Positions 1 through 64,000 of a stretch of DNA of 64,000 nt are shown piece by piece (position 1 is the stretch's first letter; each line of letters starts with the position of its first letter). This DNA is from Acidobacteriota bacterium (GTDB lineage Bacteria > Acidobacteriota > Terriglobia > Terriglobales > Acidobacteriaceae). The stretch covers positions 1-64,000 of the forward strand of contig JABCZC010000020.1 of the NCBI GenBank assembly GCA_013289875.1, in the 5' to 3' direction. The notes beneath the pieces are model-generated. The model was given only the letters and a program-made list of their open reading frames with translations. It was not told the origin of the DNA and did not search any database. The position numbers were made by a program, and so were the translations under genes.

Positions 1-112
1 CTGCTCCCAGGAATCCCGCCGCTGCGCCCACAACGGGGGCCAGGAGGGCAAGCGCCAGCAGGTTCCCTGGCGGTTCTTCAGGCTCGGTGTGGAGCTTGTT
101 CTCGATTTCCAT
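1..112 (-). CDS. ClC-type chloride channel, N-terminus only (partial)
   Basis: Reading leftwards from an ATG at 112, about 37 codons run off the window edge. The visible protein is a short acidic, proline-containing cytoplasmic head (MEIENKLHTEPEEPPGN) followed by a Leu/Ala/Val/Gly-rich first membrane segment (LLALALLAPVVGAAAGFLGA). The 'APVVGAAAGFLGA' pattern resembles the first helix of ClC chloride channels or Cl-/H+ antiporters. No filter motif is in view, so the family call is inferred from this segment alone; another polytopic transporter is possible. Confidence 0.45.
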   Translation of the reverse strand, partial: MEIENKLHTEPEEPPGNLLALALLAPVVGAAAGFLGA

Positions 113-472
113 AGGGTGTTCTTATCTAAAGCCCATTTGGGAAGATCAGTTTTGGCTTGCGGTTAGGGTTAGCCCTGATCATACGGTTCAACTTGTTAAA
201 TAAGTGATTGTGAGCTGCAACCTTCTGGATAGTCCAGAGCTAATGAGAGTTCTCCGATAATTGAGCATTTCGTCGAACTGCCCGCAAAACGGCGTTTCAG
301 GTAATTACGTCTTGTTAGAACCGGTAGCAGCCAACCTCTCGGATTGAGCCCGAGTGACCGGCTAATCGGAAGGTATACTTTTCCTCGGGCGCCAGAGCTT
401 GTCCTGAGCTTGCCGAGGGGCCGGATTCTCGGACGTAGGTGATGCCACCCACGACCATCTCCCTTGACAGCG
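113..472. other. Intergenic region without a gene
   Basis: About 360 bases between two leftward genes. Open frames here are short and continue as shadows of the neighbouring membrane gene. It holds a hairpin-forming dispersed repeat (383-420) and, around 421-450, a degenerate stretch resembling the GGATTTTCGGACGTGGGT arm of the hairpin repeats found at 17.8 and 21.0 kb. No tRNA-like structure was seen. Confidence 0.5.
383..420. repeat. Short hairpin repeat containing AGCTTGTCCTGAGCTTG
   Basis: The arms CCTCGG (383-388) and CCGAGG (412-417) are inverted and enclose the sequence AGCTTGTCCTGAGCTTGCCG. This closely resembles a short intergenic repeat seen in many unrelated bacterial genomes (GGCAAGCTCAGGACAAGC on the other strand). 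Only one copy was noticed in this window, so its repeat nature rests on recall rather than on internal comparison. Confidence 0.4.
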
Positions 473-1249
473 TTAGCCCCTCTTCACCGCAATCCACGCC
501 ATGCCGCGGTAAGATTCCGCCACCACCCAGGCGCCGGCCGTCAGCGCCACAGAGACGAAGGTTTCGCTCCATTGGAAGGTGCTTTTCGAGCCCGACGCCA
601 CCATGATCGGTACCCACACCAGCAGCGTGAACATGCCGATCTCGATCGCCGAGAGCACGGCTGCCAGCCGTGCATACACACCGGTGAGCACCGCCACGCC
701 CGCCACAATCAAGGCCCAACCAGTGAAATACGCCCAGAACACATGCCATGGCAGCCAGCCAGGCACCAGCGAGACAGTATTTTGGAGATAGACGAAATGG
801 GCCACGCCGAAGGGGATCAAGGAGAGGCCATAGAGCGCTCTGGCGACGCGCAGACTCTTATCTCCGGTGACGAAACCGAGGCGCTCCCTGTCCCAGTCAG
901 TGGCGAACCAGGCATACAGTACCCACGCGCCCGCCACCATCACCGCCGTTTTGCAGGCTGCCCACCAATAATCGACAGTCGGCGAAAGGAAGATGCCCGG
1001 CAATCGCAACAGCAGCAGCCAAAGCAGGAGACAGCCGAGCAGCACGCGCGCAGCGAGGGCAGCTGTGCGCTTCCAAAGCAGGCCTATACCAGATACCAGG
1101 GAGACAACGGAGCAGACATAAACCAGCGCAGGCACGCTTCCAGGAACCGGCTGCCATACCACGGCATAATCGCCTTTGATCAGGCCCAGAATTCCGAGGG
1201 CGATCATGGTCGCCGCAAAAACCGCATGACCCACGCTCGCGATACGCAC
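473..1249 (-). CDS. DoxX-like polytopic membrane protein
   Basis: A 258-residue integral membrane protein with about seven hydrophobic segments, resembling DoxX-like membrane proteins. The frame is open much further upstream, but the upstream part overlaps the preceding gene in another frame. I chose the GTG at 1249 because GGAGG lies 8-9 bases before it and the upstream gene stops at 1255, five bases away, which implies translational coupling. Its reaction is unknown. It is the third gene of a leftward operon (1678-2904, 1255-1665, this gene). Confidence 0.7.
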
Positions 1250-1254
1250 CCGCC

Positions 1255-1665
1255 CTATCCTCCGGTGTTCGGGTTCATCGAATACGCCCTCACCGCCGCC
1301 GTCTTCCCAACCGCCTTTCTCGTCGGAGCCAGCGCGATCAGCGTCACCCCAATCACAACCAGCACACCCGACCCGATCAGAAATCCCGTGCGCATACTCG
1401 GCATTTCCAGGCCCTGGATCGACATCGTTACGGCATGAGCAAAGCTCGACCACGCCGCGAAGGCGATCACGCTGCGATGCGCTGCCGGATTGCGCACCGC
1501 GATCAGCAGAAACACCCCCAGCGTGAAATACAGGCTCATCATCATCGTGTCGCCCGTATCCGACCCCGCCGGATCCCGCAACGACCCGACCAGCGGATAA
1601 ACCGCTGCAGTAAACAGCAACCCCACCAGAACCAACACAATCTTCAGCGCCCGATCCCGCCACAT
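1255..1665 (-). CDS. Small four-helix membrane protein (DUF6632-like)
   Basis: The protein has 136 residues with four hydrophobic segments: near the N-terminus ([20 protein letters not shown]), [15 protein letters not shown], a central helix after [17 protein letters not shown], and [17 protein letters not shown]. The pattern fits a small conserved family of membrane proteins I associate with DUF6632; the DUF assignment is from memory. It lies 12 bases downstream of the exported protein gene and is coupled to the DoxX-like gene that follows. Confidence 0.65.
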
Positions 1666-1677
1666 AATGCCCTCCTC

Positions 1678-2904
1678 TTATTCATCCGGCTTCTCCCGCG
1701 TTTTCAGGTGCGGCAGGCACCCACCCGAGAACGGATTAGCCACAAACGTCCCTGGCATTCCCGAGATAATCACCGTCCCATCGGCATTGAAATGCGCCGT
1801 ACGATATTCGCCCTCGGGAAGCTCATTGAGTCTCTTCCAGCTTCCTCCGCTGTCCCTGCTGATGTACACGCCCGTGAGCGCAGTCACCACCTGCCGGCTC
1901 GGCCTCGCCGGATCGATCTCGATCCCGTAGGCCCGAACATTCGGCCCCGTCTCATCGTCATCTTTGTGATAGATAAACTCAGCATCCGTTAATCTGCCCA
2001 CCTTGTCCGGACCCACCGGCACATAGACTCCCCAACACGCCGCCAGATGCAGCCCTCCCACCGTGTTGATTCCGTGAATCGCCGAATCCGGCTCCACCCC
2101 CTGAATTTGAATCCACTTTATCGTGCGCAGGTCGAGACGATACACCTGATCGCCCGTTCCCACATACAGCGACCCCGGACGAGGATCGCGCGGCCGATCG
2201 AACTCCATCGAAAAAATATCCAGATCGGTCGGAAGCTGCGGGAGCGGTCCGTCCTCCACCCACGCCCCCTCGCGGCCCTTGTGATATGCGAACAGCTGCG
2301 GCTCCATATCGAAGTATCCGTAACCGACAAAGAGCCGTTTCCCATCCGCCGTCATCTTCACCGCCGCCGCCCTTACTGGATCGCCCTCCTTCTTCGGAAT
2401 GCTTATCCACGGCCTGTCATGGGGAACCCGCGGCCCCTCAATGTACTTCACCACCGCATCCGGGCCATGTGGAATCACCTGAAACGCTCCCTTCTGCGTC
2501 GTGATCGCAAACTCTCTTCCACCGGGAACCACGCTTAGCCCGTTCCGCAAACCTTCATCGATGCCCGAGTCGAAATACCTCGAATCTACCCGCGCCACCT
2601 GCGTCCACGTCTCGCCACCATTGCTTGACTTGGAGATATATAGCGCCCGTTCCTCCGCTGGAAGGTCGGTGTTCAAATCCGCGGTGAGAGCCCACACCGT
2701 GTTGCGATCCCGCGCTGTGGGTCTGGGATCTGTGGCCATTACTTCAATAAAATCCGCCGCGAACGCATGACTTCCCGGCAGGCTCTTCACCTCTCGCACA
2801 TAGCAGCTGTCTTGTTTTGGATTCCCGCGCTCGGCAATCGGCGACTTGGCCTGTCCCCACGCCATCAGGGGAGCCGTCAGCGCCATCCACCAGACCACCC
2901 GCAT
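1678..2904 (-). CDS. Exported BNR/sialidase-like repeat protein
   Basis: A protein of about 408 residues with a signal peptide ([19 protein letters not shown]) and several Asp-box-like turns such as SNGGETWTQ and [11 protein letters not shown], typical of beta-propeller photosystem II stability/BNR/sialidase-fold proteins. No catalytic sialidase arginine triad or other active site could be identified, so it is probably a binding or structural propeller in the periplasm or outside the cell. I took the internal ATG at 2904 as start because it begins the signal peptide; the frame is open 13 codons further. First gene of a three-gene operon. Confidence 0.65.
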
Positions 2905-2993
2905 CCATGCCCAACCGCGCCGCACACTTTCACCCCGACCCAAACGCTCAACTCAAAATTTACCGCCTGCGCAAAACCTGCATGCACTCCGAG

Positions 2994-3020
2994 TCCCTAA
3001 TCCCTAATCCCTGCGCCCTG
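2994..3020. repeat. Short tandem TCCCTAA-type repeat
   Basis: Units of CCCTAAT/CCCTGC repeat three to four times just at and beyond the 3' end of the nuclease gene. A related run of CTGATCCC units occurs at 30872-30912. It is a simple intergenic repeat with no visible function. Confidence 0.5.
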
Positions 3021-3876
3021 CCTTCCGTTTTTTCTCGGTCACAGCCTTGTCCAGCCGTTCCCCGATCGCCGCGAACTCCGGCGTAGGTCCCTTCCACCGC
3101 AACTCCTCCACATCCTCGAATAGGGGAATATCCGTTCGAAGGGTAGCCAGCGTTCGAAACAGCAGCGCGTGCTCGCGTTCCCGCACAAGTGTTGCCGCCA
3201 GGGTGCTCGCGTTCGCTGCGTTCACGCCCCAGTCACGGCTGTCCGCGGGAACCGCCTCGATCCGTCCGAATGTCGCCAGTACCGCCGCCGACGACTTCGC
3301 GCCCCAACCCGGCAGTCCCGGATAACCATCCGCCGCGTCCCCCACCAGTGCCAGGTAGTCCGGTATCGACACCGGAGGGACGCCGAATTTTGCAATCACC
3401 CCGGCCTCATCGCAGGTCATGCCTGTCCTACGATTCAACTGCACGACGCTGTTTCCGCACACACACTGCGCCAGGTCCTTGTCCGGCGTGCAGATGATGA
3501 CCTGCTCGACGCGCTCATCGCGTGCGGCCAGTGCTGCTCCGGCCGCCAGCGCATCGTCAGCTTCGAACTCGACCATCGGCCAGACGACGATACCCGCCGC
3601 AGCGATTGCCTCTTCGAGCAGAGGAAACTGCGCGAGCAGGTCAGGTTCGACACCATCGCCGGTCTTGTACCCCGCCCACAGCGAATTACGAAACGACTCG
3701 ATCACCTTGTCGGTCGCGACTGCAAGGTGCGTCGCTCCAGCCTTGAGCATGCCCAGCACGGATCCGACCACTCCGCGAACAGCTCCCACTTCGCGGCCCT
3801 CGGCATCGCGCGCCGACGGAACCGCATAGTAGTGCCGAAATAATTCGTAGGTGCCATCAACGAGATAGACCTTCAA
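3004..3876 (-). CDS. Stand-alone 5'-3' exonuclease (PolA 5'-nuclease domain-like)
   Basis: A 290-residue protein matching the FEN-like 5'-nuclease domain of DNA polymerase I, without a polymerase domain. It starts with the metal-binding LVDGTYELFRHYYA, then has the substrate-binding FRNSLWAGYKTG, an acidic EFEADDALA, CTPDKDLAQ, and the helix-hairpin-helix region GDAADGYPGLPGWGAKSS. These correspond to the conserved aspartates and H3TH motif of the family. The expected activity is 5' flap or 5'-3' exonuclease on DNA or RNA-DNA in the cytoplasm. Single gene, with no obvious partner next to it. Confidence 0.85.
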   Translation of the reverse strand: MKVYLVDGTYELFRHYYAVPSARDAEGREVGAVRGVVGSVLGMLKAGATHLAVATDKVIESFRNSLWAGYKTGDGVEPDLLAQFPLLEEAIAAAGIVVWPMVEFEADDALAAGAALAARDERVEQVIICTPDKDLAQCVCGNSVVQLNRRTGMTCDEAGVIAKFGVPPVSIPDYLALVGDAADGYPGLPGWGAKSSAAVLATFGRIEAVPADSRDWGVNAANASTLAATLVREREHALLFRTLATLRTDIPLFEDVEELRWKGPTPEFAAIGERLDKAVTEKKRKAGRRD

Positions 3877-3936
3877 GGCTCACTCCGCCATGGCGCTCTC
3901 TTGTCTGAACCCTGTTCTCTGTCGCACGTGCGTTGC

Positions 3937-5406
3937 CTACTTCCGAACTCCCTTGTGATCCTGCCCACCCTGGTGCAGAATCACGGCATTGACCTGTCCC
4001 TTGTCATCGGTGACGAACTCCACCTCGGCATCCACTACCTTCAGAAAGAACTTCGTCTGCGACTCCGGATAGACGGGAAACTTCGGCTGGTTTGTCGCCT
4101 GCGTCATCAGCTGATCGCCTTCGAGCGTAAATGTCACGCTGAACGTAGGTGAAAGCTCATAGACCCCCACGTATCGCGCCAGCACCGCGGGATCTACCTT
4201 TACCACCGCACGCTCCACAGGCTTCCAGTCCGGCCAACCGTACGTCGCCGCGATCGCACTCATTACTTCACTCGCAAGACGGCTTCCACCCTGCGCATTC
4301 GTCATCACCGCCGCGCCGTCGCCGTTACTGTCGTATCCCACGAACAGTGCTTCGTAGCCATCATTAACGCCGCCGTGCGAAAACCACTTGTCTGCGGTCG
4401 ATCCGCCAAGTGACAATCCCAATCCCCAGTCACCCTTCCCCGGCGTCAGCATCTGTTGCGTCATAGACTGCGACAGCACATGATTCGTCTTACCCGCCAG
4501 CGAATTCTGCACTTCGATCACGTACCGGCACAGATCCGAAGCCGTAGTCCACAACCCCGCCGCCGCCATCTCCGGATACGTATGCGGCCCGCCCTTCACC
4601 GGCGCTCCATCGCCGTTGTACGGTATCGCCGCATTTGTCAGCAGCGCTGCAGGCAGAGGCTGCTGATACGTGCTGTGGCTCATCCCAATCGGAGCCAGCA
4701 CCGTGTCATGCAGAAACTGCGGATATGGTTCCTTCACTGTATCGATCACCAGTTGCTGCATCACCGTGTATCCGCCTCCGGAATATCTCCACTCCTTGTC
4801 CGGCGCGCTGTCCATCCGAATCGGCGCCGTATTGGCCGGCTTCTCTCCATTCAGCACCTGCACCAGCGTCGGAACCGGCTCCCCCGCCGCATATCCGGGA
4901 AAGCCGTGAACCGTGAGCCCCGCCGTGTGCGTTAGCAGTTCACGTAGCGTCACCACCGCACCCGGGGCGGCCGTACTCGCCGGAAGCTTCCAGCTTGTAA
5001 GCTTCGTATTGATATCCGCATCGAGCGAGAGTTTGCCCTCCTGCACCAGATGCAGCGTGCCCATTGCAGCCACCGGCTTGCTGATCGAGCCCGCCTGAAA
5101 AATCGTGTCCGTATTGACCGCATCTCCGCCCGTTTGCCGGACCCCATACCCCTTCGCCCACTCGATCACGCCGTTATGAACGACAGCAACGCTAAGGCCG
5201 GGAACATGCAACTCCTCCATTCGTTTTGTCAGAGTTGTGCACGTCTTGGGCTCGCCTTTGACGACGACCGGAGGCGGAAGACACGCCTCCACAGCCGCGA
5301 TCCGCTGCGCTATGTCGCCCTGCGGCGAAGCCGCTGCTTGACCATAAACGAGCGCCTCACCCAACCCCACTAAGATCGTCAACGCGATGACCTTTGTGAT
5401 CTGCAA
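3937..5406 (-). CDS. Exported serine hydrolase, class C beta-lactamase/PBP4* fold
   Basis: The protein has 489 residues with a signal peptide (about 1-25). The beta-lactamase fold is marked by the SxxK nucleophile motif in AGSISKPVAA, the tyrosine motif in WRYSGGGYTV (replacing YxN) and the HGG box in WFSHGGVNDGY. The C-terminal ~100 residues form a separate lipocalin-like domain of the type labelled DUF3471. Such proteins are usually D-amino-acid amidases or esterases rather than true beta-lactamases. Substrate cannot be told from sequence. Monocistronic by spacing. Confidence 0.85.
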   Translation of the reverse strand: MQITKVIALTILVGLGEALVYGQAAASPQGDIAQRIAAVEACLPPPVVVKGEPKTCTTLTKRMEELHVPGLSVAVVHNGVIEWAKGYGVRQTGGDAVNTDTIFQAGSISKPVAAMGTLHLVQEGKLSLDADINTKLTSWKLPASTAAPGAVVTLRELLTHTAGLTVHGFPGYAAGEPVPTLVQVLNGEKPANTAPIRMDSAPDKEWRYSGGGYTVMQQLVIDTVKEPYPQFLHDTVLAPIGMSHSTYQQPLPAALLTNAAIPYNGDGAPVKGGPHTYPEMAAAGLWTTASDLCRYVIEVQNSLAGKTNHVLSQSMTQQMLTPGKGDWGLGLSLGGSTADKWFSHGGVNDGYEALFVGYDSNGDGAAVMTNAQGGSRLASEVMSAIAATYGWPDWKPVERAVVKVDPAVLARYVGVYELSPTFSVTFTLEGDQLMTQATNQPKFPVYPESQTKFFLKVVDAEVEFVTDDKGQVNAVILHQGGQDHKGVRK

Positions 5407-5468
5407 AGTGTACCTCCTCCACCCGCAGGCCAGTATATGTGGAGGGGGACGAGACTTGCAGATAAAGC

Positions 5469-5513
5469 GTCATTCTGAGGACCCCGTAGAGACGAAGAAT
5501 CCATTGCATTTGT
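5469..5513. repeat. Dispersed repeat GTCATTCTGAGGACC...GACGAAGAATCC, copy 1
   Basis: The sequence begins GTCATTCTGAGGACC and ends GACGAAGAATCC. The same two blocks occur again at 10165-10200 with a slightly different middle. ATTCT near the left end and AGAAT near the right end are inverted, giving a weak hairpin. It lies between the divergent serine hydrolase and haem-binding genes. Confidence 0.6.
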
Positions 5514-5655
5514 GGGCTGTTACTTGCTTCGCCACCTACTCTGTTTGGCGCCGAGTGGCACGTCGTGATCAGCAGAAAATTCCTTCGGCAGAAAAACGAC
5601 TCAAGCGTGACGGGGTGATGACAAGTAAATCGGCTTGTCATCTTAGTCTGCAAAC

Positions 5656-6144
5656 ATGAGCAACAAAATCGTTCGCAAGCTAGCTGCACTTACTTCGATC
5701 ATATTTGCTTTAGTCTTTCTCGGAATGCAGTTCGTTCCGGCTTCTACACCTCAAGCTTCGGCAACTACCGGGCCTCACATGGCGCAGGTAATCAATCCGC
5801 AGGTGGGTGCGATTCTGGATCGCTCATGCCAGGACTGCCACTCCGGCCGCACCACCTGGCCCTGGTATAGCCGCGTCGCTCCCGTATCCTGGATCGTCTC
5901 CAGACACGTTCGGGAGGGCCGTGAAGTCCTGGACTTCACCGATTGGGCGCATCAGCCCGACCTCGCGGACGAACCCATGCTGATCTGCGACGCCGTGTCC
6001 GACGGCAGCATGCCGCTGCATGACTACACACTGATCCATCGCAAGGCAAAGCTTTCGAAGCGGGATGTCGATTCGATCTGCGGTTGGGCTGCCGCCGCGA
6101 GCTCGCCTATATCCCTGCTGCAGGACAGTAAGCTAACAAAGTAA
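5656..6144 (+). CDS. Exported haem-binding domain protein
   Basis: 162 residues with an N-terminal membrane anchor or signal (ALTSIIFALVFLGMQFV), followed by one c-type haem site CQDCH (residues 58-62). The following TTWPWYSRVAPVSWIV and REVLDFTDW are typical of the 'haem-binding domain' family (PF14376-like). It is likely a periplasmic monohaem protein. The partner is unknown. It stands alone between two leftward genes. Confidence 0.8.
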   Translation: MSNKIVRKLAALTSIIFALVFLGMQFVPASTPQASATTGPHMAQVINPQVGAILDRSCQDCHSGRTTWPWYSRVAPVSWIVSRHVREGREVLDFTDWAHQPDLADEPMLICDAVSDGSMPLHDYTLIHRKAKLSKRDVDSICGWAAAASSPISLLQDSKLTK

Positions 6145-6245
6145 GTAATGTGTATGACAGGCGGTAGTGAGCAGACCGTTGGCTCAGAACCTGCGTTCCG
6201 GGTTGCAGCGGATTTTTCGGAAGTAAGGCAGGAGCGAAACATCAG

Positions 6246-6845
6246 CTATGACTGTGTTTCGAGCGCCAGTTTAGGACCACCTGTGTGTTTTATCTTGAGG
6301 TTGAAATTCAGCTCAACAAGGTCTGCGATAGAAATGAAGGGGATTCCCTTGTTCATGCCGTAGTTCTTGCGGTTGAAGATCATCTTCCCTTCAATATCGC
6401 CCAGGTGGCTTTCCTTGTTAGAAACGATAAGCGTTAACTTTTCCGGATTGGAAACGCCCTTGATCGTGAGGTTGCCGTCCACCTCAAAATGGTCCGGGGC
6501 AGTCTGAGCGATTTTCGTGGACGTGAAAACCATCTCCGGGTAGTTAGCTACGTCGAAGAAATCCTTGCCTTTTAGCTTTCCGTTTTTCATGCCGCTTCCG
6601 GTGTCGACGCTGTCTGCCTGGATTCTGATCTCCAGAGCGCCTGTGGACACGTCAGTAGATTGGAAGGTCAGCGTTGCGCCCCACTTGTCGAATTTACCTT
6701 TGATATCGACGGAAGCCTTTACCTGAAACCGGATGTTGCTATGTACAGGGGTGACCTCAAAGACCGGAGCTCCGGCAGGCGCTTGAGCTCTCGATAGCGG
6801 AGAAATTAAGGCCGAGGCCAACAGACAGGGAAGGATTATTCTCAT
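6246..6845 (-). CDS. YceI-family periplasmic lipid-binding-type protein
   Basis: 199 residues from the ATG at 6845, which starts a clear signal peptide (MRIILPCLLASALISPLSRAQA). The mature part begins FEVTPVHSNIRFQVKA and contains MKNGKLKGKDFFDVANYPEM and VDGNLTIKGVSNP, all hallmarks of YceI beta-barrel proteins that bind polyisoprenoid-type lipids. The frame is open nine codons upstream but without a better start. Single gene. Confidence 0.88.
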   Translation of the reverse strand: MRIILPCLLASALISPLSRAQAPAGAPVFEVTPVHSNIRFQVKASVDIKGKFDKWGATLTFQSTDVSTGALEIRIQADSVDTGSGMKNGKLKGKDFFDVANYPEMVFTSTKIAQTAPDHFEVDGNLTIKGVSNPEKLTLIVSNKESHLGDIEGKMIFNRKNYGMNKGIPFISIADLVELNFNLKIKHTGGPKLALETQS

Positions 6846-6937
6846 GGCGGGCATTGTAGCGTAGCGTTTCAAGGTTCACGGTGATCCCGCCTGATTTCCG
6901 GTTGCATTGTTGCCAGCCACATTGAACTTTCTGGGCA

Positions 6938-7015
6938 GTGTGGCCCACCCTCCCAGCCCGCGAAACGAGGGTGCCCCATCCTTGACGCATCTTTTGGCGA
7001 AAGTTTCCGCTAACT
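6938..7015. repeat. GTGCCCCA-type hairpin repeats, one or two degenerate copies
   Basis: The region contains GTGGCCCACCCTC and, inverted to it, GAGGGTGCCCCAT, followed by a second weak inverted pair (CCTTGACGC / GCGAAAG). The head GGGTGCCCCA is shared with copies at 17.8, 30.5 and, with one change, 57.9 kb. It lies downstream of the membrane protein gene at 7061 and is probably a dispersed palindromic element. Confidence 0.5.
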
Positions 7016-7060
7016 CGCCACACTGTCGCAGCAGGTGCAAAGTCCACGAACCGGTGAGAT

Positions 7061-7564
7061 CTAACCGAGCCCCGAAAAAAAGACGACGGCAAGATTTGCG
7101 AGCACTGCCCCAGCTTGCAGAGCAAGCACCTTCAGCGTCTGTCTTGGAGCCTGTGGCAGCCACTTGATCGCGAAGAACGCTAACACCGGCATCTGTCCAG
7201 CCATGAGTAGTTGCCAGAGATGGGCAGTTGTCCCCTCGTCGGCCTCGCGGAGGACATGGCCGTTTTGTATTAGGTCTGAACCAACGTGACCAAGCACCAG
7301 CGCCAGGGCGATGAGCGACATTGCCATGGGAAGAAAGGCGCTTGGGTGTCTCGTGATGGCGACAAAAGTAACCGGAGATGGATGCATTTTGGCTCCTTGA
7401 GTCGGGAAGGCATGCTCACGAAGTGCCAGCCAGACGACGTTTGCCGACGTGCGAAGGCCGCCGCGGCCGGCCAGAAGAAGCGCCTCAAACTCCTCGCCAT
7501 AGCGCTCTCTCCAGGCTCGCGGATACAGGCGCATCAGCAGGTGAGCGAGTCTGGGATTCATCAC
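7061..7564 (-). CDS. Membrane protein co-transcribed with a PadR regulator
   Basis: 167 residues. The N-terminus LLMRLYPRAWRERYGEEFEALL is the motif usually found in proteins encoded next to PadR regulators. Three hydrophobic segments follow (about 85-105, 120-135 and 145-165). Its ATG at 7564 overlaps the PadR stop (TGATG), so translation is coupled. Function is unknown; by context it is probably the membrane effector or partner controlled by that regulator. Confidence 0.75.
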   Translation of the reverse strand: MMNPRLAHLLMRLYPRAWRERYGEEFEALLLAGRGGLRTSANVVWLALREHAFPTQGAKMHPSPVTFVAITRHPSAFLPMAMSLIALALVLGHVGSDLIQNGHVLREADEGTTAHLWQLLMAGQMPVLAFFAIKWLPQAPRQTLKVLALQAGAVLANLAVVFFSGLG

Positions 7565-7890
7565 GCCTCCAACCTGCGCAGCCCGGCCTTCGCGAACAGC
7601 TGCAGAGTAGTCAGTTTTGCGCGGAGAGCGCGAAGGCCCTTACCGGTAATGCGATAAGGCCGGCGGCGTTCCTCAGGTGGGAGCGGCTCGATCCAACCCT
7701 GCTGCTCCAGACGGGCGATCGCTCCATACAGGGTTCCCGGGCCCAACCGCGTCCCGCAAAGGTGGGCGATGTCTTCGATCATCGCGTGTCCATGCTTCGG
7801 TCCATTGGCGAGGCTGGCAAGAACAAACAGCGGCGGGTCAGAAAAGTGCCCTGTTCCCGGCTGCTTTTTGGCTTCTACTACGTGTGGCAT
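7561..7890 (-). CDS. PadR-family transcriptional regulator
   Basis: A winged-helix regulator of 109 residues from the ATG at 7890 (another in-frame ATG lies at 7899, but it falls inside an inverted repeat). The core LFVLASLANGPKHGHAMIEDI and LGPGTLYGAIARLEQQGWIE are the PadR helix-turn-helix signature. It likely represses its own operon with the downstream membrane protein. No strong ribosome-binding site is visible, so the exact start is uncertain. Confidence 0.88.
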   Translation of the reverse strand: MPHVVEAKKQPGTGHFSDPPLFVLASLANGPKHGHAMIEDIAHLCGTRLGPGTLYGAIARLEQQGWIEPLPPEERRRPYRITGKGLRALRAKLTTLQLFAKAGLRRLEA

Positions 7891-7896
7891 ACTACG

Positions 7897-7918
7897 CATA
7901 ACGTAGTTATGTCATAAC
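7897..7918 (-). promoter_or_regulatory. Probable PadR operator of overlapping inverted repeats
   Basis: Three hexamers CATAAC, GTTATG, CATAAC follow each other with spacers of 3 and 1 bases. Each adjacent pair forms an inverted repeat. They lie immediately upstream of the PadR gene, touching the upstream candidate ATG. PadR proteins usually bind short palindromes at their own promoter, so autoregulation is the natural reading. Binding is inferred. Confidence 0.5.
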
Positions 7919-8030
7919 TGACCTCGTTGCTGCAAGGATTATTTGCTCGGCCTTCCGACAATCCCCCTTGCCCCCCACTTCCCGACCCGCTATCCTTGCT
8001 TGATTCTCCCCCACATCTCAAGGAGGTGCG

Positions 8031-8613
8031 ATGCACCGCCGATCCTTTCTCAAAGCCGCAACTGCGGCAGTCCCAGCTATGGGTCTGCATGATCTTCTCG
8101 CCGCTCAGGCGCTTGCCCAGTCACCCTGCAACGCCGCCAGCACTTCACGTCGTTGCCGCCGGAGAAGACCGCTTCGGCCATCCGCACACCCTAGGGTTCA
8201 GCTCGATCCTCTTCAAAGTCTCCGGCAGTGAAACCGGCGGCAGCCTCTTCATCCTGGAGCACATGCACCTCATGCCCGGCGGACCGGCCCTGCACATGCA
8301 TCTGAGTCAGGAGGAATGGTTCTACGTCATGGAGGGTGAAATAGCCTTCCAGGTTGGCGAGCAGCGGTTGCACCTGCGCGCCGGAGAATCCGTGCTCGCT
8401 CCGCGCCTCGTGCCGCACACTTTTTCGTCTGTAAGTGCGACTACACCAAGCCGCATGATGATTGCTTTCTGCCCCGCAGGCAAAATGGAACAGTATTTCC
8501 ACGATGGCGAAGTCAACCCAAAGGCTGCCGGCACTCCCGAGTTCATGGCGCGCTACGACATGAAGATGATCGGGCCTTCGCCTTTCTGGAAGGCGTGGGC
8601 ATTTCACCAATGA
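8031..8613 (+). pseudogene. Tat-exported cupin protein gene, interrupted by a +1 frameshift
   Basis: One frame from the ATG at 8031 encodes a twin-arginine signal peptide (MHRRSFLKAATAAVPAMG, ending near LAAQALAQ). A second frame, shifted by +1 and joined around 8118-8130, encodes a cupin domain with GGPALHMHLSQEEWFYVMEGE and a distal PHTFSS histidine. Neither frame alone gives a sensible protein: the signal frame degenerates into an Arg-rich tail ending at 8231, and the cupin frame has a poor N-terminus upstream. One extra base (or two lost) explains it. It may be a true pseudogene or a sequencing error. Its stop overlaps the next gene (ATGA). Confidence 0.7.
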
Positions 8614-9134
8614 GGGCCACGAATTTCGAATATCGCCACCAGACGCTCGTCCACCAGCTCATGGTCGGCGCGGGCTTCTTTACCTACCTCATCGATCCCG
8701 ACGACATCGTATGGCGCTTCGCCAGAAACAGCTCCGCGCCACGATTGTGGGAGCGCTCCCTTTTCATCGTCGCAACTGTGTTGATCGCAATCGGCGCTAC
8801 TCTATGCACGCAGGCACGTGCTTGCCACAGACCGACGCATCTCGGCGAGCTGCTCTACGCCATCGGACTCGGCTCTCTCATGCCGCTTCCGGGATTCGTC
8901 ATTTTCATTTTCGGTGAATCGCTCCGCATCTTCCGCCTGAGGCGCCGAGGGGATCAGGAAACATTCGATTCCGGGTGGGGCACTGCCTTCCGCAGGGAAA
9001 CCGTCAAGTGGGGAATTCTCCTCACGATGATCGTTTTCTCGATCACCCTCAAGGACCGTCATGCCGAAACTCTTGCCGTCATCAGCTTCCTCGCCGGCTT
9101 GCTCTTCAACCTGCCCGTCTTCGGCCGACTCTGA
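8610..9134 (+). CDS. Hypothetical four-helix membrane protein
   Basis: 174 residues from the ATG at 8610, whose first bases overlap the stop of the cupin gene (ATGA), so the two were probably coupled. Four hydrophobic segments are visible (about 48-66, 84-104, 134-150 and 155-172). There are no recognised motifs. The coupling suggests a shared role with the cupin protein, which is now frameshifted in this sequence. Confidence 0.6.
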   Translation: MRATNFEYRHQTLVHQLMVGAGFFTYLIDPDDIVWRFARNSSAPRLWERSLFIVATVLIAIGATLCTQARACHRPTHLGELLYAIGLGSLMPLPGFVIFIFGESLRIFRLRRRGDQETFDSGWGTAFRRETVKWGILLTMIVFSITLKDRHAETLAVISFLAGLLFNLPVFGRL

Positions 9135-9155
9135 CCTTGACACTTAGCCTGAAAT

Positions 9156-9359
9156 TCACCGGAACGCCATACGGAGTGTCAGAATGGCGCCATATACCAG
9201 AGCCGCCCCTACAGTTTCGATGAGGAGCCCCCAGAACAATCCTCGAAAGACACCCAAATGGCAGGGTAGGAGTTGGGGCTCGGGCGGAGTGGAGGTGATC
9301 ACTGACGGTGGCGAATTCAAACCACGCGCAGGAGAGAGGGCACTTTGAATACTGGTCAT
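9156..9359 (-). CDS. Small membrane protein (67 residues), hypothetical
   Basis: The ATG at 9359 has GAGGA six bases upstream. The product has a polar, proline-rich N-half and a single C-terminal hydrophobic helix (VFRGLFWGLLIETVGAALVYGAILTL). The frame is open up to a GTG at 9416, which would add another hydrophobic stretch. No family was recognised. The gene is supported only by the start context and the helix. Confidence 0.4.
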   Translation of the reverse strand: MTSIQSALSPARGLNSPPSVITSTPPEPQLLPCHLGVFRGLFWGLLIETVGAALVYGAILTLRMAFR

Positions 9360-9628
9360 AACGGTCCTCGGCAGTAACAGCACGCACAGTAACGCAATGC
9401 CCCCGATTCTAAGCACTGAAGGTAACTAGGCGCAGCCCCATGTTAGTAACACAAGCGGTTACGACTTCCGGCTTCGATGGTGACCCGAACGTGTTATTGA
9501 GTCGGAAAGAGGATTGACTTACTGCCTCTCTGGCCTGGGAGGTTAATAAGGTTCGAAGATGTCGTCTGCGCCGCAATCTTTGCGTTCCTGGCGTCTTTGC
9601 GATAAACGAAGTTGAGCGAGCATTTTCC

Positions 9629-10153
9629 ATGAAGGCGACCAATTCTGACCTGCGGGATACGATCCTCAACGCGTGGAAGACCAATAACCGGGTAACGGTT
9701 TTTCTGGTCGAGCAACTCCCCACCGAACTCTGGGAAGCCACGGTGCCGGGAGCGCCGCGCCGCACCATCCGGATGATCGCCGGTCACATGCACAACGCCC
9801 GATGCATGTGGATCAAGACCCTCGGCAAAGAGTACGGCATCGCAGTGCCGAAGAGCGTCGACCGGCACAAAGTGACGCCGAAAGACCTCATCCCGGCACT
9901 TCAGTTAAGCGGCAATGGCATCCTGAGCCTGCTTGAGTTCGGCTGCGATCACGGAGGAACCATTCCCGCCTCCTCGGCTTATGTTTGGCGCAACCTTCCC
10001 CTCGACGTGGGACACGTTCTCGGCTATTTCATAGCGCATGAAGGCCATCACCGGGGACAGATCGTGATGCTCGCCCGCCAACTCGGACATCGCCTGCCCG
10101 CCGAAGTCACCAATGGCCTTTGGCACTGGGTGAAGCGTTCCCGGGAAGCCTGA
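9629..10153 (+). CDS. DinB-family protein
   Basis: 174 residues of the DinB/YfiT four-helix bundle fold. The putative metal triad is His53 (in AGHMHNAR) and His137 and His141 (in AHEGHHRGQI). The first helix RDTILNAWKTNNRVTVFLVEQLP is also typical. Members are divalent-metal proteins, some of them thiol transferases; the substrate here is unknown. Single gene with an AT-richer leader. Confidence 0.85.
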   Translation: MKATNSDLRDTILNAWKTNNRVTVFLVEQLPTELWEATVPGAPRRTIRMIAGHMHNARCMWIKTLGKEYGIAVPKSVDRHKVTPKDLIPALQLSGNGILSLLEFGCDHGGTIPASSAYVWRNLPLDVGHVLGYFIAHEGHHRGQIVMLARQLGHRLPAEVTNGLWHWVKRSREA

Positions 10154-10164
10154 TGGTTAGAGGT

Positions 10165-10200
10165 GTCATTCTGAGGACCGAAAGGGACGAAGAATCCGGC
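10165..10200. repeat. Dispersed repeat GTCATTCTGAGGACC...GACGAAGAATCC, copy 2
   Basis: Second copy of the element at 5469-5513. Both ends are identical to copy 1 (GTCATTCTGAGGACC and GACGAAGAATCC), while the middle differs. It lies between the DinB and EngB genes. Confidence 0.6.
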
Positions 10201-10313
10201 AGATATCGAGACCGGCCCAGTGTCCCAAAGCTCTCTGGCGTAATCTTCAGATTCCGACGCCTGAAATGGTTGGACGATTTCCCTCCAATCCGAGAAATAG
10301 ATATAAGGGACAA

Positions 10314-10910
10314 GTGCGCGTCCATCCCAAATTCCTCATCTCGGCTCTCTCGCCCGCGCAGTTTCCCGAGCCATCCGTGCCGGAGATCGCCTTCCTCGGT
10401 CGCTCCAACGTCGGCAAGTCGAGCCTGCTGAACGCGCTTCTCGGCTCGAAGCAGGCGAAAGTATCCTCGACTCCCGGCCGCACCCGCTCCATCAATTTCT
10501 TCTCGATCACCGATACGCCCCAGCGCCAGCAGCCCCAGATGTATTTCGCCGACCTGCCCGGATACGGCTACGCGAAGATCTCGAAATCCATCTCCGCCGA
10601 ATGGCCGAAGTTCATCGAGCCCTACCTCGCCGAACGCCCTACGCTGTCGCTCTGCCTCTGCCTGGTCGATAGCAACATTCCGCCGCAGGAATCCGATGCC
10701 CAGCTCATCCACTTCCTCAAGAGCGTGCAGCGCGAGTTCCTGGTCGTCGCCACCAAGGCCGACAAGCTCTCCGGAAACGGCCGGACCCAGGCCCACTCCG
10801 CTCTGACCAAAGGCCTTGAGACTGACCATCTGCTCCTTTGCTCTGCCAAAACCGGAGCCGGCCTCAAAGACCTCTGGTCCGCCATCCACGTCGCGGTCAA
10901 TCCCGCTTAA
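10314..10910 (+). CDS. engB: Ribosome biogenesis GTPase EngB/YihA
   Basis: 198 residues of a TRAFAC GTPase needed for large ribosomal subunit assembly. Motifs: G1 GRSNVGKSS, G2 threonine in TPGRTRSINFF, G3 DLPGYGYA, G4 TKADK, G5 SAKTG. I chose the GTG at 10314, preceded by AAGGGA, because it gives the usual EngB N-terminus and length; an ATG at 10266 would add 16 residues without a ribosome site. It converges on the urocanase-like gene, with the stops overlapping. Confidence 0.92.
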   Translation: MRVHPKFLISALSPAQFPEPSVPEIAFLGRSNVGKSSLLNALLGSKQAKVSSTPGRTRSINFFSITDTPQRQQPQMYFADLPGYGYAKISKSISAEWPKFIEPYLAERPTLSLCLCLVDSNIPPQESDAQLIHFLKSVQREFLVVATKADKLSGNGRTQAHSALTKGLETDHLLLCSAKTGAGLKDLWSAIHVAVNPA

Positions 10911-11653
10911 GACCCGATCACCGTCTCGACTCCGTCTCTCACTACCGTCACCGCGACCCGTATCCCGCCGCTCTCCACCTCACGCCGCACCGCCGAGACG
11001 AACGCCACACCCTCCATCGCACTCATCCGCAGATACCGCCGCCCCGACATTAGCCGCCCGAGATATCGCGGCGAAGTCTCGATCCACCGCCTCCGCGCCG
11101 CCGAGGCCGCTGGATCCAGCGCCCCCGCCGCCAGCCGATCCAACGCCGGCAGCCACTGCAACGGCTCCCGCGCAACGCCCCACGTGACAACCATCCCGCT
11201 CTGACCCAGCCCCGAACTCAGTCTGCGTGTCCCTCTCTCGACAAGCGGCTCGATCCCGGCAGCTCTCTCCGTGATGAACTCCGGCTGCACCCCCCGCTCG
11301 ACAATTTCGGCGACCGCCTCCCCGGGGTCGCCAACCAGCGCCACCGAGACAGGTTTCTTCTTCCGTATCTCATTCTTCAGAATCCGCAGAGCCTCATCCA
11401 GCGTGTTCACCAGGAAGTCGCACGCCCCAATGCGGATCGACTGCTTGGCCCGCGCCAGATCCGGCTCCAGGCCCAGCGATGCCGCGCCCGCGATATTAGC
11501 CGCCATCGCCAACGCGATTCCGCCGCGATCGAGCTCCGAGTACAGCAGGAACGAGCCTCCCAGCTCCGGCGACAAAGCCGTGAGCGTGGCGAACCGCTCG
11601 TACACCTCTGCAATGTCAGAGAAATCCTGCGCCGGAAGCTGAACGGACGCCAT
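10907..11653 (-). CDS. Stand-alone urocanase-like Rossmann domain protein
   Basis: 248 residues. The stretch CDFLVNTLDEALRILKNEI followed by PVSVALVGDPGEAVAEIV and ERGVQPEFITERAAGIEPL parallels the NAD-binding core of urocanate hydratase (pattern 'G..GNAAEV.PELVRRGV.PD.VTDQTS..DPL'). Urocanase is about 550 residues, so this is a single-domain relative, and the TDQTSAHDP segment is altered (ERAAGIEP). Enzymatic activity is therefore doubtful. No hut genes are nearby. Its start lies beyond the pseudopilin operon's 3' end on the same strand, so it may be the last gene of that transcript. Confidence 0.6.
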   Translation of the reverse strand: MASVQLPAQDFSDIAEVYERFATLTALSPELGGSFLLYSELDRGGIALAMAANIAGAASLGLEPDLARAKQSIRIGACDFLVNTLDEALRILKNEIRKKKPVSVALVGDPGEAVAEIVERGVQPEFITERAAGIEPLVERGTRRLSSGLGQSGMVVTWGVAREPLQWLPALDRLAAGALDPAASAARRRWIETSPRYLGRLMSGRRYLRMSAMEGVAFVSAVRREVESGGIRVAVTVVRDGVETVIGS

Positions 11654-11688
11654 GCCCTCACTCTAAGGCATTTCGCGCGCTGGCTGTC

Positions 11689-12099
11689 TCACCACGTCGA
11701 ATACATCTGTCCGTCCGTACCCACTTCCTGCGAGCCGCTATGCACGTCGTCCACTCCCGGCTCGGTCTGGTCGACACTTTGCAGCGTGTCGTCGGTCGTC
11801 GTCACCCATGTCTCGCTGGAGTGAGTCATCGGATCCTTCGGAATCACTTTGAGGTATCCCGCTTGTACCAGATCATCAAGAGATTGCGGAGCCTTTTCCT
11901 TATCCATTGTGTAGGAGTCGATAGCGTTGCGCAGCACGTGCAGGTCTTCCTTGAGCACGGCTTCCTTCGCATTCTTTACGGACGAGATATAACTGGGAAT
12001 CGCAATCGCCGCCAGTACCCCGATGATCAGCATCACGACCATCAGCTCCACCAGCGTAAAGCCGTTTTCCTGCGTCGAATTGTGTGGCCGCCGTCGCAC
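11689..12099 (-). CDS. Type II secretion/pilus pseudopilin, GspG-like
   Basis: 136 residues from the GTG at 12099, which lies two bases after the stop of the preceding pseudopilin, so translation is coupled. A short basic leader ends in the prepilin peptidase site ENG|FTLVELMVVMLIIGVLAAI, followed by the hydrophobic helix and a small globular domain containing LKEDLHVLRNAIDSY and KDPMT, as in major pseudopilins. It would be cleaved and assembled into the pseudopilus in the inner membrane. The open frame extends far upstream but overlaps the neighbouring gene. Confidence 0.85.
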   Translation of the reverse strand: MRRRPHNSTQENGFTLVELMVVMLIIGVLAAIAIPSYISSVKNAKEAVLKEDLHVLRNAIDSYTMDKEKAPQSLDDLVQAGYLKVIPKDPMTHSSETWVTTTDDTLQSVDQTEPGVDDVHSGSQEVGTDGQMYSTW

Positions 12100-12101
12100 G
12101 T

Positions 12102-12575
12102 CTACCAGTCCTTGTACTTGGTTCCATCCAGCGCCGTATCCTGCGACTTCGAGTACACGTCGAAGACGCTCTGCCCGCCGAAGGAGTCGCTCGTTGGGTC
12201 GTCCTGCATGGAACGCATTCCCCATTCGTTCTTACCCGTCATCGGGTCGACCGGGACCCGCCGCAGGAACCGCACCTTCTTGCTCTGAATATCCACGCCA
12301 TCGACCAGCGTCTGCAGATCCGGCGGATACCCCTGGCTGTCGACCTTCGTGATAAAGAGATTGCGATCGGCGGCGTCCTTATAGTGGTCGATGGCATCGC
12401 GCATTTGCCACAGGTCGTAGCGCAGCTCGCGTTCCTTCTCTCGCTTTACCTGGAAGCGCGCCACCGGCACCGCGGCCGACGCGACAAGTGCCAGAATCGC
12501 CACCGTCACGATCAGCTCGACGAGCGTCAGCCCCGCCTCGCACCGTGTGCTCAGCGATTTTAGATTCCGCCGCAT
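12102..12575 (-). CDS. Type II secretion/pilus pseudopilin, GspG-like
   Basis: 157 residues with the prepilin cleavage site EAG|LTLVELIVTVAILALVASA, then YDLWQMRDAIDHYKDAAD and RVPVDPMTGKNEWG, the calcium-site region of GspG-type major pseudopilins. It sits between the secretin gene and a second pseudopilin, all leftward. Two GspG-like proteins side by side suggest a divergent secretion or pilus-like machine rather than a standard single-GspG system. Confidence 0.87.
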   Translation of the reverse strand: MRRNLKSLSTRCEAGLTLVELIVTVAILALVASAAVPVARFQVKREKERELRYDLWQMRDAIDHYKDAADRNLFITKVDSQGYPPDLQTLVDGVDIQSKKVRFLRRVPVDPMTGKNEWGMRSMQDDPTSDSFGGQSVFDVYSKSQDTALDGTKYKDW

Positions 12576-12606
12576 TCCAATCCGCCTGTTACTCCAGCGA
12601 GACGCA

Positions 12607-15003
12607 TCATGGCTGTACCTGGATAAGTGCCCGCGACCCGGTTGCCGGCAGCGGCTGCTGCGTGCTGTTGCGCACCATCGGACGTGTAATCACCACCGAA
12701 GCATCGCCGGGAGCCTTTGCCTGGAAGGTCAGCACGCATACGCTGCCCGAGCCCGTTATGCCGTGGGCGCCGGGCGGCCGCGATGCGGAAATGGCCACGT
12801 TGCCGCTACCGTCGTCGCGATGCACCAACGCTACCGCTTGCCCGTCCTGACCCAGAAAGTTCACTCCTTTGCCCGGCGAGTCGCCCAGATCCACGTTGAT
12901 CAGGCTCAACTTGGCCTGGTCGTACTGCACCTGCATCGGCACGGAGAAAACATCCGTACCGCCCGTCAGGTTTACCGTCATCTGGAAGGTTGAGCCGACC
13001 TTCTGCGGGCTCATCTCGGGAGTCAGTTGCAGCTTTACTGGAACCTGTCCCGCGGTCTGCTGCAGGTTGGCAAGCGCCGTTGTAGCTGCGGCCGCCGCAT
13101 TCGGGGGGACAGCCTGTGCACCATCCGGACCAGCCGGGGGCGCCACGGTGAATACTCCGGGCTTCGCCACCGGAGGCCTGGTCGTGTCCTCGTTAATATG
13201 CCGCAGCTCGATCGAGTTGCCCGTGCCTGTATCGAGCTCGCGCAGATTCAGCGGGTTGAGAATCTCCGCCCGCACCAAATGCGGAATCAGCAGAAAGACG
13301 ATCTCGTCGTCATTAATCGTCTTGTCATTGCTGCTGAAGATATATTTCAGAATTGGTACCTGTGCCAGGCCCGGTGTCCCGCTCAGCGAATTCGAAGTCT
13401 GCTTCTGCAAAATGCCGCCCAGAATATTCGCTTCGCCCTCTTTGAGACGAATCGTCTGGTCGACGGTGCGCTGAGTAATAATCGGCTGATTGATGCCGCC
13501 CAGGTTCGCGGTGCCGTTCTGCGAAGAAACTTCGATCGTAAGCTTCAACGTCACATCGCGATCGTAGTGAACGGTCGGCTTTACCTTGATGTTCACGCCG
13601 ACGTCCAGATATTGAAACTGTGTATTCACCAGCGAGCTTACGATCGCCGTTGCCGCGCCTGTCTGGTACGATCCGGTTGCAACCGGAAGCTTTTCGCCGA
13701 TCTTCAGCGTGGCTTCCTGCCCATCCGATGCGCGAATGCGTGGATTCTGCAGGATCTTGGTGCTGCTGTCGGTCAGCAAGAGATTTGCCGTCGCGTTGCC
13801 CACGGTCACCGCAAAGTTGGTTCCGTTCAGGTGCGCGAAACTATTCAGCGTCAGGCCATTGCTTTGATCGGTCGGAGTGGTTGTGGTGGATGTGGTAGAC
13901 GAAGTAGAAGAAGTAGAATTGTTCGTATTGTTGAAATTCGACGCTTGTAAAGCAACCGTAGCCGTCTGCGGCAACTGAATGCCGATCGTACGTTCATAGT
14001 TGCGGCTCACCTCAAGAACCGCCACATCGACCACAACCTCCGCCTTCGCTTTATCGAGGTCGCCAATCAGCTTCTGGGCGAGCAGCAGTTCATCGGGCGT
14101 GCCGCGCATGACGATGGCGTTCTGGCTCGCCACTCCATAAATCTTGGCGGTCTGAAACATGTTGCGCAGCGCCGTCTGCAGGTCGGTAAAGTCATTTTGC
14201 TGCGCCACGTTCGTCAGGTAGAAGGTCTGCACCGCCTCCTCATCCAGTTCCGTGCGCTTGGCGCGCGTGTTCTGGGCCACAAAAATGGTGTTCGCCGTGA
14301 TAGGTCGCCAGAACGTCCCGGAGATGGTGCCGATGATCCGCAGCGCGTCGTACAGGTCGACGCTGGTCAGGTCCACCTGGATGCGTTTAGAGGTGTATTC
14401 AGGATCGAAGAGCACGTTCACGCCCGCCGTCCTGCCCACCGTCTGGTAGACAACCTTGCTGTCTTCCACCAGATGCAGCGTCAAAGGCTCGTTCGAGAGC
14501 GGCTTCAGTCGAACCGGCGACCCTATCTCGTTCAGCGGATTCGCGGCTGCACTGGCCAGCGAAGTCTCCTGATTTGCGGCCGCTGCCGCCGACTTGTCCC
14601 GCATCGCCTTGATTTCTTGCTGCGCGAGCTCGTTGCTTGGATCGATCTCCAGCGCACGCATAAACTCCGTCAGGGCACCGGTTTCGTCACCCTGATCGCG
14701 CAACTTTTCCCCCTGCCTTACATGGACATCGGCGGCAGTAAAGCGGGTACGTTCGTAGGCAATCTTTAGCTTCAGATCTTTGGGATTTTTCTGAAACGCA
14801 CGATAGTAGAACTCGTATGCCTGTTCGATATCGCCCCTGGTCTCGGCCGCTTGGCCCTCCTTGTACAGCTTTGAGGCGGATTCCTTGGCCAGCTTGTCGG
14901 CGGACGACTCCGCCCTCACGCGCGGAGAAAATACCCCCAGCGCCAAGGCCATTGTCAGACCCAAAGCCGCGAGCATCCCCCATCTCCAAATACGGTAATT
15001 CAT
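12607..15003 (-). CDS. Outer-membrane secretin with TPR head and cohesin-like C-terminal domain
   Basis: 798 residues from the ATG at 15003 (GGAG five bases upstream), which begins a signal peptide. Order: TPR-like repeats (about 35-125), secretin N domains (VGRTAGVNVLFDPEYTSKRI, then RNMFQTAKIYGVASQNAIVM), the secretin beta-barrel with LQNPRIRASDGQEATLKIGEKLPV and the C-terminal FLLIPHLVR, then a Pro/Ala linker and a ~110-residue cohesin-like domain at the end. A Ser/Thr-only low-complexity stretch interrupts the barrel region. It should form the outer-membrane gate for the pseudopilins encoded downstream. Confidence 0.87.
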   Translation of the reverse strand: MNYRIWRWGMLAALGLTMALALGVFSPRVRAESSADKLAKESASKLYKEGQAAETRGDIEQAYEFYYRAFQKNPKDLKLKIAYERTRFTAADVHVRQGEKLRDQGDETGALTEFMRALEIDPSNELAQQEIKAMRDKSAAAAANQETSLASAAANPLNEIGSPVRLKPLSNEPLTLHLVEDSKVVYQTVGRTAGVNVLFDPEYTSKRIQVDLTSVDLYDALRIIGTISGTFWRPITANTIFVAQNTRAKRTELDEEAVQTFYLTNVAQQNDFTDLQTALRNMFQTAKIYGVASQNAIVMRGTPDELLLAQKLIGDLDKAKAEVVVDVAVLEVSRNYERTIGIQLPQTATVALQASNFNNTNNSTSSTSSTTSTTTTPTDQSNGLTLNSFAHLNGTNFAVTVGNATANLLLTDSSTKILQNPRIRASDGQEATLKIGEKLPVATGSYQTGAATAIVSSLVNTQFQYLDVGVNIKVKPTVHYDRDVTLKLTIEVSSQNGTANLGGINQPIITQRTVDQTIRLKEGEANILGGILQKQTSNSLSGTPGLAQVPILKYIFSSNDKTINDDEIVFLLIPHLVRAEILNPLNLRELDTGTGNSIELRHINEDTTRPPVAKPGVFTVAPPAGPDGAQAVPPNAAAAATTALANLQQTAGQVPVKLQLTPEMSPQKVGSTFQMTVNLTGGTDVFSVPMQVQYDQAKLSLINVDLGDSPGKGVNFLGQDGQAVALVHRDDGSGNVAISASRPPGAHGITGSGSVCVLTFQAKAPGDASVVITRPMVRNSTQQPLPATGSRALIQVQP

Positions 15004-15194
15004 CAAACTCCAGCAGGCTCGCTTCGAATTTTTCCTGGTTTCCAGAACGGTACGCGCCCGCCACGGGGGGGCGGACCCTAACCTGTTTCTACTCATTATT
15101 CGGTGCTGGTCGAGTATAGCATCGCGCTCCACCTTGTCCGTCGTTCCGGATGCGCCTTCTCTGCGTGCTAGCATTGAATGTCGGACTCCCGTCT

Positions 15195-15731
15195 ATGCCT
15201 CGCCAATCCACACATTCTGTTACTCAGGCCCCTCAAAAAAACAAGCCGCGCGATCCCCTCGCCGCAGGCGCCCGCGATGCCGCCGTCAACCGGGCGGCCA
15301 GCCACAACTACTTTCTGCTCGACCGCTTCGAGTGCGGAGTCGCCCTGCGCGGCACCGAAGTCAAATCCATCCGCGAGGGTAAGGCTAACCTGAAGGACGC
15401 GTACGGCATCGTCAAAGATGGCGAGGCTTTCCTCCTGAATGCCCATATTGGGCCTTATTCCCACGGCAACGCCAGCAATCACGACTCGCTCCGGACGCGA
15501 AAACTCCTCCTGCACCAGGAAGAAATCCGCAAACTAATCGGACAGACGCAGCTCAAAGGACATACGCTCATCCCCACCCGCCTTTACTTTCGTAATGGTC
15601 GCGTGAAGTGCGAACTGGCCGTCGCCAAGGGCAAACAGGATTGGGACAAACGCGAAACCGAGCGCCGCCGCGAAGCCGACCGCGAAGCCCGCTCCGCCAT
15701 CGCCCACAGCAAAGGGAAGTACGCGAAGTAG
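15195..15731 (+). CDS. smpB: SsrA-binding protein SmpB
   Basis: 178 residues from the ATG at 15195; an ATG at 15150 would add 15 residues. The core NRAASHNYFLLDRFECGVAL, RGTEVKSIREGKANLKDAY and the C-terminal KGKQDWDKRETER are the SmpB signature. It binds tmRNA and rescues stalled ribosomes. The tmRNA gene was not seen in this window. The gene is divergent from the secretin operon. Confidence 0.95.
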   Translation: MPRQSTHSVTQAPQKNKPRDPLAAGARDAAVNRAASHNYFLLDRFECGVALRGTEVKSIREGKANLKDAYGIVKDGEAFLLNAHIGPYSHGNASNHDSLRTRKLLLHQEEIRKLIGQTQLKGHTLIPTRLYFRNGRVKCELAVAKGKQDWDKRETERRREADREARSAIAHSKGKYAK

Positions 15732-15774
15732 GCGTCCAAACCCGGAATAAGAAGTCAAAGGCACAACCCAAACA

Positions 15775-17283
15775 ATGAAAACCGAACTCCTCTTCACCCC
15801 CGCCGCAACCGCCCAGACCGAACTCCTCGCCGTTTTCGCCGCCGACAAATCCACCAGCAAGGAAAGGGACGCCAAGCCCGAAGTGGCCCTTCTCACTGCC
15901 GACGAGGCCATCCGCAAGGCTGCTAGCTATGTCCTCTCGACGGGAGAGTTCAAGGCCGAGCCGAACGAAACCCTGCTTCTGCACGCTCCCGAAGGCCTCG
16001 CCGCCACGCGCCTGCTCATCGTAGGCCTCGGCAAGGCCGCCAAGGCCGACCCCCACGCCGTGCGCAAGGCCGCCGGAACCGCCGTCCGCTTCGCCAAGCC
16101 GCGCGGCATCCGCTCCCTGGCCATCGCTGCGCCTGACCGCGATTTTGACGCCACCCATGCCGTACGTGCCATCGCCGAAGGCGTCATCCTCGGAGATTTC
16201 GACTCTGACACCTACCGCACCGACCGCAAAGACCGCAGCATCCAGACGCTCTCGGTCGTCATTCCCCATGGAGCCCACAGGTCCGCGGCAGAAACCGGCC
16301 TTCGCGAAGGCGTCATCATCGCCGAATCGCAAAACTTTGCCCGCACCCTTATCAATGAGCCCGGCAACCTCATGACTCCCTCCATCCTCGCCCGGAGGGC
16401 AGCCACGATGGCAGACGAGCAGTGCCTGAGGTACGAAATCCACGGCCCGCAGACCATCCAGGAACTGGGCATGCACGCCTTCCTCAGCGTCGCCCAGGGA
16501 TCAGACGAGCCTCCTGCCCTGATCGTCATCACCTACGAGCCCGAAGGAGCCCCCGCCGAACCCGTGCTTGGCCTTGTCGGCAAGGGCATCACCTTCGATA
16601 CCGGCGGCATCTCCATCAAGCCTGCCGACAGCATGGAGAAGATGAAGTACGACATGGCCGGCGGAGCTGCCATGATCGGAGCCATGCGCGCCATCGCCCA
16701 GCTCAAGCCGAAGGTCAAGGTCATTGGCATCGTCTGTGCCGCGGAAAACATGCCCTCCGGCAAGGCCGTCAAGCCCGGCGACATAACGTTCGCCATGTCC
16801 GGCAAATCGATCGAAGTGCTCAACACCGACGCAGAAGGCCGCATGGTGCTCGCCGACGGCCTGCATTACTCGAAACAGCTCGGAGCGACCCACCTTATTG
16901 ACGCCGCCACCCTCACCGGAGCCGTCGCCATCGCCCTCGGCCAGATCAATGCCGGCGTCTTCGCCAACGACGACGAGGCCTACAAGCACTTCACGAAAGC
17001 CCTTGAAACCTCCGGCGAAAAATTCTGGCGCCTGCCTCTCGACGACGAGTACCGCGAGCAGATCCGCTCCTCGATCGCCGATATTCAGAATACCGGCCTC
17101 ACCCGTTACGGCGGAGCCATCAACGCCGCCATGTTCCTCAAGGAATTTGTCGGCGACACGCCCTGGCTGCACCTTGACATTGCCGGCATGGCCTGGCTCG
17201 ACGCGGACAAGCCCTGGACTGCAAAAGGGCCGACCGGCGTTGCCGTCCGCAGCATCGTCGAGTGGGTTCGCAGCTACGCCTGA
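15775..17283 (+). CDS. pepA: Leucyl aminopeptidase (M17)
   Basis: 502 residues, full length for cytosolic M17 aminopeptidases. The N-terminal half is a macro-like domain. The C-terminal catalytic domain has VGKGITFDTGGISIKP, the lysine/aspartate metal-site segment KMKYDMAGGAA, and the signature NTDAEGRMVLADGL. It is expected to be a hexameric dinuclear-metal enzyme releasing N-terminal amino acids. It lies 43 bases after smpB in the same direction. Confidence 0.95.
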   Translation: MKTELLFTPAATAQTELLAVFAADKSTSKERDAKPEVALLTADEAIRKAASYVLSTGEFKAEPNETLLLHAPEGLAATRLLIVGLGKAAKADPHAVRKAAGTAVRFAKPRGIRSLAIAAPDRDFDATHAVRAIAEGVILGDFDSDTYRTDRKDRSIQTLSVVIPHGAHRSAAETGLREGVIIAESQNFARTLINEPGNLMTPSILARRAATMADEQCLRYEIHGPQTIQELGMHAFLSVAQGSDEPPALIVITYEPEGAPAEPVLGLVGKGITFDTGGISIKPADSMEKMKYDMAGGAAMIGAMRAIAQLKPKVKVIGIVCAAENMPSGKAVKPGDITFAMSGKSIEVLNTDAEGRMVLADGLHYSKQLGATHLIDAATLTGAVAIALGQINAGVFANDDEAYKHFTKALETSGEKFWRLPLDDEYREQIRSSIADIQNTGLTRYGGAINAAMFLKEFVGDTPWLHLDIAGMAWLDADKPWTAKGPTGVAVRSIVEWVRSYA

Positions 17284-17347
17284 GTCGGCACTGCGCTCCA
17301 CGCATCTGATAAAGGGCAGTAGAATCGAGCCGTCAGCGGAGCCATCC

Positions 17348-17794
17348 ATGCCTCTCATCCAAGCTTGCAAAAACTGTGGCACAAAAAACCGCATTCCCGC
17401 CGCGCATCTGGCCGACACCGGCCGTTGCGGAGCCTGCAAGAATCCTCTGCCCCCGATGGACGAGCCCATCCCCGTCGACACCGCTCTCTTCGACGAAATC
17501 ATCCAGAACGCCCGCGTCCCCGTGCTCGTCGATTTCTGGGCCGACTGGTGCGGACCCTGTCAGTTGGCCGCGCCCCGCGTCGCCCGCACCGCCGCCGAGA
17601 TGGCCGGCCACGCCATCGTTCTCAAAGTCGATACCGAGAAGGACCCCCAGCTCTCCGTGCGCTACAACATCCGCGGCATCCCCAACTTCATCGTTTTCGC
17701 TGGCGGCAAGCTGGTAAATCAGCACGCCGGAGTCGTCAGCCACGATGAGATGGAAGCCTGGCTGCGCAACGCGAGTTCCACGATCGCCACATAA
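17348..17794 (+). CDS. Thioredoxin with N-terminal zinc ribbon (TrxC-like)
   Basis: 148 residues. The N-terminus has CKNCG and CGACKN, two CxxC pairs forming a zinc ribbon as in thioredoxin 2. The thioredoxin domain carries the active site WCGPC in LVDFWADWCGPCQLAAP and the cis-proline segment GIPNFIVF. Cytoplasmic disulfide reductase. The frame is open much further upstream as a shadow of pepA; the ATG at 17348 is the natural start. It could be a pepA downstream gene, with a 64-base gap. Confidence 0.92.
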   Translation: MPLIQACKNCGTKNRIPAAHLADTGRCGACKNPLPPMDEPIPVDTALFDEIIQNARVPVLVDFWADWCGPCQLAAPRVARTAAEMAGHAIVLKVDTEKDPQLSVRYNIRGIPNFIVFAGGKLVNQHAGVVSHDEMEAWLRNASSTIAT

Positions 17795-17801
17795 CAAAAT
17801 C

Positions 17802-17838
17802 AGGGTGCCCCACATTCGGATTTTCGGATGTGGGTCCT
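17802..17838. repeat. GTGCCCCA-type hairpin repeat
   Basis: The head GGGTGCCCCA opens an inverted repeat CCCACATTCG/CGGATGTGGG around an ATTTT-containing loop. It lies in the short gap between the thioredoxin and AIM24-like genes and could act as a terminator or mRNA stabiliser, although no long T-run follows. Confidence 0.6.
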
Positions 17839-17894
17839 TCCTATAGAATTCCTTCGTAAGCCCCCCGCCAGATTTCCCCCGCCAGGAGTCCTTC

Positions 17895-18647
17895 ATGCAA
17901 AATCGCATCGTCGGCACCACCATGCCGGTCCTCGAATTCATCCTCGAACCCAACGACGCCGTCATCTCCGAGGCTGGCGAGCTCTCCTGGATGTCCGGCA
18001 ATATGCAGATGACCACTCACACGCAAATGGGCGGAGGCGGAGGATTCTTCGGCGCCATTCGCCGCGTCGCTGGTGGCGGCAGCCTCTTTATGACCGAGTA
18101 CCGCCCCTACGGAGGACCCGGAGAAGTGGCCTTCGCCACTCGGTTCCCCGGCCACATCGTTCCGGTCGAGCTCAACCACGGCCGCGAGATCATGATTCAT
18201 CGCCACGGCTTCCTCTGCGCCACGCCGCAGATCACCCTCGGCGTCGGCTTCCAGCAATCGCTCGGCGCAGGCATCTTCGGCGGAGACGGCTTCCGCCTCC
18301 AGCGCGTCGGCGGCGTCGGCCTCGCGTGGATGGAGCTCTCCGGCGAAGTGATCGAAAAAAATCTCCGCCCCGGTGAAACCATCCGCGTCCACCCCGGCCA
18401 CGTGGGAGCCTTCGAAGCCAACGTCCCCTTTCAGATCACCACCGTCCCCGGCATCCGCAACATGATCTTCGGCGGCGACGGCATCTTCCTCGCCCAGCTC
18501 ACCGGACCCGGCAAGGTCTGGCTGCAGACGCTGCCCATCTCGCGTCTCGCCCACGCGCTTGTGCCTTACATGCCTTCGCCCGGCGCAGAGCGAGCCGAGG
18601 GTGGAGTCGTCGGCGGTATCATCGGCTCCATGCTTGGCGGACGATAG
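17895..18647 (+). CDS. AIM24/TIGR00266-family protein
   Basis: 250 residues rich in glycine, with the repeated beta-strand pattern of the AIM24 (TIGR00266) family: ISEAGELSWMSGNMQM, FFGAIRRVAGGGSLFMTEY, and GGDGIFLAQLTGPGKVWLQT near the end. The tail has a glycine-rich GGVVGGIIGSMLGG. Bacterial members are of unknown function. It lies 14 bases before the noncoding start of the downstream peptidase region, so the two may share a transcript. Confidence 0.85.
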   Translation: MQNRIVGTTMPVLEFILEPNDAVISEAGELSWMSGNMQMTTHTQMGGGGGFFGAIRRVAGGGSLFMTEYRPYGGPGEVAFATRFPGHIVPVELNHGREIMIHRHGFLCATPQITLGVGFQQSLGAGIFGGDGFRLQRVGGVGLAWMELSGEVIEKNLRPGETIRVHPGHVGAFEANVPFQITTVPGIRNMIFGGDGIFLAQLTGPGKVWLQTLPISRLAHALVPYMPSPGAERAEGGVVGGIIGSMLGGR

Positions 18648-18694
18648 TCCGCCATAAAGAATTGCGCAACACCCGAAAGGAACACCAAATCGCA

Positions 18695-20974
18695 GTGAAG
18701 AAATCCCGCCTTTTCAGCACCGCCTCGCTCACGCTTCTCCTCGCAGTGCCGGCAGCCTTCGCGCAGCTCTCCCCGCAATTCACCGCCACGCTCGATCGTA
18801 TGTTCAACAAGCACGAGTTCGCCTCCGCGCCCTTCGGCCCCGCGCGCTGGCTGCATGACGGAGCCGAATACACCACGGTCGAGCCTTCGTCTGAAGGCCC
18901 GAAAGGCAGCCGCGATATCGTCCAATATGAGACGGCAACCGGCAAACGCACCGTGCTTGTCTCTGCCGCGAAGCTCATACCTGCGCCAGGCGCCAAGCCG
19001 CTGAGCATCGAAGACTACGTCTGGTCGCCCGACAACCGCCTGCTGCTTATTTTCACCAACCCGAAGAAAGTCTGGCGTCGGAACACTCGCGGCGACTACT
19101 GGATCCTCGATCTCGCCACCAGTAAGCTGACGAAGCTCGGCGGTGACGCGCCCGAATCCTCCCTCATGTTTGCCAAGTTCTCTCCCGACTCGCGCAGCGT
19201 CGCCTTTGTTCGCGCGAACAATATCTATGTGCAGGATCTCGCCACCTACGCCGTGCGCGCCCTCACCACCGACGGCTCGACCACGCTCATCAACGGAACC
19301 TCCGACTGGGTCAACGAAGAAGAGCTGAACATTCGCGACGGCTTTCGCTGGAGCCCCGACAGCCAGTCCATCGCCTTCTGGCAATTCGATACCACCGGTG
19401 TCGGCGACTACACGCTCATCAATGACACCGCGCAGGAATATCCCCAGACCACGCAATATCTCTATCCGCAGCCCGGCACCACCAATTCCGCCGTGCGCGC
19501 TGGCGTCGTCTCCACTCAGGGCGGTCCCGTCCGCTGGGTCAATCTCCCCGGCGATCCGCGCCAGCACTACATTGCCCGCCTCGATTGGATACCCGGCTCG
19601 AACGAGCTCGTGATCGAGTACCTCAACCGCCTCCAGAACACCAACACCGTCTTCATTGCCAATGCCCAAACAGGCGACGCGCGGGCTCTCTTCGAGGATC
19701 AGGACAAAGCCTGGGTCGATGTGGTCGACTCCTTGGATTGGGTCAAGAAGGATAAGGGCCTCATGTGGCTGAGCGAGCGCGACGGGTGGCGTCACGCCTA
19801 TGTCTTCTCTCGCACCACCGGACAGCCGCAGCTCATCACCAATTTCGCCGGCGATGTGATGCAGGAAATAGCCGTCGACGACAACAACGGCTGGTTCTAC
19901 TTCGAGGCATCGCCCCAAAGCGCCACACAGGCCTACCTCTATCGCTCGCGGCTCGATGGCAGCGGATCGCCCGAGCGCGTCACGCCGTCGGATCAATCCG
20001 GATCGCACCGCTACGATCTTTCGCCGGATGGCCAATGGGCCTTTCACATCTATTCAACGTTCAACAAGCCGCCCGTCACCGAGCTTGTCCATCTACCCGA
20101 CCACAAGTCTGTGCGTGTCCTTCAGACCAATGACGAGCTGGCGCACAAGGTACAGGACCTCGTCGCGTCGCCGACCGAATTCTTCAAGGTGCCCGTATCC
20201 AACGGAGTCACCCCCGGAGTCACTTTAGACGGCTACATGATCCGCCCGCCCAACTTCGATCCCGCGAAGAAATATCCCGTCCTCGTCAATGTCTACGGCG
20301 AGCCCGCCAGCACCACAGTGAGAGATACATGGATGGGCAACGGTCGCCTCTTCCATGCCCTCATCGCTCGCGAAGGCTATATCGTCGTCAGCTTTGACAA
20401 TCAGGGCACGCCCGCGCCCAAGGGCAGGGAATGGCGCAAGGTAGTCTACGGCAGCGTTGGAGTGCTCTCCGCGGCCCAGCAGGCCGACGCCATTCGCGAA
20501 CTCGCTAAAGAGCGCGCCTACATCGACACGTCACGCATGGCCATCTGGGGATGGAGCGGCGGCGGATCGAACACTCTCAACCTCATGTTCCGCTCCCCCG
20601 GACTCTTCAAGGCCGGCATCGCCGTTGCGCCCGTTGCCGACGAGGCCCACTACGACACCATCTACCAGGAGCGCTACATGGGCCTGCCGCAGGATAACGT
20701 GCAGGGATACCATGACGGCTCGCCCATCAACTTTGCCGGCAACCTCACGGGACACCTGCTCGTCATTCACGGCTCAGGCGACGACAACGTGCATTTTCAG
20801 GGAACGGAGCTGCTCATCAACAAGCTGGTCGAGCAGGGCAAGCCCTTTGACTTCATGGACTATCCCAACCGCACCCACTCGATTTCGGAAGGCCCCGGAA
20901 CCTCGTTCCACGTCTACAGCCTGATCGCTCGCTACCTTGAAGAGCACGTGCCACCAGGCGGAGTTTCTCAATGA
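18695..20974 (+). CDS. Exported S9 dipeptidyl peptidase IV-like peptidase
   Basis: 759 residues from the GTG at 18695, which starts a signal peptide (KKSRLFSTASLTLLLAVPAAFAQ). The N-terminal beta-propeller (DPPIV_N) contains VWSPDNRLLLIF and WSPDSQSIAFWQFD. The C-terminal alpha/beta-hydrolase has the nucleophile GWSGGGS (Ser about 621), acid HGSGDDNVHF (Asp about 696/697) and His in YPNRTHSI. It should release N-terminal dipeptides, probably X-Pro/X-Ala, in the periplasm. A TTG at 18662 is an alternative start. Confidence 0.9.
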   Translation: MKKSRLFSTASLTLLLAVPAAFAQLSPQFTATLDRMFNKHEFASAPFGPARWLHDGAEYTTVEPSSEGPKGSRDIVQYETATGKRTVLVSAAKLIPAPGAKPLSIEDYVWSPDNRLLLIFTNPKKVWRRNTRGDYWILDLATSKLTKLGGDAPESSLMFAKFSPDSRSVAFVRANNIYVQDLATYAVRALTTDGSTTLINGTSDWVNEEELNIRDGFRWSPDSQSIAFWQFDTTGVGDYTLINDTAQEYPQTTQYLYPQPGTTNSAVRAGVVSTQGGPVRWVNLPGDPRQHYIARLDWIPGSNELVIEYLNRLQNTNTVFIANAQTGDARALFEDQDKAWVDVVDSLDWVKKDKGLMWLSERDGWRHAYVFSRTTGQPQLITNFAGDVMQEIAVDDNNGWFYFEASPQSATQAYLYRSRLDGSGSPERVTPSDQSGSHRYDLSPDGQWAFHIYSTFNKPPVTELVHLPDHKSVRVLQTNDELAHKVQDLVASPTEFFKVPVSNGVTPGVTLDGYMIRPPNFDPAKKYPVLVNVYGEPASTTVRDTWMGNGRLFHALIAREGYIVVSFDNQGTPAPKGREWRKVVYGSVGVLSAAQQADAIRELAKERAYIDTSRMAIWGWSGGGSNTLNLMFRSPGLFKAGIAVAPVADEAHYDTIYQERYMGLPQDNVQGYHDGSPINFAGNLTGHLLVIHGSGDDNVHFQGTELLINKLVEQGKPFDFMDYPNRTHSISEGPGTSFHVYSLIARYLEEHVPPGGVSQ

Positions 20975-20988
20975 GCTTTGATCAGAGA

Positions 20989-21027
20989 TAAATCCGGGTA
21001 CCGCACAGCTGGATTTTCGGACGTGGG
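20989..21027. repeat. GTACCGCAC-type hairpin repeat, degenerate family member
   Basis: CCGGGTACCGCAC is followed by GGATTTTCGGACGTGGGT. The right half is nearly the same as that of the copy at 17802-17838, while the left arm is degenerate. It lies just after the peptidase gene, between convergent genes. Confidence 0.45.
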
Positions 21028-21050
21028 TTTGCGAGGTCAATCGCGGCTCG

Positions 21051-21845
21051 TCAAAACGCCGCCCGATTCTGCTGCGGATACTGCTGAACCCGGTTCACCC
21101 ACGAGAGAAAAATCGCTTCCACCTGATCCTTCGAGTGATTGGCAATCACGAAGTGGTATTTCTCTCCTGTTTTGAGAACCACGCCGTCCTTGTGCGCCCT
21201 TGCGATGGCATCGACGGGAAAGTTGAGGTCGGCCTGGTTCCGACAGCTGAAATGAAGCCCCGCGCTGGTCAGCTCTAGCTGACCCGTGCACCCTCCGAAC
21301 GCCTTCTTATGCGTGGCCTCGAATCGCACCGGCGTATAACGCGGAATCGCGATCGGCGGCAGGCTCGCAGCCGTCACTGGAGCCTGTTTGGACACAATCG
21401 CGCCCCCCATCGGTGCTGCGCGAACAGGAATCACGGGCGATGGCTTCGCGAGAGATCGCGCTGACGGCGGCGGCTCAGGTTTCGCCTGCGTCTGGAGCTT
21501 TTCATCCGGTTTCGGATCTGCAGCGGCTGACTTCTTCTCGTGTGCGCCTAGATACAGCCCGCACAGCACACCGAACGCCACCAGCAATCCGGCTCCGGCA
21601 TTGACTGCAATGCCCGAGCTTGGTATCAGCCATGATCCTGCCGTTACTCCGTTATCCCCGTTAATCGGCGCGACATTTCCTCCACTCATCCGGCCCGGAT
21701 CCGGATCGTTTCTGAAAGAAGTTTGGCGTTTCCTGCTTTTGCAATAGCTACGCAGGTCGAAAATCTTCGCCACAGTAACCTCCTTGGCGCCGATGTTGGG
21801 GGAGATCCCGCACTTGCCCGCAGACTCCGATGGCTCGTCTTCCAT
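21051..21845 (-). CDS. Single-span membrane protein with C-terminal PH-like domain, hypothetical
   Basis: 264 residues from the ATG at 21845 (the frame is open to 22028 but overlaps the upstream lipoprotein gene). A cytoplasmic head with CKSRKRQ is followed by one hydrophobic helix (AGLLVAFGVLCGLYLGA), a Pro/Ala/Lys linker, and a ~90-residue beta-rich domain (CTGQLELTSAGLHFSC ... EKYHFVIANHSKDQVEAIF) resembling PH/GRAM-type folds. Function is unknown. A GTG (VTVAKIFDL) about 26 codons in could also be the start. Confidence 0.55.
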   Translation of the reverse strand: MEDEPSESAGKCGISPNIGAKEVTVAKIFDLRSYCKSRKRQTSFRNDPDPGRMSGGNVAPINGDNGVTAGSWLIPSSGIAVNAGAGLLVAFGVLCGLYLGAHEKKSAAADPKPDEKLQTQAKPEPPPSARSLAKPSPVIPVRAAPMGGAIVSKQAPVTAASLPPIAIPRYTPVRFEATHKKAFGGCTGQLELTSAGLHFSCRNQADLNFPVDAIARAHKDGVVLKTGEKYHFVIANHSKDQVEAIFLSWVNRVQQYPQQNRAAF

Positions 21846-21907
21846 CCTAGCCTCACCGGAACGGCGCAGCAACGCAACCTGCACGCTTATGCCCAACACC
21901 CTCGTCT

Positions 21908-22459
21908 CTACTGCGGCACCTGCCACCCCGCGCCCGCATTGGCCAGCGTCATCTGCCCGGGCTGCGGACCCGAGATGGCCGCTGCCATATCTGGAAACGC
22001 CGCCTTCATATCGTCCGTCTTCACCCACACCGGCACATCCATCAACGTCGCGTGATAATTCACCGTCGTCTCCAGGAAACCATCCTTCTTCACCGGCGGA
22101 GTAAAACCATCCACGCTGGTCACCACGCGATGCCCGTAGCAGAATCGGCCTTTCACCCGCTCGCCCAGCGGAGTCAGCGTATACCGCTCCACCTTGATCG
22201 CCGCTTCCATCTGCTCCTTCAGCACGCCTGCTTCGACCAGTGCATCCATGCGCCTTTTCTCAGCCTTGGCATCGCTCCCCGGGCTCACCTCGTAAGGAAA
22301 CTTCAGCGCATCCGGAAACAGGCATACATTGTGGCTCTCGAAATAGGTGTTCAGAGCCTTCTCAAGCTTGGGGTTTGAAGGTTTCGTGTCCGCCGCGCAA
22401 CCTGCCGCCAGCAGACCCGCGATTGCCGCGAATATCCATTTCTTTGCCGTGCGTTCCAT
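21908..22459 (-). CDS. Lipoprotein, hypothetical
   Basis: 183 residues. The ATG at 22459 starts a lipoprotein signal with lipobox LAAGC (IFAAIAGLLAAGCAADTK). The mature part contains a predicted helical region (LEKALNTYFESHNVCLFPDAL) and a mixed region with MDALVEAGVLKEQ and YTLTPLGERVKGRFCYGHR, which looks winged-helix-like. No family was recognised. It precedes the PH-like protein gene on the same strand. Confidence 0.7.
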   Translation of the reverse strand: MERTAKKWIFAAIAGLLAAGCAADTKPSNPKLEKALNTYFESHNVCLFPDALKFPYEVSPGSDAKAEKRRMDALVEAGVLKEQMEAAIKVERYTLTPLGERVKGRFCYGHRVVTSVDGFTPPVKKDGFLETTVNYHATLMDVPVWVKTDDMKAAFPDMAAAISGPQPGQMTLANAGAGWQVPQ

Positions 22460-22625
22460 CCTTGCTCCCTGTGGGTGGGTGTCCACCAACAAATGAGAAG
22501 CAAGGAAAGCCAGAATAGCCGCCTGTGCCAGTTACATATCACCAGTCCTCATCTGCCCATTTGCGTTACGCGGACCTACAACCATTCCCGTCCATCGGCA
22601 TCTTCTGTAGGGAACGTGAGGGACC

Positions 22626-22841
22626 ATGAAGATCGCGGGAATCGTTTTGATCGTCGCCGGCTTTGCGGCGCTCCTCTATGGAGGATTCACATACACTACG
22701 CACAAGAAGGCAGTAGATCTGGGCCCGGTCCAGATCGAGAAGACTGAACACCACTCCGTACCGCTCCCTCCACTCCTCGGAGTCGTCGCCATCATCGGCG
22801 GCGGCGCGCTGTTCTACCTCGGGGCCAAAGAAGGCCGCTAA
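22626..22841 (+). CDS. Small two-helix membrane protein, DUF3185-like
   Basis: 71 residues with an N-terminal helix (GIVLIVAGFAALLYGGFTY), a polar middle (THKKAVDLGPVQIEKTEHHS) and a second helix (LLGVVAIIGGGALFYLGAK). This layout matches small DUF3185-like membrane proteins. GAGGGACC lies just upstream of the ATG. Function is unknown. Confidence 0.72.
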   Translation: MKIAGIVLIVAGFAALLYGGFTYTTHKKAVDLGPVQIEKTEHHSVPLPPLLGVVAIIGGGALFYLGAKEGR

Positions 22842-22928
22842 GGCAACAAAGGGGACGAGCCGAGTCTCGATGGGGCGATCTTAGGGCTTTCGAACGGACT
22901 CGTTGGACTCGCCGCCGGCGTCAGCAAC

Positions 22929-24416
22929 TCAACGGGGTCTGCCGCCTGCGCCAGTTGCAGTTCCGGTGACCGGAGCTGAGACTGGCGCACCCATGGGATG
23001 CATCCCTAACGAAGAGTCAGAGGGCGCCGAAGGCATTCCCGATGCTGGGCGTTCCATCGAGCCCTGATAGCCCGGCCGTGACGAAGACTCTGTCCCGGCG
23101 TAGCCGGGTCGCCCACCCTGTGCAGTTGCGGATGAGGCGCCGTACACGGGCGCGATCGCGGTGCCGTGATGCGCCGCTTGTTCCGAGAACTGGCCCAATT
23201 TCCCAAAGTTGCCACGAGGAATTCCCATGCCTGCCGAGTCCTTGCGAAAAACAAAGGAATCGCGAGAAGCGGACCCGAAATCCGAAACGGTGAGCGGCTT
23301 CTGGTTCACGGACACAAGTGTCGATTCACCCGAAAGCGGTGCATGGACCGGCGGCTTGGGAAGCAGTTGATTATTGATCGTGGTTGCAACCGGAACATTG
23401 CCCAGTCCGTTCCATAAGCCGCCCGGTTGCCATCCCCAGCCCGCACCCGGGCAGGAGGTCCAGCTGCCATAATGGAACGGCGTCCATCCCCACGGATAGG
23501 GTGATACCCACGAGTAGCCCGCGCTGGGATAATATGCCCAGGTGCCGTTGGCGAATGGGCTCCATGATGCGCTGACGAAATAAGGCTGCCACATGGAACC
23601 GCATCCCGGAGCATTCACGAAGCTTCCGTAGTAAGCCATATCGCTGGTGCCGTAACTATAGGGAGAGTTTCCGAACGCGCTCTGGCTCGCGACGTTCTTG
23701 TGATACTCAGTGGCGTGGTTGTCCCAGGAATCATAGGGCTCGGAGGCCACATATTTGGCCGCCACCGGTGGATTCTGGTTCGCCAGATCGAAGCTGAACG
23801 TCTTTTTCCTGCCGATCTCCGTTGTGCCCGACGGCCCTTCGACGACGGCGGCGCCATCCTGCACAGTCAGCGTGGCCCGGGTCGGTTCCATCTGTAGCCG
23901 GATATGGCTGGACGGCTGGAGATGGACCTTCTGCTGGCCGAAGGTCAGCGTGAAGTCATTGCCTTTGGTGCTGACAAGGCTCGCATAAGCGATGCCCTTC
24001 ATGACCGTGACGGTAGACGCTTTGGCTCCCGAGGGGAGCAGCTCGAGCTGCGGAAACGCAACGAGAGAGTGCGGTCCCACGCGCAGCGTGCTGTTATCTT
24101 CGAACTCCACCTCGGCGACGCCCACACCCGTCTGGATCCGCGCCCGCTCGATGATCGGAATATTCGCCATGGCCTGTTCGAAGCCCACGCCGGTGTAGCG
24201 ATCCAGCTGCACATCGCCTTTCACCTCACTGAGGCGCACAATGCGCACCTTGGAGTAGGCGTGAGCCGGAGTCGAGTCTTGTGTATTCGTGACAGGCGTG
24301 GCTGCGTCGTTTGTCAACGTTTGTGCGGGTGTCTCGTTCTGTTGCGCGGGCAGTGCGGTTGCGATCAGCGCTATCGCCAGCAGAGATGTTGCGGTGGCTC
24401 CAGAAGTAATGTGCAT
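22929..24416 (-). CDS. Exported FecR-domain protein with aromatic-rich repeat region (DUF6600-like)
   Basis: About 495 residues from the ATG at 24416 (GGAGG five bases upstream), with a signal peptide. Residues about 50-200 form a FecR-type beta domain (VRLSEVKGDVQLDRYTG, TRATLTVQDGAAVVEGPSG). The middle is rich in Trp/Tyr/Pro (WSPFANGTWAYYPSAGYSWV, WGWTPFHYGSW), the pattern often annotated DUF6600. The C-terminus is Pro/Gly/Ser-rich and probably disordered. There is no sigma factor next to it, so classic FecR signalling is unlikely. It probably acts in the periplasm or at the cell surface. Confidence 0.8.
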   Translation of the reverse strand: MHITSGATATSLLAIALIATALPAQQNETPAQTLTNDAATPVTNTQDSTPAHAYSKVRIVRLSEVKGDVQLDRYTGVGFEQAMANIPIIERARIQTGVGVAEVEFEDNSTLRVGPHSLVAFPQLELLPSGAKASTVTVMKGIAYASLVSTKGNDFTLTFGQQKVHLQPSSHIRLQMEPTRATLTVQDGAAVVEGPSGTTEIGRKKTFSFDLANQNPPVAAKYVASEPYDSWDNHATEYHKNVASQSAFGNSPYSYGTSDMAYYGSFVNAPGCGSMWQPYFVSASWSPFANGTWAYYPSAGYSWVSPYPWGWTPFHYGSWTSCPGAGWGWQPGGLWNGLGNVPVATTINNQLLPKPPVHAPLSGESTLVSVNQKPLTVSDFGSASRDSFVFRKDSAGMGIPRGNFGKLGQFSEQAAHHGTAIAPVYGASSATAQGGRPGYAGTESSSRPGYQGSMERPASGMPSAPSDSSLGMHPMGAPVSAPVTGTATGAGGRPR

Positions 24417-24707
24417 ATCCGCCTCCTTCATTCCATAGCTGGGCCTTAGCTGGCCCATACCCAGGGGATGTTCGATGTAGAAGACGCTCGAGCAGAAGAA
24501 AGACCCTGAAAAGGAGAACGTGCTAAGTCGGGGCGCGATGAAGTCACGCGCTTTGCAGGCATGCTAGCACCGGAAATCAAGGATGGCCAGCACGCGATTT
24601 CCATCTCCTGAAAAGTCCCGCTCTCCGATCTGATGGCGTCGGGCCACCTGTTGACATTCAACTGGTGCAAGCCGCAAAGTATCTGTTGAAGGACTACAGG
24701 AAGACGA

Positions 24708-25049
24708 ATGGGCGGCGAGAACAAAGCAGACGTTTTGCAGGGGACTCTCGATCTGATGGTGTTGAAAACATTGGAATCGATGGGTCCTGCGCACGGCTAC
24801 GGCATTGCGCGTCGAATCGAGCAGGTTAGCAGCGATAGTTTAAGCCTGAACCAGGGGACCATTTATCCAGCGCTTCTTCGCTTGCAGCAGCGTGGTTGGA
24901 TCAACTCGGAATGGGGAGTCTCCGAGAACAATCGCCGCGCCAAATACTATTCACTCAGCCGCCTGGGAAAGAAACAGATAGATAAGGAGACTGAAAACTG
25001 GGAGCGGATTGCCGCGACAATGGCACGCTTTCTTGCTCCCGCCCGGTAG
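24708..25049 (+). CDS. PadR-family transcriptional regulator (ADOP-associated)
   Basis: 113 residues. The core DVLQGTLDLMVLKTLESMGPAH, GYGIARRIEQVS and LNQGTIYPALLRLQQRGWI is the PadR winged-helix signature. It is followed nine bases later by the duplicated permease gene, the standard arrangement of the acidobacterial ADOP family, so it probably controls that permease. Confidence 0.92.
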   Translation: MGGENKADVLQGTLDLMVLKTLESMGPAHGYGIARRIEQVSSDSLSLNQGTIYPALLRLQQRGWINSEWGVSENNRRAKYYSLSRLGKKQIDKETENWERIAATMARFLAPAR

Positions 25050-25057
25050 GTGCCGCG

Positions 25058-27781
25058 ATGGATTGGCTGCGAACTTTGCTGAACCGCTGTATCGGCTTCT
25101 TTGATCGAAAAAGTCTTGACCAGGATCTTGATGAGGAATTCCGCTCACACCTCGACTTTGCGACCGAGGAGAACCGCCGGCGCGGCATGCCGGAGCATGA
25201 GGCCAGAAGCGCGGCGCTGCGGCAGTTCGGCGGCGTCACCCAGATCCGGGAGCGATATCGTTTGCGCCGGGGATTGCCGCTCCTGGACACGATCGCCCAG
25301 GACATTCGCTTCGCGACCCGCCAGATATGGCGCGCTCCCGGTTTTGCCGCCGTGGCCATTGTCACGCTGGCCTTGGGCATAGGAGCCAACACCGCCGTCT
25401 TCACCCTGACCCATGCGCTTTTGCTGAGTACTCTGCCGGTGCGGGATCCGGGCGAGCTGGTGCGGCTGGCGATCGACCTGAGTGCCGTTGAGGCGAACGG
25501 TCACAACGCGCCGCTCAGCCTGCCCATCATTGAGGCCATCCAGAAGCAGTCGCGCTCGTTCCACGATATCTTCGCCTGGTGCGTGTATGACTTTCCCTTC
25601 AGGGACGGCACCGTCAACGGAGGCATACACGGTGCGATCGTGAGCGGCAACGCCTTTCGGTCGCTGGGCACGCGCCCCGCCGCCGGACGCCTTCTGACGC
25701 CGGCCGACGACCAACCCGGAGGCGGCCCCGATGGCCTGGCCGCGGTCATCAGCTATCGCATCTGGATGGCGCGGTATCATGCCGATCCTTCCGTCCTCGG
25801 GCGGCACATTACCGTAACCGACCACGACGCGACTATCGTCGGCGTAGCTCCGCCCGGTTTTGAAGGCGTGATCGTCGCCGAGCATCCGGACATCTATCTG
25901 CCCCTCGAGTTTCAGGCCGTGCTCTATGGAGAGCCGACCAAGCATGACCCCGGACGCCTGTGGTTGGACACCTTTGGCCGCCTCAACCCCGGTGTCAGCC
26001 GGGCGCAGGCCGAGGCGGAGATGAGCAGCCTTTTCCCACACATTCTGGACGCGACTGTGCCGCCTGCCATACGCCATATGCCGGCCATCGAAAAAGCCCG
26101 CTTCGAGGTGAAATCCGCGCGCACCGGCTGGAGCAAGCTTCGTTCGCAATACACTGAGCCGCTGCTGTTGCTGCAACTTATGGTGGGCGCCGTTCTGCTC
26201 ATTTGCTGTGCCAATCTTTCCGGGCTATTTCTCGCTCGCGCCTCGGCACGGCGTCAGGAGTTCGCGATTCGCGGAGCGCTCGGCGCAGGCCGCCTGCGCC
26301 TCATGCGGCAACTCTTCGTTGAGTGTCTGATGCTGGCCCTCCCCGGAGCCCTGCTGGGTGTCGGGCTTGCATGGATGGCAGGGCCATGGATTCTGCACAT
26401 GCTCGGCAACGCCGAGGCCGAAGAGGCGATCTCGATGCGGCCCAATCCAACCGTCCTTTGCGTGACAGTCGCCTGCGCCGTGTTCTGTGCGCTGTTGTTC
26501 GGCATGGCCCCGGCATGGACCGCCAGCCATGCAAGTGTGGAGGCGTCGCTGCGCAAATCCCATCCGCATGCATCCGCCGGCGGCCGGGGCCTGCGTAACG
26601 TTTTCGTCCCCTTTCAGGTTGCGCTGTCGCTCGCCCTGGTGGTAGTCGCCAGCCTGCTCGGCGCTACCGTTGCGCGGCTGCTCACGGAGAACTCCGGCTA
26701 TCGCACCGATAACGTGATCTTCGCCCTGACCGACTTCCTTCGCATTCCCGAAAAAGGCGACGCGCTGGTCGCGCTGTATCGCCGCATGGCGGCACGGATG
26801 GAGCAGCTTCCAGGAGTGGACCAGGCCAGTGTCGCCGCGCTCTCTCCTCTCATGGGCTGGCGTTGGACCAATGAGTTTGTCGCCGCTGAGAATGCCCGGC
26901 ACGCCCGGCCCGTGGAGGCGAAGGAGAACGTGATCGTCTCCCACTACTTCTCCGCCCTGGGCATACCCATCCTCGCTGGACGCGATCTGCAGAATAACGA
27001 CGCTGACCGCAACTCCTGCATTGTGAGCAAGGCGGCGGCTCGTCTTTATTTCCCCGGTGCTTCCCCGTTGGGTAAAACGCTGAGAAGCATCAATCATGAC
27101 AGGAGAACCGGAGTCGATACCTACCGGGACTGCCTGGTCATCGGCATTGTGGGAGACGCGAAATACGATTCATTGCGCCAGTCGCCCCCGCCGATTGTGT
27201 ATATCCCACTCGCCACCGGCGAAGCAGGGATGACGAACGCTGGGTCGAACCTCTTTTTCGTCGTTCATGCCCGCAGCCTGGCAGCCGCAAAATCGGCCTT
27301 CCTGGCCACGCTGCATGAGATGGCTCCGTCCAGCCCGGAGATCCCGCCCATGGAATTCAGCCAGACGCTTCATGACTCGGTTGCGCGTGAGCGATTGTTG
27401 TCTGTGCTCTCGGGGTTCTTCGCCCTGCTCGGCCTGCTGTTGAGCGGCATTGGCATCTACGGCCTGGTCGCCTGGAATGTGACCCAGCGCACCACCGAAA
27501 TCGGCTTGCGCATGGCCCTCGGCGCGACCCGCCCGAGGGTCTTCGCACTGGTAATTCGCCAGATCGTCTCACTGCTGGCGATTGGAGTGCTCGCCGGGGG
27601 ATTGGCAGCAGTTTTCGCCGCGCGCGCCATCCGCAGCTTTCTGTTTGAGATTGGACCTGGCAATCCCATCGTCTTCGCGATCTCGGCACTCCTGCTCACG
27701 CTCATCGCATTGCTCGCAGCCGCATTGCCTGCAAGGCGAGCGATATCCATCGATCCCATGAGCGCATTGAAAACAGAATAG
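25058..27781 (+). CDS. ADOP-family duplicated ABC permease (MacB/FtsX-like)
   Basis: 907 residues. A cytoplasmic N-terminal head (FFDRKSLDQDLDEEFRSHLDF) is followed by two copies of the MacB_PCD plus FtsX module. First copy: APGFAAVAIVTLALGIGANTA and the helices near 370-480. Second copy: from about 515, ending in FtsX helices with TEIGLRMALGATRPRVFALV and a final PARRAISIDPMSALKTE. No ATPase gene is adjacent, as expected for these 'orphan' permeases. The transported substrate is unknown; relatives act in efflux or lipoprotein-type transport. Confidence 0.92.
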   Translation: MDWLRTLLNRCIGFFDRKSLDQDLDEEFRSHLDFATEENRRRGMPEHEARSAALRQFGGVTQIRERYRLRRGLPLLDTIAQDIRFATRQIWRAPGFAAVAIVTLALGIGANTAVFTLTHALLLSTLPVRDPGELVRLAIDLSAVEANGHNAPLSLPIIEAIQKQSRSFHDIFAWCVYDFPFRDGTVNGGIHGAIVSGNAFRSLGTRPAAGRLLTPADDQPGGGPDGLAAVISYRIWMARYHADPSVLGRHITVTDHDATIVGVAPPGFEGVIVAEHPDIYLPLEFQAVLYGEPTKHDPGRLWLDTFGRLNPGVSRAQAEAEMSSLFPHILDATVPPAIRHMPAIEKARFEVKSARTGWSKLRSQYTEPLLLLQLMVGAVLLICCANLSGLFLARASARRQEFAIRGALGAGRLRLMRQLFVECLMLALPGALLGVGLAWMAGPWILHMLGNAEAEEAISMRPNPTVLCVTVACAVFCALLFGMAPAWTASHASVEASLRKSHPHASAGGRGLRNVFVPFQVALSLALVVVASLLGATVARLLTENSGYRTDNVIFALTDFLRIPEKGDALVALYRRMAARMEQLPGVDQASVAALSPLMGWRWTNEFVAAENARHARPVEAKENVIVSHYFSALGIPILAGRDLQNNDADRNSCIVSKAAARLYFPGASPLGKTLRSINHDRRTGVDTYRDCLVIGIVGDAKYDSLRQSPPPIVYIPLATGEAGMTNAGSNLFFVVHARSLAAAKSAFLATLHEMAPSSPEIPPMEFSQTLHDSVARERLLSVLSGFFALLGLLLSGIGIYGLVAWNVTQRTTEIGLRMALGATRPRVFALVIRQIVSLLAIGVLAGGLAAVFAARAIRSFLFEIGPGNPIVFAISALLLTLIALLAAALPARRAISIDPMSALKTE

Positions 27782-27819
27782 CCAGGCACAATCCGGGTCC
27801 TTTGCGACAGAGACGGGAC

Positions 27820-27856
27820 GGTGGCCCATTCAAGCCCTGTGTTGGCTTGAGTGGGC
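27820..27856. repeat. Hairpin repeat upstream of the TIR gene (left copy)
   Basis: The arm CCCATTCAAGCC (27825-27836) pairs with GGCTTGAGTGGG (27844-27855), a 12-bp stem with one G-T pair and a 7-base loop. The same stem occurs once more, at 30502-30531, beyond the end of the TIR gene. The right edge lies one base from the GGAG that precedes the TIR gene, so the hairpin may influence its translation as well as ending the permease transcript. Confidence 0.75.
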
Positions 27857-27871
27857 GGAGTCCTTTTCGTT

Positions 27872-30355
27872 ATGATTGGCAACCTCATGGTCCGCGTCTT
27901 CCTCTCGCATTCGAGCAAGGACAAGCCCTTTGCCCGCGACCTTGCCAACGCGCTCGAAGCCGGAGGCTACATCACCGTCTGGTTCGACGAGCACGAGATC
28001 AACTACGGTGACAACTCCGTCCTCAAGATGGAAGAGGGCCTCGACGCCGACGCCGTCCTGCTGATCCTTTCGCCCGACTCGGTCGAATCCAACTGGGTTA
28101 AAGAAGAGTGGACCGACGCCTTCTGGGATCAGACCAACACGGCGCGCATCAAGCTCGCTCCCGTCCTCCACCGTGATTGCCGGATTCCGCATTTCCTCCG
28201 CAACAAGAAGCCCTTCGACCTCCGAACCAACCAGACCGAAGGCTTCCGTGCGATCCGCACCTGGCTTCTCGGCCTGCGTCCCGCCCCGCCGCCGGTCGTG
28301 CACCTTCCCCAGCGCCCGCCGCTCTTCATTGGCCGCGAGCCGGAGATCGAAACCTTCCGAACTAGATTGAAAGACCCGGGATCGATTGCCTTTATCTCTG
28401 CCATCGCTGGAAGCGGCAAAACAACCCTGGCCCTCGAATATGCCCACCGCCACCAGCGCGACTACGAGTCCGTCCACTGGCTTCCATGCCAGAAAGAACG
28501 CAGCCTTGCACAGATTGCAGGTGAGCTTGCCTGGCAGCTTGGTCTGAAGCTTGAGGGCGATCTCGAGACCATAGTGCGCGAGCTCAACGGACATTGCGCG
28601 CGCAAGCGCTGCCTGCTGGTTTTCGATAACGTGGAGGACGATACGCCTGCCTCGCTGCTTCCGGGAGCGGGTCGCGCCTCGGTGCTCCTCACCACTCGCC
28701 GCACGACGCTGCCGTTCCTGCGCGGCTACCAGCCGGTGAAGCTGCCGCTGTTCACGGAAGAACAGTGCTTTGAACTCTTCGGCAAAGAGATCGGCGAAAA
28801 GGAAGTGGAGAAGCACAGACCCGAGGCGCGCGCCCTCTTCCAACGGTTGGAATACCTGCCCATCGGCATTGCTGTTACGGCAAGCCTCATCCGCGAGGAC
28901 GTGCGTTACACCATCGCAGGGATGGCGAAAAATCTTCCCGCGAATGTGACTGCATTGCTCAGGGAAGCCGTGGCCGCTCTCTCTCCGCAAGCTCAAACGC
29001 TACTGACCGCGATGGCTGCGTGCGCGCCGGAGGGCTTTCGTCTCGGCCTCGCAGCGCAAATCGCCGAACTTGACGAGACATCGTCCCTCGATGCCTTGCA
29101 GGAAATCCACTCGCGTTCACTGGCTGAAGAGCTGGACCGCGACGAACGCCGCTACCGCCTCCACGCGCTTGTCCGCAAAGCTGCCGGATCAACAGATCTT
29201 CAGCGGAGAAAGCACGCGGAATTGGTTCGAAATGAATTTGAGGGCGGGGAGACCAACTGGCGTCAGTGCGAAAAGGACATGGCTGACCGGCAAGCGGCGT
29301 TCGCATGGTTGCTGGACCATACCGAAGATGACGAAACCTGGTGGATGGCCAAGGGCATGGCATACGCGGGGTACGAACTCACTCGGCGGCTTGGGCGGCT
29401 GCCGGAAGCTTACGAGATCTGCGAACGGACGATCGAGGAGGCAAATCGCAGAAATGACCCGACAACGCTGCAGGCTTGGTACGGAAATCAGGCATTAATC
29501 CTGCGAGCTTGGGGACGTCTTGAGGAGGCCATGGCGCTGCGCAAGAAAGAAGAAGAGATCGGCTTGGAGTTAGGCGACCAGGATGGATTGAGCCGCTGCT
29601 ACGGTAATCAGGCAGTGATCCAGCAGATTTGGGGGCGTCTGGAGGAGGCGATGGCCCTGCATAAGAATCAGGAAGCCATCTGCGAGGAACTGGGCAACAA
29701 GGATGGTTTGCAGGCCAGCTACGGGAACCAGGCCCTGATCCTGAATTCGTGGGGCCGTCTGGAGGAGGCGATGGCGCTGCACAAGAAGGAGGAAGCCATC
29801 TCCGAGGAACTGGGCAACAGGGATGGTTTGCAGGCCAGCTACGGGAACCAGGCTCTGATCCTCCAGTCGTGGGGCCGTCTGGAGGAGGCGATGGCGCTGC
29901 ATAAGAAACAGGAAGCCATCTCCGAGGAACTGGGCAACAAGGATGGTTTGCAGCGAAGCTACGGGAACCAGGCGCTGATCCTGAAGTCGTGGGGCCGTCT
30001 GGAGGAGGCGATGGCGCTACTAAAGAAACAGGAAGCCATCAGCGAGGAACTGGGCAACAAGGATGGTTTGCAGCGAAGCTACGGGAACCAGGCGTTAATA
30101 CTCGTATCTTGGGACCGCCTTGAGGAAGGAATGGAGCTGCTCCAAAAGAAAGAAGCCATCTGCCTTGAACTGAGCACGCCACGCGAATTGGCATACTGCT
30201 ACTGGGGCTGGGAGCTGCTGGCGCGGAAACAAGGTGACCGCAAAACTGAAAAAGCGAAACTGGGGCGAGCGCTCGCCCTCTTCACCGAGCTCGGGATGTC
30301 CCGCCAGATCGAAGCCGTCCAGGCCGAGCTGGACGAGACGAACCGCAACACCTAA
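27872..30355 (+). CDS. TIR-NB-ARC-TPR protein, NLR-like candidate immune sensor
   Basis: 827 residues. Residues about 5-130 are a TIR domain: VFLSHSSKDKPFARDL, VWFDEHEINYGD, and SNWVKEEW, whose second Glu (about 79) fits the NAD+-hydrolase catalytic position. About 150-440 are an NB-ARC/STAND ATPase: IGREPEIE, P-loop AIAGSGKTT (about 178-186), Walker B CLLVFDN, LLTTRR, LPIGIAV (GLPL-like) and RLHALV in the MHD position. From about 480 to 800 there are TPRs, including six 40-residue units. The family is known for ligand-triggered oligomerisation and NAD+-directed toxicity in antiphage defence; that role here is inferred. ATG 27872 has GGAG 11 bases upstream; ATG 27887 is an alternative. Confidence 0.9.
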   Translation: MIGNLMVRVFLSHSSKDKPFARDLANALEAGGYITVWFDEHEINYGDNSVLKMEEGLDADAVLLILSPDSVESNWVKEEWTDAFWDQTNTARIKLAPVLHRDCRIPHFLRNKKPFDLRTNQTEGFRAIRTWLLGLRPAPPPVVHLPQRPPLFIGREPEIETFRTRLKDPGSIAFISAIAGSGKTTLALEYAHRHQRDYESVHWLPCQKERSLAQIAGELAWQLGLKLEGDLETIVRELNGHCARKRCLLVFDNVEDDTPASLLPGAGRASVLLTTRRTTLPFLRGYQPVKLPLFTEEQCFELFGKEIGEKEVEKHRPEARALFQRLEYLPIGIAVTASLIREDVRYTIAGMAKNLPANVTALLREAVAALSPQAQTLLTAMAACAPEGFRLGLAAQIAELDETSSLDALQEIHSRSLAEELDRDERRYRLHALVRKAAGSTDLQRRKHAELVRNEFEGGETNWRQCEKDMADRQAAFAWLLDHTEDDETWWMAKGMAYAGYELTRRLGRLPEAYEICERTIEEANRRNDPTTLQAWYGNQALILRAWGRLEEAMALRKKEEEIGLELGDQDGLSRCYGNQAVIQQIWGRLEEAMALHKNQEAICEELGNKDGLQASYGNQALILNSWGRLEEAMALHKKEEAISEELGNRDGLQASYGNQALILQSWGRLEEAMALHKKQEAISEELGNKDGLQRSYGNQALILKSWGRLEEAMALLKKQEAISEELGNKDGLQRSYGNQALILVSWDRLEEGMELLQKKEAICLELSTPRELAYCYWGWELLARKQGDRKTEKAKLGRALALFTELGMSRQIEAVQAELDETNRNT
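29462..30181 (+). repeat. Six tandem 120-bp TPR-encoding units
   Basis: Units start at 29462, 29582, 29702, 29822, 29942 and 30062, each exactly 120 bases (40 codons). The outer units are diverged and the inner ones nearly identical: units 3 and 4 differ at 8 of 120 positions by my count. Variation clusters at codons for the residue before the conserved SWG (N, Q, K, V), the AS/RS pair and the HK/LK pair. Each unit encodes YGNQALIL, WGRLEEAMAL and a Glu-rich helix ending EELGN. Confidence 0.9.
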
Positions 30356-30498
30356 CCCAATTGAGTGCGCTCCGCTGTCAAGCCCTCCGTCCCAATGGTT
30401 TCCCGCAACCCATTGACTGCCAGTTGCTTACCCTCGCTGGACCTTGGCCGGCTATTTCCCCAAACCCGCTAGAATAGAAATAGAGACTCACCCGAGGG

Positions 30499-30532
30499 TG
30501 CCCCATTCAAGCCCGGTTTTGGCTTGAGTGGT
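30499..30532. repeat. Hairpin repeat downstream of the TIR gene (right copy)
   Basis: The head GGTGCCCCATTCAAGCC and the arm GGCTTGAGTGG (30521-30531) form an 11-bp stem with a 7-base loop (CGGTTTT). The stem is the same as that of the left copy at 27820-27856. Together the two bracket the TIR-NB-ARC-TPR gene. The head matches the wider GGGTGCCCCA hairpin family in this window. Confidence 0.75.
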
Positions 30533-30548
30533 TGCCGGGATCAGATCG

Positions 30549-30568
30549 GCCCGCCTTGGCGGGCTTTT
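30549..30568 (+). terminator. Rho-independent terminator
   Basis: GCCCGCC (30549-30555) and GGCGGGC (30558-30564) form a perfect 7-bp GC stem with a two-base gap, followed by TTTT. A two-base loop is tight, so the real loop may include the closing pair. It would end transcription coming from the TIR gene 190 bases upstream and separate it from ftsQAZ. Confidence 0.75.
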
Positions 30569-30871
30569 CATCTCTGCCTGAAAGGAGGCCAATCCCGTCG
30601 GCAGGTCAAGCCCCCCGGCGCAAACTCCAATGATTTCAACGACAGAACTGCAAGCCTCGCAGAATCAATGACCGCCCATTACTCCAATGCGCTCTATGAT
30701 GTAACCGAATCTCTTGTAGAATCAATGATTTCCCCAACAGCTACTACCGTGAAACTCAATTAGAATGAATGATTTACACGCCAACCCGGAGAAACAAGGG
30801 GGGAGGGGGTACACCATGATTCCTGAATAGTCGAACTTCGCCGCTGACCTCAACCGGCCGATGGCTAATGG

Positions 30872-30912
30872 CTGATCCCTGATCCCCGAATTCCTGATCC
30901 CTGTTCCCTCCC
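30872..30912. repeat. CTGATCCC-type tandem repeat
   Basis: CTGATCCC is repeated with variants (CTGATCCCC, CCTGATCCC, CTGTTCCC) just upstream of ftsQ. It is related to the TCCCTAA run at 2994-3020. There is no coding potential. Confidence 0.5.
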
Positions 30913-31000
30913 TTGATTCCCCCCGGCAATTCACCCGCCGGTCCACAGGCCACCGCAGGCTATAGTCGGAGACGGCGACTCTCTCACGACCTGCTCGGCC

Positions 31001-32089
31001 GTGGCGAAAACTGAAGCACCAACAAGCCGTGGGGCCACTATCGTCGAAGACGACGAACAATTTCTGCGCCCCGCCTCTCGATCGCGGATCGGCTGTGACC
31101 TCGCGCCCGATCGCCTCGCCGCAAAGGTGCTCGAGAAAGCTGTCGACAACGTCGGCGAGAACGGCGACGACCAGGCCTTCCTGCGCACCCGCCGCCGGGT
31201 GCCCGTCCGCAAGGGCATCCTGCCCAACTGGGCAAAAACTCGCTGGGGACGCATCCTCCTCCTGATCTCCGCCCTGCTCCTGCTCGCCGGAGCCGTCTGG
31301 CTGGCCATCGCCGTCCGCGATTTTCTCAATCACGACCCACGCTTCCGCATCGACACCGCTGCCTCGATCCAAACCATCGGAAACAGCCAGCTTACCCGCG
31401 AAGACCTGCTCTCCGTCTTCGGCTCGGACATCGGCCGCAACGTCTTCTTTATCCCGCTCTCCGAGCGCCGCACCGAGCTGCAACGCATTCCCTGGGTCGA
31501 ACACGCGACCGTCATGCGCCTTCTGCCCAACCAGCTGCGCGTCGCCGTGCGCGAGCGCACTCCCATCGCCTTTGTCCGCGTCCGTGACCAGGTGAAGCTG
31601 GTCGACGCCGCCGGAGTCATCCTCGACATGCCTCCAGCCATGATGGTCGCCCGCCACTTCTCCTTCCCGGTCGTCGCCGGTATCAACCCCAACGATCCGC
31701 TCTCCCTGCGTGGGCCTCGAATGCGCATCTACCAGAAGTTCATCGCCGACCTGGACTCGAGCGGCGAGAAGATCTCCTCCGACCTCAGCGAAGTCGACCT
31801 GTCCGACCCCGAAGATGTCCGCGCAACCCTACCCGCCGGAGCCACCGACATGCTGCTCCACTTCGGCGACGATAAGTTCCTCACCCGCTACCGGACGTAT
31901 CAGGCACATCTCGCCGAGTGGCGGCAGCAGTATCCGCATCTGGCCTCGGTCGATCTCCGCTACGACACACAGGTAGTGCTCAAGATGGCCGATGGCCAGC
32001 CCGTGGACGCCGATCCCCAGCCTGCACAGCAGGCCCCGCGCGATGCTTCCGCCGTGCCCCGCAAGCATGCCGGAAAGGTGACGCGATGA
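31001..32089 (+). CDS. ftsQ: Cell division protein FtsQ
   Basis: 362 residues from a GTG start. A long cytoplasmic N-terminus (about 1-80) is followed by one membrane helix (ILLLISALLLLAGAVWLAIAV), the POTRA domain (IQTIGNSQLTREDLLSVFGSD, NVFFIPLSERRTELQRIPWV) and the FtsQ beta domain (LPNQLRVAVRERTPIAFVRV). The C-terminal tail beyond 330 is Pro/Ala/Gln-rich. It scaffolds the divisome with FtsL/FtsB. Its stop overlaps ftsA (ATGA). Confidence 0.93.
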   Translation: MAKTEAPTSRGATIVEDDEQFLRPASRSRIGCDLAPDRLAAKVLEKAVDNVGENGDDQAFLRTRRRVPVRKGILPNWAKTRWGRILLLISALLLLAGAVWLAIAVRDFLNHDPRFRIDTAASIQTIGNSQLTREDLLSVFGSDIGRNVFFIPLSERRTELQRIPWVEHATVMRLLPNQLRVAVRERTPIAFVRVRDQVKLVDAAGVILDMPPAMMVARHFSFPVVAGINPNDPLSLRGPRMRIYQKFIADLDSSGEKISSDLSEVDLSDPEDVRATLPAGATDMLLHFGDDKFLTRYRTYQAHLAEWRQQYPHLASVDLRYDTQVVLKMADGQPVDADPQPAQQAPRDASAVPRKHAGKVTR

Positions 32090-33303
32090 GCCAGAAGGCT
32101 GATAACCTCATCGCCGTCCTCGACGCCGGCAGCGCGAAGACCCGCTTCCTCATCGCCGAGCTGAACGACGGAGCCCTGCGCTACCGCGGACACGGCATCG
32201 TCGACTCCGCCGGTACCCGCAAAGGCGTCATCGCCGAGCTCGCCCCGGCCGTCCAGTCCATCAACCAGGCCGCCACCCAGGCGGAAGACCGCGCCGACGC
32301 CACCATCGAGCAGTGCATCATCTCCATAGGGGGCCCCCACATCCGCGGCCTCAACAGCCGGGGGGGTATCAGCCTGGGCACGCGCCTCCGCGAAATCACC
32401 CGCGAAGACGTGCGCGCCGCCGTCGATCGCGCCCGGTCCATCTCCCTCCCGCCCGACCGCGAGATCATCCATCTCCTCCCCCAGCAATTCGTCCTCGATG
32501 AGCAGGCCGGCATTCACGACCCCGTTGGCATGGTCGGCAACCGCCTCGAGGTCAATCTTCACATCGCCACCTGCTCGGCCAGCGCCCAGCAAAGTATCGT
32601 CACCTGCGCGAACAAGGCGGGGCTCGAAGTCACCGAGACCGTTTTGGAGTCCATCGCCGCCGCCGAGGCCACCATCTCCGCCGATGAGCGCGAGCTCGGC
32701 GTGTGCCTGATCGACATTGGGGCAAGCACCTCTGAGCTGATCGTGTTCTTCGAAGGCTCCGTCGCGCACACCTCTGTCATCCCCATCGGAGGGGATCACT
32801 TTTCCAACGACCTCGCTGTCGGCCTGCACGTTACGCCGCCGGAGGCCGAGTGGATCAAGTGCCAGTATGGCAACGCAGTCGTCACTTCGGTGTCTCAGCT
32901 CACCGAGATCGAACTGCAGGGGATGCCTGGCTTCGAACCGCGCGTGGTTCGCCAGCGCCTGATCGGCGAAATCCTCGAGCCTCGCGCCCGTGAGCTCTTC
33001 CACATGCTGCGCGACAACCTGCGTCAGGGCGGAGTCCTCGAAGCCCTCGGCGCTGGCTGTGTCTTGACTGGAGGCGGTGCTCGGCTTGCCGGTCTGCTCG
33101 ATGTTGCCGAGAGCCAGTTGCGTGTGCCCGCGCGCATCGGATCGCCCGTCCCCCTGTCCCGGATGCCCCAGGAGCTTGCGCAGCCAGAATGCGCCACCCT
33201 GATTGGAACCCTGCTCTACACCCACCGCACCAGCGTTATGCGTGCTGCGGAAGACCATAGCCTGCGTGCCAAACTGCGCGCCATCTTCGCCGGAAGCCTA
33301 TAG
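32086..33303 (+). CDS. ftsA: Cell division protein FtsA
   Basis: 405 residues of an actin-fold ATPase that anchors FtsZ to the membrane. Motifs: phosphate 1 AVLDAGSAKTRFLIAEL, the SHS2/1C region with CIISIGGPHIRGLNSRGG, phosphate 2 CLIDIGASTSELIVF, and adenosine LTGGGARLAGLLDVAE. The C-terminal HSLRAKLRAIFAGSL is an amphipathic basic helix suited to membrane binding. The ATG at 32086 overlaps the ftsQ stop; the open frame upstream is a shadow of ftsQ. Confidence 0.95.
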   Translation: MSQKADNLIAVLDAGSAKTRFLIAELNDGALRYRGHGIVDSAGTRKGVIAELAPAVQSINQAATQAEDRADATIEQCIISIGGPHIRGLNSRGGISLGTRLREITREDVRAAVDRARSISLPPDREIIHLLPQQFVLDEQAGIHDPVGMVGNRLEVNLHIATCSASAQQSIVTCANKAGLEVTETVLESIAAAEATISADERELGVCLIDIGASTSELIVFFEGSVAHTSVIPIGGDHFSNDLAVGLHVTPPEAEWIKCQYGNAVVTSVSQLTEIELQGMPGFEPRVVRQRLIGEILEPRARELFHMLRDNLRQGGVLEALGAGCVLTGGGARLAGLLDVAESQLRVPARIGSPVPLSRMPQELAQPECATLIGTLLYTHRTSVMRAAEDHSLRAKLRAIFAGSL

Positions 33304-33315
33304 GAGTCGAAACCG

Positions 33316-34683
33316 ATGAATCATTCAGACGAAATTCGCATTCAATATCACGATGAAGTTCCACACGGAGCCAGGATCAAAGTCATCGGCGTCGGCGGCG
33401 GAGGCGGCAACGCCGTCAATCGTATGATCTCCGCGCGCGTCGAAGGCGTGGAGTTCATCGTCGCCAATACCGATCGCCAGGCGTTGCAACTCTCGCAGGC
33501 TCCCGTCAAGCTGCAACTCGGCACCAAGCTCACCAGCGGACTGGGCGCTGGCGCCAACCCCGACGTCGGCCGCAAGGCCGCGCTCGAAGACTCGGAGAAG
33601 ATCATCGAGGCCCTCGAAGGCGCCGACATGGTCTTCGTTACCGCCGGCCTGGGCGGCGGCACCGGCACTGGAGCCGCGCCCGTCATCGCCTCGCTCGCCA
33701 GCGAGATGGGCGCACTCACCGTCGCGGTTGTCACACGACCTTTCGCCTTCGAAGGCAAGCGCCGCATGGCGCAATCGGAGCGCGGCATGCAGGAGCTGCT
33801 CGACAGCGTCGATACCATGATCGTTATCCCCAACGAAAAACTGCTCGCCGTAGCCAAGGACGCAGGCTTCTTCGAGTCTTTCCGCATTGCCGACGACGTG
33901 CTCCGTCAGGGCGTGCAGGGAATCTCCGACATTATCACTATTCCCGGCATCATCAATCGCGACTTCGCCGACGTGAAGACCACTATGGCCGGCATGGGCT
34001 ACGCTGTTATGGGCACCGCCGTTCGCGCAGGCGCAACGCGCGCTGTCGACGCCGCACAGGCCGCCATGGCCTCGCCGTTGCTCGAAGACGGAGCCATCGA
34101 CGGAGCCCGTGGCATCCTCATCAACATCAGCGGATCGAGCTCTCTGAAGCTGAACGAGGTCAACGAGGCATCAACCCTCATCCAAAACGCCGCGCACGAA
34201 GAAGCCAACATCATCTTCGGAGCTGTCCTCGACGAAACCATGGGCGACGAAGTCAAGATCACCGTCATTGCCACCGGCTTTCGCAGGGAGATGCCGGAGC
34301 GCCGCGAGCGCATGCTAACGACAACTCTTCAACGCGGAGCCTTTCACCAGCCGATCGTCCCTCGCGTCGATGTGAGCCCGCAGCCGGCCGCCCCTCGCTT
34401 TGCCAGCGAAGAAATCGAGGAGCCGGTATTTGTCTCCGGCGTGCGTCGTGAGTATATCGAAGAGCTCTTGCCAGTCGTCGAAGAGCCAACGGATCACGAG
34501 CCCGTGTACCACCAGGCGTCCAGCATCATCGCCAGCGCTGCAGCGGAGAGCTTTGAAATTTCTGAACATTCGGAGCCCGTGGCGGTAGCTGTAGCCGAGC
34601 CCGAACCGCTTGCCGATCAGGACCACAAAGAGAGCGAGGAGAACCTTGATATCCCCGCTTTTCTGCGGCGAGGCGGCCTATAA
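33316..34683 (+). CDS. ftsZ: Cell division GTPase FtsZ
   Basis: 455 residues. The GTPase domain has [17 protein letters not shown] and the tubulin signature GGGTGTG (within 111-119), then the T7 synergy region ([14 protein letters not shown]). A disordered acidic linker (about 345-440) leads to the C-terminal peptide [11 protein letters not shown], which binds FtsA. It lies 12 bases after ftsA, completing a compact ftsQ-ftsA-ftsZ operon. Confidence 0.97.
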
Positions 34684-35004
34684 AGTTCTCTCCGGTTCAG
34701 CCGAAGATTTTGATAGGACGGAAGCGTAAAATAGTATAGATTTTAGCGATTCAATACCAGAAGTCATTTTTGATTGCCTGGTTCGAGTAGACGGAACAAA
34801 GTTCTGTCACGGGTGTTTGTGAGAGTGCGCCAGTCTGGGCGAACAATCTTCCGGATACGGGGCTTGGTTTCAAATCGGGAAAAGCGCTCGTGGATCGGAA
34901 CGATTGACCGGCTTACCAGGCTGGTTCTGCTCAAAAGATTGAACAGAGTTGTCTCGGTTCATTTAGAGACTTGGGTTATCGTTAAGGATATTCTTGAGGT
35001 TTTG
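34684..35004. other. Intergenic leader between ftsZ and the transpeptidase gene
   Basis: About 320 bases. The downstream frame is open through most of it, but the signal peptide and the GAGG ribosome site place the start at 35005. A promoter-like pair lies at 34710-34737, leaving a long untranslated leader. I saw no riboswitch fold that I could name. Confidence 0.5.
34710..34737 (+). promoter_or_regulatory. Predicted sigma-70-type promoter of the transpeptidase gene
   Basis: TTGATA (34710-34715) and TAGTAT (34732-34737) are separated by 16 bases. An alternative -10, TATAGA, overlaps at 34735. The region is much more AT-rich than its surroundings. Prediction by eye only. Confidence 0.4.
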
Positions 35005-36309
35005 ATGAGACGCCTTATTCATTATCTATACTCTGCCGCGCTACTGGCGATGCCTCTCTCGCTTGCCGCGAGCGCAACCCCCAATGTCACGACGACAACT
35101 CACCACACAACACATCACAGTCACGCGCATGTGCAGGAGTCAGCTTCCACGCAGAAGCACATCAGCTATATGCAGCACAGCCACCGCCTGGCAGCCACCA
35201 GCGCGTATACGACTCATCATTCCAGCGGCACGGCCCATCTAAGCCGCGCCTCGCTCACCGTCCGCCATCGCGGCACGAATGAGCGCTTCTACGCCAGCTC
35301 ATTCACCGACGTCGATCTAACTCAGGGAGATGTCACCGCCGGCGAAGATCCTGTGGTACGCCAGGCTGCGATCGCCGCGCTCGGCAACATGTATGGCACG
35401 GTCGTCGCCATCGATCCCAGCAACGGGCGCATCCTGGCGATGGTCAACCAGAAGCTCGCTCTCTCCAGCGGCGCTGAGCCGTGCTCGACCATCAAGGTTT
35501 CGGTAGCCCTGGCAGCTCTTGAAGAAGGAATCATCACCAAGGACACGCCGGTCAATCTCGGCGGATCCTACCACCTCAATTTGACTGAAGCCCTCGCTCA
35601 CTCCAACAACCTCTATTTCGAAACCCTCGGCCGCAATCTCGGCTTTGAGCGCGTTCGCCACTACGCCAACCAGTTCGGCCTGGGAGAACTCGCCGGCTAC
35701 AACATTCCCGGCGAGCAGCTTGGCGTCTACCCTGACCAGCCGCTTCCGGCAGACCGCGGCGGCGTGGGCCGCATGTGCTCCTTCGGCGAAAGCGTATCGA
35801 TGACGCCCCTGCAGCTCGGCGCGCTCGTTTCCTCCATCGCCAACGGCGGAACCCTCTATTATCTTCAGCACCCGACCACTCCCGAGGAAGCGCTGAATTT
35901 CCAGCCACACATTAAGCGGACACTGAACATCGTCAAACTCATTCCTGAGATTCAGGACGGCATGCAGGCAGCCGTCGAATATGGAACCGCTCGCTCCCTG
36001 AAGGCCAACTTTAATCAGTTCCCGGTCATGGGTAAAACGGGTACCTGCTCAAACAACGGCACCCGCTTCGGCTGGTTCGCCTCTTATGCCGATACCCAGT
36101 ACGGACGCGTCGTTACCGTCATCTTCCTCGAAGGCGGACGCCCCACCTTCGGTCCCAAGGCTGCAGAACTGACCGGCTACTTCTACCGCAATCTCTGGGA
36201 TCACAGCTACTTCGCCGTCAAACAGCCGGCCGAGCAGCCAACACTTCTACCTGCCGTCCCCCAAGCTGCCGATGCCGCACCTGCTACAGCGACCGGCGTA
36301 AATCAGTAA
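35005..36309 (+). CDS. Penicillin-binding transpeptidase with histidine-rich N-terminus
   Basis: 434 residues from the ATG at 35005 (GAGG upstream). A signal peptide (about 1-24) is followed by a linker with 12 histidines between residues 33 and 78, then a transpeptidase domain: SxxK as STIK (161-164), SxN as SNN (200-202) and KTGT (344-347). There is no transglycosylase or PBP dimerisation (pedestal) domain, so it is a small D,D-transpeptidase or carboxypeptidase. The His-rich stretch could bind metal in the periplasm. It follows ftsZ but has its own leader and terminator. Confidence 0.87.
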   Translation: MRRLIHYLYSAALLAMPLSLAASATPNVTTTTHHTTHHSHAHVQESASTQKHISYMQHSHRLAATSAYTTHHSSGTAHLSRASLTVRHRGTNERFYASSFTDVDLTQGDVTAGEDPVVRQAAIAALGNMYGTVVAIDPSNGRILAMVNQKLALSSGAEPCSTIKVSVALAALEEGIITKDTPVNLGGSYHLNLTEALAHSNNLYFETLGRNLGFERVRHYANQFGLGELAGYNIPGEQLGVYPDQPLPADRGGVGRMCSFGESVSMTPLQLGALVSSIANGGTLYYLQHPTTPEEALNFQPHIKRTLNIVKLIPEIQDGMQAAVEYGTARSLKANFNQFPVMGKTGTCSNNGTRFGWFASYADTQYGRVVTVIFLEGGRPTFGPKAAELTGYFYRNLWDHSYFAVKQPAEQPTLLPAVPQAADAAPATATGVNQ

Positions 36310-36328
36310 CTGCCTCCGACTGGCCTCC

Positions 36329-36360
36329 AACGGCCTTCCGCCTGAAGGCCGTTTTCTTTT
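36329..36360 (+). terminator. Rho-independent terminator after the transpeptidase gene
   Basis: AACGGCCTTC (36329-36338) pairs with GAAGGCCGTT (36344-36353) around a five-base loop and is followed by a T-rich tail (TTTTCTTTT). It separates the transpeptidase from the nnrDE-tsaE transcript. Confidence 0.9.
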
Positions 36361-36403
36361 GGACTTCGCATTTCCGCGCACTGCAATCAATTACGATGCT
36401 TGC

Positions 36404-38041
36404 GTGGCCCTCATCCTCAACACTCCGATTCTTGCTGCTGATGAAATGCGCGCTGCCGATCGCGCGACGGTCGAGCAGTTTGGCATTGCCTCCATCGACC
36501 TCATGCGCCACGCGGGTCAGGCCGTCGCGCGATTTGTGGAACGCGAGTATCCCAGCCACCGCAGGATCACGGTCCTATGCGGAAAGGCGAACAACGGCGG
36601 CGATGGATTCGTCGCGGCTCGTGCTCTCGCCGCCAGCGGTAGGGCAGTCAGCGTGCTGCTCCTCGGCGATCCATCCGAGTTGAAAGCCGAAGCCAAGACC
36701 GCATTTGAGGAAATGCAGCTCGTCCCGATCTTTGCTCCCGACGAGCCATCCCTCAAGTCGCCCCACGCTCGAGCAGTCCTCGCAAATGCCGACCTCCTCC
36801 TCGACGCCGTCGTGGGCACCGGCTTCAAGCCGCCGCTCCGCGGAGTCGCCGCTGCCCTTCGCGACCGAGTGAAGGAGCTCGACGTCCCGATCGTCGCCGT
36901 CGATCTTCCCTCCGGATGGGACGCCGACTCCCGCGAATTCTCCCCGGCAGAAGCCTTCCGCGCGAATGCCGTTGTGACCTTCACCTCACCCAAGCTGGCG
37001 CATGTCTTCGGAAACCTCGCCGGCAGTGTCTACAGTCCAATCGTCGTTGCCGATATCGGTTCGCCTGCGGAAGCCGTTCGCTCCAGCCTGAATCTCACTT
37101 GGGCCGGAGCATCCCACGCCATCACCGAGCCCGCTCGACCCGCCGACAGCAACAAAGGCATGTACGGCCACGTTCTCGTCATTGGAGGCGCGCGCGGCAA
37201 AGCGGGAGCCCCGTCTATGGCATCGCTCGCCGCTCTTCGCACCGGTGCCGGACTGGTCACCGCAGCCGTCGTCGAATCCATTCTGCCCACCGTAGCGGCG
37301 ATCACGCCCGAGCTGATGACCGTGGCTCTCCCCGAAGGCTCAGGCGGCGAAGTCACCGGAAAGAATCTCGACTACGACCAGCTCCTCGAGAAGAAAACCG
37401 TCCTTGCCATTGGTCCCGGCCTCGGCCAGAAACCGGCCACTGAAGCCTTCCTGCTTGAACTGCTCGAAAAAACGCAGCTTCCTTTAGTCCTCGACGCCGA
37501 CGCACTCAATATCCTCGCCAAACATCCCGAAAAGATCGACGGCCGCACCCGTCCCGTTATCCTCACGCCGCATCCCGGTGAAATGGCCCGACTAGCCGGC
37601 ATCTCCACAAAAGAGGTCCAGTCTCGCCGCGAATCACTCGCCCGAGAATTCGCTGTGCAACATCAAGTAACACTGGTTTTAAAGGGATGGCGTACTCTAG
37701 TTGCGCATCCTGACGGGACAATGGCGATCAACACAACCGGCAATCCAGGCATGGCCAAGGGCGGCAGCGGAGATATCCTTACCGGTATCGTCGCCGCGAT
37801 GGTGGCGCAGCACTCCGATCAAATCGCCGAAGGCGTGAACGCAGCCGTCTATCTTCACGGGTTGGCTGCCGACTTCGCCGTCGCCGAGCAGGACGAGCAC
37901 ACGCTGCTGGCCGGAGATACCATTGCGCATCTTTGGCGTGCATTTCATTTTCGCCCTCACGACCCGGGGGGATATCTTTGGTTGCAGGGGCTGCCAAGAA
38001 ATCTCCGCATGCAGGCAAAAAATCTCATGGAGGCACGATGA
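36404..38041 (+). CDS. nnrDE: Bifunctional NAD(P)HX epimerase/dehydratase
   Basis: 545 residues from the GTG at 36404; the TTG further upstream lies in the terminator T-run. The N-terminal epimerase (YjeF_N) has ADEMRAADRATVEQFGI and CGKANNGGDGFVAAR. The C-terminal ADP-dependent dehydratase (ribokinase-like) has NKGMYGHVLVIGGARGKAGAP, PVILTPHPGEMARL and the catalytic NPGMAKGGSGDILTG. It repairs hydrated NAD(P)H. Its stop overlaps tsaE (ATGA), a common pairing. Confidence 0.95.
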   Translation: MALILNTPILAADEMRAADRATVEQFGIASIDLMRHAGQAVARFVEREYPSHRRITVLCGKANNGGDGFVAARALAASGRAVSVLLLGDPSELKAEAKTAFEEMQLVPIFAPDEPSLKSPHARAVLANADLLLDAVVGTGFKPPLRGVAAALRDRVKELDVPIVAVDLPSGWDADSREFSPAEAFRANAVVTFTSPKLAHVFGNLAGSVYSPIVVADIGSPAEAVRSSLNLTWAGASHAITEPARPADSNKGMYGHVLVIGGARGKAGAPSMASLAALRTGAGLVTAAVVESILPTVAAITPELMTVALPEGSGGEVTGKNLDYDQLLEKKTVLAIGPGLGQKPATEAFLLELLEKTQLPLVLDADALNILAKHPEKIDGRTRPVILTPHPGEMARLAGISTKEVQSRRESLAREFAVQHQVTLVLKGWRTLVAHPDGTMAINTTGNPGMAKGGSGDILTGIVAAMVAQHSDQIAEGVNAAVYLHGLAADFAVAEQDEHTLLAGDTIAHLWRAFHFRPHDPGGYLWLQGLPRNLRMQAKNLMEAR

Positions 38042-38505
38042 CCACTGGAACCGCCAATCGGAAGGTTCACGAGTTCGAGAGCAGCAACGCTGCCGAAACC
38101 ATCCGCGCTGGCCATGAGATCGCCAGGTTCCTCAAGCCTCCGAAATTCCTCATCCTCCGCGGCGATCTCGGGGCAGGGAAGACCACCCTGGTCAAGGGCA
38201 TTGCCGAGGCCCTTGACGCCGCTGATCCCGACGAGGTCACAAGTCCCACATTCACGCTCATTCACGAGTACGAGGGCACCCACGCCGGCAAGACCGTCAA
38301 GCTCTACCATCTAGATCTCTACCGTATCGAGACCGAGCGCCAGCTCGACACCCTTGGCCTCGACGAGTTGGCTACTCCCGACAGCATCGTGCTGGTCGAA
38401 TGGGGCGAGAAGTTTCCCTCTGTCGTCAAGCGCAGCCAGGGCGAGATCATCGTGCTCTCTTCCGGCGGCGACACCCGCAAGATAACTCTCACGCTCAAGG
38501 AGTAA
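38038..38505 (+). CDS. tsaE: tRNA t6A biosynthesis ATPase TsaE
   Basis: 155 residues, P-loop ATPase with GDLGAGKTTLVKGIAEAL (Walker A), SPTFTLIHEYEG and YHLDLYRIE, then LVEWGEKFP. It activates the TsaB-TsaD complex that makes t6A37 in ANN-decoding tRNAs. The ATG at 38038 has GGAGG upstream and overlaps the nnrDE stop. The partner sua5 is found elsewhere in this window (50834). Confidence 0.95.
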   Translation: MTTGTANRKVHEFESSNAAETIRAGHEIARFLKPPKFLILRGDLGAGKTTLVKGIAEALDAADPDEVTSPTFTLIHEYEGTHAGKTVKLYHLDLYRIETERQLDTLGLDELATPDSIVLVEWGEKFPSVVKRSQGEIIVLSSGGDTRKITLTLKE

Positions 38506-38583
38506 TTCCGCCAGTTTCCCGGACGGAATATTCCTGTACAGCGGCCAGCGCTCGTGATATTTCTTCCCCCAGCGAGGTCTGGT

Positions 38584-39624
38584 GTGCGATACAGCCGAAT
38601 CGCTTTGGCTTCAATCTTCTTTTTCCCTGCACTTACGCTCTTAACCTGTCTGAGCCAACAACCTGCAACCGGTAACCTTCCAAAGAATGATCTGATTGTT
38701 CCTAATGTGAATGGGGTATTCGTTGCTCCAGTGACCAATGCACCCTTCTCGGCAACGGTAGAAATATATTCCGAGCAGAAGCTTCCCGATGGATCCGTCA
38801 ACCTCCTCAAGACCATCAACTATATCGCTCGCGACTCGCAGGGACGCACCTACAACGAGAATCGCCGTCTCGTGGCGACCGCATTTGAAGATGTGCCGCC
38901 GCTCCAGACTTTCCACATCTGGGATCCCGTGAAGGGTGTTGAAACCCATCTCAATCCATACACGTTTGTAGCGCGACAAACGGCGCTCATTGCGGCGCCC
39001 CCGCCGATGCGCAATACCGTGCCGATGTCAGCTACAGCGCCTGCGAACCCGCCCGTCAAGAGTGAAGATCTCGGGACCCAGACGTTTGAAAAGCTGATCC
39101 TCAAGGGTGTTCGCCAATCCCAGGGCACGGAGAGCACGGACGAGTTCTGGTATTCCCCAGATTTATCGATCTATGTCATCCGCAAACATGAAGATGCCAA
39201 GTGGAAGCTATCCGTTACGGTCACTCAGATCGATCGCAAGGAGCCCGATGGGTCGAAATTCGTCGTTCCGACCGGGTATAGAGTCGTAGACGGATCTCCA
39301 CAAACCCAGACTGCGCAAGTGCCCGGAGAGCCTGGAGTGTCCAAACCAGGCGGCGGAGTGTCGGCGCCACGTCTTGTTCATTCCGTGGATCCACAGTATT
39401 CCGACGCGGCGCGCGCAGCTAAATTTCAAGGAGTTTGCTTTGTAAGTGTGATCGTCGACACTCATGGAATGCCGCAAAACGTGCATGTGACGAAACCGCT
39501 AGGAAAGGGCCTGGATGAAAAAGCCATTGAGGCGGTGAAGCAGTATCGTTTCGAACCTGCAATGTACGAAGGTCATCCGGTTCCGGTGCAACTAAATGTC
39601 GAGGTGAATTTCAGGCTTTACTAG
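38584..39624 (+). CDS. Exported protein with TonB C-terminal domain
   Basis: About 346 residues from the GTG at 38584 (AGGT six to seven bases upstream), with a hydrophobic signal (IALASIFFFPALTLLTC) that could be a lipoprotein signal. The middle is a domain found in several acidobacterial proteins (GVFVAPVTNAPFSATVEIYS ... TFHIWDPVKGVETHL). The last ~80 residues are a TonB_C fold: SVDPQYSDAARAAKFQG and VTKPLGKGLDEKAIEAVKQY. It is probably periplasmic and not a classical inner-membrane TonB. Confidence 0.78.
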   Translation: MRYSRIALASIFFFPALTLLTCLSQQPATGNLPKNDLIVPNVNGVFVAPVTNAPFSATVEIYSEQKLPDGSVNLLKTINYIARDSQGRTYNENRRLVATAFEDVPPLQTFHIWDPVKGVETHLNPYTFVARQTALIAAPPPMRNTVPMSATAPANPPVKSEDLGTQTFEKLILKGVRQSQGTESTDEFWYSPDLSIYVIRKHEDAKWKLSVTVTQIDRKEPDGSKFVVPTGYRVVDGSPQTQTAQVPGEPGVSKPGGGVSAPRLVHSVDPQYSDAARAAKFQGVCFVSVIVDTHGMPQNVHVTKPLGKGLDEKAIEAVKQYRFEPAMYEGHPVPVQLNVEVNFRLY

Positions 39625-39645
39625 ATGAAGTTTAGTGGCGAGGAG

Positions 39646-40599
39646 CTAATCCTTGCCACGCCCGCCCTCAACCAGCCAGAAGCCGAGTCCCGTCAGCAGC
39701 ACTGCGCCGACCGCAAATTTCAGCCCCTTCGACATGCCCGACGGCGACAGAAACGCCTCTAGCATCCCCGCGACAAATAACAGTGGAACCACCCCTGCGA
39801 GTAGCCGGATCGCATCCCTGGCCCCCAGGGCAAGCGAATCCTTTCGCGCCAGCATGCCCGGAAAGAGCAATCCCGCCCCCAGCCTTAATCCTGCGCCTCC
39901 CGCGATGAAGATGCTTGGCAACTCGAGCGCTCCATGTGCCGCGACAAAACTGAAGAGGTCGAGCGCCATATGCGCGCGTGCGCAGGCCGTGCTGATCACT
40001 CCCATCTCCAGCCCATTGAAAAACATCAGGTAGATCGTCGCGATTCCGCCAACGATGCCTCCCGCAAAGGCCATAAAGCTCACGCCGATATTGTTCGTCA
40101 GAATCGCCGTTGATGCCTGAGGTTTCATGCCAACAATCGAGTGCGTCCACATCTCGTGCCGGTCGATCGTCTCCAGCATCGCCGGGCCCAGCAGCAGCCG
40201 CATGAACTCCGGCCGGCTTAGAGTAAGCAGCGTGCCAAGCGCCGCCCCGGCCAGAAAGATCAGAAAAGAAGTGAGTACGTATGGAAACAGTTGTCGAAAG
40301 ACCCGTGGATACTCCCGCGTCATGAACCGCACCACCGAGCCGAAACCCGCCTTCCGTCCCGAGTAGATGCGATTATGCGCACGGCTCAACAGTTGGTTCA
40401 GGTATTCTTCGAGGGTGCCCGAGGCGCGGTCCGAGCGTACCGCCGAAAGATCGGCCGCCACCTGCCGGTACAGCAGCCCGAACTCTCGCAACTCACCACC
40501 AGAGAGGACGCCGATACCAGAGCTTTCGACCTGATGCGTCAAGGCGTCCAGTCGGTCCCATGAGCTCTTTCGTTGCTCGATCCAGCGGTTAGAAACCAT
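39646..40599 (-). CDS. SpoIIM-family (DUF95) membrane protein
   Basis: 317 residues. The N-terminus RWIEQRKSSWDRLDALTHQV and YLNQLLSRAHNRIYSG are typical of the stage II sporulation M family. Five or more hydrophobic segments follow, with NNIGVSFMAFAGGIVGGIATIY and AAHGALELPSIFIAGGAGLRLG conserved in it. It is not evidence for sporulation; in non-sporulating bacteria it co-occurs with RDD proteins, as here. Its start is 10 bases from the divergent RDD gene, with no clear ribosome-binding site. Confidence 0.88.
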   Translation of the reverse strand: MVSNRWIEQRKSSWDRLDALTHQVESSGIGVLSGGELREFGLLYRQVAADLSAVRSDRASGTLEEYLNQLLSRAHNRIYSGRKAGFGSVVRFMTREYPRVFRQLFPYVLTSFLIFLAGAALGTLLTLSRPEFMRLLLGPAMLETIDRHEMWTHSIVGMKPQASTAILTNNIGVSFMAFAGGIVGGIATIYLMFFNGLEMGVISTACARAHMALDLFSFVAAHGALELPSIFIAGGAGLRLGAGLLFPGMLARKDSLALGARDAIRLLAGVVPLLFVAGMLEAFLSPSGMSKGLKFAVGAVLLTGLGFWLVEGGRGKD

Positions 40600-40609
40600 A
40601 AACGATCAG

Positions 40610-41500
40610 ATGAACGATTTTCGCGACCCGCTCCATCACGACCAGCTTACTATCGACGGGCAATATGCGGACCAGCTCGCCATCGACACGCCCGAGCAGG
40701 TGTCTATCCGCTTCCCCATAGCCGGCATCGGCAGCCGGTTCCTCGCGATTTTCGCTGACACGCTGCTACAGCTCGTAGCCTATGTCGCGCTGTTTCTGCT
40801 CTTCCTGTTGATTGCTTCTTCGGCTCCCAAAACCGGCTCTGGAGAGCTCTCGCACACGGGAGAAAAGTGGCTCATCGCCGGACTTATCCTCGTCCATTTC
40901 GTGATGTACTGGGGCTATTTCGCGCTCTTTGAGGCGTGGTGGAACGGCCAGACGCCGGGCAAAAAAATCTTCAAGATCCGGGTGATCCAGGACTCCGGCC
41001 GCCAGATCACTTTCTTCGAATCGATGACGCGCAACCTCATCCGCATCGTCGATCTGATTCCGTCGATTTATCTCGTGGGAGTCATCTGCATGGCCTGCAA
41101 TCGCCAGCACAAACGCCTGGGAGATCTGGCCGCCGGGACGCTCGTCGTCCACGAACGCGCAACAGAGGAGCCGATCTGGGGTGGAACGGGCCCGCGCACC
41201 ATCACCGCGGCGTCATTTCAACCTGCGGAGAAGGAGCCGGACTTTCTCTCGCAGCACAACCTCGCCGTCGCGCTCCCCGCCGATGCCATCGCGCGCCTCA
41301 CCGCTGAGGATCTGAATGTCATTGAGAGATTTTTCTCTCGCGCTCTCGACATGGAGCTGGCCACGCGCGCGCAGATCGCCGCACGTCTCAATGCCCAGAT
41401 GAGCGCCAAGATGAACATCGAACCGCCGAAAGATATCAACCCGGAGCGAATGCTCGAAGCAATCGCCTACCAGATGCGAACCCACGGCACGAATCGTTGA
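40610..41500 (+). CDS. RDD-family membrane protein
   Basis: 296 residues. The RDD domain (about 25-175) has IAGIGSRFLAIFADTLLQLVAY, EAWWNGQTPGKKIFKIRVIQ and NRQHKRLGDLAAGTLVVHER, with three membrane segments. A cytoplasmic tail follows, including LTAEDLNVIERFFSRALDM. Function is unknown; relatives are proposed ion antiporters. The start is divergent from the SpoIIM gene at only 10 bases, and no Shine-Dalgarno motif is visible. Confidence 0.88.
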   Translation: MNDFRDPLHHDQLTIDGQYADQLAIDTPEQVSIRFPIAGIGSRFLAIFADTLLQLVAYVALFLLFLLIASSAPKTGSGELSHTGEKWLIAGLILVHFVMYWGYFALFEAWWNGQTPGKKIFKIRVIQDSGRQITFFESMTRNLIRIVDLIPSIYLVGVICMACNRQHKRLGDLAAGTLVVHERATEEPIWGGTGPRTITAASFQPAEKEPDFLSQHNLAVALPADAIARLTAEDLNVIERFFSRALDMELATRAQIAARLNAQMSAKMNIEPPKDINPERMLEAIAYQMRTHGTNR

Positions 41501-41526
41501 GCTATTACGATGCAGAGCCGTCGCGG

Positions 41527-42696
41527 TTACAAGAGCGCCCGAATCACGCGCGCCATTTGCACTTCTTCCTGAGCGGGAACAATGCGCACCTCCACGCGGC
41601 TCGCATCGGCTGAGATAAGCGGCTCCGGCGCAGCATTCCGATCTTTCGCCAGATAGACTCCGAGGATCGACAGATGCGCGCACACATTCGCGCGTATCTG
41701 AGCGCTGCGTTCGCCGATGCCCCCGGCAAATACCAGCATCTCCAGCCCGCCGAGCGAAACCGTAAACGCGGCCACGGTCTTCGCAATCGCCATGCAGAAG
41801 ATGTCAATTGCCAGCGCCGCCTTCGCGTCTCCGCTTGCCTCTGCTTTCAGCAATTCCCGCATATCGCTGCTCCCACCCAGCGCCGCCAGGCCTGATTCGC
41901 GATTCAGCAGCCTCTCCAGCGCGTCTCCACTCAGCCCCTCAGTTCTCCGTATGTACAGCAGCACGCCCGGATCGAGATCGCCCGTCCGCGTGCTCATCGG
42001 TATGCCGCCTGTCGGCGTCAGCCCCATGCTTGTGTCGATGGACTTGCCATCGCGCAGCGCCGCCAGGCTCGCGCCGTTTCCCAGATGCGCAATCACAGTA
42101 CGCGGTTTCAGTTCCAAGCCGAGCTGATGCACGATCGAGGCATACGACAGACCATGAAATCCATATCGCTGCACGCCTTGCTCAAGATACTTGGCGGGCA
42201 GCGGATAATGATAGGCCTTTTCCGGCAGCGTTTTGTGGAAGGCCGTGTCGAAACACGCGAATTGCGGAAGATCGGGAAAAATCTCTTCGGTGCCGCGAAT
42301 GAGCGCAACCGCCGTCGGTATATGCACCGGCGCAAAGTGAACAGATGCTTCGAGTGTAACCAGCGTGTCGGGGGTGATGCGAGTATGATCGCGCAGACGC
42401 GGTCCGCCATGCACGATCCGGTGGCCAACGGCGACCGGCTCTGGGAAACCGAGCGATTTCAATGAACTCGTGATGTGACTCAGCGCGTCTGTCTGCGAGG
42501 CAAATTTTTTACTTGTCGAGAGCAGAGTCTTGTCATCGGCGTCGAGAATCTCCAGCGTGCCTGCATCTTTGCCGATCCCGTCAGCGCCCCCTTTGACAAG
42601 CGTGCGTTCTTCGCCGCCATCTGCGGCGAACAGGCCGAACTTCAGCGTCGACGACCCGCTGTTGACCGCCAGTATTGGCCTCGGGTTCTTGCTCAT
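41527..42696 (-). CDS. ackA: Acetate kinase
   Basis: 389 residues from the ATG at 42696 (AGGA upstream); the frame is open 52 codons further. Signatures: ILAVNSGSSTLKFGLF, VGHRIVHGGPRLRDH, FACFDTAFHKTLPEKAYHYP, AHLGNGASLAALRDGKSIDT and VFAGGIGERSAQIRANVC. It converts acetate and ATP to acetyl phosphate. No pta gene is adjacent. Confidence 0.95.
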   Translation of the reverse strand: MSKNPRPILAVNSGSSTLKFGLFAADGGEERTLVKGGADGIGKDAGTLEILDADDKTLLSTSKKFASQTDALSHITSSLKSLGFPEPVAVGHRIVHGGPRLRDHTRITPDTLVTLEASVHFAPVHIPTAVALIRGTEEIFPDLPQFACFDTAFHKTLPEKAYHYPLPAKYLEQGVQRYGFHGLSYASIVHQLGLELKPRTVIAHLGNGASLAALRDGKSIDTSMGLTPTGGIPMSTRTGDLDPGVLLYIRRTEGLSGDALERLLNRESGLAALGGSSDMRELLKAEASGDAKAALAIDIFCMAIAKTVAAFTVSLGGLEMLVFAGGIGERSAQIRANVCAHLSILGVYLAKDRNAAPEPLISADASRVEVRIVPAQEEVQMARVIRALL

Positions 42697-42978
42697 GCGT
42701 CCTCGCCTGTTTAGAAACAGTCTGGAATCCAACTTACAACTTTGCCACGAAGTCTGGGGTCCAGGGTGAATAGACAACCAATACTTCAAACTGCCTGCCA
42801 CAGGATGTGCGGTCTTCAGCGGCGGGTGGGGGTAAATGGACGAGATCCACACCTGCCTGTCGCCAAATCGGTGGTGGTAGTGAACGATCGGTTTAGAGCC
42901 ACCTGACGGTAAACGCGCTCAGCTTCCTAATTGCGTGACTTGATAGCCAGGGAGTCGTGACAACCTAGCTATCTATGA

Positions 42979-45900
42979 TTAAAAGACAAATTTCGCAGCC
43001 AGTTGCAGTATGCGGGGATTGTGCGCCGCTGTCGCCGTCAGGAATGTGGAGGTTGAGCAGTTGAGCGCGCCGTAGCAGGCGGAGTTGTCAAGCTGGCTGA
43101 ACTGCGTGTGATTGAAGACGTTAAAGGCCTCGGCGCGAAACTCGAAGTGCATTGCTTCGCGAATGGCAAAAGTTTTAAAGAGGCCCATATCGAAATTTGT
43201 GCGATGAGGAAAGGCGAGAACATTGCGGCCCGCGTTGCCATAGGTAAGCCCCTGCGGAGCAGCAAAGGCATCGCTATTGAACAGGCGCGGTCCCTGCACC
43301 CCAGCAGGATGCTTGATCGCTACCGGGCCGTGGATCGGACCGACGATGTCGGGGTAAGACTGAACAGACCCGGTAGAGGCCACAACCAGACTCTGGCCAT
43401 TGTTGCTGACGGTATTTCCGGTTCCCGCATTGTCAGCGTTCTGAGTGTTCACGATGCTGAACGGATTCCCTGACTGGAAGCCAGTCAGGTCGGAAACCTG
43501 CCATCCTCCGAGCAGCGAATGCAGGAGTCCGGGCTGTGTGAAGAATGGAAGGTCATAAACCAGACTCAATTCCAGTACATGCCGCTCGTCGAAGTTCGAA
43601 CTCGCCCAGCTGCCTTGCGGGTTGTAGGTGTTAACGACTTCTGTGACCGCCCCGTCCGACCCATCGTCGATCGCATGCCCATAGGTGTACGCCAGGCTTC
43701 CATTCAGGGGGCCGAAATACCTGCTGACTCCCACCTGTAGCGCATCGTATGTCGACTTGCCGATATTGTTGATGTGTGTAATGCCGCTTATGCCATAGAA
43801 CGGACGCGACGGATCGGCGGAGACTCCGCAGGCGATTGCCAGGTGGGTCGCAACCGTACCGGTAACCGGTTGACCATTCACGATGCCGGTATAGCCAGAG
43901 GCGGCAGTACCGGAGACGCTGTTGCAATCCGCGGCGGAAATAGCCTCGCCAGGAGCGTATGGATTGAGAGCGGGCGAAAGCGGCTGGAGCTGATTGTATT
44001 CCGTGCGAATAGGCAGTTTTCTGCCGAGGCTTCCCACATAGGCCACTTGCGCCACGATGTGGCCGGGCAGTTCCCCCTGCACCGCGAGGTTGAACTGTTG
44101 GACGTACGGCCAGACGGCATGGGTGGGAATGGCGGTCAAGCTGAGCGGAAACTCCAGTCCTGCTCCACCGATCTGGTTATAGGCGCTGAGGTTAAATTGG
44201 TTTGGGGTTTGCACCACAGGCGCCGAACCCTCCAGCGCCTCGGAGTTGCTCTCGTTCCCGTTGGTGTGCTCGAAGAAAATCCCGTAGCCTCCACGGACTG
44301 AGACTTTTCCATTACCGAAGACATCATAGGCAAAGCCGACACGCGGGGCGGGATTGAAAAGGTGCCCCGTCATGCAGCCTGGAGAGACTCCGTTGTGACC
44401 GCACTGGACCAGGCCGTTGAAGATGTTGCCGGACCCCGGTACGATGGCCCCTGCCTGTCCAGTAACCGACCCATCCTCGTCGATAATCGGGGCGGCTGCC
44501 GGGTTCCACGTCGCGGGTTCAAAGTTGCCTGACTGGTTGCTGATGTCCCCGTACGTCCCGAACATACTCACTCGCAGGCCAAGATTGAGCGTCAGATTCG
44601 GTGTTACTCGCCAGTTGTCCTGGAAATAGGGCTCAAAGATTTTGAAGCGATTGTAGTACTTGGGTTGCGCAGAGGTCTGGGAGAACTGCGCGATGCCACC
44701 CGTCAGCAAATCGGCGAAGGCGTTGCCGGTGGTCACTGTGGATGAGGTGCTGAAGGTCAACGTGCCCTGGTTGTTTCCGGTGCTCGGCTCATTCTTCTGC
44801 GCCGCGATGAAAGTGGCGCCGAAAAGAAACGTTTGTTTATTGAGCGTCTTGGTCAGACCATCTCGATAGGTATAAGTGGGATTGGAATTCTTCCAGGGGA
44901 AGTACCCGCTATTCACCGTGAAGCCGCCGCTATATGCCGTTCCCCCAGTAAGCACGATCGAAGGCAATACTCCTCCGTAACCGTTGTTGAAGAAGCCGCC
45001 GGCGGTAAAGTTCTCCCGTCCTATGCCCGGGCTAATATTGAGCAGAGTGATGTGGTCGGTCGTGTAGTCGGCAACGAACTCGTTCACCAGGGACGGGGAA
45101 GCGGCGTAGGTCAGACTGGCCACCATGTCGATGCCCGGCCCGGCAAAGCTGTTTTGCACGGTCGGAAACGCATTGCCCTGGAAGGTTGGAGAGGAACTTA
45201 CCGTAGCCCACGAATCATAGATAAATCGGTAAAAACCGCGCCACTTATCGTTAACGACTTCATCGATCCGGAAGAGTTCCTCGCGGTTCGTTGTGAATTG
45301 CGCCGGCGAGGCCTGGTATACCGAGGATGCTCCGGAACCAATGTTAGCCGCTGGTATTAAAGCGAGCAGTGCTGTGCCATTCGGGTCAACAGGAACCTGA
45401 TTGTTGGGATAATAGACCCCGCCGCTGCCGGGGATAGTTGGACAGTTGGCATAGCTGCCCGTCGGATCGGGGCAAATATCCGAGAAATTGCCCGTGCGTT
45501 CCGCATTCGACGGAACCGCCTGGTTGAAGACCGTACCCGGCACGACCTCTTTGCGCCACTCCTGGGAGTAAAAGAAGAAGGTCTTCTTCTGCGCCGGGTT
45601 GTAGATTTTCGGTATATAAACCGGGCCGCCGATCGTAAATCCGAAGTCGTTCTTCTTGTACTCCGGCACCGTGGTCTGGAAGTAATTCCGCGCGTTGAAA
45701 ATGTTGTTCCGCACGAATTCGAAAGCATCTCCGTGGAAATGTTCGGTGCCGGATTTGGTCTGAGATAGGATCGTGCCCGAAGCATTCCGGCCATACTGCG
45801 CGCCGTAGTTGGATGTCAACACTTCGGTTTCCGCGACCGCGTCCACATCGGGATAAACGTTGAGGGTCGCGTTGCTGCCGTTGTCCATGATGCTGGCGCC

Positions 45901-46581
45901 GTCGAGTTCCCAGTTGTTGTACTCGGTCCGCCCGCCATTCACACTATATTCCACGCTGCCCGCGACGCCGGTCTCCCCCTCATCCTGTCCGGTATTGTTG
46001 ATTACCCCGGGAGAAAGCGTGACCAGCTGGGTAAAGTTGCGGCCATTCAGTACCAGCTGCGTGATCTGTTTTCCGGTAATGGTGAACGATATCTCGGGAG
46101 ACTCCGTCTGAACGGTACCTAGTTCGCTGCCGCTTACCTTTACCTCCTCGCTCACGGTGCCGACCGAAAGCCTTGCGTCGACTCTTTCTGTGCGCGACAC
46201 GCGCAGCACAATACCCGTGGCCTCGAACTTCTCGAATCCCGGCGCCGTCACCTGCAGAGTGTAGGTGCCCGCCGCGAGGGCTGGCACGGAGTATTCGCCC
46301 GCGCTGTTTGTCGTGGCTTTGAAGGCCGTTCCTTGCGCCGTGTCGATCAGCGTGATAAGTGCATTGGGAATAGCCCCGCCGGTTGCATCCGTCACCTGGC
46401 CATTGATCGTGCCGGATTGCTGGGCGAACAGCGAGCATGGCAGCGCCAGACTCAGTCCAAGCAGCAGGCAGCGAAGAAGTCTCGCCGACAATGGTACCCC
46501 TTGCTGTATGGTTCCACTCGGCTGAATGGGGCGTATAGCAGAAGATTGGCGATTCTCTACGGAACGATGCTCGAGATACAT
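42979..46581 (-). CDS. Carboxypeptidase-regulatory-domain TonB-dependent outer-membrane receptor
   Basis: 1200 residues from the ATG at 46581 (GGAGGT nine bases upstream); an ATG at 46644 is an alternative. Signal peptide (ending LPCSLFAQQ), then a CarboxypepD_reg-like domain (SGTINGQVTDATGGAIPNAL, AGTYTLQVTAPGFEKFEA), a plug (NGRNFTQLVTLSPGV, EVLTSNYGAQYGRNASG) and a large beta-barrel ending in LQLAAKFVF with a terminal Phe. This is the typical giant acidobacterial receptor. The nearby ROK kinase and LacI regulator point to a carbohydrate ligand. No SusD-like gene is adjacent. Confidence 0.92.
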   Translation of the reverse strand: MYLEHRSVENRQSSAIRPIQPSGTIQQGVPLSARLLRCLLLGLSLALPCSLFAQQSGTINGQVTDATGGAIPNALITLIDTAQGTAFKATTNSAGEYSVPALAAGTYTLQVTAPGFEKFEATGIVLRVSRTERVDARLSVGTVSEEVKVSGSELGTVQTESPEISFTITGKQITQLVLNGRNFTQLVTLSPGVINNTGQDEGETGVAGSVEYSVNGGRTEYNNWELDGASIMDNGSNATLNVYPDVDAVAETEVLTSNYGAQYGRNASGTILSQTKSGTEHFHGDAFEFVRNNIFNARNYFQTTVPEYKKNDFGFTIGGPVYIPKIYNPAQKKTFFFYSQEWRKEVVPGTVFNQAVPSNAERTGNFSDICPDPTGSYANCPTIPGSGGVYYPNNQVPVDPNGTALLALIPAANIGSGASSVYQASPAQFTTNREELFRIDEVVNDKWRGFYRFIYDSWATVSSSPTFQGNAFPTVQNSFAGPGIDMVASLTYAASPSLVNEFVADYTTDHITLLNISPGIGRENFTAGGFFNNGYGGVLPSIVLTGGTAYSGGFTVNSGYFPWKNSNPTYTYRDGLTKTLNKQTFLFGATFIAAQKNEPSTGNNQGTLTFSTSSTVTTGNAFADLLTGGIAQFSQTSAQPKYYNRFKIFEPYFQDNWRVTPNLTLNLGLRVSMFGTYGDISNQSGNFEPATWNPAAAPIIDEDGSVTGQAGAIVPGSGNIFNGLVQCGHNGVSPGCMTGHLFNPAPRVGFAYDVFGNGKVSVRGGYGIFFEHTNGNESNSEALEGSAPVVQTPNQFNLSAYNQIGGAGLEFPLSLTAIPTHAVWPYVQQFNLAVQGELPGHIVAQVAYVGSLGRKLPIRTEYNQLQPLSPALNPYAPGEAISAADCNSVSGTAASGYTGIVNGQPVTGTVATHLAIACGVSADPSRPFYGISGITHINNIGKSTYDALQVGVSRYFGPLNGSLAYTYGHAIDDGSDGAVTEVVNTYNPQGSWASSNFDERHVLELSLVYDLPFFTQPGLLHSLLGGWQVSDLTGFQSGNPFSIVNTQNADNAGTGNTVSNNGQSLVVASTGSVQSYPDIVGPIHGPVAIKHPAGVQGPRLFNSDAFAAPQGLTYGNAGRNVLAFPHRTNFDMGLFKTFAIREAMHFEFRAEAFNVFNHTQFSQLDNSACYGALNCSTSTFLTATAAHNPRILQLAAKFVF

Positions 46582-46669
46582 GGTGAGGACACCTCCATTA
46601 AGTCTGGCGACCGGACTTTCTCGAAGAGAGCTCTTTTCATTCATCTGCTCTCTTAATTAGTATTTCCAA

Positions 46670-46697
46670 AGATTAAAACGTTTTAATATATTGTCAA
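46670..46697 (-). promoter_or_regulatory. Promoter of the TonB receptor with LacI-type operator in the spacer
   Basis: Read leftwards: a perfect -35 TTGACA (46697-46692), a 16-base spacer and -10 TAATCT (46675-46670). A 16-bp perfect palindrome ATTAAAACGTTTTAAT (46672-46687), with the central CG typical of LacI-family operators, spans most of the spacer and overlaps the -10. Repressor binding would block RNA polymerase directly. The LacI-family gene at 49193 is the obvious candidate. Confidence 0.75.
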
Positions 46698-46800
46698 GCG
46701 AAAGTTTTTCTGTTTCTCGGCTTGTTCTACAACCACGCTTTGGGGGCGCGCACGCAGAAACTCTTCCGTCGGTAGACTTGCTTAGGAATGCGTTAAACCA

Positions 46801-48021
46801 TTGAGTATTCGAGACAAAGGTCGCTTGCTATTCCTCCTTTGCTTATCGCAGGGATTATTGGGCAGTGTGTTCAACGCGGCTCGGTACCTTGAGACTGGCT
46901 CCGAACAGAACCCGGTCGCCTCGACGTCCAACCCTGCAACCATTTTCCGCGAAGGCAAGGAGGCCATGCAGAGCGGTAAGCTCTCGCTCGCCGAGGAAGA
47001 CTTTCGGCGCGTAATCGCGCTGGATCCGAAGTCGAGTGCAGCCTATGTCAATCTGGGCGTTGTCTACATGCGGGAGAAGCGCTGGGATGACGCACTGGTC
47101 GAACTGAATAAAGCTGAATCGCTCTCTCCCGATGAGCCGGGCGTCCGCTTGAACATCGGGCTGGCATATTACCGGAAGAACGAGTTTGCTGCAGCCACCG
47201 AACCGTTTTCCCAAGCGCTTCAACGCGCCCCCGAATCTCTGCAGGCAAGATATCTTCTGGGACTTTGCTATTTCTTTACGAACAAGTACGAAGAGGCCGC
47301 CAACACCCTCGCGCCGCTTTGGCCGAAAGAGTCGGCCAATCTGAATTACCTCTACGTGCTTAGTATTGCGGCCAGTAAGTCCTCAAACTCCGCGCTGCAG
47401 AAGCAGGCCTTCGACCAGATGCTGGCGATTGGTCAGAATACCCCGGAGTTCCACTTGTACGAAGGCAAAGCATGGCTGGCCGAGGATGATACCAACAAGG
47501 CGCTCGAAGAATTTCTCGCGGCCGCCAAGTCGCGGCCGGATCTTCCTCTGGTGCACTACTTCCTTGGCCGCACCTACCTTGAACAACGCGCCTATCCCAA
47601 GGCTGAGGCCGAACTGCAAAAAGACATTACTATCGAACCTGACTTCGCCTACAGCTACGAAGATCTGGGAATTCTGTACGCCCGGCTCGACCAGCCAGAC
47701 AAGGCCGAGCGCTACTATCGTCAGGCAATCGAGCACAATAACACGCTGGTCAATTCGTATTTCGGCCTCGCCAAGCTCTACCGCGAGGCGGCTCGATACC
47801 AGGAGGCGCTGGAAATGCTGGATCATGCCGAAGCACTGGCGCCAAACAGCGCCAGCGTGCATTACACCCGAGGCCAGGTGCTGGAGCGCCTTGGCCAGTC
47901 CGCGAAGGCCCATCAGGAATTCGATACCGCGGCTAATCTGCTCAAGTCGTTCAACGATCGCCTGCAACAGGATTCTTCAGGCGACCAATCCGCGGACGCG
48001 CAAGATGCTGCCCAGCAATGA
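46801..48021 (+). CDS. Exported TPR protein
   Basis: 406 residues from a TTG start (no ATG fits; the start is uncertain). A hydrophobic signal-like segment (LLFLLCLSQGLLGSVF) precedes about nine TPR units, for example SSAAYVNLGVVYMREKRWDDA, PLVHYFLGRTYLEQRAYPKA and YEDLGILYARLDQPDKAERY. It probably makes protein-protein contacts in the periplasm. It is divergent from the TonB receptor, with the LacI operator between them, and runs in the same direction as the ROK and lacI genes. Confidence 0.82.
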   Translation: MSIRDKGRLLFLLCLSQGLLGSVFNAARYLETGSEQNPVASTSNPATIFREGKEAMQSGKLSLAEEDFRRVIALDPKSSAAYVNLGVVYMREKRWDDALVELNKAESLSPDEPGVRLNIGLAYYRKNEFAAATEPFSQALQRAPESLQARYLLGLCYFFTNKYEEAANTLAPLWPKESANLNYLYVLSIAASKSSNSALQKQAFDQMLAIGQNTPEFHLYEGKAWLAEDDTNKALEEFLAAAKSRPDLPLVHYFLGRTYLEQRAYPKAEAELQKDITIEPDFAYSYEDLGILYARLDQPDKAERYYRQAIEHNNTLVNSYFGLAKLYREAARYQEALEMLDHAEALAPNSASVHYTRGQVLERLGQSAKAHQEFDTAANLLKSFNDRLQQDSSGDQSADAQDAAQQ

Positions 48022-48122
48022 CCCGCGCACGGCTGGCGCTGGCGGGAATGCAGCGAATGCGACTTCGGGTATCGCGGTTGAGAGGCGAGAGTGAAGTGAG
48101 GCACAAATGAAATATCTGAAGA

Positions 48123-49067
48123 ATGGCTGGCCTCGGTATGAGCGATAGAACTAACGTCATCGCCATCGATATTGGCGGAGGCACCACCAAGCTCGCGCTC
48201 GTCGATCGCCGGGGCGCAATTCGGAATTGGCAAAATTTTCCAACTGCCGCATCGAGTGCCGCGGACTTCATTGGCAAGGTTGTCGCGGCAGCCCGCCAGC
48301 TACAGGCGGAAGCAGAGGAGCCCATTGCCGGGATATCCGCCGCGGTCGCCGGTTTCGTAAGCGCGGAGGGGCAGCTCGAGTACAACTCGAATTTGCCTTG
48401 GCTCGAGGGCACTCCAATCTCGGCTTTGCTCACCGAAAGGCTTGCCCTCCGAGTCCATGTCGATGCTGACTCGAATGCAGCCTGCGTCGCCGAATACATC
48501 TTTGGTGAAGGCCAGGGTCAAGGCCAGGGAACAGCCCGTTTCCTATGCCTGACCGGCGGCACGGGGCTGGGTGTCGGGATGATGGCGGAAGGCAAGCTGT
48601 TGCGTATTGCCCACGGCTGTCTGGGTGATGCGGGCCATATCATCGTCTCCCCCAATGGACCGCCATGCACTTGTGGCGGTCACGGCTGCGCCGAGGCCCT
48701 CTTGTCCACGGCATCGCTGGCCGCGCGATATGCGCAGATCAGCCAGCGGCCCGAAGACGATTTCCGCGCGCTGGTGGAAGACAGTGAACGTGGAGATTCT
48801 CAGGCGCGAGCATTGGTGCAGGAAGCGGGACGGTGGCTGGGAATCGCCGCCGCTTCGCTTGCCAATATTTTCCTCCCCGACCGAATTGTCATTGCAGGAG
48901 GTCTCTCGCAGGCAGGAGATCCCTTTTTTGCCTCCACGCAGGAGTCCTTTCGCGCCCATTGCGGACATTTTCCTCTTGCTCGCGCGTCACTCATGCGCGC
49001 AAGCACCGGCGAACATGCCACGCTCCTCGGAGCCGCCGCCTGTTTCTTCTATCCGGAGCTCCTATGA
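48123..49067 (+). CDS. ROK-family sugar kinase/glucokinase-like
   Basis: 314 residues. ATP-binding AIDIGGGTTKLALVD, catalytic-loop VDADSNAACVAEYIFGEG, FLCLTGGTGLGVGMMAEG, and the ROK zinc motif CTCGGHGCAEALLS. There is no N-terminal helix-turn-helix, so it is a kinase rather than a repressor. Likely phosphorylates a hexose or N-acetylhexosamine imported by the neighbouring receptor. Start could also be the ATG at 48138. Confidence 0.9.
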   Translation: MAGLGMSDRTNVIAIDIGGGTTKLALVDRRGAIRNWQNFPTAASSAADFIGKVVAAARQLQAEAEEPIAGISAAVAGFVSAEGQLEYNSNLPWLEGTPISALLTERLALRVHVDADSNAACVAEYIFGEGQGQGQGTARFLCLTGGTGLGVGMMAEGKLLRIAHGCLGDAGHIIVSPNGPPCTCGGHGCAEALLSTASLAARYAQISQRPEDDFRALVEDSERGDSQARALVQEAGRWLGIAAASLANIFLPDRIVIAGGLSQAGDPFFASTQESFRAHCGHFPLARASLMRASTGEHATLLGAAACFFYPELL

Positions 49068-49192
49068 ATCCGACATAAGGGCGCCGCTTAGCATTCGCTC
49101 ACCCGTACCCGGGTCTGTTGCCGGCGATCGTATCTCCAGGAGCAGCTTCTGAACGAGCTCATGTTCTAATCGCAGTCTAAGAGGTCACGCTG

Positions 49193-50290
49193 TTGCAGAA
49201 GCAAAAGCCCTTAACCAACCGCGCAACAATCATCGATGTGGCGCGTCTCAGCGGTTTTTCCGCCTCCACTGTTTCCATCGTACTGAACGAAGCGCCATTG
49301 TCCCGATATGTCGCCGCCGGCACGAAAGAACACATCCGCGCGGTCGCAACCAAGCTCGGTTACCGGCCCGACGCTTTTGCCCGTTCCTTGCGCAGTCGCC
49401 GCACCCACACGATCGGTATTATGGTTTCCGACATCTCCGATCCCTTCTGCACACTTATCCTGCAGGGCATCGAGAAAGCGCTGTATAAGACCAGCTATCT
49501 GCCCATCATCATGATCGCGCACAACCAGCGCAAACAGTTCGAGCGCCATATCGAGATGATGCTGGAGCGCCGGGTGGAGGGGCTGATCGTAGTTGCGAAT
49601 TGGCTGTTCGGCGGTTTCGACGTGCTCACGGACATTGAGAAAAACCAGATCCCCACGGTGGGTGTGGGACGCGACCTCACGGCCAGGCGGGTGCGCTCCT
49701 TGCAGGTGGATAACGAAGCCGGCGGCTATGCGGCGGCGCGGCACCTCTACGAGCTTGGCCACCGGGAAATCCTCGTCCTTCGGGGGCCTTCCGAACTGGC
49801 TGACAGTGAGCGTCGTTGGCAGGGAGTTCAATGCTTCGCCGCCGAAGCCGGTCTGCGGCTCGCTTCTCGGCGGGTCGCACAACTTGCGCCGGCGATTGAA
49901 CCGACTTCTGGTTTTGCCGAAGGCTTTCGCCTCACTTCGAAAATGATCGAGCGGGGAATTGACTTCACCGCCATCCTGGCCTTCGACGACCTGACAGCGC
50001 TCGGTGCAATCCGCGCTCTGCGCCAGGCTGGTCGTCAAGTACCCGAAAGTTGTTCGGTGATCGGGTTCGATGATGTTCCGCTCGCCGCCGTCAGTACGCC
50101 TGGCCTCACTACCATCCGCCAGCCCATGGAGCAAATGGGCCGTCTCGCGGCTGAGTGGGTGCTCGACTCGCTAAGCGCTCCAAAATTGACCGAGACACCC
50201 TCCGACCCCGCCACATTGCACCTTTTGCCACCGGAACTGATTGTTCGAGAGTCGACGGCTCCCCCTTGTTCAAGGACAGCCAGCAAATAA
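49193..50290 (+). CDS. LacI-family transcriptional regulator
   Basis: 365 residues from a TTG start with GAGG eight bases upstream. The N-terminal helix-turn-helix is ATIIDVARLSGFSASTVSIVLN, followed by the hinge (GYRPDAFARSLRSRRTHTIGI) and a periplasmic-binding-protein-like effector domain ending GFDDVPLAAVSTPGLTTIRQP. It likely represses the TonB receptor promoter through the palindrome at 46672-46687 and responds to a sugar. Confidence 0.92.
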   Translation: MQKQKPLTNRATIIDVARLSGFSASTVSIVLNEAPLSRYVAAGTKEHIRAVATKLGYRPDAFARSLRSRRTHTIGIMVSDISDPFCTLILQGIEKALYKTSYLPIIMIAHNQRKQFERHIEMMLERRVEGLIVVANWLFGGFDVLTDIEKNQIPTVGVGRDLTARRVRSLQVDNEAGGYAAARHLYELGHREILVLRGPSELADSERRWQGVQCFAAEAGLRLASRRVAQLAPAIEPTSGFAEGFRLTSKMIERGIDFTAILAFDDLTALGAIRALRQAGRQVPESCSVIGFDDVPLAAVSTPGLTTIRQPMEQMGRLAAEWVLDSLSAPKLTETPSDPATLHLLPPELIVRESTAPPCSRTASK

Positions 50291-50369
50291 CCTGCATTAA
50301 GTTTTCTCTTGACAACTAAGCGAAGGATCGCTTACGTGAGCTGGGAGTTTGTCGTGCTAGACTCCTCGG

Positions 50370-50825
50370 ATGAAGCCCACATCAGATGCGAACGGCATGC
50401 TCGCGGTTGCCCTCGAACAAGCCCGCATTGGGCTCGCCGAAGGAGGCATTCCGGTTGGTGGAGCAATCTTCCATCCCGACGGCACGCTGCTCGGCGCCGG
50501 CCGCAACCGGCTCGTGCAGAACGGTGACCCGTCGATGCACGGTGAAACGGATGCCTTCCGCGCCGCCGGCCGCCAGCCCAGCTACCGCGATCTGATCCTC
50601 GTCACCACGCTCGCGCCGTGCTGGTACTGCACCGGATTGATCTATCAGTTCCGTTTCAAGCAGGTGATCGTCGGCGACAGCGTCAACGCGCAAGGCGGCC
50701 TGGCGTTCCTGCGCGAGAATGGCTTCAATATCGTCGATCTGGCCTCGCCGGAGTGCATCGCTATGCTCGGCGAATTCCAGCGGACAAATCCGCACCTCTG
50801 GAACGAGTGCGTCGGCGAAGGCTGA
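50370..50825 (+). CDS. Cytosine deaminase-like nucleoside deaminase
   Basis: 151 residues of the zinc cytidine-deaminase superfamily: HGETDAFRAAG carries the metal His and the catalytic Glu, and APCWYCTG carries the PCxxC pair. The following FKQVIVGDSVNAQGGLAFL and short C-terminal helix resemble yeast-type cytosine deaminase more than tRNA adenosine deaminase TadA. Substrate assignment is an inference. It is followed closely by sua5. Confidence 0.8.
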   Translation: MKPTSDANGMLAVALEQARIGLAEGGIPVGGAIFHPDGTLLGAGRNRLVQNGDPSMHGETDAFRAAGRQPSYRDLILVTTLAPCWYCTGLIYQFRFKQVIVGDSVNAQGGLAFLRENGFNIVDLASPECIAMLGEFQRTNPHLWNECVGEG

Positions 50826-50833
50826 GCGCAGCA

Positions 50834-51916
50834 ATGCCCATGAAAACCCTGCGGCTCGAGGTCGATGCTGCCCATCTCAATTCCGATTCCTCGAAGGCAT
50901 CCATCGCCACCGCCGCCGAAATCCTTCAGAAGGGCGGAACCGTGGCCTTTCCCACGGAGACTGTCTACGGGCTCGGCGCAAACGCGCTTGATCCGGAGGC
51001 GATCGCCAAAATCTTCGCGGCCAAGCAGCGTCCGGCATGGGACCCACTCATTGTGCACATCTCCGATCGGGAAATGCTGGACCGCGTAGCACGCGTCCCT
51101 CCCGGCGCCGCGCTGTGGCCCCATGCAGCCCGGCTTATGGACGCATTCTGGCCTGGCCCGCTCACCCTTCTTCTGCCGCGTCATCCCGATGTGCCGCCCG
51201 CAGTGACAGCCGGTCGACCCTTGGTCGGCGTGCGCATGCCCCAGCACCTCGTCGCCCACGCGCTGATCCGCGCCGCGGGCCTGCCCATCGCCGCGCCCAG
51301 TGCCAATACCTTCGGCCGCATCAGTCCTACGCTCGCCCGCCATGTGGCCGAGGATCTCGACGGGCGCATCGACGCGATTCTTGATTCGGGCGAAACCACC
51401 CACGGCCTCGAATCGACTGTCGTTAATCCGAATGAAGACCCGTGTATTGTCTATCGCCCCGGCGTCATCACGCTCGAACAGATTCGCGCTGCCGGCGTAG
51501 ACGCCGTCGCGTATCGGGAGATCGCCCAGACATCCGAAGCCGAACCCGAATCTCTGCCCTCACCCGGCACCGCGGTGCGGCACTATGCTCCACGGGCGCG
51601 CCTTATTCTTGTAGATGGAGCAGGCGAGGAACAGATACGCGCCTTCGCCAAGGCTGTACTGGCCGAAGCAAGTTCAGGAGATCGGATCGGCCTGATGCTC
51701 CCGGATGCGTTTGAAAGTCCGGTACTCGGCCATGATGCGTTGGTCTATCGTTGGGGAGCGTGGCAGGACCAGGATGAGCTAGCCCAAAGGCTCTTTGCGG
51801 GACTGCGCTGGCTCGACTCTGCGCGAGCGGCGGTAATCATCTGTCCACTGCCGCCGGCGCGGGGCATTGGAGTCGCCGTCCGCGACCGTCTTAGAAAAGC
51901 CGCGCGGACCGGGTAG
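50834..51916 (+). CDS. Threonylcarbamoyl-AMP synthase (Sua5)
   Basis: 360 residues from the ATG at 50834 (or 50840). YrdC domain: GGTVAFPTETVYGLGANALDPEA, KQRPAWDPLIVHISD, GVRMPQHLVAHALIRAAGLP and SANTFGRISPTLARHV. A C-terminal Sua5 domain follows (SPGTAVRHYAPRARLILVDG), making it the long form. It makes threonylcarbamoyl-AMP for t6A, the step before TsaE/TsaB/TsaD. Confidence 0.95.
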   Translation: MPMKTLRLEVDAAHLNSDSSKASIATAAEILQKGGTVAFPTETVYGLGANALDPEAIAKIFAAKQRPAWDPLIVHISDREMLDRVARVPPGAALWPHAARLMDAFWPGPLTLLLPRHPDVPPAVTAGRPLVGVRMPQHLVAHALIRAAGLPIAAPSANTFGRISPTLARHVAEDLDGRIDAILDSGETTHGLESTVVNPNEDPCIVYRPGVITLEQIRAAGVDAVAYREIAQTSEAEPESLPSPGTAVRHYAPRARLILVDGAGEEQIRAFAKAVLAEASSGDRIGLMLPDAFESPVLGHDALVYRWGAWQDQDELAQRLFAGLRWLDSARAAVIICPLPPARGIGVAVRDRLRKAARTG

Positions 51917-51931
51917 AGCGGTCCTCGCAGC

Positions 51932-52414
51932 CTACTGGCCGCAGGCTTCGCCCACTTTATACAGATACTTGATGCTCGATTTATAGATCAGCGTGCGGCT
52001 TCCGTTTCGCACTTTGATCGCATTGCGGTCGTACCACTCGATGTAGCCCTCGATCAGCTCCCCATCTTCCAGGACGAACGCCATCAGTGTCTGCGTCTGG
52101 ATCTGCTTCTGGAAGTAGAAGGCCTCGGCGTGCGAGCTTTCATCTGCCGACGAAATCGTCATGGCCTCGTGGTGCGCAAGGATGGGCGACTCGCCCCGTG
52201 GGCCCAGGCCGCGTTCCCTGAACGCGCGGACGGGCAGCGTCGGACGAACCAGCTTGCGCGGGCCATGTGTGTTGCCAGTTATTGCCTGATCGCCCTCTTT
52301 GCGGTCTACATGACCGGGAGCAACAGCGCGCGGACCGCCGGCTGGGCGCACCGGCAGCAAGTCTGGACGTACTTCATGCAGGCCCGTGACAGGGATGTGA
52401 GACGAATTCGCCAT
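51932..52414 (-). CDS. Hfq-like RNA chaperone with long N-terminal extension
   Basis: The last ~65 residues are an Sm/Hfq fold: AEAFYFQKQIQTQTLMAFVL, DGELIEGYIEWYDRNAIKVR and LIYKSSIKYLYKVGE, matching Hfq's Sm1 and the YKHA-like Sm2 (here YKSSI). Upstream is a basic, proline-rich extension (RKLVRPTLPVRAFRERGLGPR) that I recall in acidobacterial relatives. Starts: ATG 52414 (used, about 160 residues) or 52162, which would keep only the Sm part (about 76 residues). It probably binds sRNA or mRNA. Confidence 0.75.
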   Translation of the reverse strand: MANSSHIPVTGLHEVRPDLLPVRPAGGPRAVAPGHVDRKEGDQAITGNTHGPRKLVRPTLPVRAFRERGLGPRGESPILAHHEAMTISSADESSHAEAFYFQKQIQTQTLMAFVLEDGELIEGYIEWYDRNAIKVRNGSRTLIYKSSIKYLYKVGEACGQ

Positions 52415-52516
52415 AGCTCTCAGGGCAATACTGAGCACGTGAGATGCGGTTACCTGCCACCGCCGTCGCCTGCGCAGAGCGCCGTTTGTTAGATTTTCTT
52501 ACCGCTAATATAGCTG

Positions 52517-52534
52517 AGATATCGTCGAATATCT
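52517..52534. promoter_or_regulatory. Inverted repeat AGATAT-N6-ATATCT between hfq-like and methyltransferase genes
   Basis: Six-base arms AGATAT and ATATCT flank CGTCGA in an AT-rich stretch between divergent genes. It could be a regulator site or simply part of a promoter. No regulator can be assigned. Confidence 0.25.
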
Positions 52535-52648
52535 ACCCGGTTTTGCACCTTCTATCGGAGGAAATCGTATTCTTCATAAAATTCCCTTTTGTCACGCGGA
52601 AAATGAGTAGCCTCGACGCAGGACTCGCGAAGAACTCGACCGATCGCC

Positions 52649-54178
52649 ATGCACACAAAGAAAGACGCAAAAGAAGAAGTGCGAGCAGAGAAGGACGCTT
52701 ACGATACCGTCTCATACCCAAGCTTTCCTTACCCGGATACGCATCCCGACCGTCTGGCCGTCATGGCGATTCTGCACGGGCTCGCGCCGGCGCCGGTCGA
52801 TCGCTGCCGCGTGCTCGAAATCGCCTGCAATGAAGGCGCTAACCTCATCCCCATGGGCTACGCCATTCCCGGCAGCAAATTCGTCGGATTCGACCTGGCC
52901 CGCCTGCCTATCGAACGCGGCCAGACGCGGATTCGCGAGCTCGCACTGACCAACGTGCGCCTGTTTGAGAGCGATCTCCTTGATGTGGGTTCCGAACTCG
53001 GGCAGTTCGATTACATCATCGCGCACGGCCTCTATGCCTGGGTTCCGGAGCCGGTGCGTGATCGCCTGCTCGCCCTTTGCCGCGAGCTGCTCACCTCGCA
53101 CGGAGTTGCCTTTGTCAGCTACAACGCTTTGCCCGGCGGTCATCTGCGCAAGATGATCCGGGAAATGATGCTCTGTCATGTGCAGCGCATCGAGGATCCC
53201 GAAGAAAAGGTCACCGGGGGGCTCGCGTTCCTGCGCTTCATCGTTGAAGCCCGGGCGCCGGGCGACGCCTTTCGCCTGCTGATCGAGGAGCAGTTGAAGC
53301 AGATGCAAAAGCGAAGTCCGGAAGCCATCTATCATGACGAGCTGAGCGCGATCCATCATCCCCTGCACTTTTCCGAATTCGTCGAGCATGCCCGAGGACA
53401 TGGTCTGCAATACCTGAGCGAGTCTGTGCTGCCGCCGCCGACCGATCCACGCTTTCGCTCCGATCTGCAGCCCGCTCTCGAAAGCGCAGCCGGAGACGAC
53501 ATCATCGCTCAGGAGCAGGTGCTCGACTTCGTGCGCATGCGCATGTACCGGGAAACGCTGTTGTGCCGAGCCGAATGCAAAGTATGCCACGACATTCCTG
53601 CAGAGGCGTTCTCGAAGCTCTTCTTTGCGTCGCAAGCGACCACGTCGCCTGGTCAAGCACCCGGTGCGCAAATCTTCACGCTGCCCGGCGGCATCCGGAT
53701 GGAATCGAGTCATGCCGGCACCATTACTCTAATGGAGCAACTGGCTAATGCGTGGCCCTGCGCGCTCAGTTTTGCGGAGATCGAATCGACGCTGGTGGCG
53801 AGCGGTCTTGCGGGTGCAGGCGCAGTCAACGGTGAAGGAGCGACACTTCTCATGCGGCTGGCCGTCGCAAAGATGATTGAGCTGCACGCCTGGAGGGCTC
53901 CGGTAGCTCCTCAAATTTCCGTTCGGCCCCGCGCCAGCGCCAGCGCACGCCAGGAGGCTTGCACCCGCGCCCATGCGACCACACTGCTGCACACCACGCT
54001 GCGTCTCGAAGATCCGATTGTGCGCAGTTTTCTCAGATTGCTCGACGGCACCCGCGACCGCGATACACTGTTTGGCGCGCTCAAAACCGAATTCCCAGCG
54101 ATGCCACGCGAACAACTGGAGCAGGGAATCGAGCCGAGTCTCAAACTGCTGCATCGTGCCGGCCTGCTCGAAGCCTGA
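52649..54178 (+). CDS. Class I methyltransferase with regulatory domain (PKMT-like)
   Basis: 509 residues. SAM-binding fold with RVLEIACNEGANLIPMGYAI (motif I) and FDYIIAHGLYAWVPEPVRD (motif IV region, typical of protein-lysine methyltransferases of the PKMT/MethyTransf_Reg type). A helical regulatory domain follows (YHDELSAIHHPLHFSEFV), and a C-terminal winged-helix-like part ends the protein. Rickettsial relatives methylate outer-membrane proteins; the target here is unknown. Confidence 0.82.
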   Translation: MHTKKDAKEEVRAEKDAYDTVSYPSFPYPDTHPDRLAVMAILHGLAPAPVDRCRVLEIACNEGANLIPMGYAIPGSKFVGFDLARLPIERGQTRIRELALTNVRLFESDLLDVGSELGQFDYIIAHGLYAWVPEPVRDRLLALCRELLTSHGVAFVSYNALPGGHLRKMIREMMLCHVQRIEDPEEKVTGGLAFLRFIVEARAPGDAFRLLIEEQLKQMQKRSPEAIYHDELSAIHHPLHFSEFVEHARGHGLQYLSESVLPPPTDPRFRSDLQPALESAAGDDIIAQEQVLDFVRMRMYRETLLCRAECKVCHDIPAEAFSKLFFASQATTSPGQAPGAQIFTLPGGIRMESSHAGTITLMEQLANAWPCALSFAEIESTLVASGLAGAGAVNGEGATLLMRLAVAKMIELHAWRAPVAPQISVRPRASASARQEACTRAHATTLLHTTLRLEDPIVRSFLRLLDGTRDRDTLFGALKTEFPAMPREQLEQGIEPSLKLLHRAGLLEA

Positions 54179-54187
54179 AAGCCGTTT

Positions 54188-55282
54188 CTACCGAACCAGG
54201 TCCGTCGCGAACGCATCCAGCGCGAGTGAGCGCAGCAGATTGCGCCGCATTCCCGATCTCACCTGGTCCACTCCTCGCTCTGCGGCTTCAATCCACTCCA
54301 GGCTCACCTGCGGAGCCATCGCGGCCAGTTCTTTCTCAATATCGATGTTGCGAACCAGGTGAGGCGCTCCGGACCGCAACAGCAGCAGATCCTCCAGCAG
54401 ACTCAGCATTGCCCCCAGCAGCTTCGAGGTTTTCTCCTGGCCCTCGGCTCCGGCGCGATACGTCTCCGTCATGCGAAACAGCGCAGAGTAATCCGGGTCG
54501 CGCAGCGCATTGCGCAGAATCAGCAAGGCGTCCGCACGGCTTGCCAGATAGCCTTCCAGATCGAAGCCCAGCGCCTGCCCCACTGCTCCCTGCGCCAGCC
54601 GCGCCACGAGAGAGCGCTGCGCCGAACGCCAATCCGTACGCCGCTCCGCCAGCAGTTTCTCAATCTGATCCAGCGGGATCGCGCTCAGCCGGAAGATGCT
54701 GCCCCGCGAGCGGATGGTGGGCAGCAGATCGCCCAGATTTTCCGCCAGCAGCACGATATTCGCATGCGCCGGCGGCTCTTCCAGAACCTTCAGCAGCGAA
54801 TTGGCCGCCTCCTTCATAAACGACGCGGCGGTAAAGATGTAAACCGCGCGCTTCGCCTCGGCGGGCATGCGGTAGATTGCGCGAATCATCGTCCGCACCT
54901 GTCCGAGCTTGATGAGCAGCTGCGGAGGGTCGGGCGGAATTACCAGCACATCCGGATGCGTCTGGATGAGGATGCGTGTCTCTTTCTTGTCGACTTCGCG
55001 CAGTTCTTCGCGAGTCGCAATCGCCTCATCGACGCGCGCCTCCAGATCCGTCGCCTGACCAATACGCACGCAATTCGAGCAGACTCCGCAGTAGTCGGGC
55101 AGTCCGTCCGTCTGTTTTGGATCGAGACAATTGAGAGTCTGCGCCAGCTTCAGAGCCAGCGTATATTTGCCAGCGCCGCGAGGGCCGGAGAGGATCAGCG
55201 CATGCGGCAGCCGGTCCGCCGCGATCGACTCACGCAGGTGCCGAACCGTCGCTTCATTGCCGAGAAATTCGCGGAAGCTCAC
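54188..55282 (-). CDS. holB: DNA polymerase III delta-prime subunit
   Basis: 364 residues of the AAA+ clamp-loader family: Walker A GPRGAGKYTLA, zinc cluster CLDPKQ..YCGVCSNC, RMPAEAKRAVYIFTAA, the sensor-like NSLLKVLEEPPAHANIVLLAE, and TIRSRGSIFRL. It belongs to the clamp loader that places the beta ring on DNA. Its start overlaps the 3' end of the mscS gene by 29 bases on the same strand. The classic partner tmk is two genes upstream. Confidence 0.93.
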   Translation of the reverse strand: MSFREFLGNEATVRHLRESIAADRLPHALILSGPRGAGKYTLALKLAQTLNCLDPKQTDGLPDYCGVCSNCVRIGQATDLEARVDEAIATREELREVDKKETRILIQTHPDVLVIPPDPPQLLIKLGQVRTMIRAIYRMPAEAKRAVYIFTAASFMKEAANSLLKVLEEPPAHANIVLLAENLGDLLPTIRSRGSIFRLSAIPLDQIEKLLAERRTDWRSAQRSLVARLAQGAVGQALGFDLEGYLASRADALLILRNALRDPDYSALFRMTETYRAGAEGQEKTSKLLGAMLSLLEDLLLLRSGAPHLVRNIDIEKELAAMAPQVSLEWIEAAERGVDQVRSGMRRNLLRSLALDAFATDLVR

Positions 55283-56402
55283 GCTCCAGACTAGCAGGGC
55301 CAGGCCCGGGCACGGGAGCCGCCTCGCCCGAACTGGGAAGCGACGAGAATCGCGTGCGCGGGAAAGCTTCCGGATAATTCTCCTGGATAAAGCGCACCAT
55401 CTCTTCGCGCACCAGGCATCGCAGGTCGAACTGCTCGCTTGAGTTGCGCGCGCTCAACAGGCAGCGAATCTCCATCGTATGCTCGCTCAGGTTCGTTACC
55501 TGCGTCGAGCACACCTTGCGGTCCCACAACGGAGACCCCTCCAGCACCTTTGCAAAGTGCTCACGAATCGCCGCCACCGGTACCGTGTAGTCCGTGTAAA
55601 GAAACGCCGTGCCCAGCAGATCAGACCGGTCGCGAGTCCAGTTCTGGAAAGGATTCTCGATGAAGTAGCTAAGGGGCACGATCAGCCGTCGCAGGTCCCA
55701 GATGCACACCACGACATAAGTCGTCGTAATCTCTTCGATCCTGCCCCACTCGCCCTGCACGATCACCACATCGTCGATGCGGATCGGCTCAGCAAAGGCA
55801 ATCTGCAGCCCGGCAAGCAGGTTTCCCACCGTCGGTTTCAAAGCAGTTGCCAGCACCAGTGTGGCAACTCCGGCTGAAGCGAGGAGACCGCTGCCATAGT
55901 GCCATAGCTGGGGATCCGGAAACGTCCAGAGAAGGCATCCGATATCGATAATGATGATAAAGCTGATCAGAACCCGCCGCAGGACCTGCATCTGCGTGTG
56001 AATGCGCCGTGCGCGTACGTTGTTCTCGGCTTTGATGTCGTAGCGGCGGGTCAGCGCGTCCTGCATCACGTAGACACACCCGACTGCGAACCATCCACTC
56101 AGCACGACCAGAACGATGTGAAGCGTGAGGCGCAACGGAGTTGCAATCTGCGCAGGAATCGGCAGCCACGGAAAGGTGGTCAACACGCAGATGGTCAGGA
56201 AGACCCAGCGCGCAGGATGGTTCAGGTGCCGGTAAATGCTCGGGCGGGCAGCGTTTTGCTGAGGCGTCGCGTCCTTGCGCCGCCGCTTGATGATCGCAAA
56301 CGTAATCCCGTGAACGACATTACTGAACAGGATCGCGCCCGACAGCAGGAAAACGGCGAGCATCCATTCGTGGCCATGCTTCATATAAATGGCAAGATGC
56401 AT
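55254..56402 (-). CDS. MscS-type mechanosensitive channel
   Basis: 382 residues. Four hydrophobic segments (about 13-35, 65-85, 92-112 and 142-160), then the pore helix SAGVATLVLATALKPTVGNLLAG and the MscS beta domain with IRIDDVVIVQGEWGRIEEITT and LRRLIVPLSYFIENPFQNW. The C-terminus is Pro-rich. It should open on membrane tension to release solutes. It lies between the P450 and holB genes. Confidence 0.9.
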   Translation of the reverse strand: MHLAIYMKHGHEWMLAVFLLSGAILFSNVVHGITFAIIKRRRKDATPQQNAARPSIYRHLNHPARWVFLTICVLTTFPWLPIPAQIATPLRLTLHIVLVVLSGWFAVGCVYVMQDALTRRYDIKAENNVRARRIHTQMQVLRRVLISFIIIIDIGCLLWTFPDPQLWHYGSGLLASAGVATLVLATALKPTVGNLLAGLQIAFAEPIRIDDVVIVQGEWGRIEEITTTYVVVCIWDLRRLIVPLSYFIENPFQNWTRDRSDLLGTAFLYTDYTVPVAAIREHFAKVLEGSPLWDRKVCSTQVTNLSEHTMEIRCLLSARNSSEQFDLRCLVREEMVRFIQENYPEAFPRTRFSSLPSSGEAAPVPGPGPASLERELPRISRQ

Positions 56403-56452
56403 CAGGAAGCAGATGCGATTTCAGAATATCGGGTTTCCCGCGCAGGCGTCCT

Positions 56453-57853
56453 TCAGGAAGCACCCGCGCGAAGCTCCGGAACCATACGAATACCATACTT
56501 CGGCCGCAGCGTAATCTTCGGCTGAACTTCCAGCCTCTGCCCCGCAACCAGCCGCAGCCTCCAGCGCTGCGCAATCGTCGCCATCAGCAGCGTGCCCTCC
56601 ATCCATGCGAAGGCCTCGCCAATGCATTGCCGGTTGCCCGCGCCGAAAGGGAAGTAGACGAACTTCGACCGGCCTGCCTTGCGTTCCGGTGTAAAGCGCT
56701 CCGGATCGAAGCGCAGCGGATCAGGAAAATGATCGGCGTTGCGTTGAATGATGTACTGGCTGAAGAAAAAATAAGTCCCGGCGGGCAGCAGATACGGCCC
56801 AAGAGCCACATCGCATGTAGCCTGCCGCCCCATCGCCCATGCCGGCGGATAAAGGCGCATCGATTCAGCCAGCACCATCTCCGTGTAACGCAACTCCGAC
56901 AGATCGTCGAGTGTTGGCGGGCGTCCGTCCAGCACGGCATCCAGCTCCGCATGCAGCCTCGCTTCGGCCTCGGGATTCTGCCCGAGCAGCATCCATGTCC
57001 AAGCGAGCGCATTGGCGACCGTCTCGTATCCGGCAAGAAAAATCGTCAGCACCTCGTCGCGCAGTAGCTCATCGCTCATCCCCGAGTGGTCCTGCTCGTC
57101 GTCGCGCGAGCGTAGCAGCATCGAGAGCAGATCGCCCCGGTCCACGCCGCTGGCGCGATGTTCCGCGATCATGCGATACACCACCTCATCGAGCCGTTTG
57201 CGCGCCCGGCGAAAACGCATCAGGCCGGGAATAGGCAGGTGCAGATACTCCTCTGCGCGAGGCAGCGCAATCAGAAAGTTGTAGAGCTTCATGATTGCGT
57301 TCACCTCGCGGTTGATGCTCAGGATGTCCGGCGTCACCTCCTGCGCGAACAACGTGCGAGCCACCACTTCCAGCGAAAGCCGCATCATTTCCGCCGACAC
57401 ATCGACTTCAACTCCGGGCCGCCACGCCTCGCGCATCGTCGCCGCTCGCTCCACCATCAGCGATCCGTAAGCCTGAATGCGCTGTCGATGAAATGCCGGA
57501 GCCGCAATGCGCCGCTGCCGCTTGTGGCTTTCGCCATCGCTGGTAATCAGCCCTTCGCCCAGCAAAATCTTCATCCGCTTCTGTGTGCGCTCCTTGATGA
57601 AATTCTGCGGCTGCATAATGAGAATCTCCCGAATGAAATCCGGCTCGTTCACGAGGACGATGTCGCTTGGCCCCACGCGATAATGCGCCATCCGGCCATA
57701 GGTTGTAGTGAGGTGTTCAAACAGCAGGATTGGATTGCCGACACGAAAGAATCGTCGCGAGAGATAGAGCGGCAAGTTAAGCTTCAACCCCGGTGGAAAG
57801 CGGTAGCCATTGCGCTCTTCGACAATCCAGTTTGAATCTTCAGTCGATATCAT
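56453..57853 (-). CDS. Cytochrome P450
   Basis: 466 residues from the ATG at 57853; an in-frame start at 57874 adds seven residues. I-helix AGYETVANALAWT (with the AGxET oxygen-activation motif), ESMR (ExxR of the K helix), and the haem-binding FPFGAGNRQCIGEAFA (Cys about 410). It is a soluble class I-type enzyme needing external ferredoxin and reductase partners, which are not adjacent. Substrate unknown. It sits between tmk and mscS, with a hairpin repeat on the tmk side. Confidence 0.94.
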   Translation of the reverse strand: MISTEDSNWIVEERNGYRFPPGLKLNLPLYLSRRFFRVGNPILLFEHLTTTYGRMAHYRVGPSDIVLVNEPDFIREILIMQPQNFIKERTQKRMKILLGEGLITSDGESHKRQRRIAAPAFHRQRIQAYGSLMVERAATMREAWRPGVEVDVSAEMMRLSLEVVARTLFAQEVTPDILSINREVNAIMKLYNFLIALPRAEEYLHLPIPGLMRFRRARKRLDEVVYRMIAEHRASGVDRGDLLSMLLRSRDDEQDHSGMSDELLRDEVLTIFLAGYETVANALAWTWMLLGQNPEAEARLHAELDAVLDGRPPTLDDLSELRYTEMVLAESMRLYPPAWAMGRQATCDVALGPYLLPAGTYFFFSQYIIQRNADHFPDPLRFDPERFTPERKAGRSKFVYFPFGAGNRQCIGEAFAWMEGTLLMATIAQRWRLRLVAGQRLEVQPKITLRPKYGIRMVPELRAGAS

Positions 57854-57876
57854 CGAGACGATTCGGAGCCCCACTC

Positions 57877-57919
57877 TGGGTACCCCATCCTTTGCGCGCT
57901 CTTCACGCGAAGGGTGGGA
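57877..57919. repeat. GGGTACCCCA-type hairpin repeat at the tmk-P450 junction
   Basis: GGGTACCCCATCCTTTGCGC and CGCGAAGGGTGGG form an imperfect hairpin (CCCATCCTT/AAGGGTGGG plus GCG pairs). The outer sequence matches the GGGTGCCCCA family. It lies in the ~75-base gap between tmk and the P450 gene. Confidence 0.6.
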
Positions 57920-57928
57920 AGCAGGATG

Positions 57929-58597
57929 TCAGGCGCGATCCTTCAGGCGTTGCTTCACTACTTGTACGATGCGCTGGTGGATCTGCTCAACGCTCTGATC
58001 GCCATCGATTACCACCACACGCAAAGGTTCCCGGCGCGCAATTTCACAATATTTATCGAAGACGCGCCGGTAGAAGAGCTCGTCCTCCTTCTCAAACCGA
58101 TTTTCATCGATAGGATGTCCGGCAGCCCGCGTGTTGCGCCTACGTGCTCGCTCCAGTGAGCGCGCGAAATCCGGCAGCAACAACAATGTCAGGTCTGGCT
58201 GCAGGCCTCCGCACATGGCCGCATGCAGATCGACAACAATTTTGCTGCCCAACTCGCGGCCGCCGCCCTGGTAGGCTTCGGTCGAGTCAGTGTAACGATC
58301 GCACAGGACAATCCTGCCCTTCGCAAGCGCCGGTTCAATGATTTCGGCAATCGCCTGCGCCCGGTCGGAAAACATGAGCCCCAGCTCCGCCCGCGGCGCA
58401 AGATTCTCCGTACGCGAATCCAACAGCAGCGCGCGAATCCGGTCGCCGATCCGTGTCCCGCCCGGCTGCCGAGTCAAAACAATGGACTCGCCCTCTGCTT
58501 CGAGCCACTCCGCCAGCTTGCGCAGCTGCGTCGATTTGCCCGCACCATCGAGCCCTTCAAAAGTAAGAAAAAAACCTTGTGATACAGCCGGGCACAT
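57929..58597 (-). CDS. tmk: Thymidylate kinase
   Basis: 222 residues: P-loop FEGLDGAGKSTQLRKL, LTRQPGGTRIGDRIRALLL, LCDRYTDSTEAYQGGGRELG (DR(Y/H) motif) and the LID region RSLERARRRNT. It phosphorylates dTMP to dTDP. It usually sits beside holB; here a P450 and an mscS gene lie between. Confidence 0.95.
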   Translation of the reverse strand: MCPAVSQGFFLTFEGLDGAGKSTQLRKLAEWLEAEGESIVLTRQPGGTRIGDRIRALLLDSRTENLAPRAELGLMFSDRAQAIAEIIEPALAKGRIVLCDRYTDSTEAYQGGGRELGSKIVVDLHAAMCGGLQPDLTLLLLPDFARSLERARRRNTRAAGHPIDENRFEKEDELFYRRVFDKYCEIARREPLRVVVIDGDQSVEQIHQRIVQVVKQRLKDRA

Positions 58598-58700
58598 GGC
58601 CGGAGTGTAGCATCTGGCCTCGCGCGAATGTCATTCCGTCACAACGCGCCTGAAACCCTTAGTTACACTGAGGAGTCAATACCTTGGGAGGATTTCCCGT

Positions 58701-60614
58701 TTGAAACTTCGCTTTCTGCCTGTGTTCTCGCTTGTCATCGCTACTGCCGCTTTTGCCCAGACTTCGCCTCCGATTCATGTAACTCCACCGATTCATGCAA
58801 CCGTCGACGTCACAGATGCGCCACGCAAGATTCTGCACGCCATGCTCTCTATCCCCGTCCAGCCTGGCCCTCTGACGCTCGTCTATCCGCAGTGGATTCC
58901 CGGCGAGCACGGCCCGACCGGCCCCATCGACAATCTTGCCGGGCTGCTCATCTCCGCCAATGGACAGCAACTCGCCTGGAAGCGCGACGACGTGAACATG
59001 TTCGCCTTTCACCTGACCGTGCCGGAAGGCGCAACGTCGCTCGAGGTCAAGCTCGACTTCCTCGCCACAGCCGCGGCCACGGGCTTTACTGCCGGAGCCT
59101 CGACCACGGCCAACCTTGCCATGATCAGCTGGAATGAAGTTCTCATCTATCCCGCCGGTCATCCAGCCGCCGACATCTCCGTGCAGGCCGCGGCCAAACT
59201 GCCTTCCGGCTGGCAATACGGCACGGCGCTTACCAAAACAGGCGAATCGAACGGAACAGTTCAGTTCGAAACAGTCTCACTCGAGCAACTGGTCGATTCG
59301 CCGCTCCTGGCCGGAAAATTCTTCAAGGAATTTCCACTCGCTCCCGAGGTCACGCCGAAGCACTTCCTCGATGTCGCCGCCGACGGGCCGGAGGATCTGC
59401 GCATCAAGCCCGATGCCCTCGACGCTTACAGCAATCTTGTCCGCGAAACGGGTGCGCTATATCAGTCGCGCCACTACGACAGCTATCACTTCCTTGTCAC
59501 CTTGAGTGATCAGGTGGCCCACTTCGGCCTGGAGCACCACCAGTCGAGCGATGACCGCGTCTCGGAAGAGACCTTCCTCGACGACAGCCTTGCCCTGGTC
59601 ACCGCCGATCTGCTGCCCCACGAGTTTACGCATTCGTGGAACGGCAAATATCGCCGCCCGGCGGGCCTCGCAACCGGCAATTACGAAGATCCCATGAAGG
59701 GCGAGCTCTTGTGGGTCTATGAGGGACTCACGCAGTATCTCGGCGAGGTGCTTGCCGCGCGCAGCGGCATCGAAAGCCCCGACGAATACCGCGCCGCCCT
59801 GGCCGCATACGCCGCCACGCTCGATTACCGCCCCGGCCGCACCTGGCGCGACCTGCACGACACCGCGCTTGCCGCGCAGATTCTGTACGACACCAGCCCG
59901 GAGTGGGACAACTGGCGCCGCAGCGTCGACTACTATCAGGAGGGCGCGCTGCTCTGGCTTGAAGCCGACACGATCATCCGCAAGCTCACCAAAGACAAAA
60001 AGAGCCTCAACGATTTCTGTGCGCGCTTTGAAGGCCTCGGTGGCAACACTCCGCCTAAGGTCGTTCCCTACACCTTCGACGATGTGGTGGCGAACTTGAA
60101 TGCTGTCGCGCCTTACGACTGGGCGGCATTCTTCAACGATCGGCTCACATCTAAATCGCCTCATGCTCCTCTGGGCGGAATCGAAAACGGCGGCTACAAG
60201 ATCGTCTACACCGAAACTCCCAGCGCCTTCATTCAGGCTCGCGAAAGCGTTACCGGCGACTCGCAGGCCTGGTGGACCCTCGGCATCAACATCAGCACCG
60301 ATGGCCATATCGACGACGTGCTCGTCGGCTCCGTTTCCGATAAGGCCGGCCTTGGTCCCGGCATGCAGATCGTTGCTGTCAATGGACGCCAGTACACGGC
60401 GGCGCTGCTGAGTGACGCGATCACGACGGCAAAAGACACGAAAGACCCGATCGAGCTGATCATCATCAACACCGGCTACTACAAGGTGGTGAAGCTCGAC
60501 TACCACGACGGTCTGCGCTTCCCGCATCTCGAACGCGTTCCTGGCACGCCCGACCGCCTCGACGATATCCTCAAGCCGATGACGCCGCCGCCGTCGTCGA
60601 AAGGGAAGAGCTAG
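58701..60614 (+). CDS. M61-family metallopeptidase with PDZ domain
   Basis: 637 residues from a TTG start (GGAGG about ten bases upstream). Signal peptide (ending AAFAQ), N-terminal beta domain, catalytic thermolysin-like domain with HEFTH (residues 307-311) and the third zinc ligand Glu in VYEGLTQY (about 341), then a C-terminal PDZ domain (INISTDGHIDDVLVGSVSDK, PGMQIVAVNGRQYTA). It is a periplasmic glycyl-aminopeptidase-type enzyme. Its stop shares the CTAG bases with the convergent recJ stop. Confidence 0.92.
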   Translation: MKLRFLPVFSLVIATAAFAQTSPPIHVTPPIHATVDVTDAPRKILHAMLSIPVQPGPLTLVYPQWIPGEHGPTGPIDNLAGLLISANGQQLAWKRDDVNMFAFHLTVPEGATSLEVKLDFLATAAATGFTAGASTTANLAMISWNEVLIYPAGHPAADISVQAAAKLPSGWQYGTALTKTGESNGTVQFETVSLEQLVDSPLLAGKFFKEFPLAPEVTPKHFLDVAADGPEDLRIKPDALDAYSNLVRETGALYQSRHYDSYHFLVTLSDQVAHFGLEHHQSSDDRVSEETFLDDSLALVTADLLPHEFTHSWNGKYRRPAGLATGNYEDPMKGELLWVYEGLTQYLGEVLAARSGIESPDEYRAALAAYAATLDYRPGRTWRDLHDTALAAQILYDTSPEWDNWRRSVDYYQEGALLWLEADTIIRKLTKDKKSLNDFCARFEGLGGNTPPKVVPYTFDDVVANLNAVAPYDWAAFFNDRLTSKSPHAPLGGIENGGYKIVYTETPSAFIQARESVTGDSQAWWTLGINISTDGHIDDVLVGSVSDKAGLGPGMQIVAVNGRQYTAALLSDAITTAKDTKDPIELIIINTGYYKVVKLDYHDGLRFPHLERVPGTPDRLDDILKPMTPPPSSKGKS

Positions 60615-62374
60615 CCCGCCGGAAACAGCCCCGCGATCTCGAGCTCCAGCCCGCCGTACTCGGGGTGTTCATTCTCGCGGAGCCGGTAGGCGAGATGCAC
60701 CACGCTGCCCTCGCCGAGCTGCATCGACTGCACCCGCTCCGCCCAGTTCCATCCAAGCGCCGACAGGTTGCCTCCGCGCGGCCCCTGCGTCACCTGCAGG
60801 CGAACATGCTTCTCCTTCATATAGCGCGGTGGTCCGGTCAGCAGCACGTTCTGCGCCAGAAACACAGGCTCCATGTTGCCCATCCCCATCGGCTCCAGTC
60901 GCTTGAGCCATGACCACACCGCCGGAGTCACGCGATCGAGGGGCAGTAGCGCATCGCACCGCAGCGGACTCCCCAGGTCGTCTTCGCTCAGGTGAATGCC
61001 TGCATAGCCGACCAGTCGCGAGCGCAGCTCCTCCACGCGCTCCGAAGGCAGCGAGAATCCCACCGCATGTGCATGCCCGCCGAAACGCGAAAACAGATCG
61101 CGGCAGCTCTCAATCGCATCCAGCAGATGAAAGCAGGGAATCGACCTGCCCGAGCCATGCGCCGTGCCGTCTTCGTCGTGAGCGACCACCATCGCCGGCT
61201 TGCCCGTGCGATCCACAATGCGAGAGGCCAGAATGCCGATCACTCCCCGATGCCATCCCGCGCCATCCATCACAATGCAGCGCGCATCGCGGAAGCGTTC
61301 TTCTTCCAGCCGCGCCATGATCTCGGCCAGCATGGCGGCCTCGGCGTCGCGCCGTTCCTGATTCAGCTTCTCGAGCTTCCCGGCGATCTCGTGTGCGCGC
61401 TTCGGCTCTTTCGTCGTGAAGAGCTCGATCACCTCCGAAGCCACATCCATGCGCCCGGCTGCGTTAATCCGAGGCGCAATGCGAAACGCCACATCTACAG
61501 GAGTAAGCTTGCGCCGCGCCGGATCGAGCTTGGCGACCTCCATCAAAGAGCGCAGCCCCGCATGTACCGGGCGCTGCAACTGCTCCAGACCAATCGCGAC
61601 AAAGACACGATTCTCCCCGAGCAGCGGAACCGCATCCGCCACCGTCGCAATCGCGACCATTTTCAAAAACGAGGGCAGAATCTTCGCGCGTGCCCGTACG
61701 CGATCCCACCCCTCCAGAAGCGCCTGCGACAACTTGAACGCCACTCCGGCTCCGCACAGGTGCTTGCACGCATAGCCGCACGCCGCCTGGTTAGGATTCA
61801 GAATTGCCAGCGCCTTCGGTAACCCCATTGCCGTCTCCGGCAAATGGTGGTCGGTGACAATGAGATCAAGCCCCAGCGTCTCGGCTGCCTCAGCCGCGGC
61901 AAAGGCGCGAATGCCCGTATCCACGCTGATCACCAGCCTCACGCCATCCCGCGCCGCGCCATCCAGAATCCCGCTCTGCATGCCGTAGCCTTCGCGCAAC
62001 CGGTGCGGCACATGAAAGCGCACCTGCCCGCCCAGCATCTCGATGGCTGTTTTCAGCAGTACCACGGCGGTCGTCCCATCCACATCGTAATCGCCGTAGA
62101 TCAGGATTGTTTCCTGCGCCGCAACCGCCTGCTGGATACGAGCCACCGCGCGCTCCATGCCCAGCATCGAGTACGGATCGAGCAGTTGATCGAAATGTGG
62201 ATGGAGAAAGCTCTCGGCCTCAGCGGCATTGCGCACGCCGCGTGCCACTAGCAATTCGGCAATCAGCAGAGGCAGTCGGGCCTCGCGCGCCAGCTCTGCA
62301 GCCTCGGCGGGATCGCTCCCGGAAAGAATCCAGCGCCGGTTCAGGAGCGCGGGCGCCGCCTCAAACGTGCTCAC
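60611..62374 (-). CDS. recJ: Single-stranded-DNA exonuclease RecJ
   Basis: 587 residues. DHH phosphoesterase motifs: LIYGDYDVDGTTAVVLL, SVDTGIRAF, VTDHHLPE, and RIAPRINAAGRM, followed by DHHA1 with FGGHAHAVGFSL and the C-terminal OB-fold (VLLTGPPRYMKEKHVRLQV). A 5'-3' ssDNA exonuclease used in recombination and repair. Starts with GTG, overlapping the upstream small gene by four bases. Confidence 0.95.
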   Translation of the reverse strand: MSTFEAAPALLNRRWILSGSDPAEAAELAREARLPLLIAELLVARGVRNAAEAESFLHPHFDQLLDPYSMLGMERAVARIQQAVAAQETILIYGDYDVDGTTAVVLLKTAIEMLGGQVRFHVPHRLREGYGMQSGILDGAARDGVRLVISVDTGIRAFAAAEAAETLGLDLIVTDHHLPETAMGLPKALAILNPNQAACGYACKHLCGAGVAFKLSQALLEGWDRVRARAKILPSFLKMVAIATVADAVPLLGENRVFVAIGLEQLQRPVHAGLRSLMEVAKLDPARRKLTPVDVAFRIAPRINAAGRMDVASEVIELFTTKEPKRAHEIAGKLEKLNQERRDAEAAMLAEIMARLEEERFRDARCIVMDGAGWHRGVIGILASRIVDRTGKPAMVVAHDEDGTAHGSGRSIPCFHLLDAIESCRDLFSRFGGHAHAVGFSLPSERVEELRSRLVGYAGIHLSEDDLGSPLRCDALLPLDRVTPAVWSWLKRLEPMGMGNMEPVFLAQNVLLTGPPRYMKEKHVRLQVTQGPRGGNLSALGWNWAERVQSMQLGEGSVVHLAYRLRENEHPEYGGLELEIAGLFPAG

Positions 62375-62850
62375 GATTGTTCGTCGGCGTCCTCGTCGTC
62401 CAGCACGATATCGCCGAAACTCTCCAGCGACTCCAGCAGCTGCTGATAGCGCTCATACCACGCCGTGGTGTTCTCGTGCAGAAACACGACGCCCTGATGC
62501 GCAAAGCCCAGCTGGATATACCCCACCCGGCCTACATGCGTGGCCAGCGACTGCGCCTCGTCGATTAGCGGAGACTCCTCGTCCGGAAAGTTCGTCTCCT
62601 GCAGCTCTTCCAGCAGCAGCTCCAGGTCGTCCTTCTCCAGCACCACTTCGCTCATCGTCACGAAGGCCGCGCCGGCCGCCTTCGCCGTCTCGACGAAATC
62701 CTTCCAGCTGTCTGCATTCGATTCGTCCTCCCACACCACCGTGGGCACTTCTTCGCCCACGTACACGGGCACGCGGCGCATTCCATGACCTGCAATAAAG
62801 GCCACCATATCGTCTTTGAGGGAGAGCAAACTGTCTTGCAGCATATCCAT
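62371..62850 (-). CDS. Hypothetical acidic protein upstream of recJ
   Basis: 159 residues from the ATG at 62850 (other in-frame starts at 62907 and 62844). It contains MVAFIAGHGMRRVPVYVGEE and is strongly acidic in its second half (EKDDLELLLEELQETNFPDE and a C-terminal DDEDADEQS). No family was recognised. Its stop overlaps the recJ GTG, so the two are probably co-translated. Confidence 0.65.
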   Translation of the reverse strand: MDMLQDSLLSLKDDMVAFIAGHGMRRVPVYVGEEVPTVVWEDESNADSWKDFVETAKAAGAAFVTMSEVVLEKDDLELLLEELQETNFPDEESPLIDEAQSLATHVGRVGYIQLGFAHQGVVFLHENTTAWYERYQQLLESLESFGDIVLDDEDADEQS

Positions 62851-62968
62851 CTTCCGATTGTCGCAGAACTGCCAGTCTACGCCATCCTGCCAGGTGGAAA
62901 ATCGCATCTTAAAGCCAGGTAGAAACTCACGTAAAATTAGTTCAGAACTCTCATTCAAGGAGCCCTGA

Positions 62969-63337
62969 TTGGCGAAATTCGAGCGCCACGTCTTCGTCTG
63001 CACCAATTTTCGTGAGCCGGGCAGCGCACGCCCTTCCTGCACCACCGACGGCAAGGGAGAGCTCCACGGCGCCCTGAAAGACGCCGCAAAGGCCGCCGGT
63101 CTAGTCCCCCGCGTCCGCATCAACAAATCCGGATGCCTCGAGCAGTGCGAGCACGGCCCGACCGTCGTCGTCTACCCTGAAGCCGTCTGGTATGGCGGGG
63201 TCAAGGTCGAAGACGTCCCCGAGATCGTCAGCGAACACCTCATCGGCGGACGTCCCGTCGAGCGCCTTATCATCGCTGACGACTGCCTCAACGCCGCCGT
63301 CTGTCCGCACCGGCCCGCTCTCGTTACCCGAGGGTAA
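62969..63337 (+). CDS. Thioredoxin-like [2Fe-2S] ferredoxin
   Basis: 122 residues from a TTG with AAGGAG upstream. Four cysteines at 11, 24, 56 and 60 (VFVCTN, PSC, CLEQCEHGPT) match the Aquifex-type thioredoxin-fold [2Fe-2S] ferredoxin, which also occurs as the NuoE-like domain. EHGPTVVVYPEAVWYGG is the family signature. An electron carrier in the cytoplasm. It could serve an oxidoreductase not present here; the P450 at 56.5 kb is too far away to infer a link. Confidence 0.88.
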   Translation: MAKFERHVFVCTNFREPGSARPSCTTDGKGELHGALKDAAKAAGLVPRVRINKSGCLEQCEHGPTVVVYPEAVWYGGVKVEDVPEIVSEHLIGGRPVERLIIADDCLNAAVCPHRPALVTRG

Positions 63338-63397
63338 CGCCGTGTTCGACGCAGCCGGTTCCACCCACTCACTTGTGCTATATTTCGAACGAGATAA

Positions 63398-63676
63398 ATG
63401 ATTTTTTCACGGGATTATGTTGGATATCTTGCCCGCCATACGGTCAAACACCTGATCGACGCCAAGGTGATCCGCACTGATAAGCTGTCCGTTGTCGAAG
63501 AGCGCGTAAACGCCGGTCTCCTCGAAGAATTGTCCCTCGAAGACCGCATCAACGAAGAGGTGCGCGTCATCCTAGACGCCTACCAGGACGAGATGCACCG
63601 CACCGGCGCCGCCTACGCCGAAATGTTCAAGAAGGTCAAGATCGAGCTGGCCCGCAAGTACAAGGCGGTGCTGTGA
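63398..63676 (+). CDS. DUF507 protein, first of a tandem pair
   Basis: 92 residues, helical and charged: RDYVGYLARHTVKHLIDAKV and EEVRVILDAYQDEMHRTGA, the DUF507 (PF04368) pattern. Function is unknown. The second copy starts at its stop (overlap of four bases), so both are made together, possibly as a heteromer. Confidence 0.85.
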   Translation: MIFSRDYVGYLARHTVKHLIDAKVIRTDKLSVVEERVNAGLLEELSLEDRINEEVRVILDAYQDEMHRTGAAYAEMFKKVKIELARKYKAVL

Positions 63677-63948
63677 GAATCTCCCGCGACAAGCTGAACA
63701 AGCTGGCCCACGTAGTCTCCGACGTGCTTGCCGAAACCGACGAGTGCGAGTTCCTCGAGGACCGCAATACCATCCGCCAGGAAGCCCGCAAGGCGCTCGA
63801 AAATCTGCTCATGCAGGAGACGCGCATCGACCAGGCCGCCCGCCTCAAGATCCAGTCCCAGCGCCGCATCATCCCCGAAGGCAGCCAGGAGTGGGACATC
63901 CTCTACCGAAAGTACTACAACGAGGAAGTCAAAAAGCTCGGTATCTGA
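63673..63948 (+). CDS. DUF507 protein, second of a tandem pair
   Basis: 91 residues from a GTG that overlaps the previous stop. RISRDKLNKLAHVVSDVLAE at the N-terminus, IRQEARKALENLLMQE in the middle, and EWDILYRKYYNEEVKKLGI at the end match DUF507. Nothing is seen after it in the last ~50 bases of the window. Confidence 0.85.
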   Translation: MRISRDKLNKLAHVVSDVLAETDECEFLEDRNTIRQEARKALENLLMQETRIDQAARLKIQSQRRIIPEGSQEWDILYRKYYNEEVKKLGI

Positions 63949-64000
63949 GGGACTACGCGTCCAGCGATACGCGCTTCGTGCCGGAATAAACACAGATGTC

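Follow-up and report, generated by a model that had tools for sequence, protein, structure and literature searches.

Whether a single gene that joins a TIR domain, an NB-ARC ATPase and a TPR array can act as a complete immune receptor is the question raised by this locus, which the original prediction read as an NLR-like antiphage receptor. This interpretation is probably right: fold, conservation, effector swapping and the precedent of the tested TIR-NLR support the anatomy, the catalytic glutamate, the reading as a one-gene system and a mechanism like that of NLRs, and the antiphage role itself is inferred. The window (the whole 64-kb stretch of DNA that was analysed) belongs to a 5.05-Mb assembly of 184 contigs from a soil bacterium, which its relatives place in the Acidobacteria. 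The gene, its domains and motifs and the hairpins beside it are given on the forward (+) strand. The gene (27872..30355) encodes 827 aa from the ATG at 27872. Its mechanical open reading frame opens at GTG 27851, and the ATG at 27887 may, from sequence comparison, be an equally plausible start, because the homolog at locus L105 begins at a Met aligned with it. The frame is uninterrupted over the 827 aa and its GC content equals that of the window (0.599).

The 827-aa protein matches the Pfam families TIR_2 (1.1e-25), NB-ARC (7.4e-15) and TPR_12 (1.4e-11). The AlphaFold2 model of all 827 residues has a mean pLDDT of 86.7, with low confidence at residues 41-51, and recovers the TIR, NB-ARC and TPR folds, in line with the three-part architecture first proposed; for all three domains, Pfam, AlphaFold2 and the structure search agree. 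In the Foldseek search the top PDB match for the full model is 6mfv, a STAND protein with TPRs (E 1.2e-14), and the matches that follow include the plant TNL resistosomes RPP1 and ROQ1, CC-type resistosomes and Apaf-1.

The TIR domain comprises residues 7-134 (27890..28273) and matches solved TIRs in fold. Modelled alone it has a pLDDT of 78.7, and its structure alignment gives Z scores of 17.8 for the SPARTA TIR, 15.4 for RUN1, 15.1 for AbTir and 14.5 for SARM1. The putative catalytic glutamate, identified by alignment, is E79 (28106..28108), the second E of NWVKEEW, as originally proposed. It is invariant in six aligned TIRs, as well as across the three full-length homologs, and aligns with a Glu in each of three bacterial TIRs of known structure, AbTIR, PdTIR and 9m0n. 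E79 thus occupies the place of the catalytic Glu of TIR domain NADases (S-x-W-x-x-x-E region), and NAD+ cleavage is predicted from the sequence.

The NB-ARC domain extends over about residues 145-345 (28304..28906), with fold matches to 6mfv, RPP1, ROQ1 and Apaf-1. The motifs that had been named for it are all found, and their key residues are invariant in ten STAND proteins: G180, G182 and K183 in the P-loop region AIAGSGKTT (residues 176-185, 28397..28426), L248 and D252 in the Walker B motif LLVFDN (residues 248-253, 28613..28630), and H431 in the MHD-like LHAL (residues 430-433, 29159..29170). The P-loop has Ala in place of the first Gly of GxxxxGK. The sensor R, R276, is invariant over the same ten proteins and completes the STAND switch motifs.

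The bacterial STAND receptors Avs and bNACHT (summarised in PMC10907252) have an effector-STAND-TPR sensor layout, which the window protein, likened to them by layout, has in common with them, with NB-ARC and TIR as its own modules. Plant TNPs (TIR-NB-ARC-TPR), compared by domain order, share the order found here. Bacterial TIR-NB-TPR proteins have been noted earlier, and their similarity to plant TNPs is in the NB domain, not in the TIR or the TPR (PMC9806590). The closest tested system is the TIR-NLR of an E. coli P4-like satellite (PADLOC PDLC03015), likewise a one-gene TIR-NLR, which blocks phages in E. coli (PMC9122126); the PADLOC model was equated with the tested gene by their shared name. 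The window protein shares its single-gene TIR-NB-ARC/TPR architecture with the PADLOC TIR-NLR. Residues 13-190 match positions 1-185 of the 824 in the TIR-NLR profile (7.9e-12), that is, the TIR and linker only, and nothing past position 185 matches; the protein would work in the manner of the tested system but is not a full-length match to its profile. The sensor of the window protein therefore differs from that of the tested system: its NB/sensor part is diverged from the PADLOC TIR-NLR, and the satellite or prophage setting is lacking. A similar result is obtained with the 824-aa 'Tetratricopeptide repeat protein' of PDB entries 9m0n/9umd, whose N-terminal TIR aligns with window residues 6-185 (2.4e-11) and whose remainder has no significant match to the window protein. 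As its length equals that of the profile, it may be the PADLOC TIR-NLR protein.

The TPR part is a tandem array of units of exactly 120 bp, a feature that the earlier description did not mention. Six TPR units of 40 aa (120 bp) lie at 29480..30199 (TRF period 120, 86% matches), with DNA identities of 84-93% among the central four; the model of this part shows 8-9 helix pairs. The unit number differs between the proteins, with 6 in the window, 8 at locus L104 and 4 at L105. For 37 of the 40 units taken from seven proteins, the nearest unit by DNA belongs to the protein from which the unit itself comes; only the window's two edge units and the one complete unit in the L131 homolog depart from this. 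These own-protein nearest neighbours indicate, at the level of DNA comparison, that the units evolve in concert inside each gene, with copy-number change.

The differences that persist among the units are not spread evenly. The register was taken from the Pfam TPR_8 alignment, in which unit position p is TPR position p+3. TPR positions 2, 5, 9, 12 and 13, known as the ligand-contact and most variable positions (PMC1261162), correspond to unit positions 39, 2, 6, 9 and 10, which all fall on helix A in the model. Across the three TIR proteins, 27 of the 72 amino-acid changes lie at these five groove positions out of 40 (permutation p=1.5e-4), whereas the synonymous changes there number 5 of 51, close to the expectation of 6.4. 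The pooled pN/pS for the three proteins is 1.1 in the groove vs 0.35 elsewhere; by protein, the groove values are 0.66-1.35 for the window, 1.75 for L104 and 0.8 for L105, and outside the groove the value among the window units is 0.26. The same groove focus is seen in the NB-ARC or NACHT relatives at L130 and L133 and in the TPR-only protein at L132. Positive selection over the whole repeat was rejected, the overall pN/pS among units being below 1. Positive selection at the groove positions is suggested by these comparisons, not proved, because groove positions vary in TPRs generally (PMC1261162) and the ratio is near 1; for the same nearness to 1 in the window's own protein, its groove positions may be under relaxed constraint. 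Near-identical repeats whose variation falls chiefly on the presumed target-contact positions suggest pressure for change on an immune sensor.

The gene is rare among relatives. Eight congeneric genomes lack it, although several of these are near-complete, and full-length homologs were found in 2 of ~398 family genomes (L104, 40% identity, and L105, 38%). A fourth TIR homolog, L131 from an acidobacterial MAG, is interrupted by a contig end. This patchy distribution agrees with a gene that has moved horizontally or is easily lost. Carriage by phages or plasmids was considered and rejected: no full homolog was found in phage records, plasmids gave one match spanning most of the protein (24% identical, without TIR), a DNA search of plasmids with the TPR array came back empty, and IMG/VR gave two matches at the TIR level only. 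The source genome itself has 14 TIR_2 places in 5 Mb, several of them within open frames of 450-720 aa.

A contig search with the single protein returned no matches, and an alignment-based scan returned eight loci. The TPR type of the window recurs, with or without the same NB-ARC, behind a TIR at L104, L105 and L131, and in an Aminicenantes MAG (L134) it belongs to a SIR2_2-NB-ARC-TPR protein. TIR and SIR2 are NAD+-consuming defence effectors. An Anaerolineaceae MAG (L133:3880-7011) encodes a DUF4062-NACHT-TPR protein with the 40-aa TPR units of the window, in which one in-frame stop splits off the DUF4062. This domain is reported to act in phage defence as a NADase resembling TIR (PMC13174449). 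That one sensor type is combined with three NAD+-directed effectors is the strongest indirect indication of NAD+ loss as the outcome of activation. More distant NB-ARC-TPR proteins bear PNP_UDP_1 and Mrr_cat. The scan also yielded an NB-ARC-TPR protein in a Calditrichia MAG (L130:5446-7761) whose N-terminal domain, ~190 aa long, has no Pfam match and is possibly an undescribed effector. A Nitrospirae MAG (L132:5965-8070) encodes a protein made up of TPRs alone, with 13 or more near-identical units of 40 aa, directly following an apparent histidine kinase and an apparent response regulator of the sigma-54 type.

Upstream of the window gene lies a PadR-ADOP permease pair and downstream ftsQ-ftsA-ftsZ. 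The gene content just upstream of ftsQ-ftsA-ftsZ (30356-31001 in the window; loci L120-L127) differs among the congeners examined and looks variable. In the empty-site comparison each congener had a different region upstream of ftsQ, and the search for an ADOP ortholog gave none at the set threshold, so that no clean empty site could be demonstrated. A consensus scan places a terminator-like hairpin after the gene (30548..30565), a weak call since such sites are rarer than the chance expectation. The gene is flanked by two REP-like hairpins of the same orientation, one upstream (27825..27854, DNA fold z -4.8) and one downstream (30502..30531, z -2.3), of the form CCCATTCAAGCC-N7-GGCTTGAGTGG. 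This hairpin has 13 copies in the genome (<=2 mismatches) vs 0 for the reversed-pattern control, and two Y1 transposase genes are present in the genome. At L104:10680-11430, directly upstream of the homolog, a RAYT-like Y1 transposase has a copy of the REP of the L104 genome on either side; no REP hairpin flanks were found at L105. The window gene may be part of a cassette bounded by REPs, and the link between the REP elements and the gene is suggestive only, because REPs also cluster elsewhere in the genome.

PADLOC found no system among the 47 neighbouring ORFs of the window, only three isolated single-protein hits (PDC-M51B, mad2 and PD-T4-6), which agrees with the earlier statement that no other defence gene is adjacent. 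Around the homologs, 19 ORFs gave isolated hits only. None of the three scanned TIR-NB-ARC-TPR homologs (0/3) has recognised defence genes around it, and the possibility raised by the original prediction, that homologs might lie in defence islands, is not borne out by any of them; their neighbours are housekeeping genes, and a REP/RAYT element adjoins one of them. A defence island was thus rejected both for the gene and for the scanned homologs. This absence counts against the receptor reading, as do the partial match to the PADLOC TIR-NLR profile and the overall unit pN/pS below 1.

The solitary, non-defence setting, with PadR-ADOP upstream and ftsQ downstream, would also suit a regulatory or signalling STAND of the AfsR, MalT or FxsT type, in which the TPRs would respond to a peptide or metabolite, with the TIR as a scaffold or as the source of a signal for housekeeping control instead of immunity. 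The NB-ARC-TPR part indeed resembles FxSxx_TPR of the FxSxx-COOH system (FxsT, NF040586; 141 bits) and AfsR (NF053617; 63 bits), and the TPR fold also matches the peptide sensors NprR and Rap. Both family scores, however, are far under the curated thresholds (300 and 1430, respectively), and both assignments were rejected; FxsA/B/C partners were not identified near the gene. The protein has no DNA-binding domain and keeps the catalytic Glu, the gene has a patchy distribution and is missing from congeners, relatives have SIR2 or DUF4062 in place of the TIR, and the repeats are homogenised and variable in the groove, all of which make a regulatory role unlikely.

The repeat pattern bears on what the receptor would recognise. 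Fungal NLRs with TPR, ANK or WD repeats of high internal conservation likewise have near-identical repeats, copy-number differences and variation on the concave face (PMC4986451), and the window family resembles them in that its repeats are more alike within proteins (37/40) and its changes are concentrated at the concave ligand positions. The fungal case has allelic data and formal selection tests, whereas the present one has three bacterial homologs and a TIR effector. Since the cue of fungal NLRs can be allorecognition (PMC4986451), homogenised repeats with groove-focused change are also compatible with a receptor for non-phage non-self, such as plasmids, kin or contact-delivered toxins of neighbouring bacteria, comparable to the fungal heterokaryon-incompatibility NLRs. 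The tested bacterial STANDs described in PMC9122126, PMC9806590 and PMC10907252, on the other hand, detect or act on phage, and we regard a non-phage cue as rather improbable. A degenerate TIR-STAND left from horizontal transfer, to which the Ala in the P-loop, the solitary gene and the low-confidence residues 41-51 could point, is very improbable in view of the intact 827-aa frame with all switch motifs, the pN/pS of 0.26 outside the groove and the GC content of the window.

Altogether, the gene most likely encodes a one-gene immune receptor of the NLR type (STAND), whose TPRs would bind an intracellular trigger, whose NB-ARC would oligomerise and whose TIR would consume NAD+. For this receptor we infer NAD+ cleavage, oligomerisation, a phage trigger and cell death as follows. 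At rest the NB-ARC would hold ADP and keep the protein monomeric. Binding of the trigger, most likely a phage protein, by the C-terminal TPR superhelix would be followed by exchange for ATP, which would drive oligomerisation and gather the TIR domains, so that E79 could cleave NAD+. The loss of NAD+, or a product of the cyclic-ADPR type, would then arrest growth or kill the cell before phage release. The identical 120-bp TPR units would recombine within the gene, giving copy-number change, homogenisation and fast change of the sensor, with the groove-lining helix residues free to change or selected to do so. More tentatively, sensor diversity might arise here without a diversity-generating retroelement: recombination of the 120-bp units could spread, add or remove specificities under selection on the groove, the TPR cassette could have been joined to TIR, SIR2 and DUF4062 across phyla, and the Acidobacteriaceae gene may move or be lost via the flanking REP/RAYT elements.

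Receptors of the TIR-NB-ARC-TPR layout are already known in bacteria and plants. What sets this one above an ordinary member is a concertedly evolving, groove-diversified sensor that is common to several effectors and phyla. The effector swaps strengthen the prediction that activation of the sensor leads to NAD+ loss. Homogenised repeats with diversified binding faces are known from fungal NLRs, and the same pattern is now seen in a bacterial TIR-NLR and in homologs from several phyla, which makes it testable in a simple system whether recombination between repeats within the gene alters which phage is recognised.
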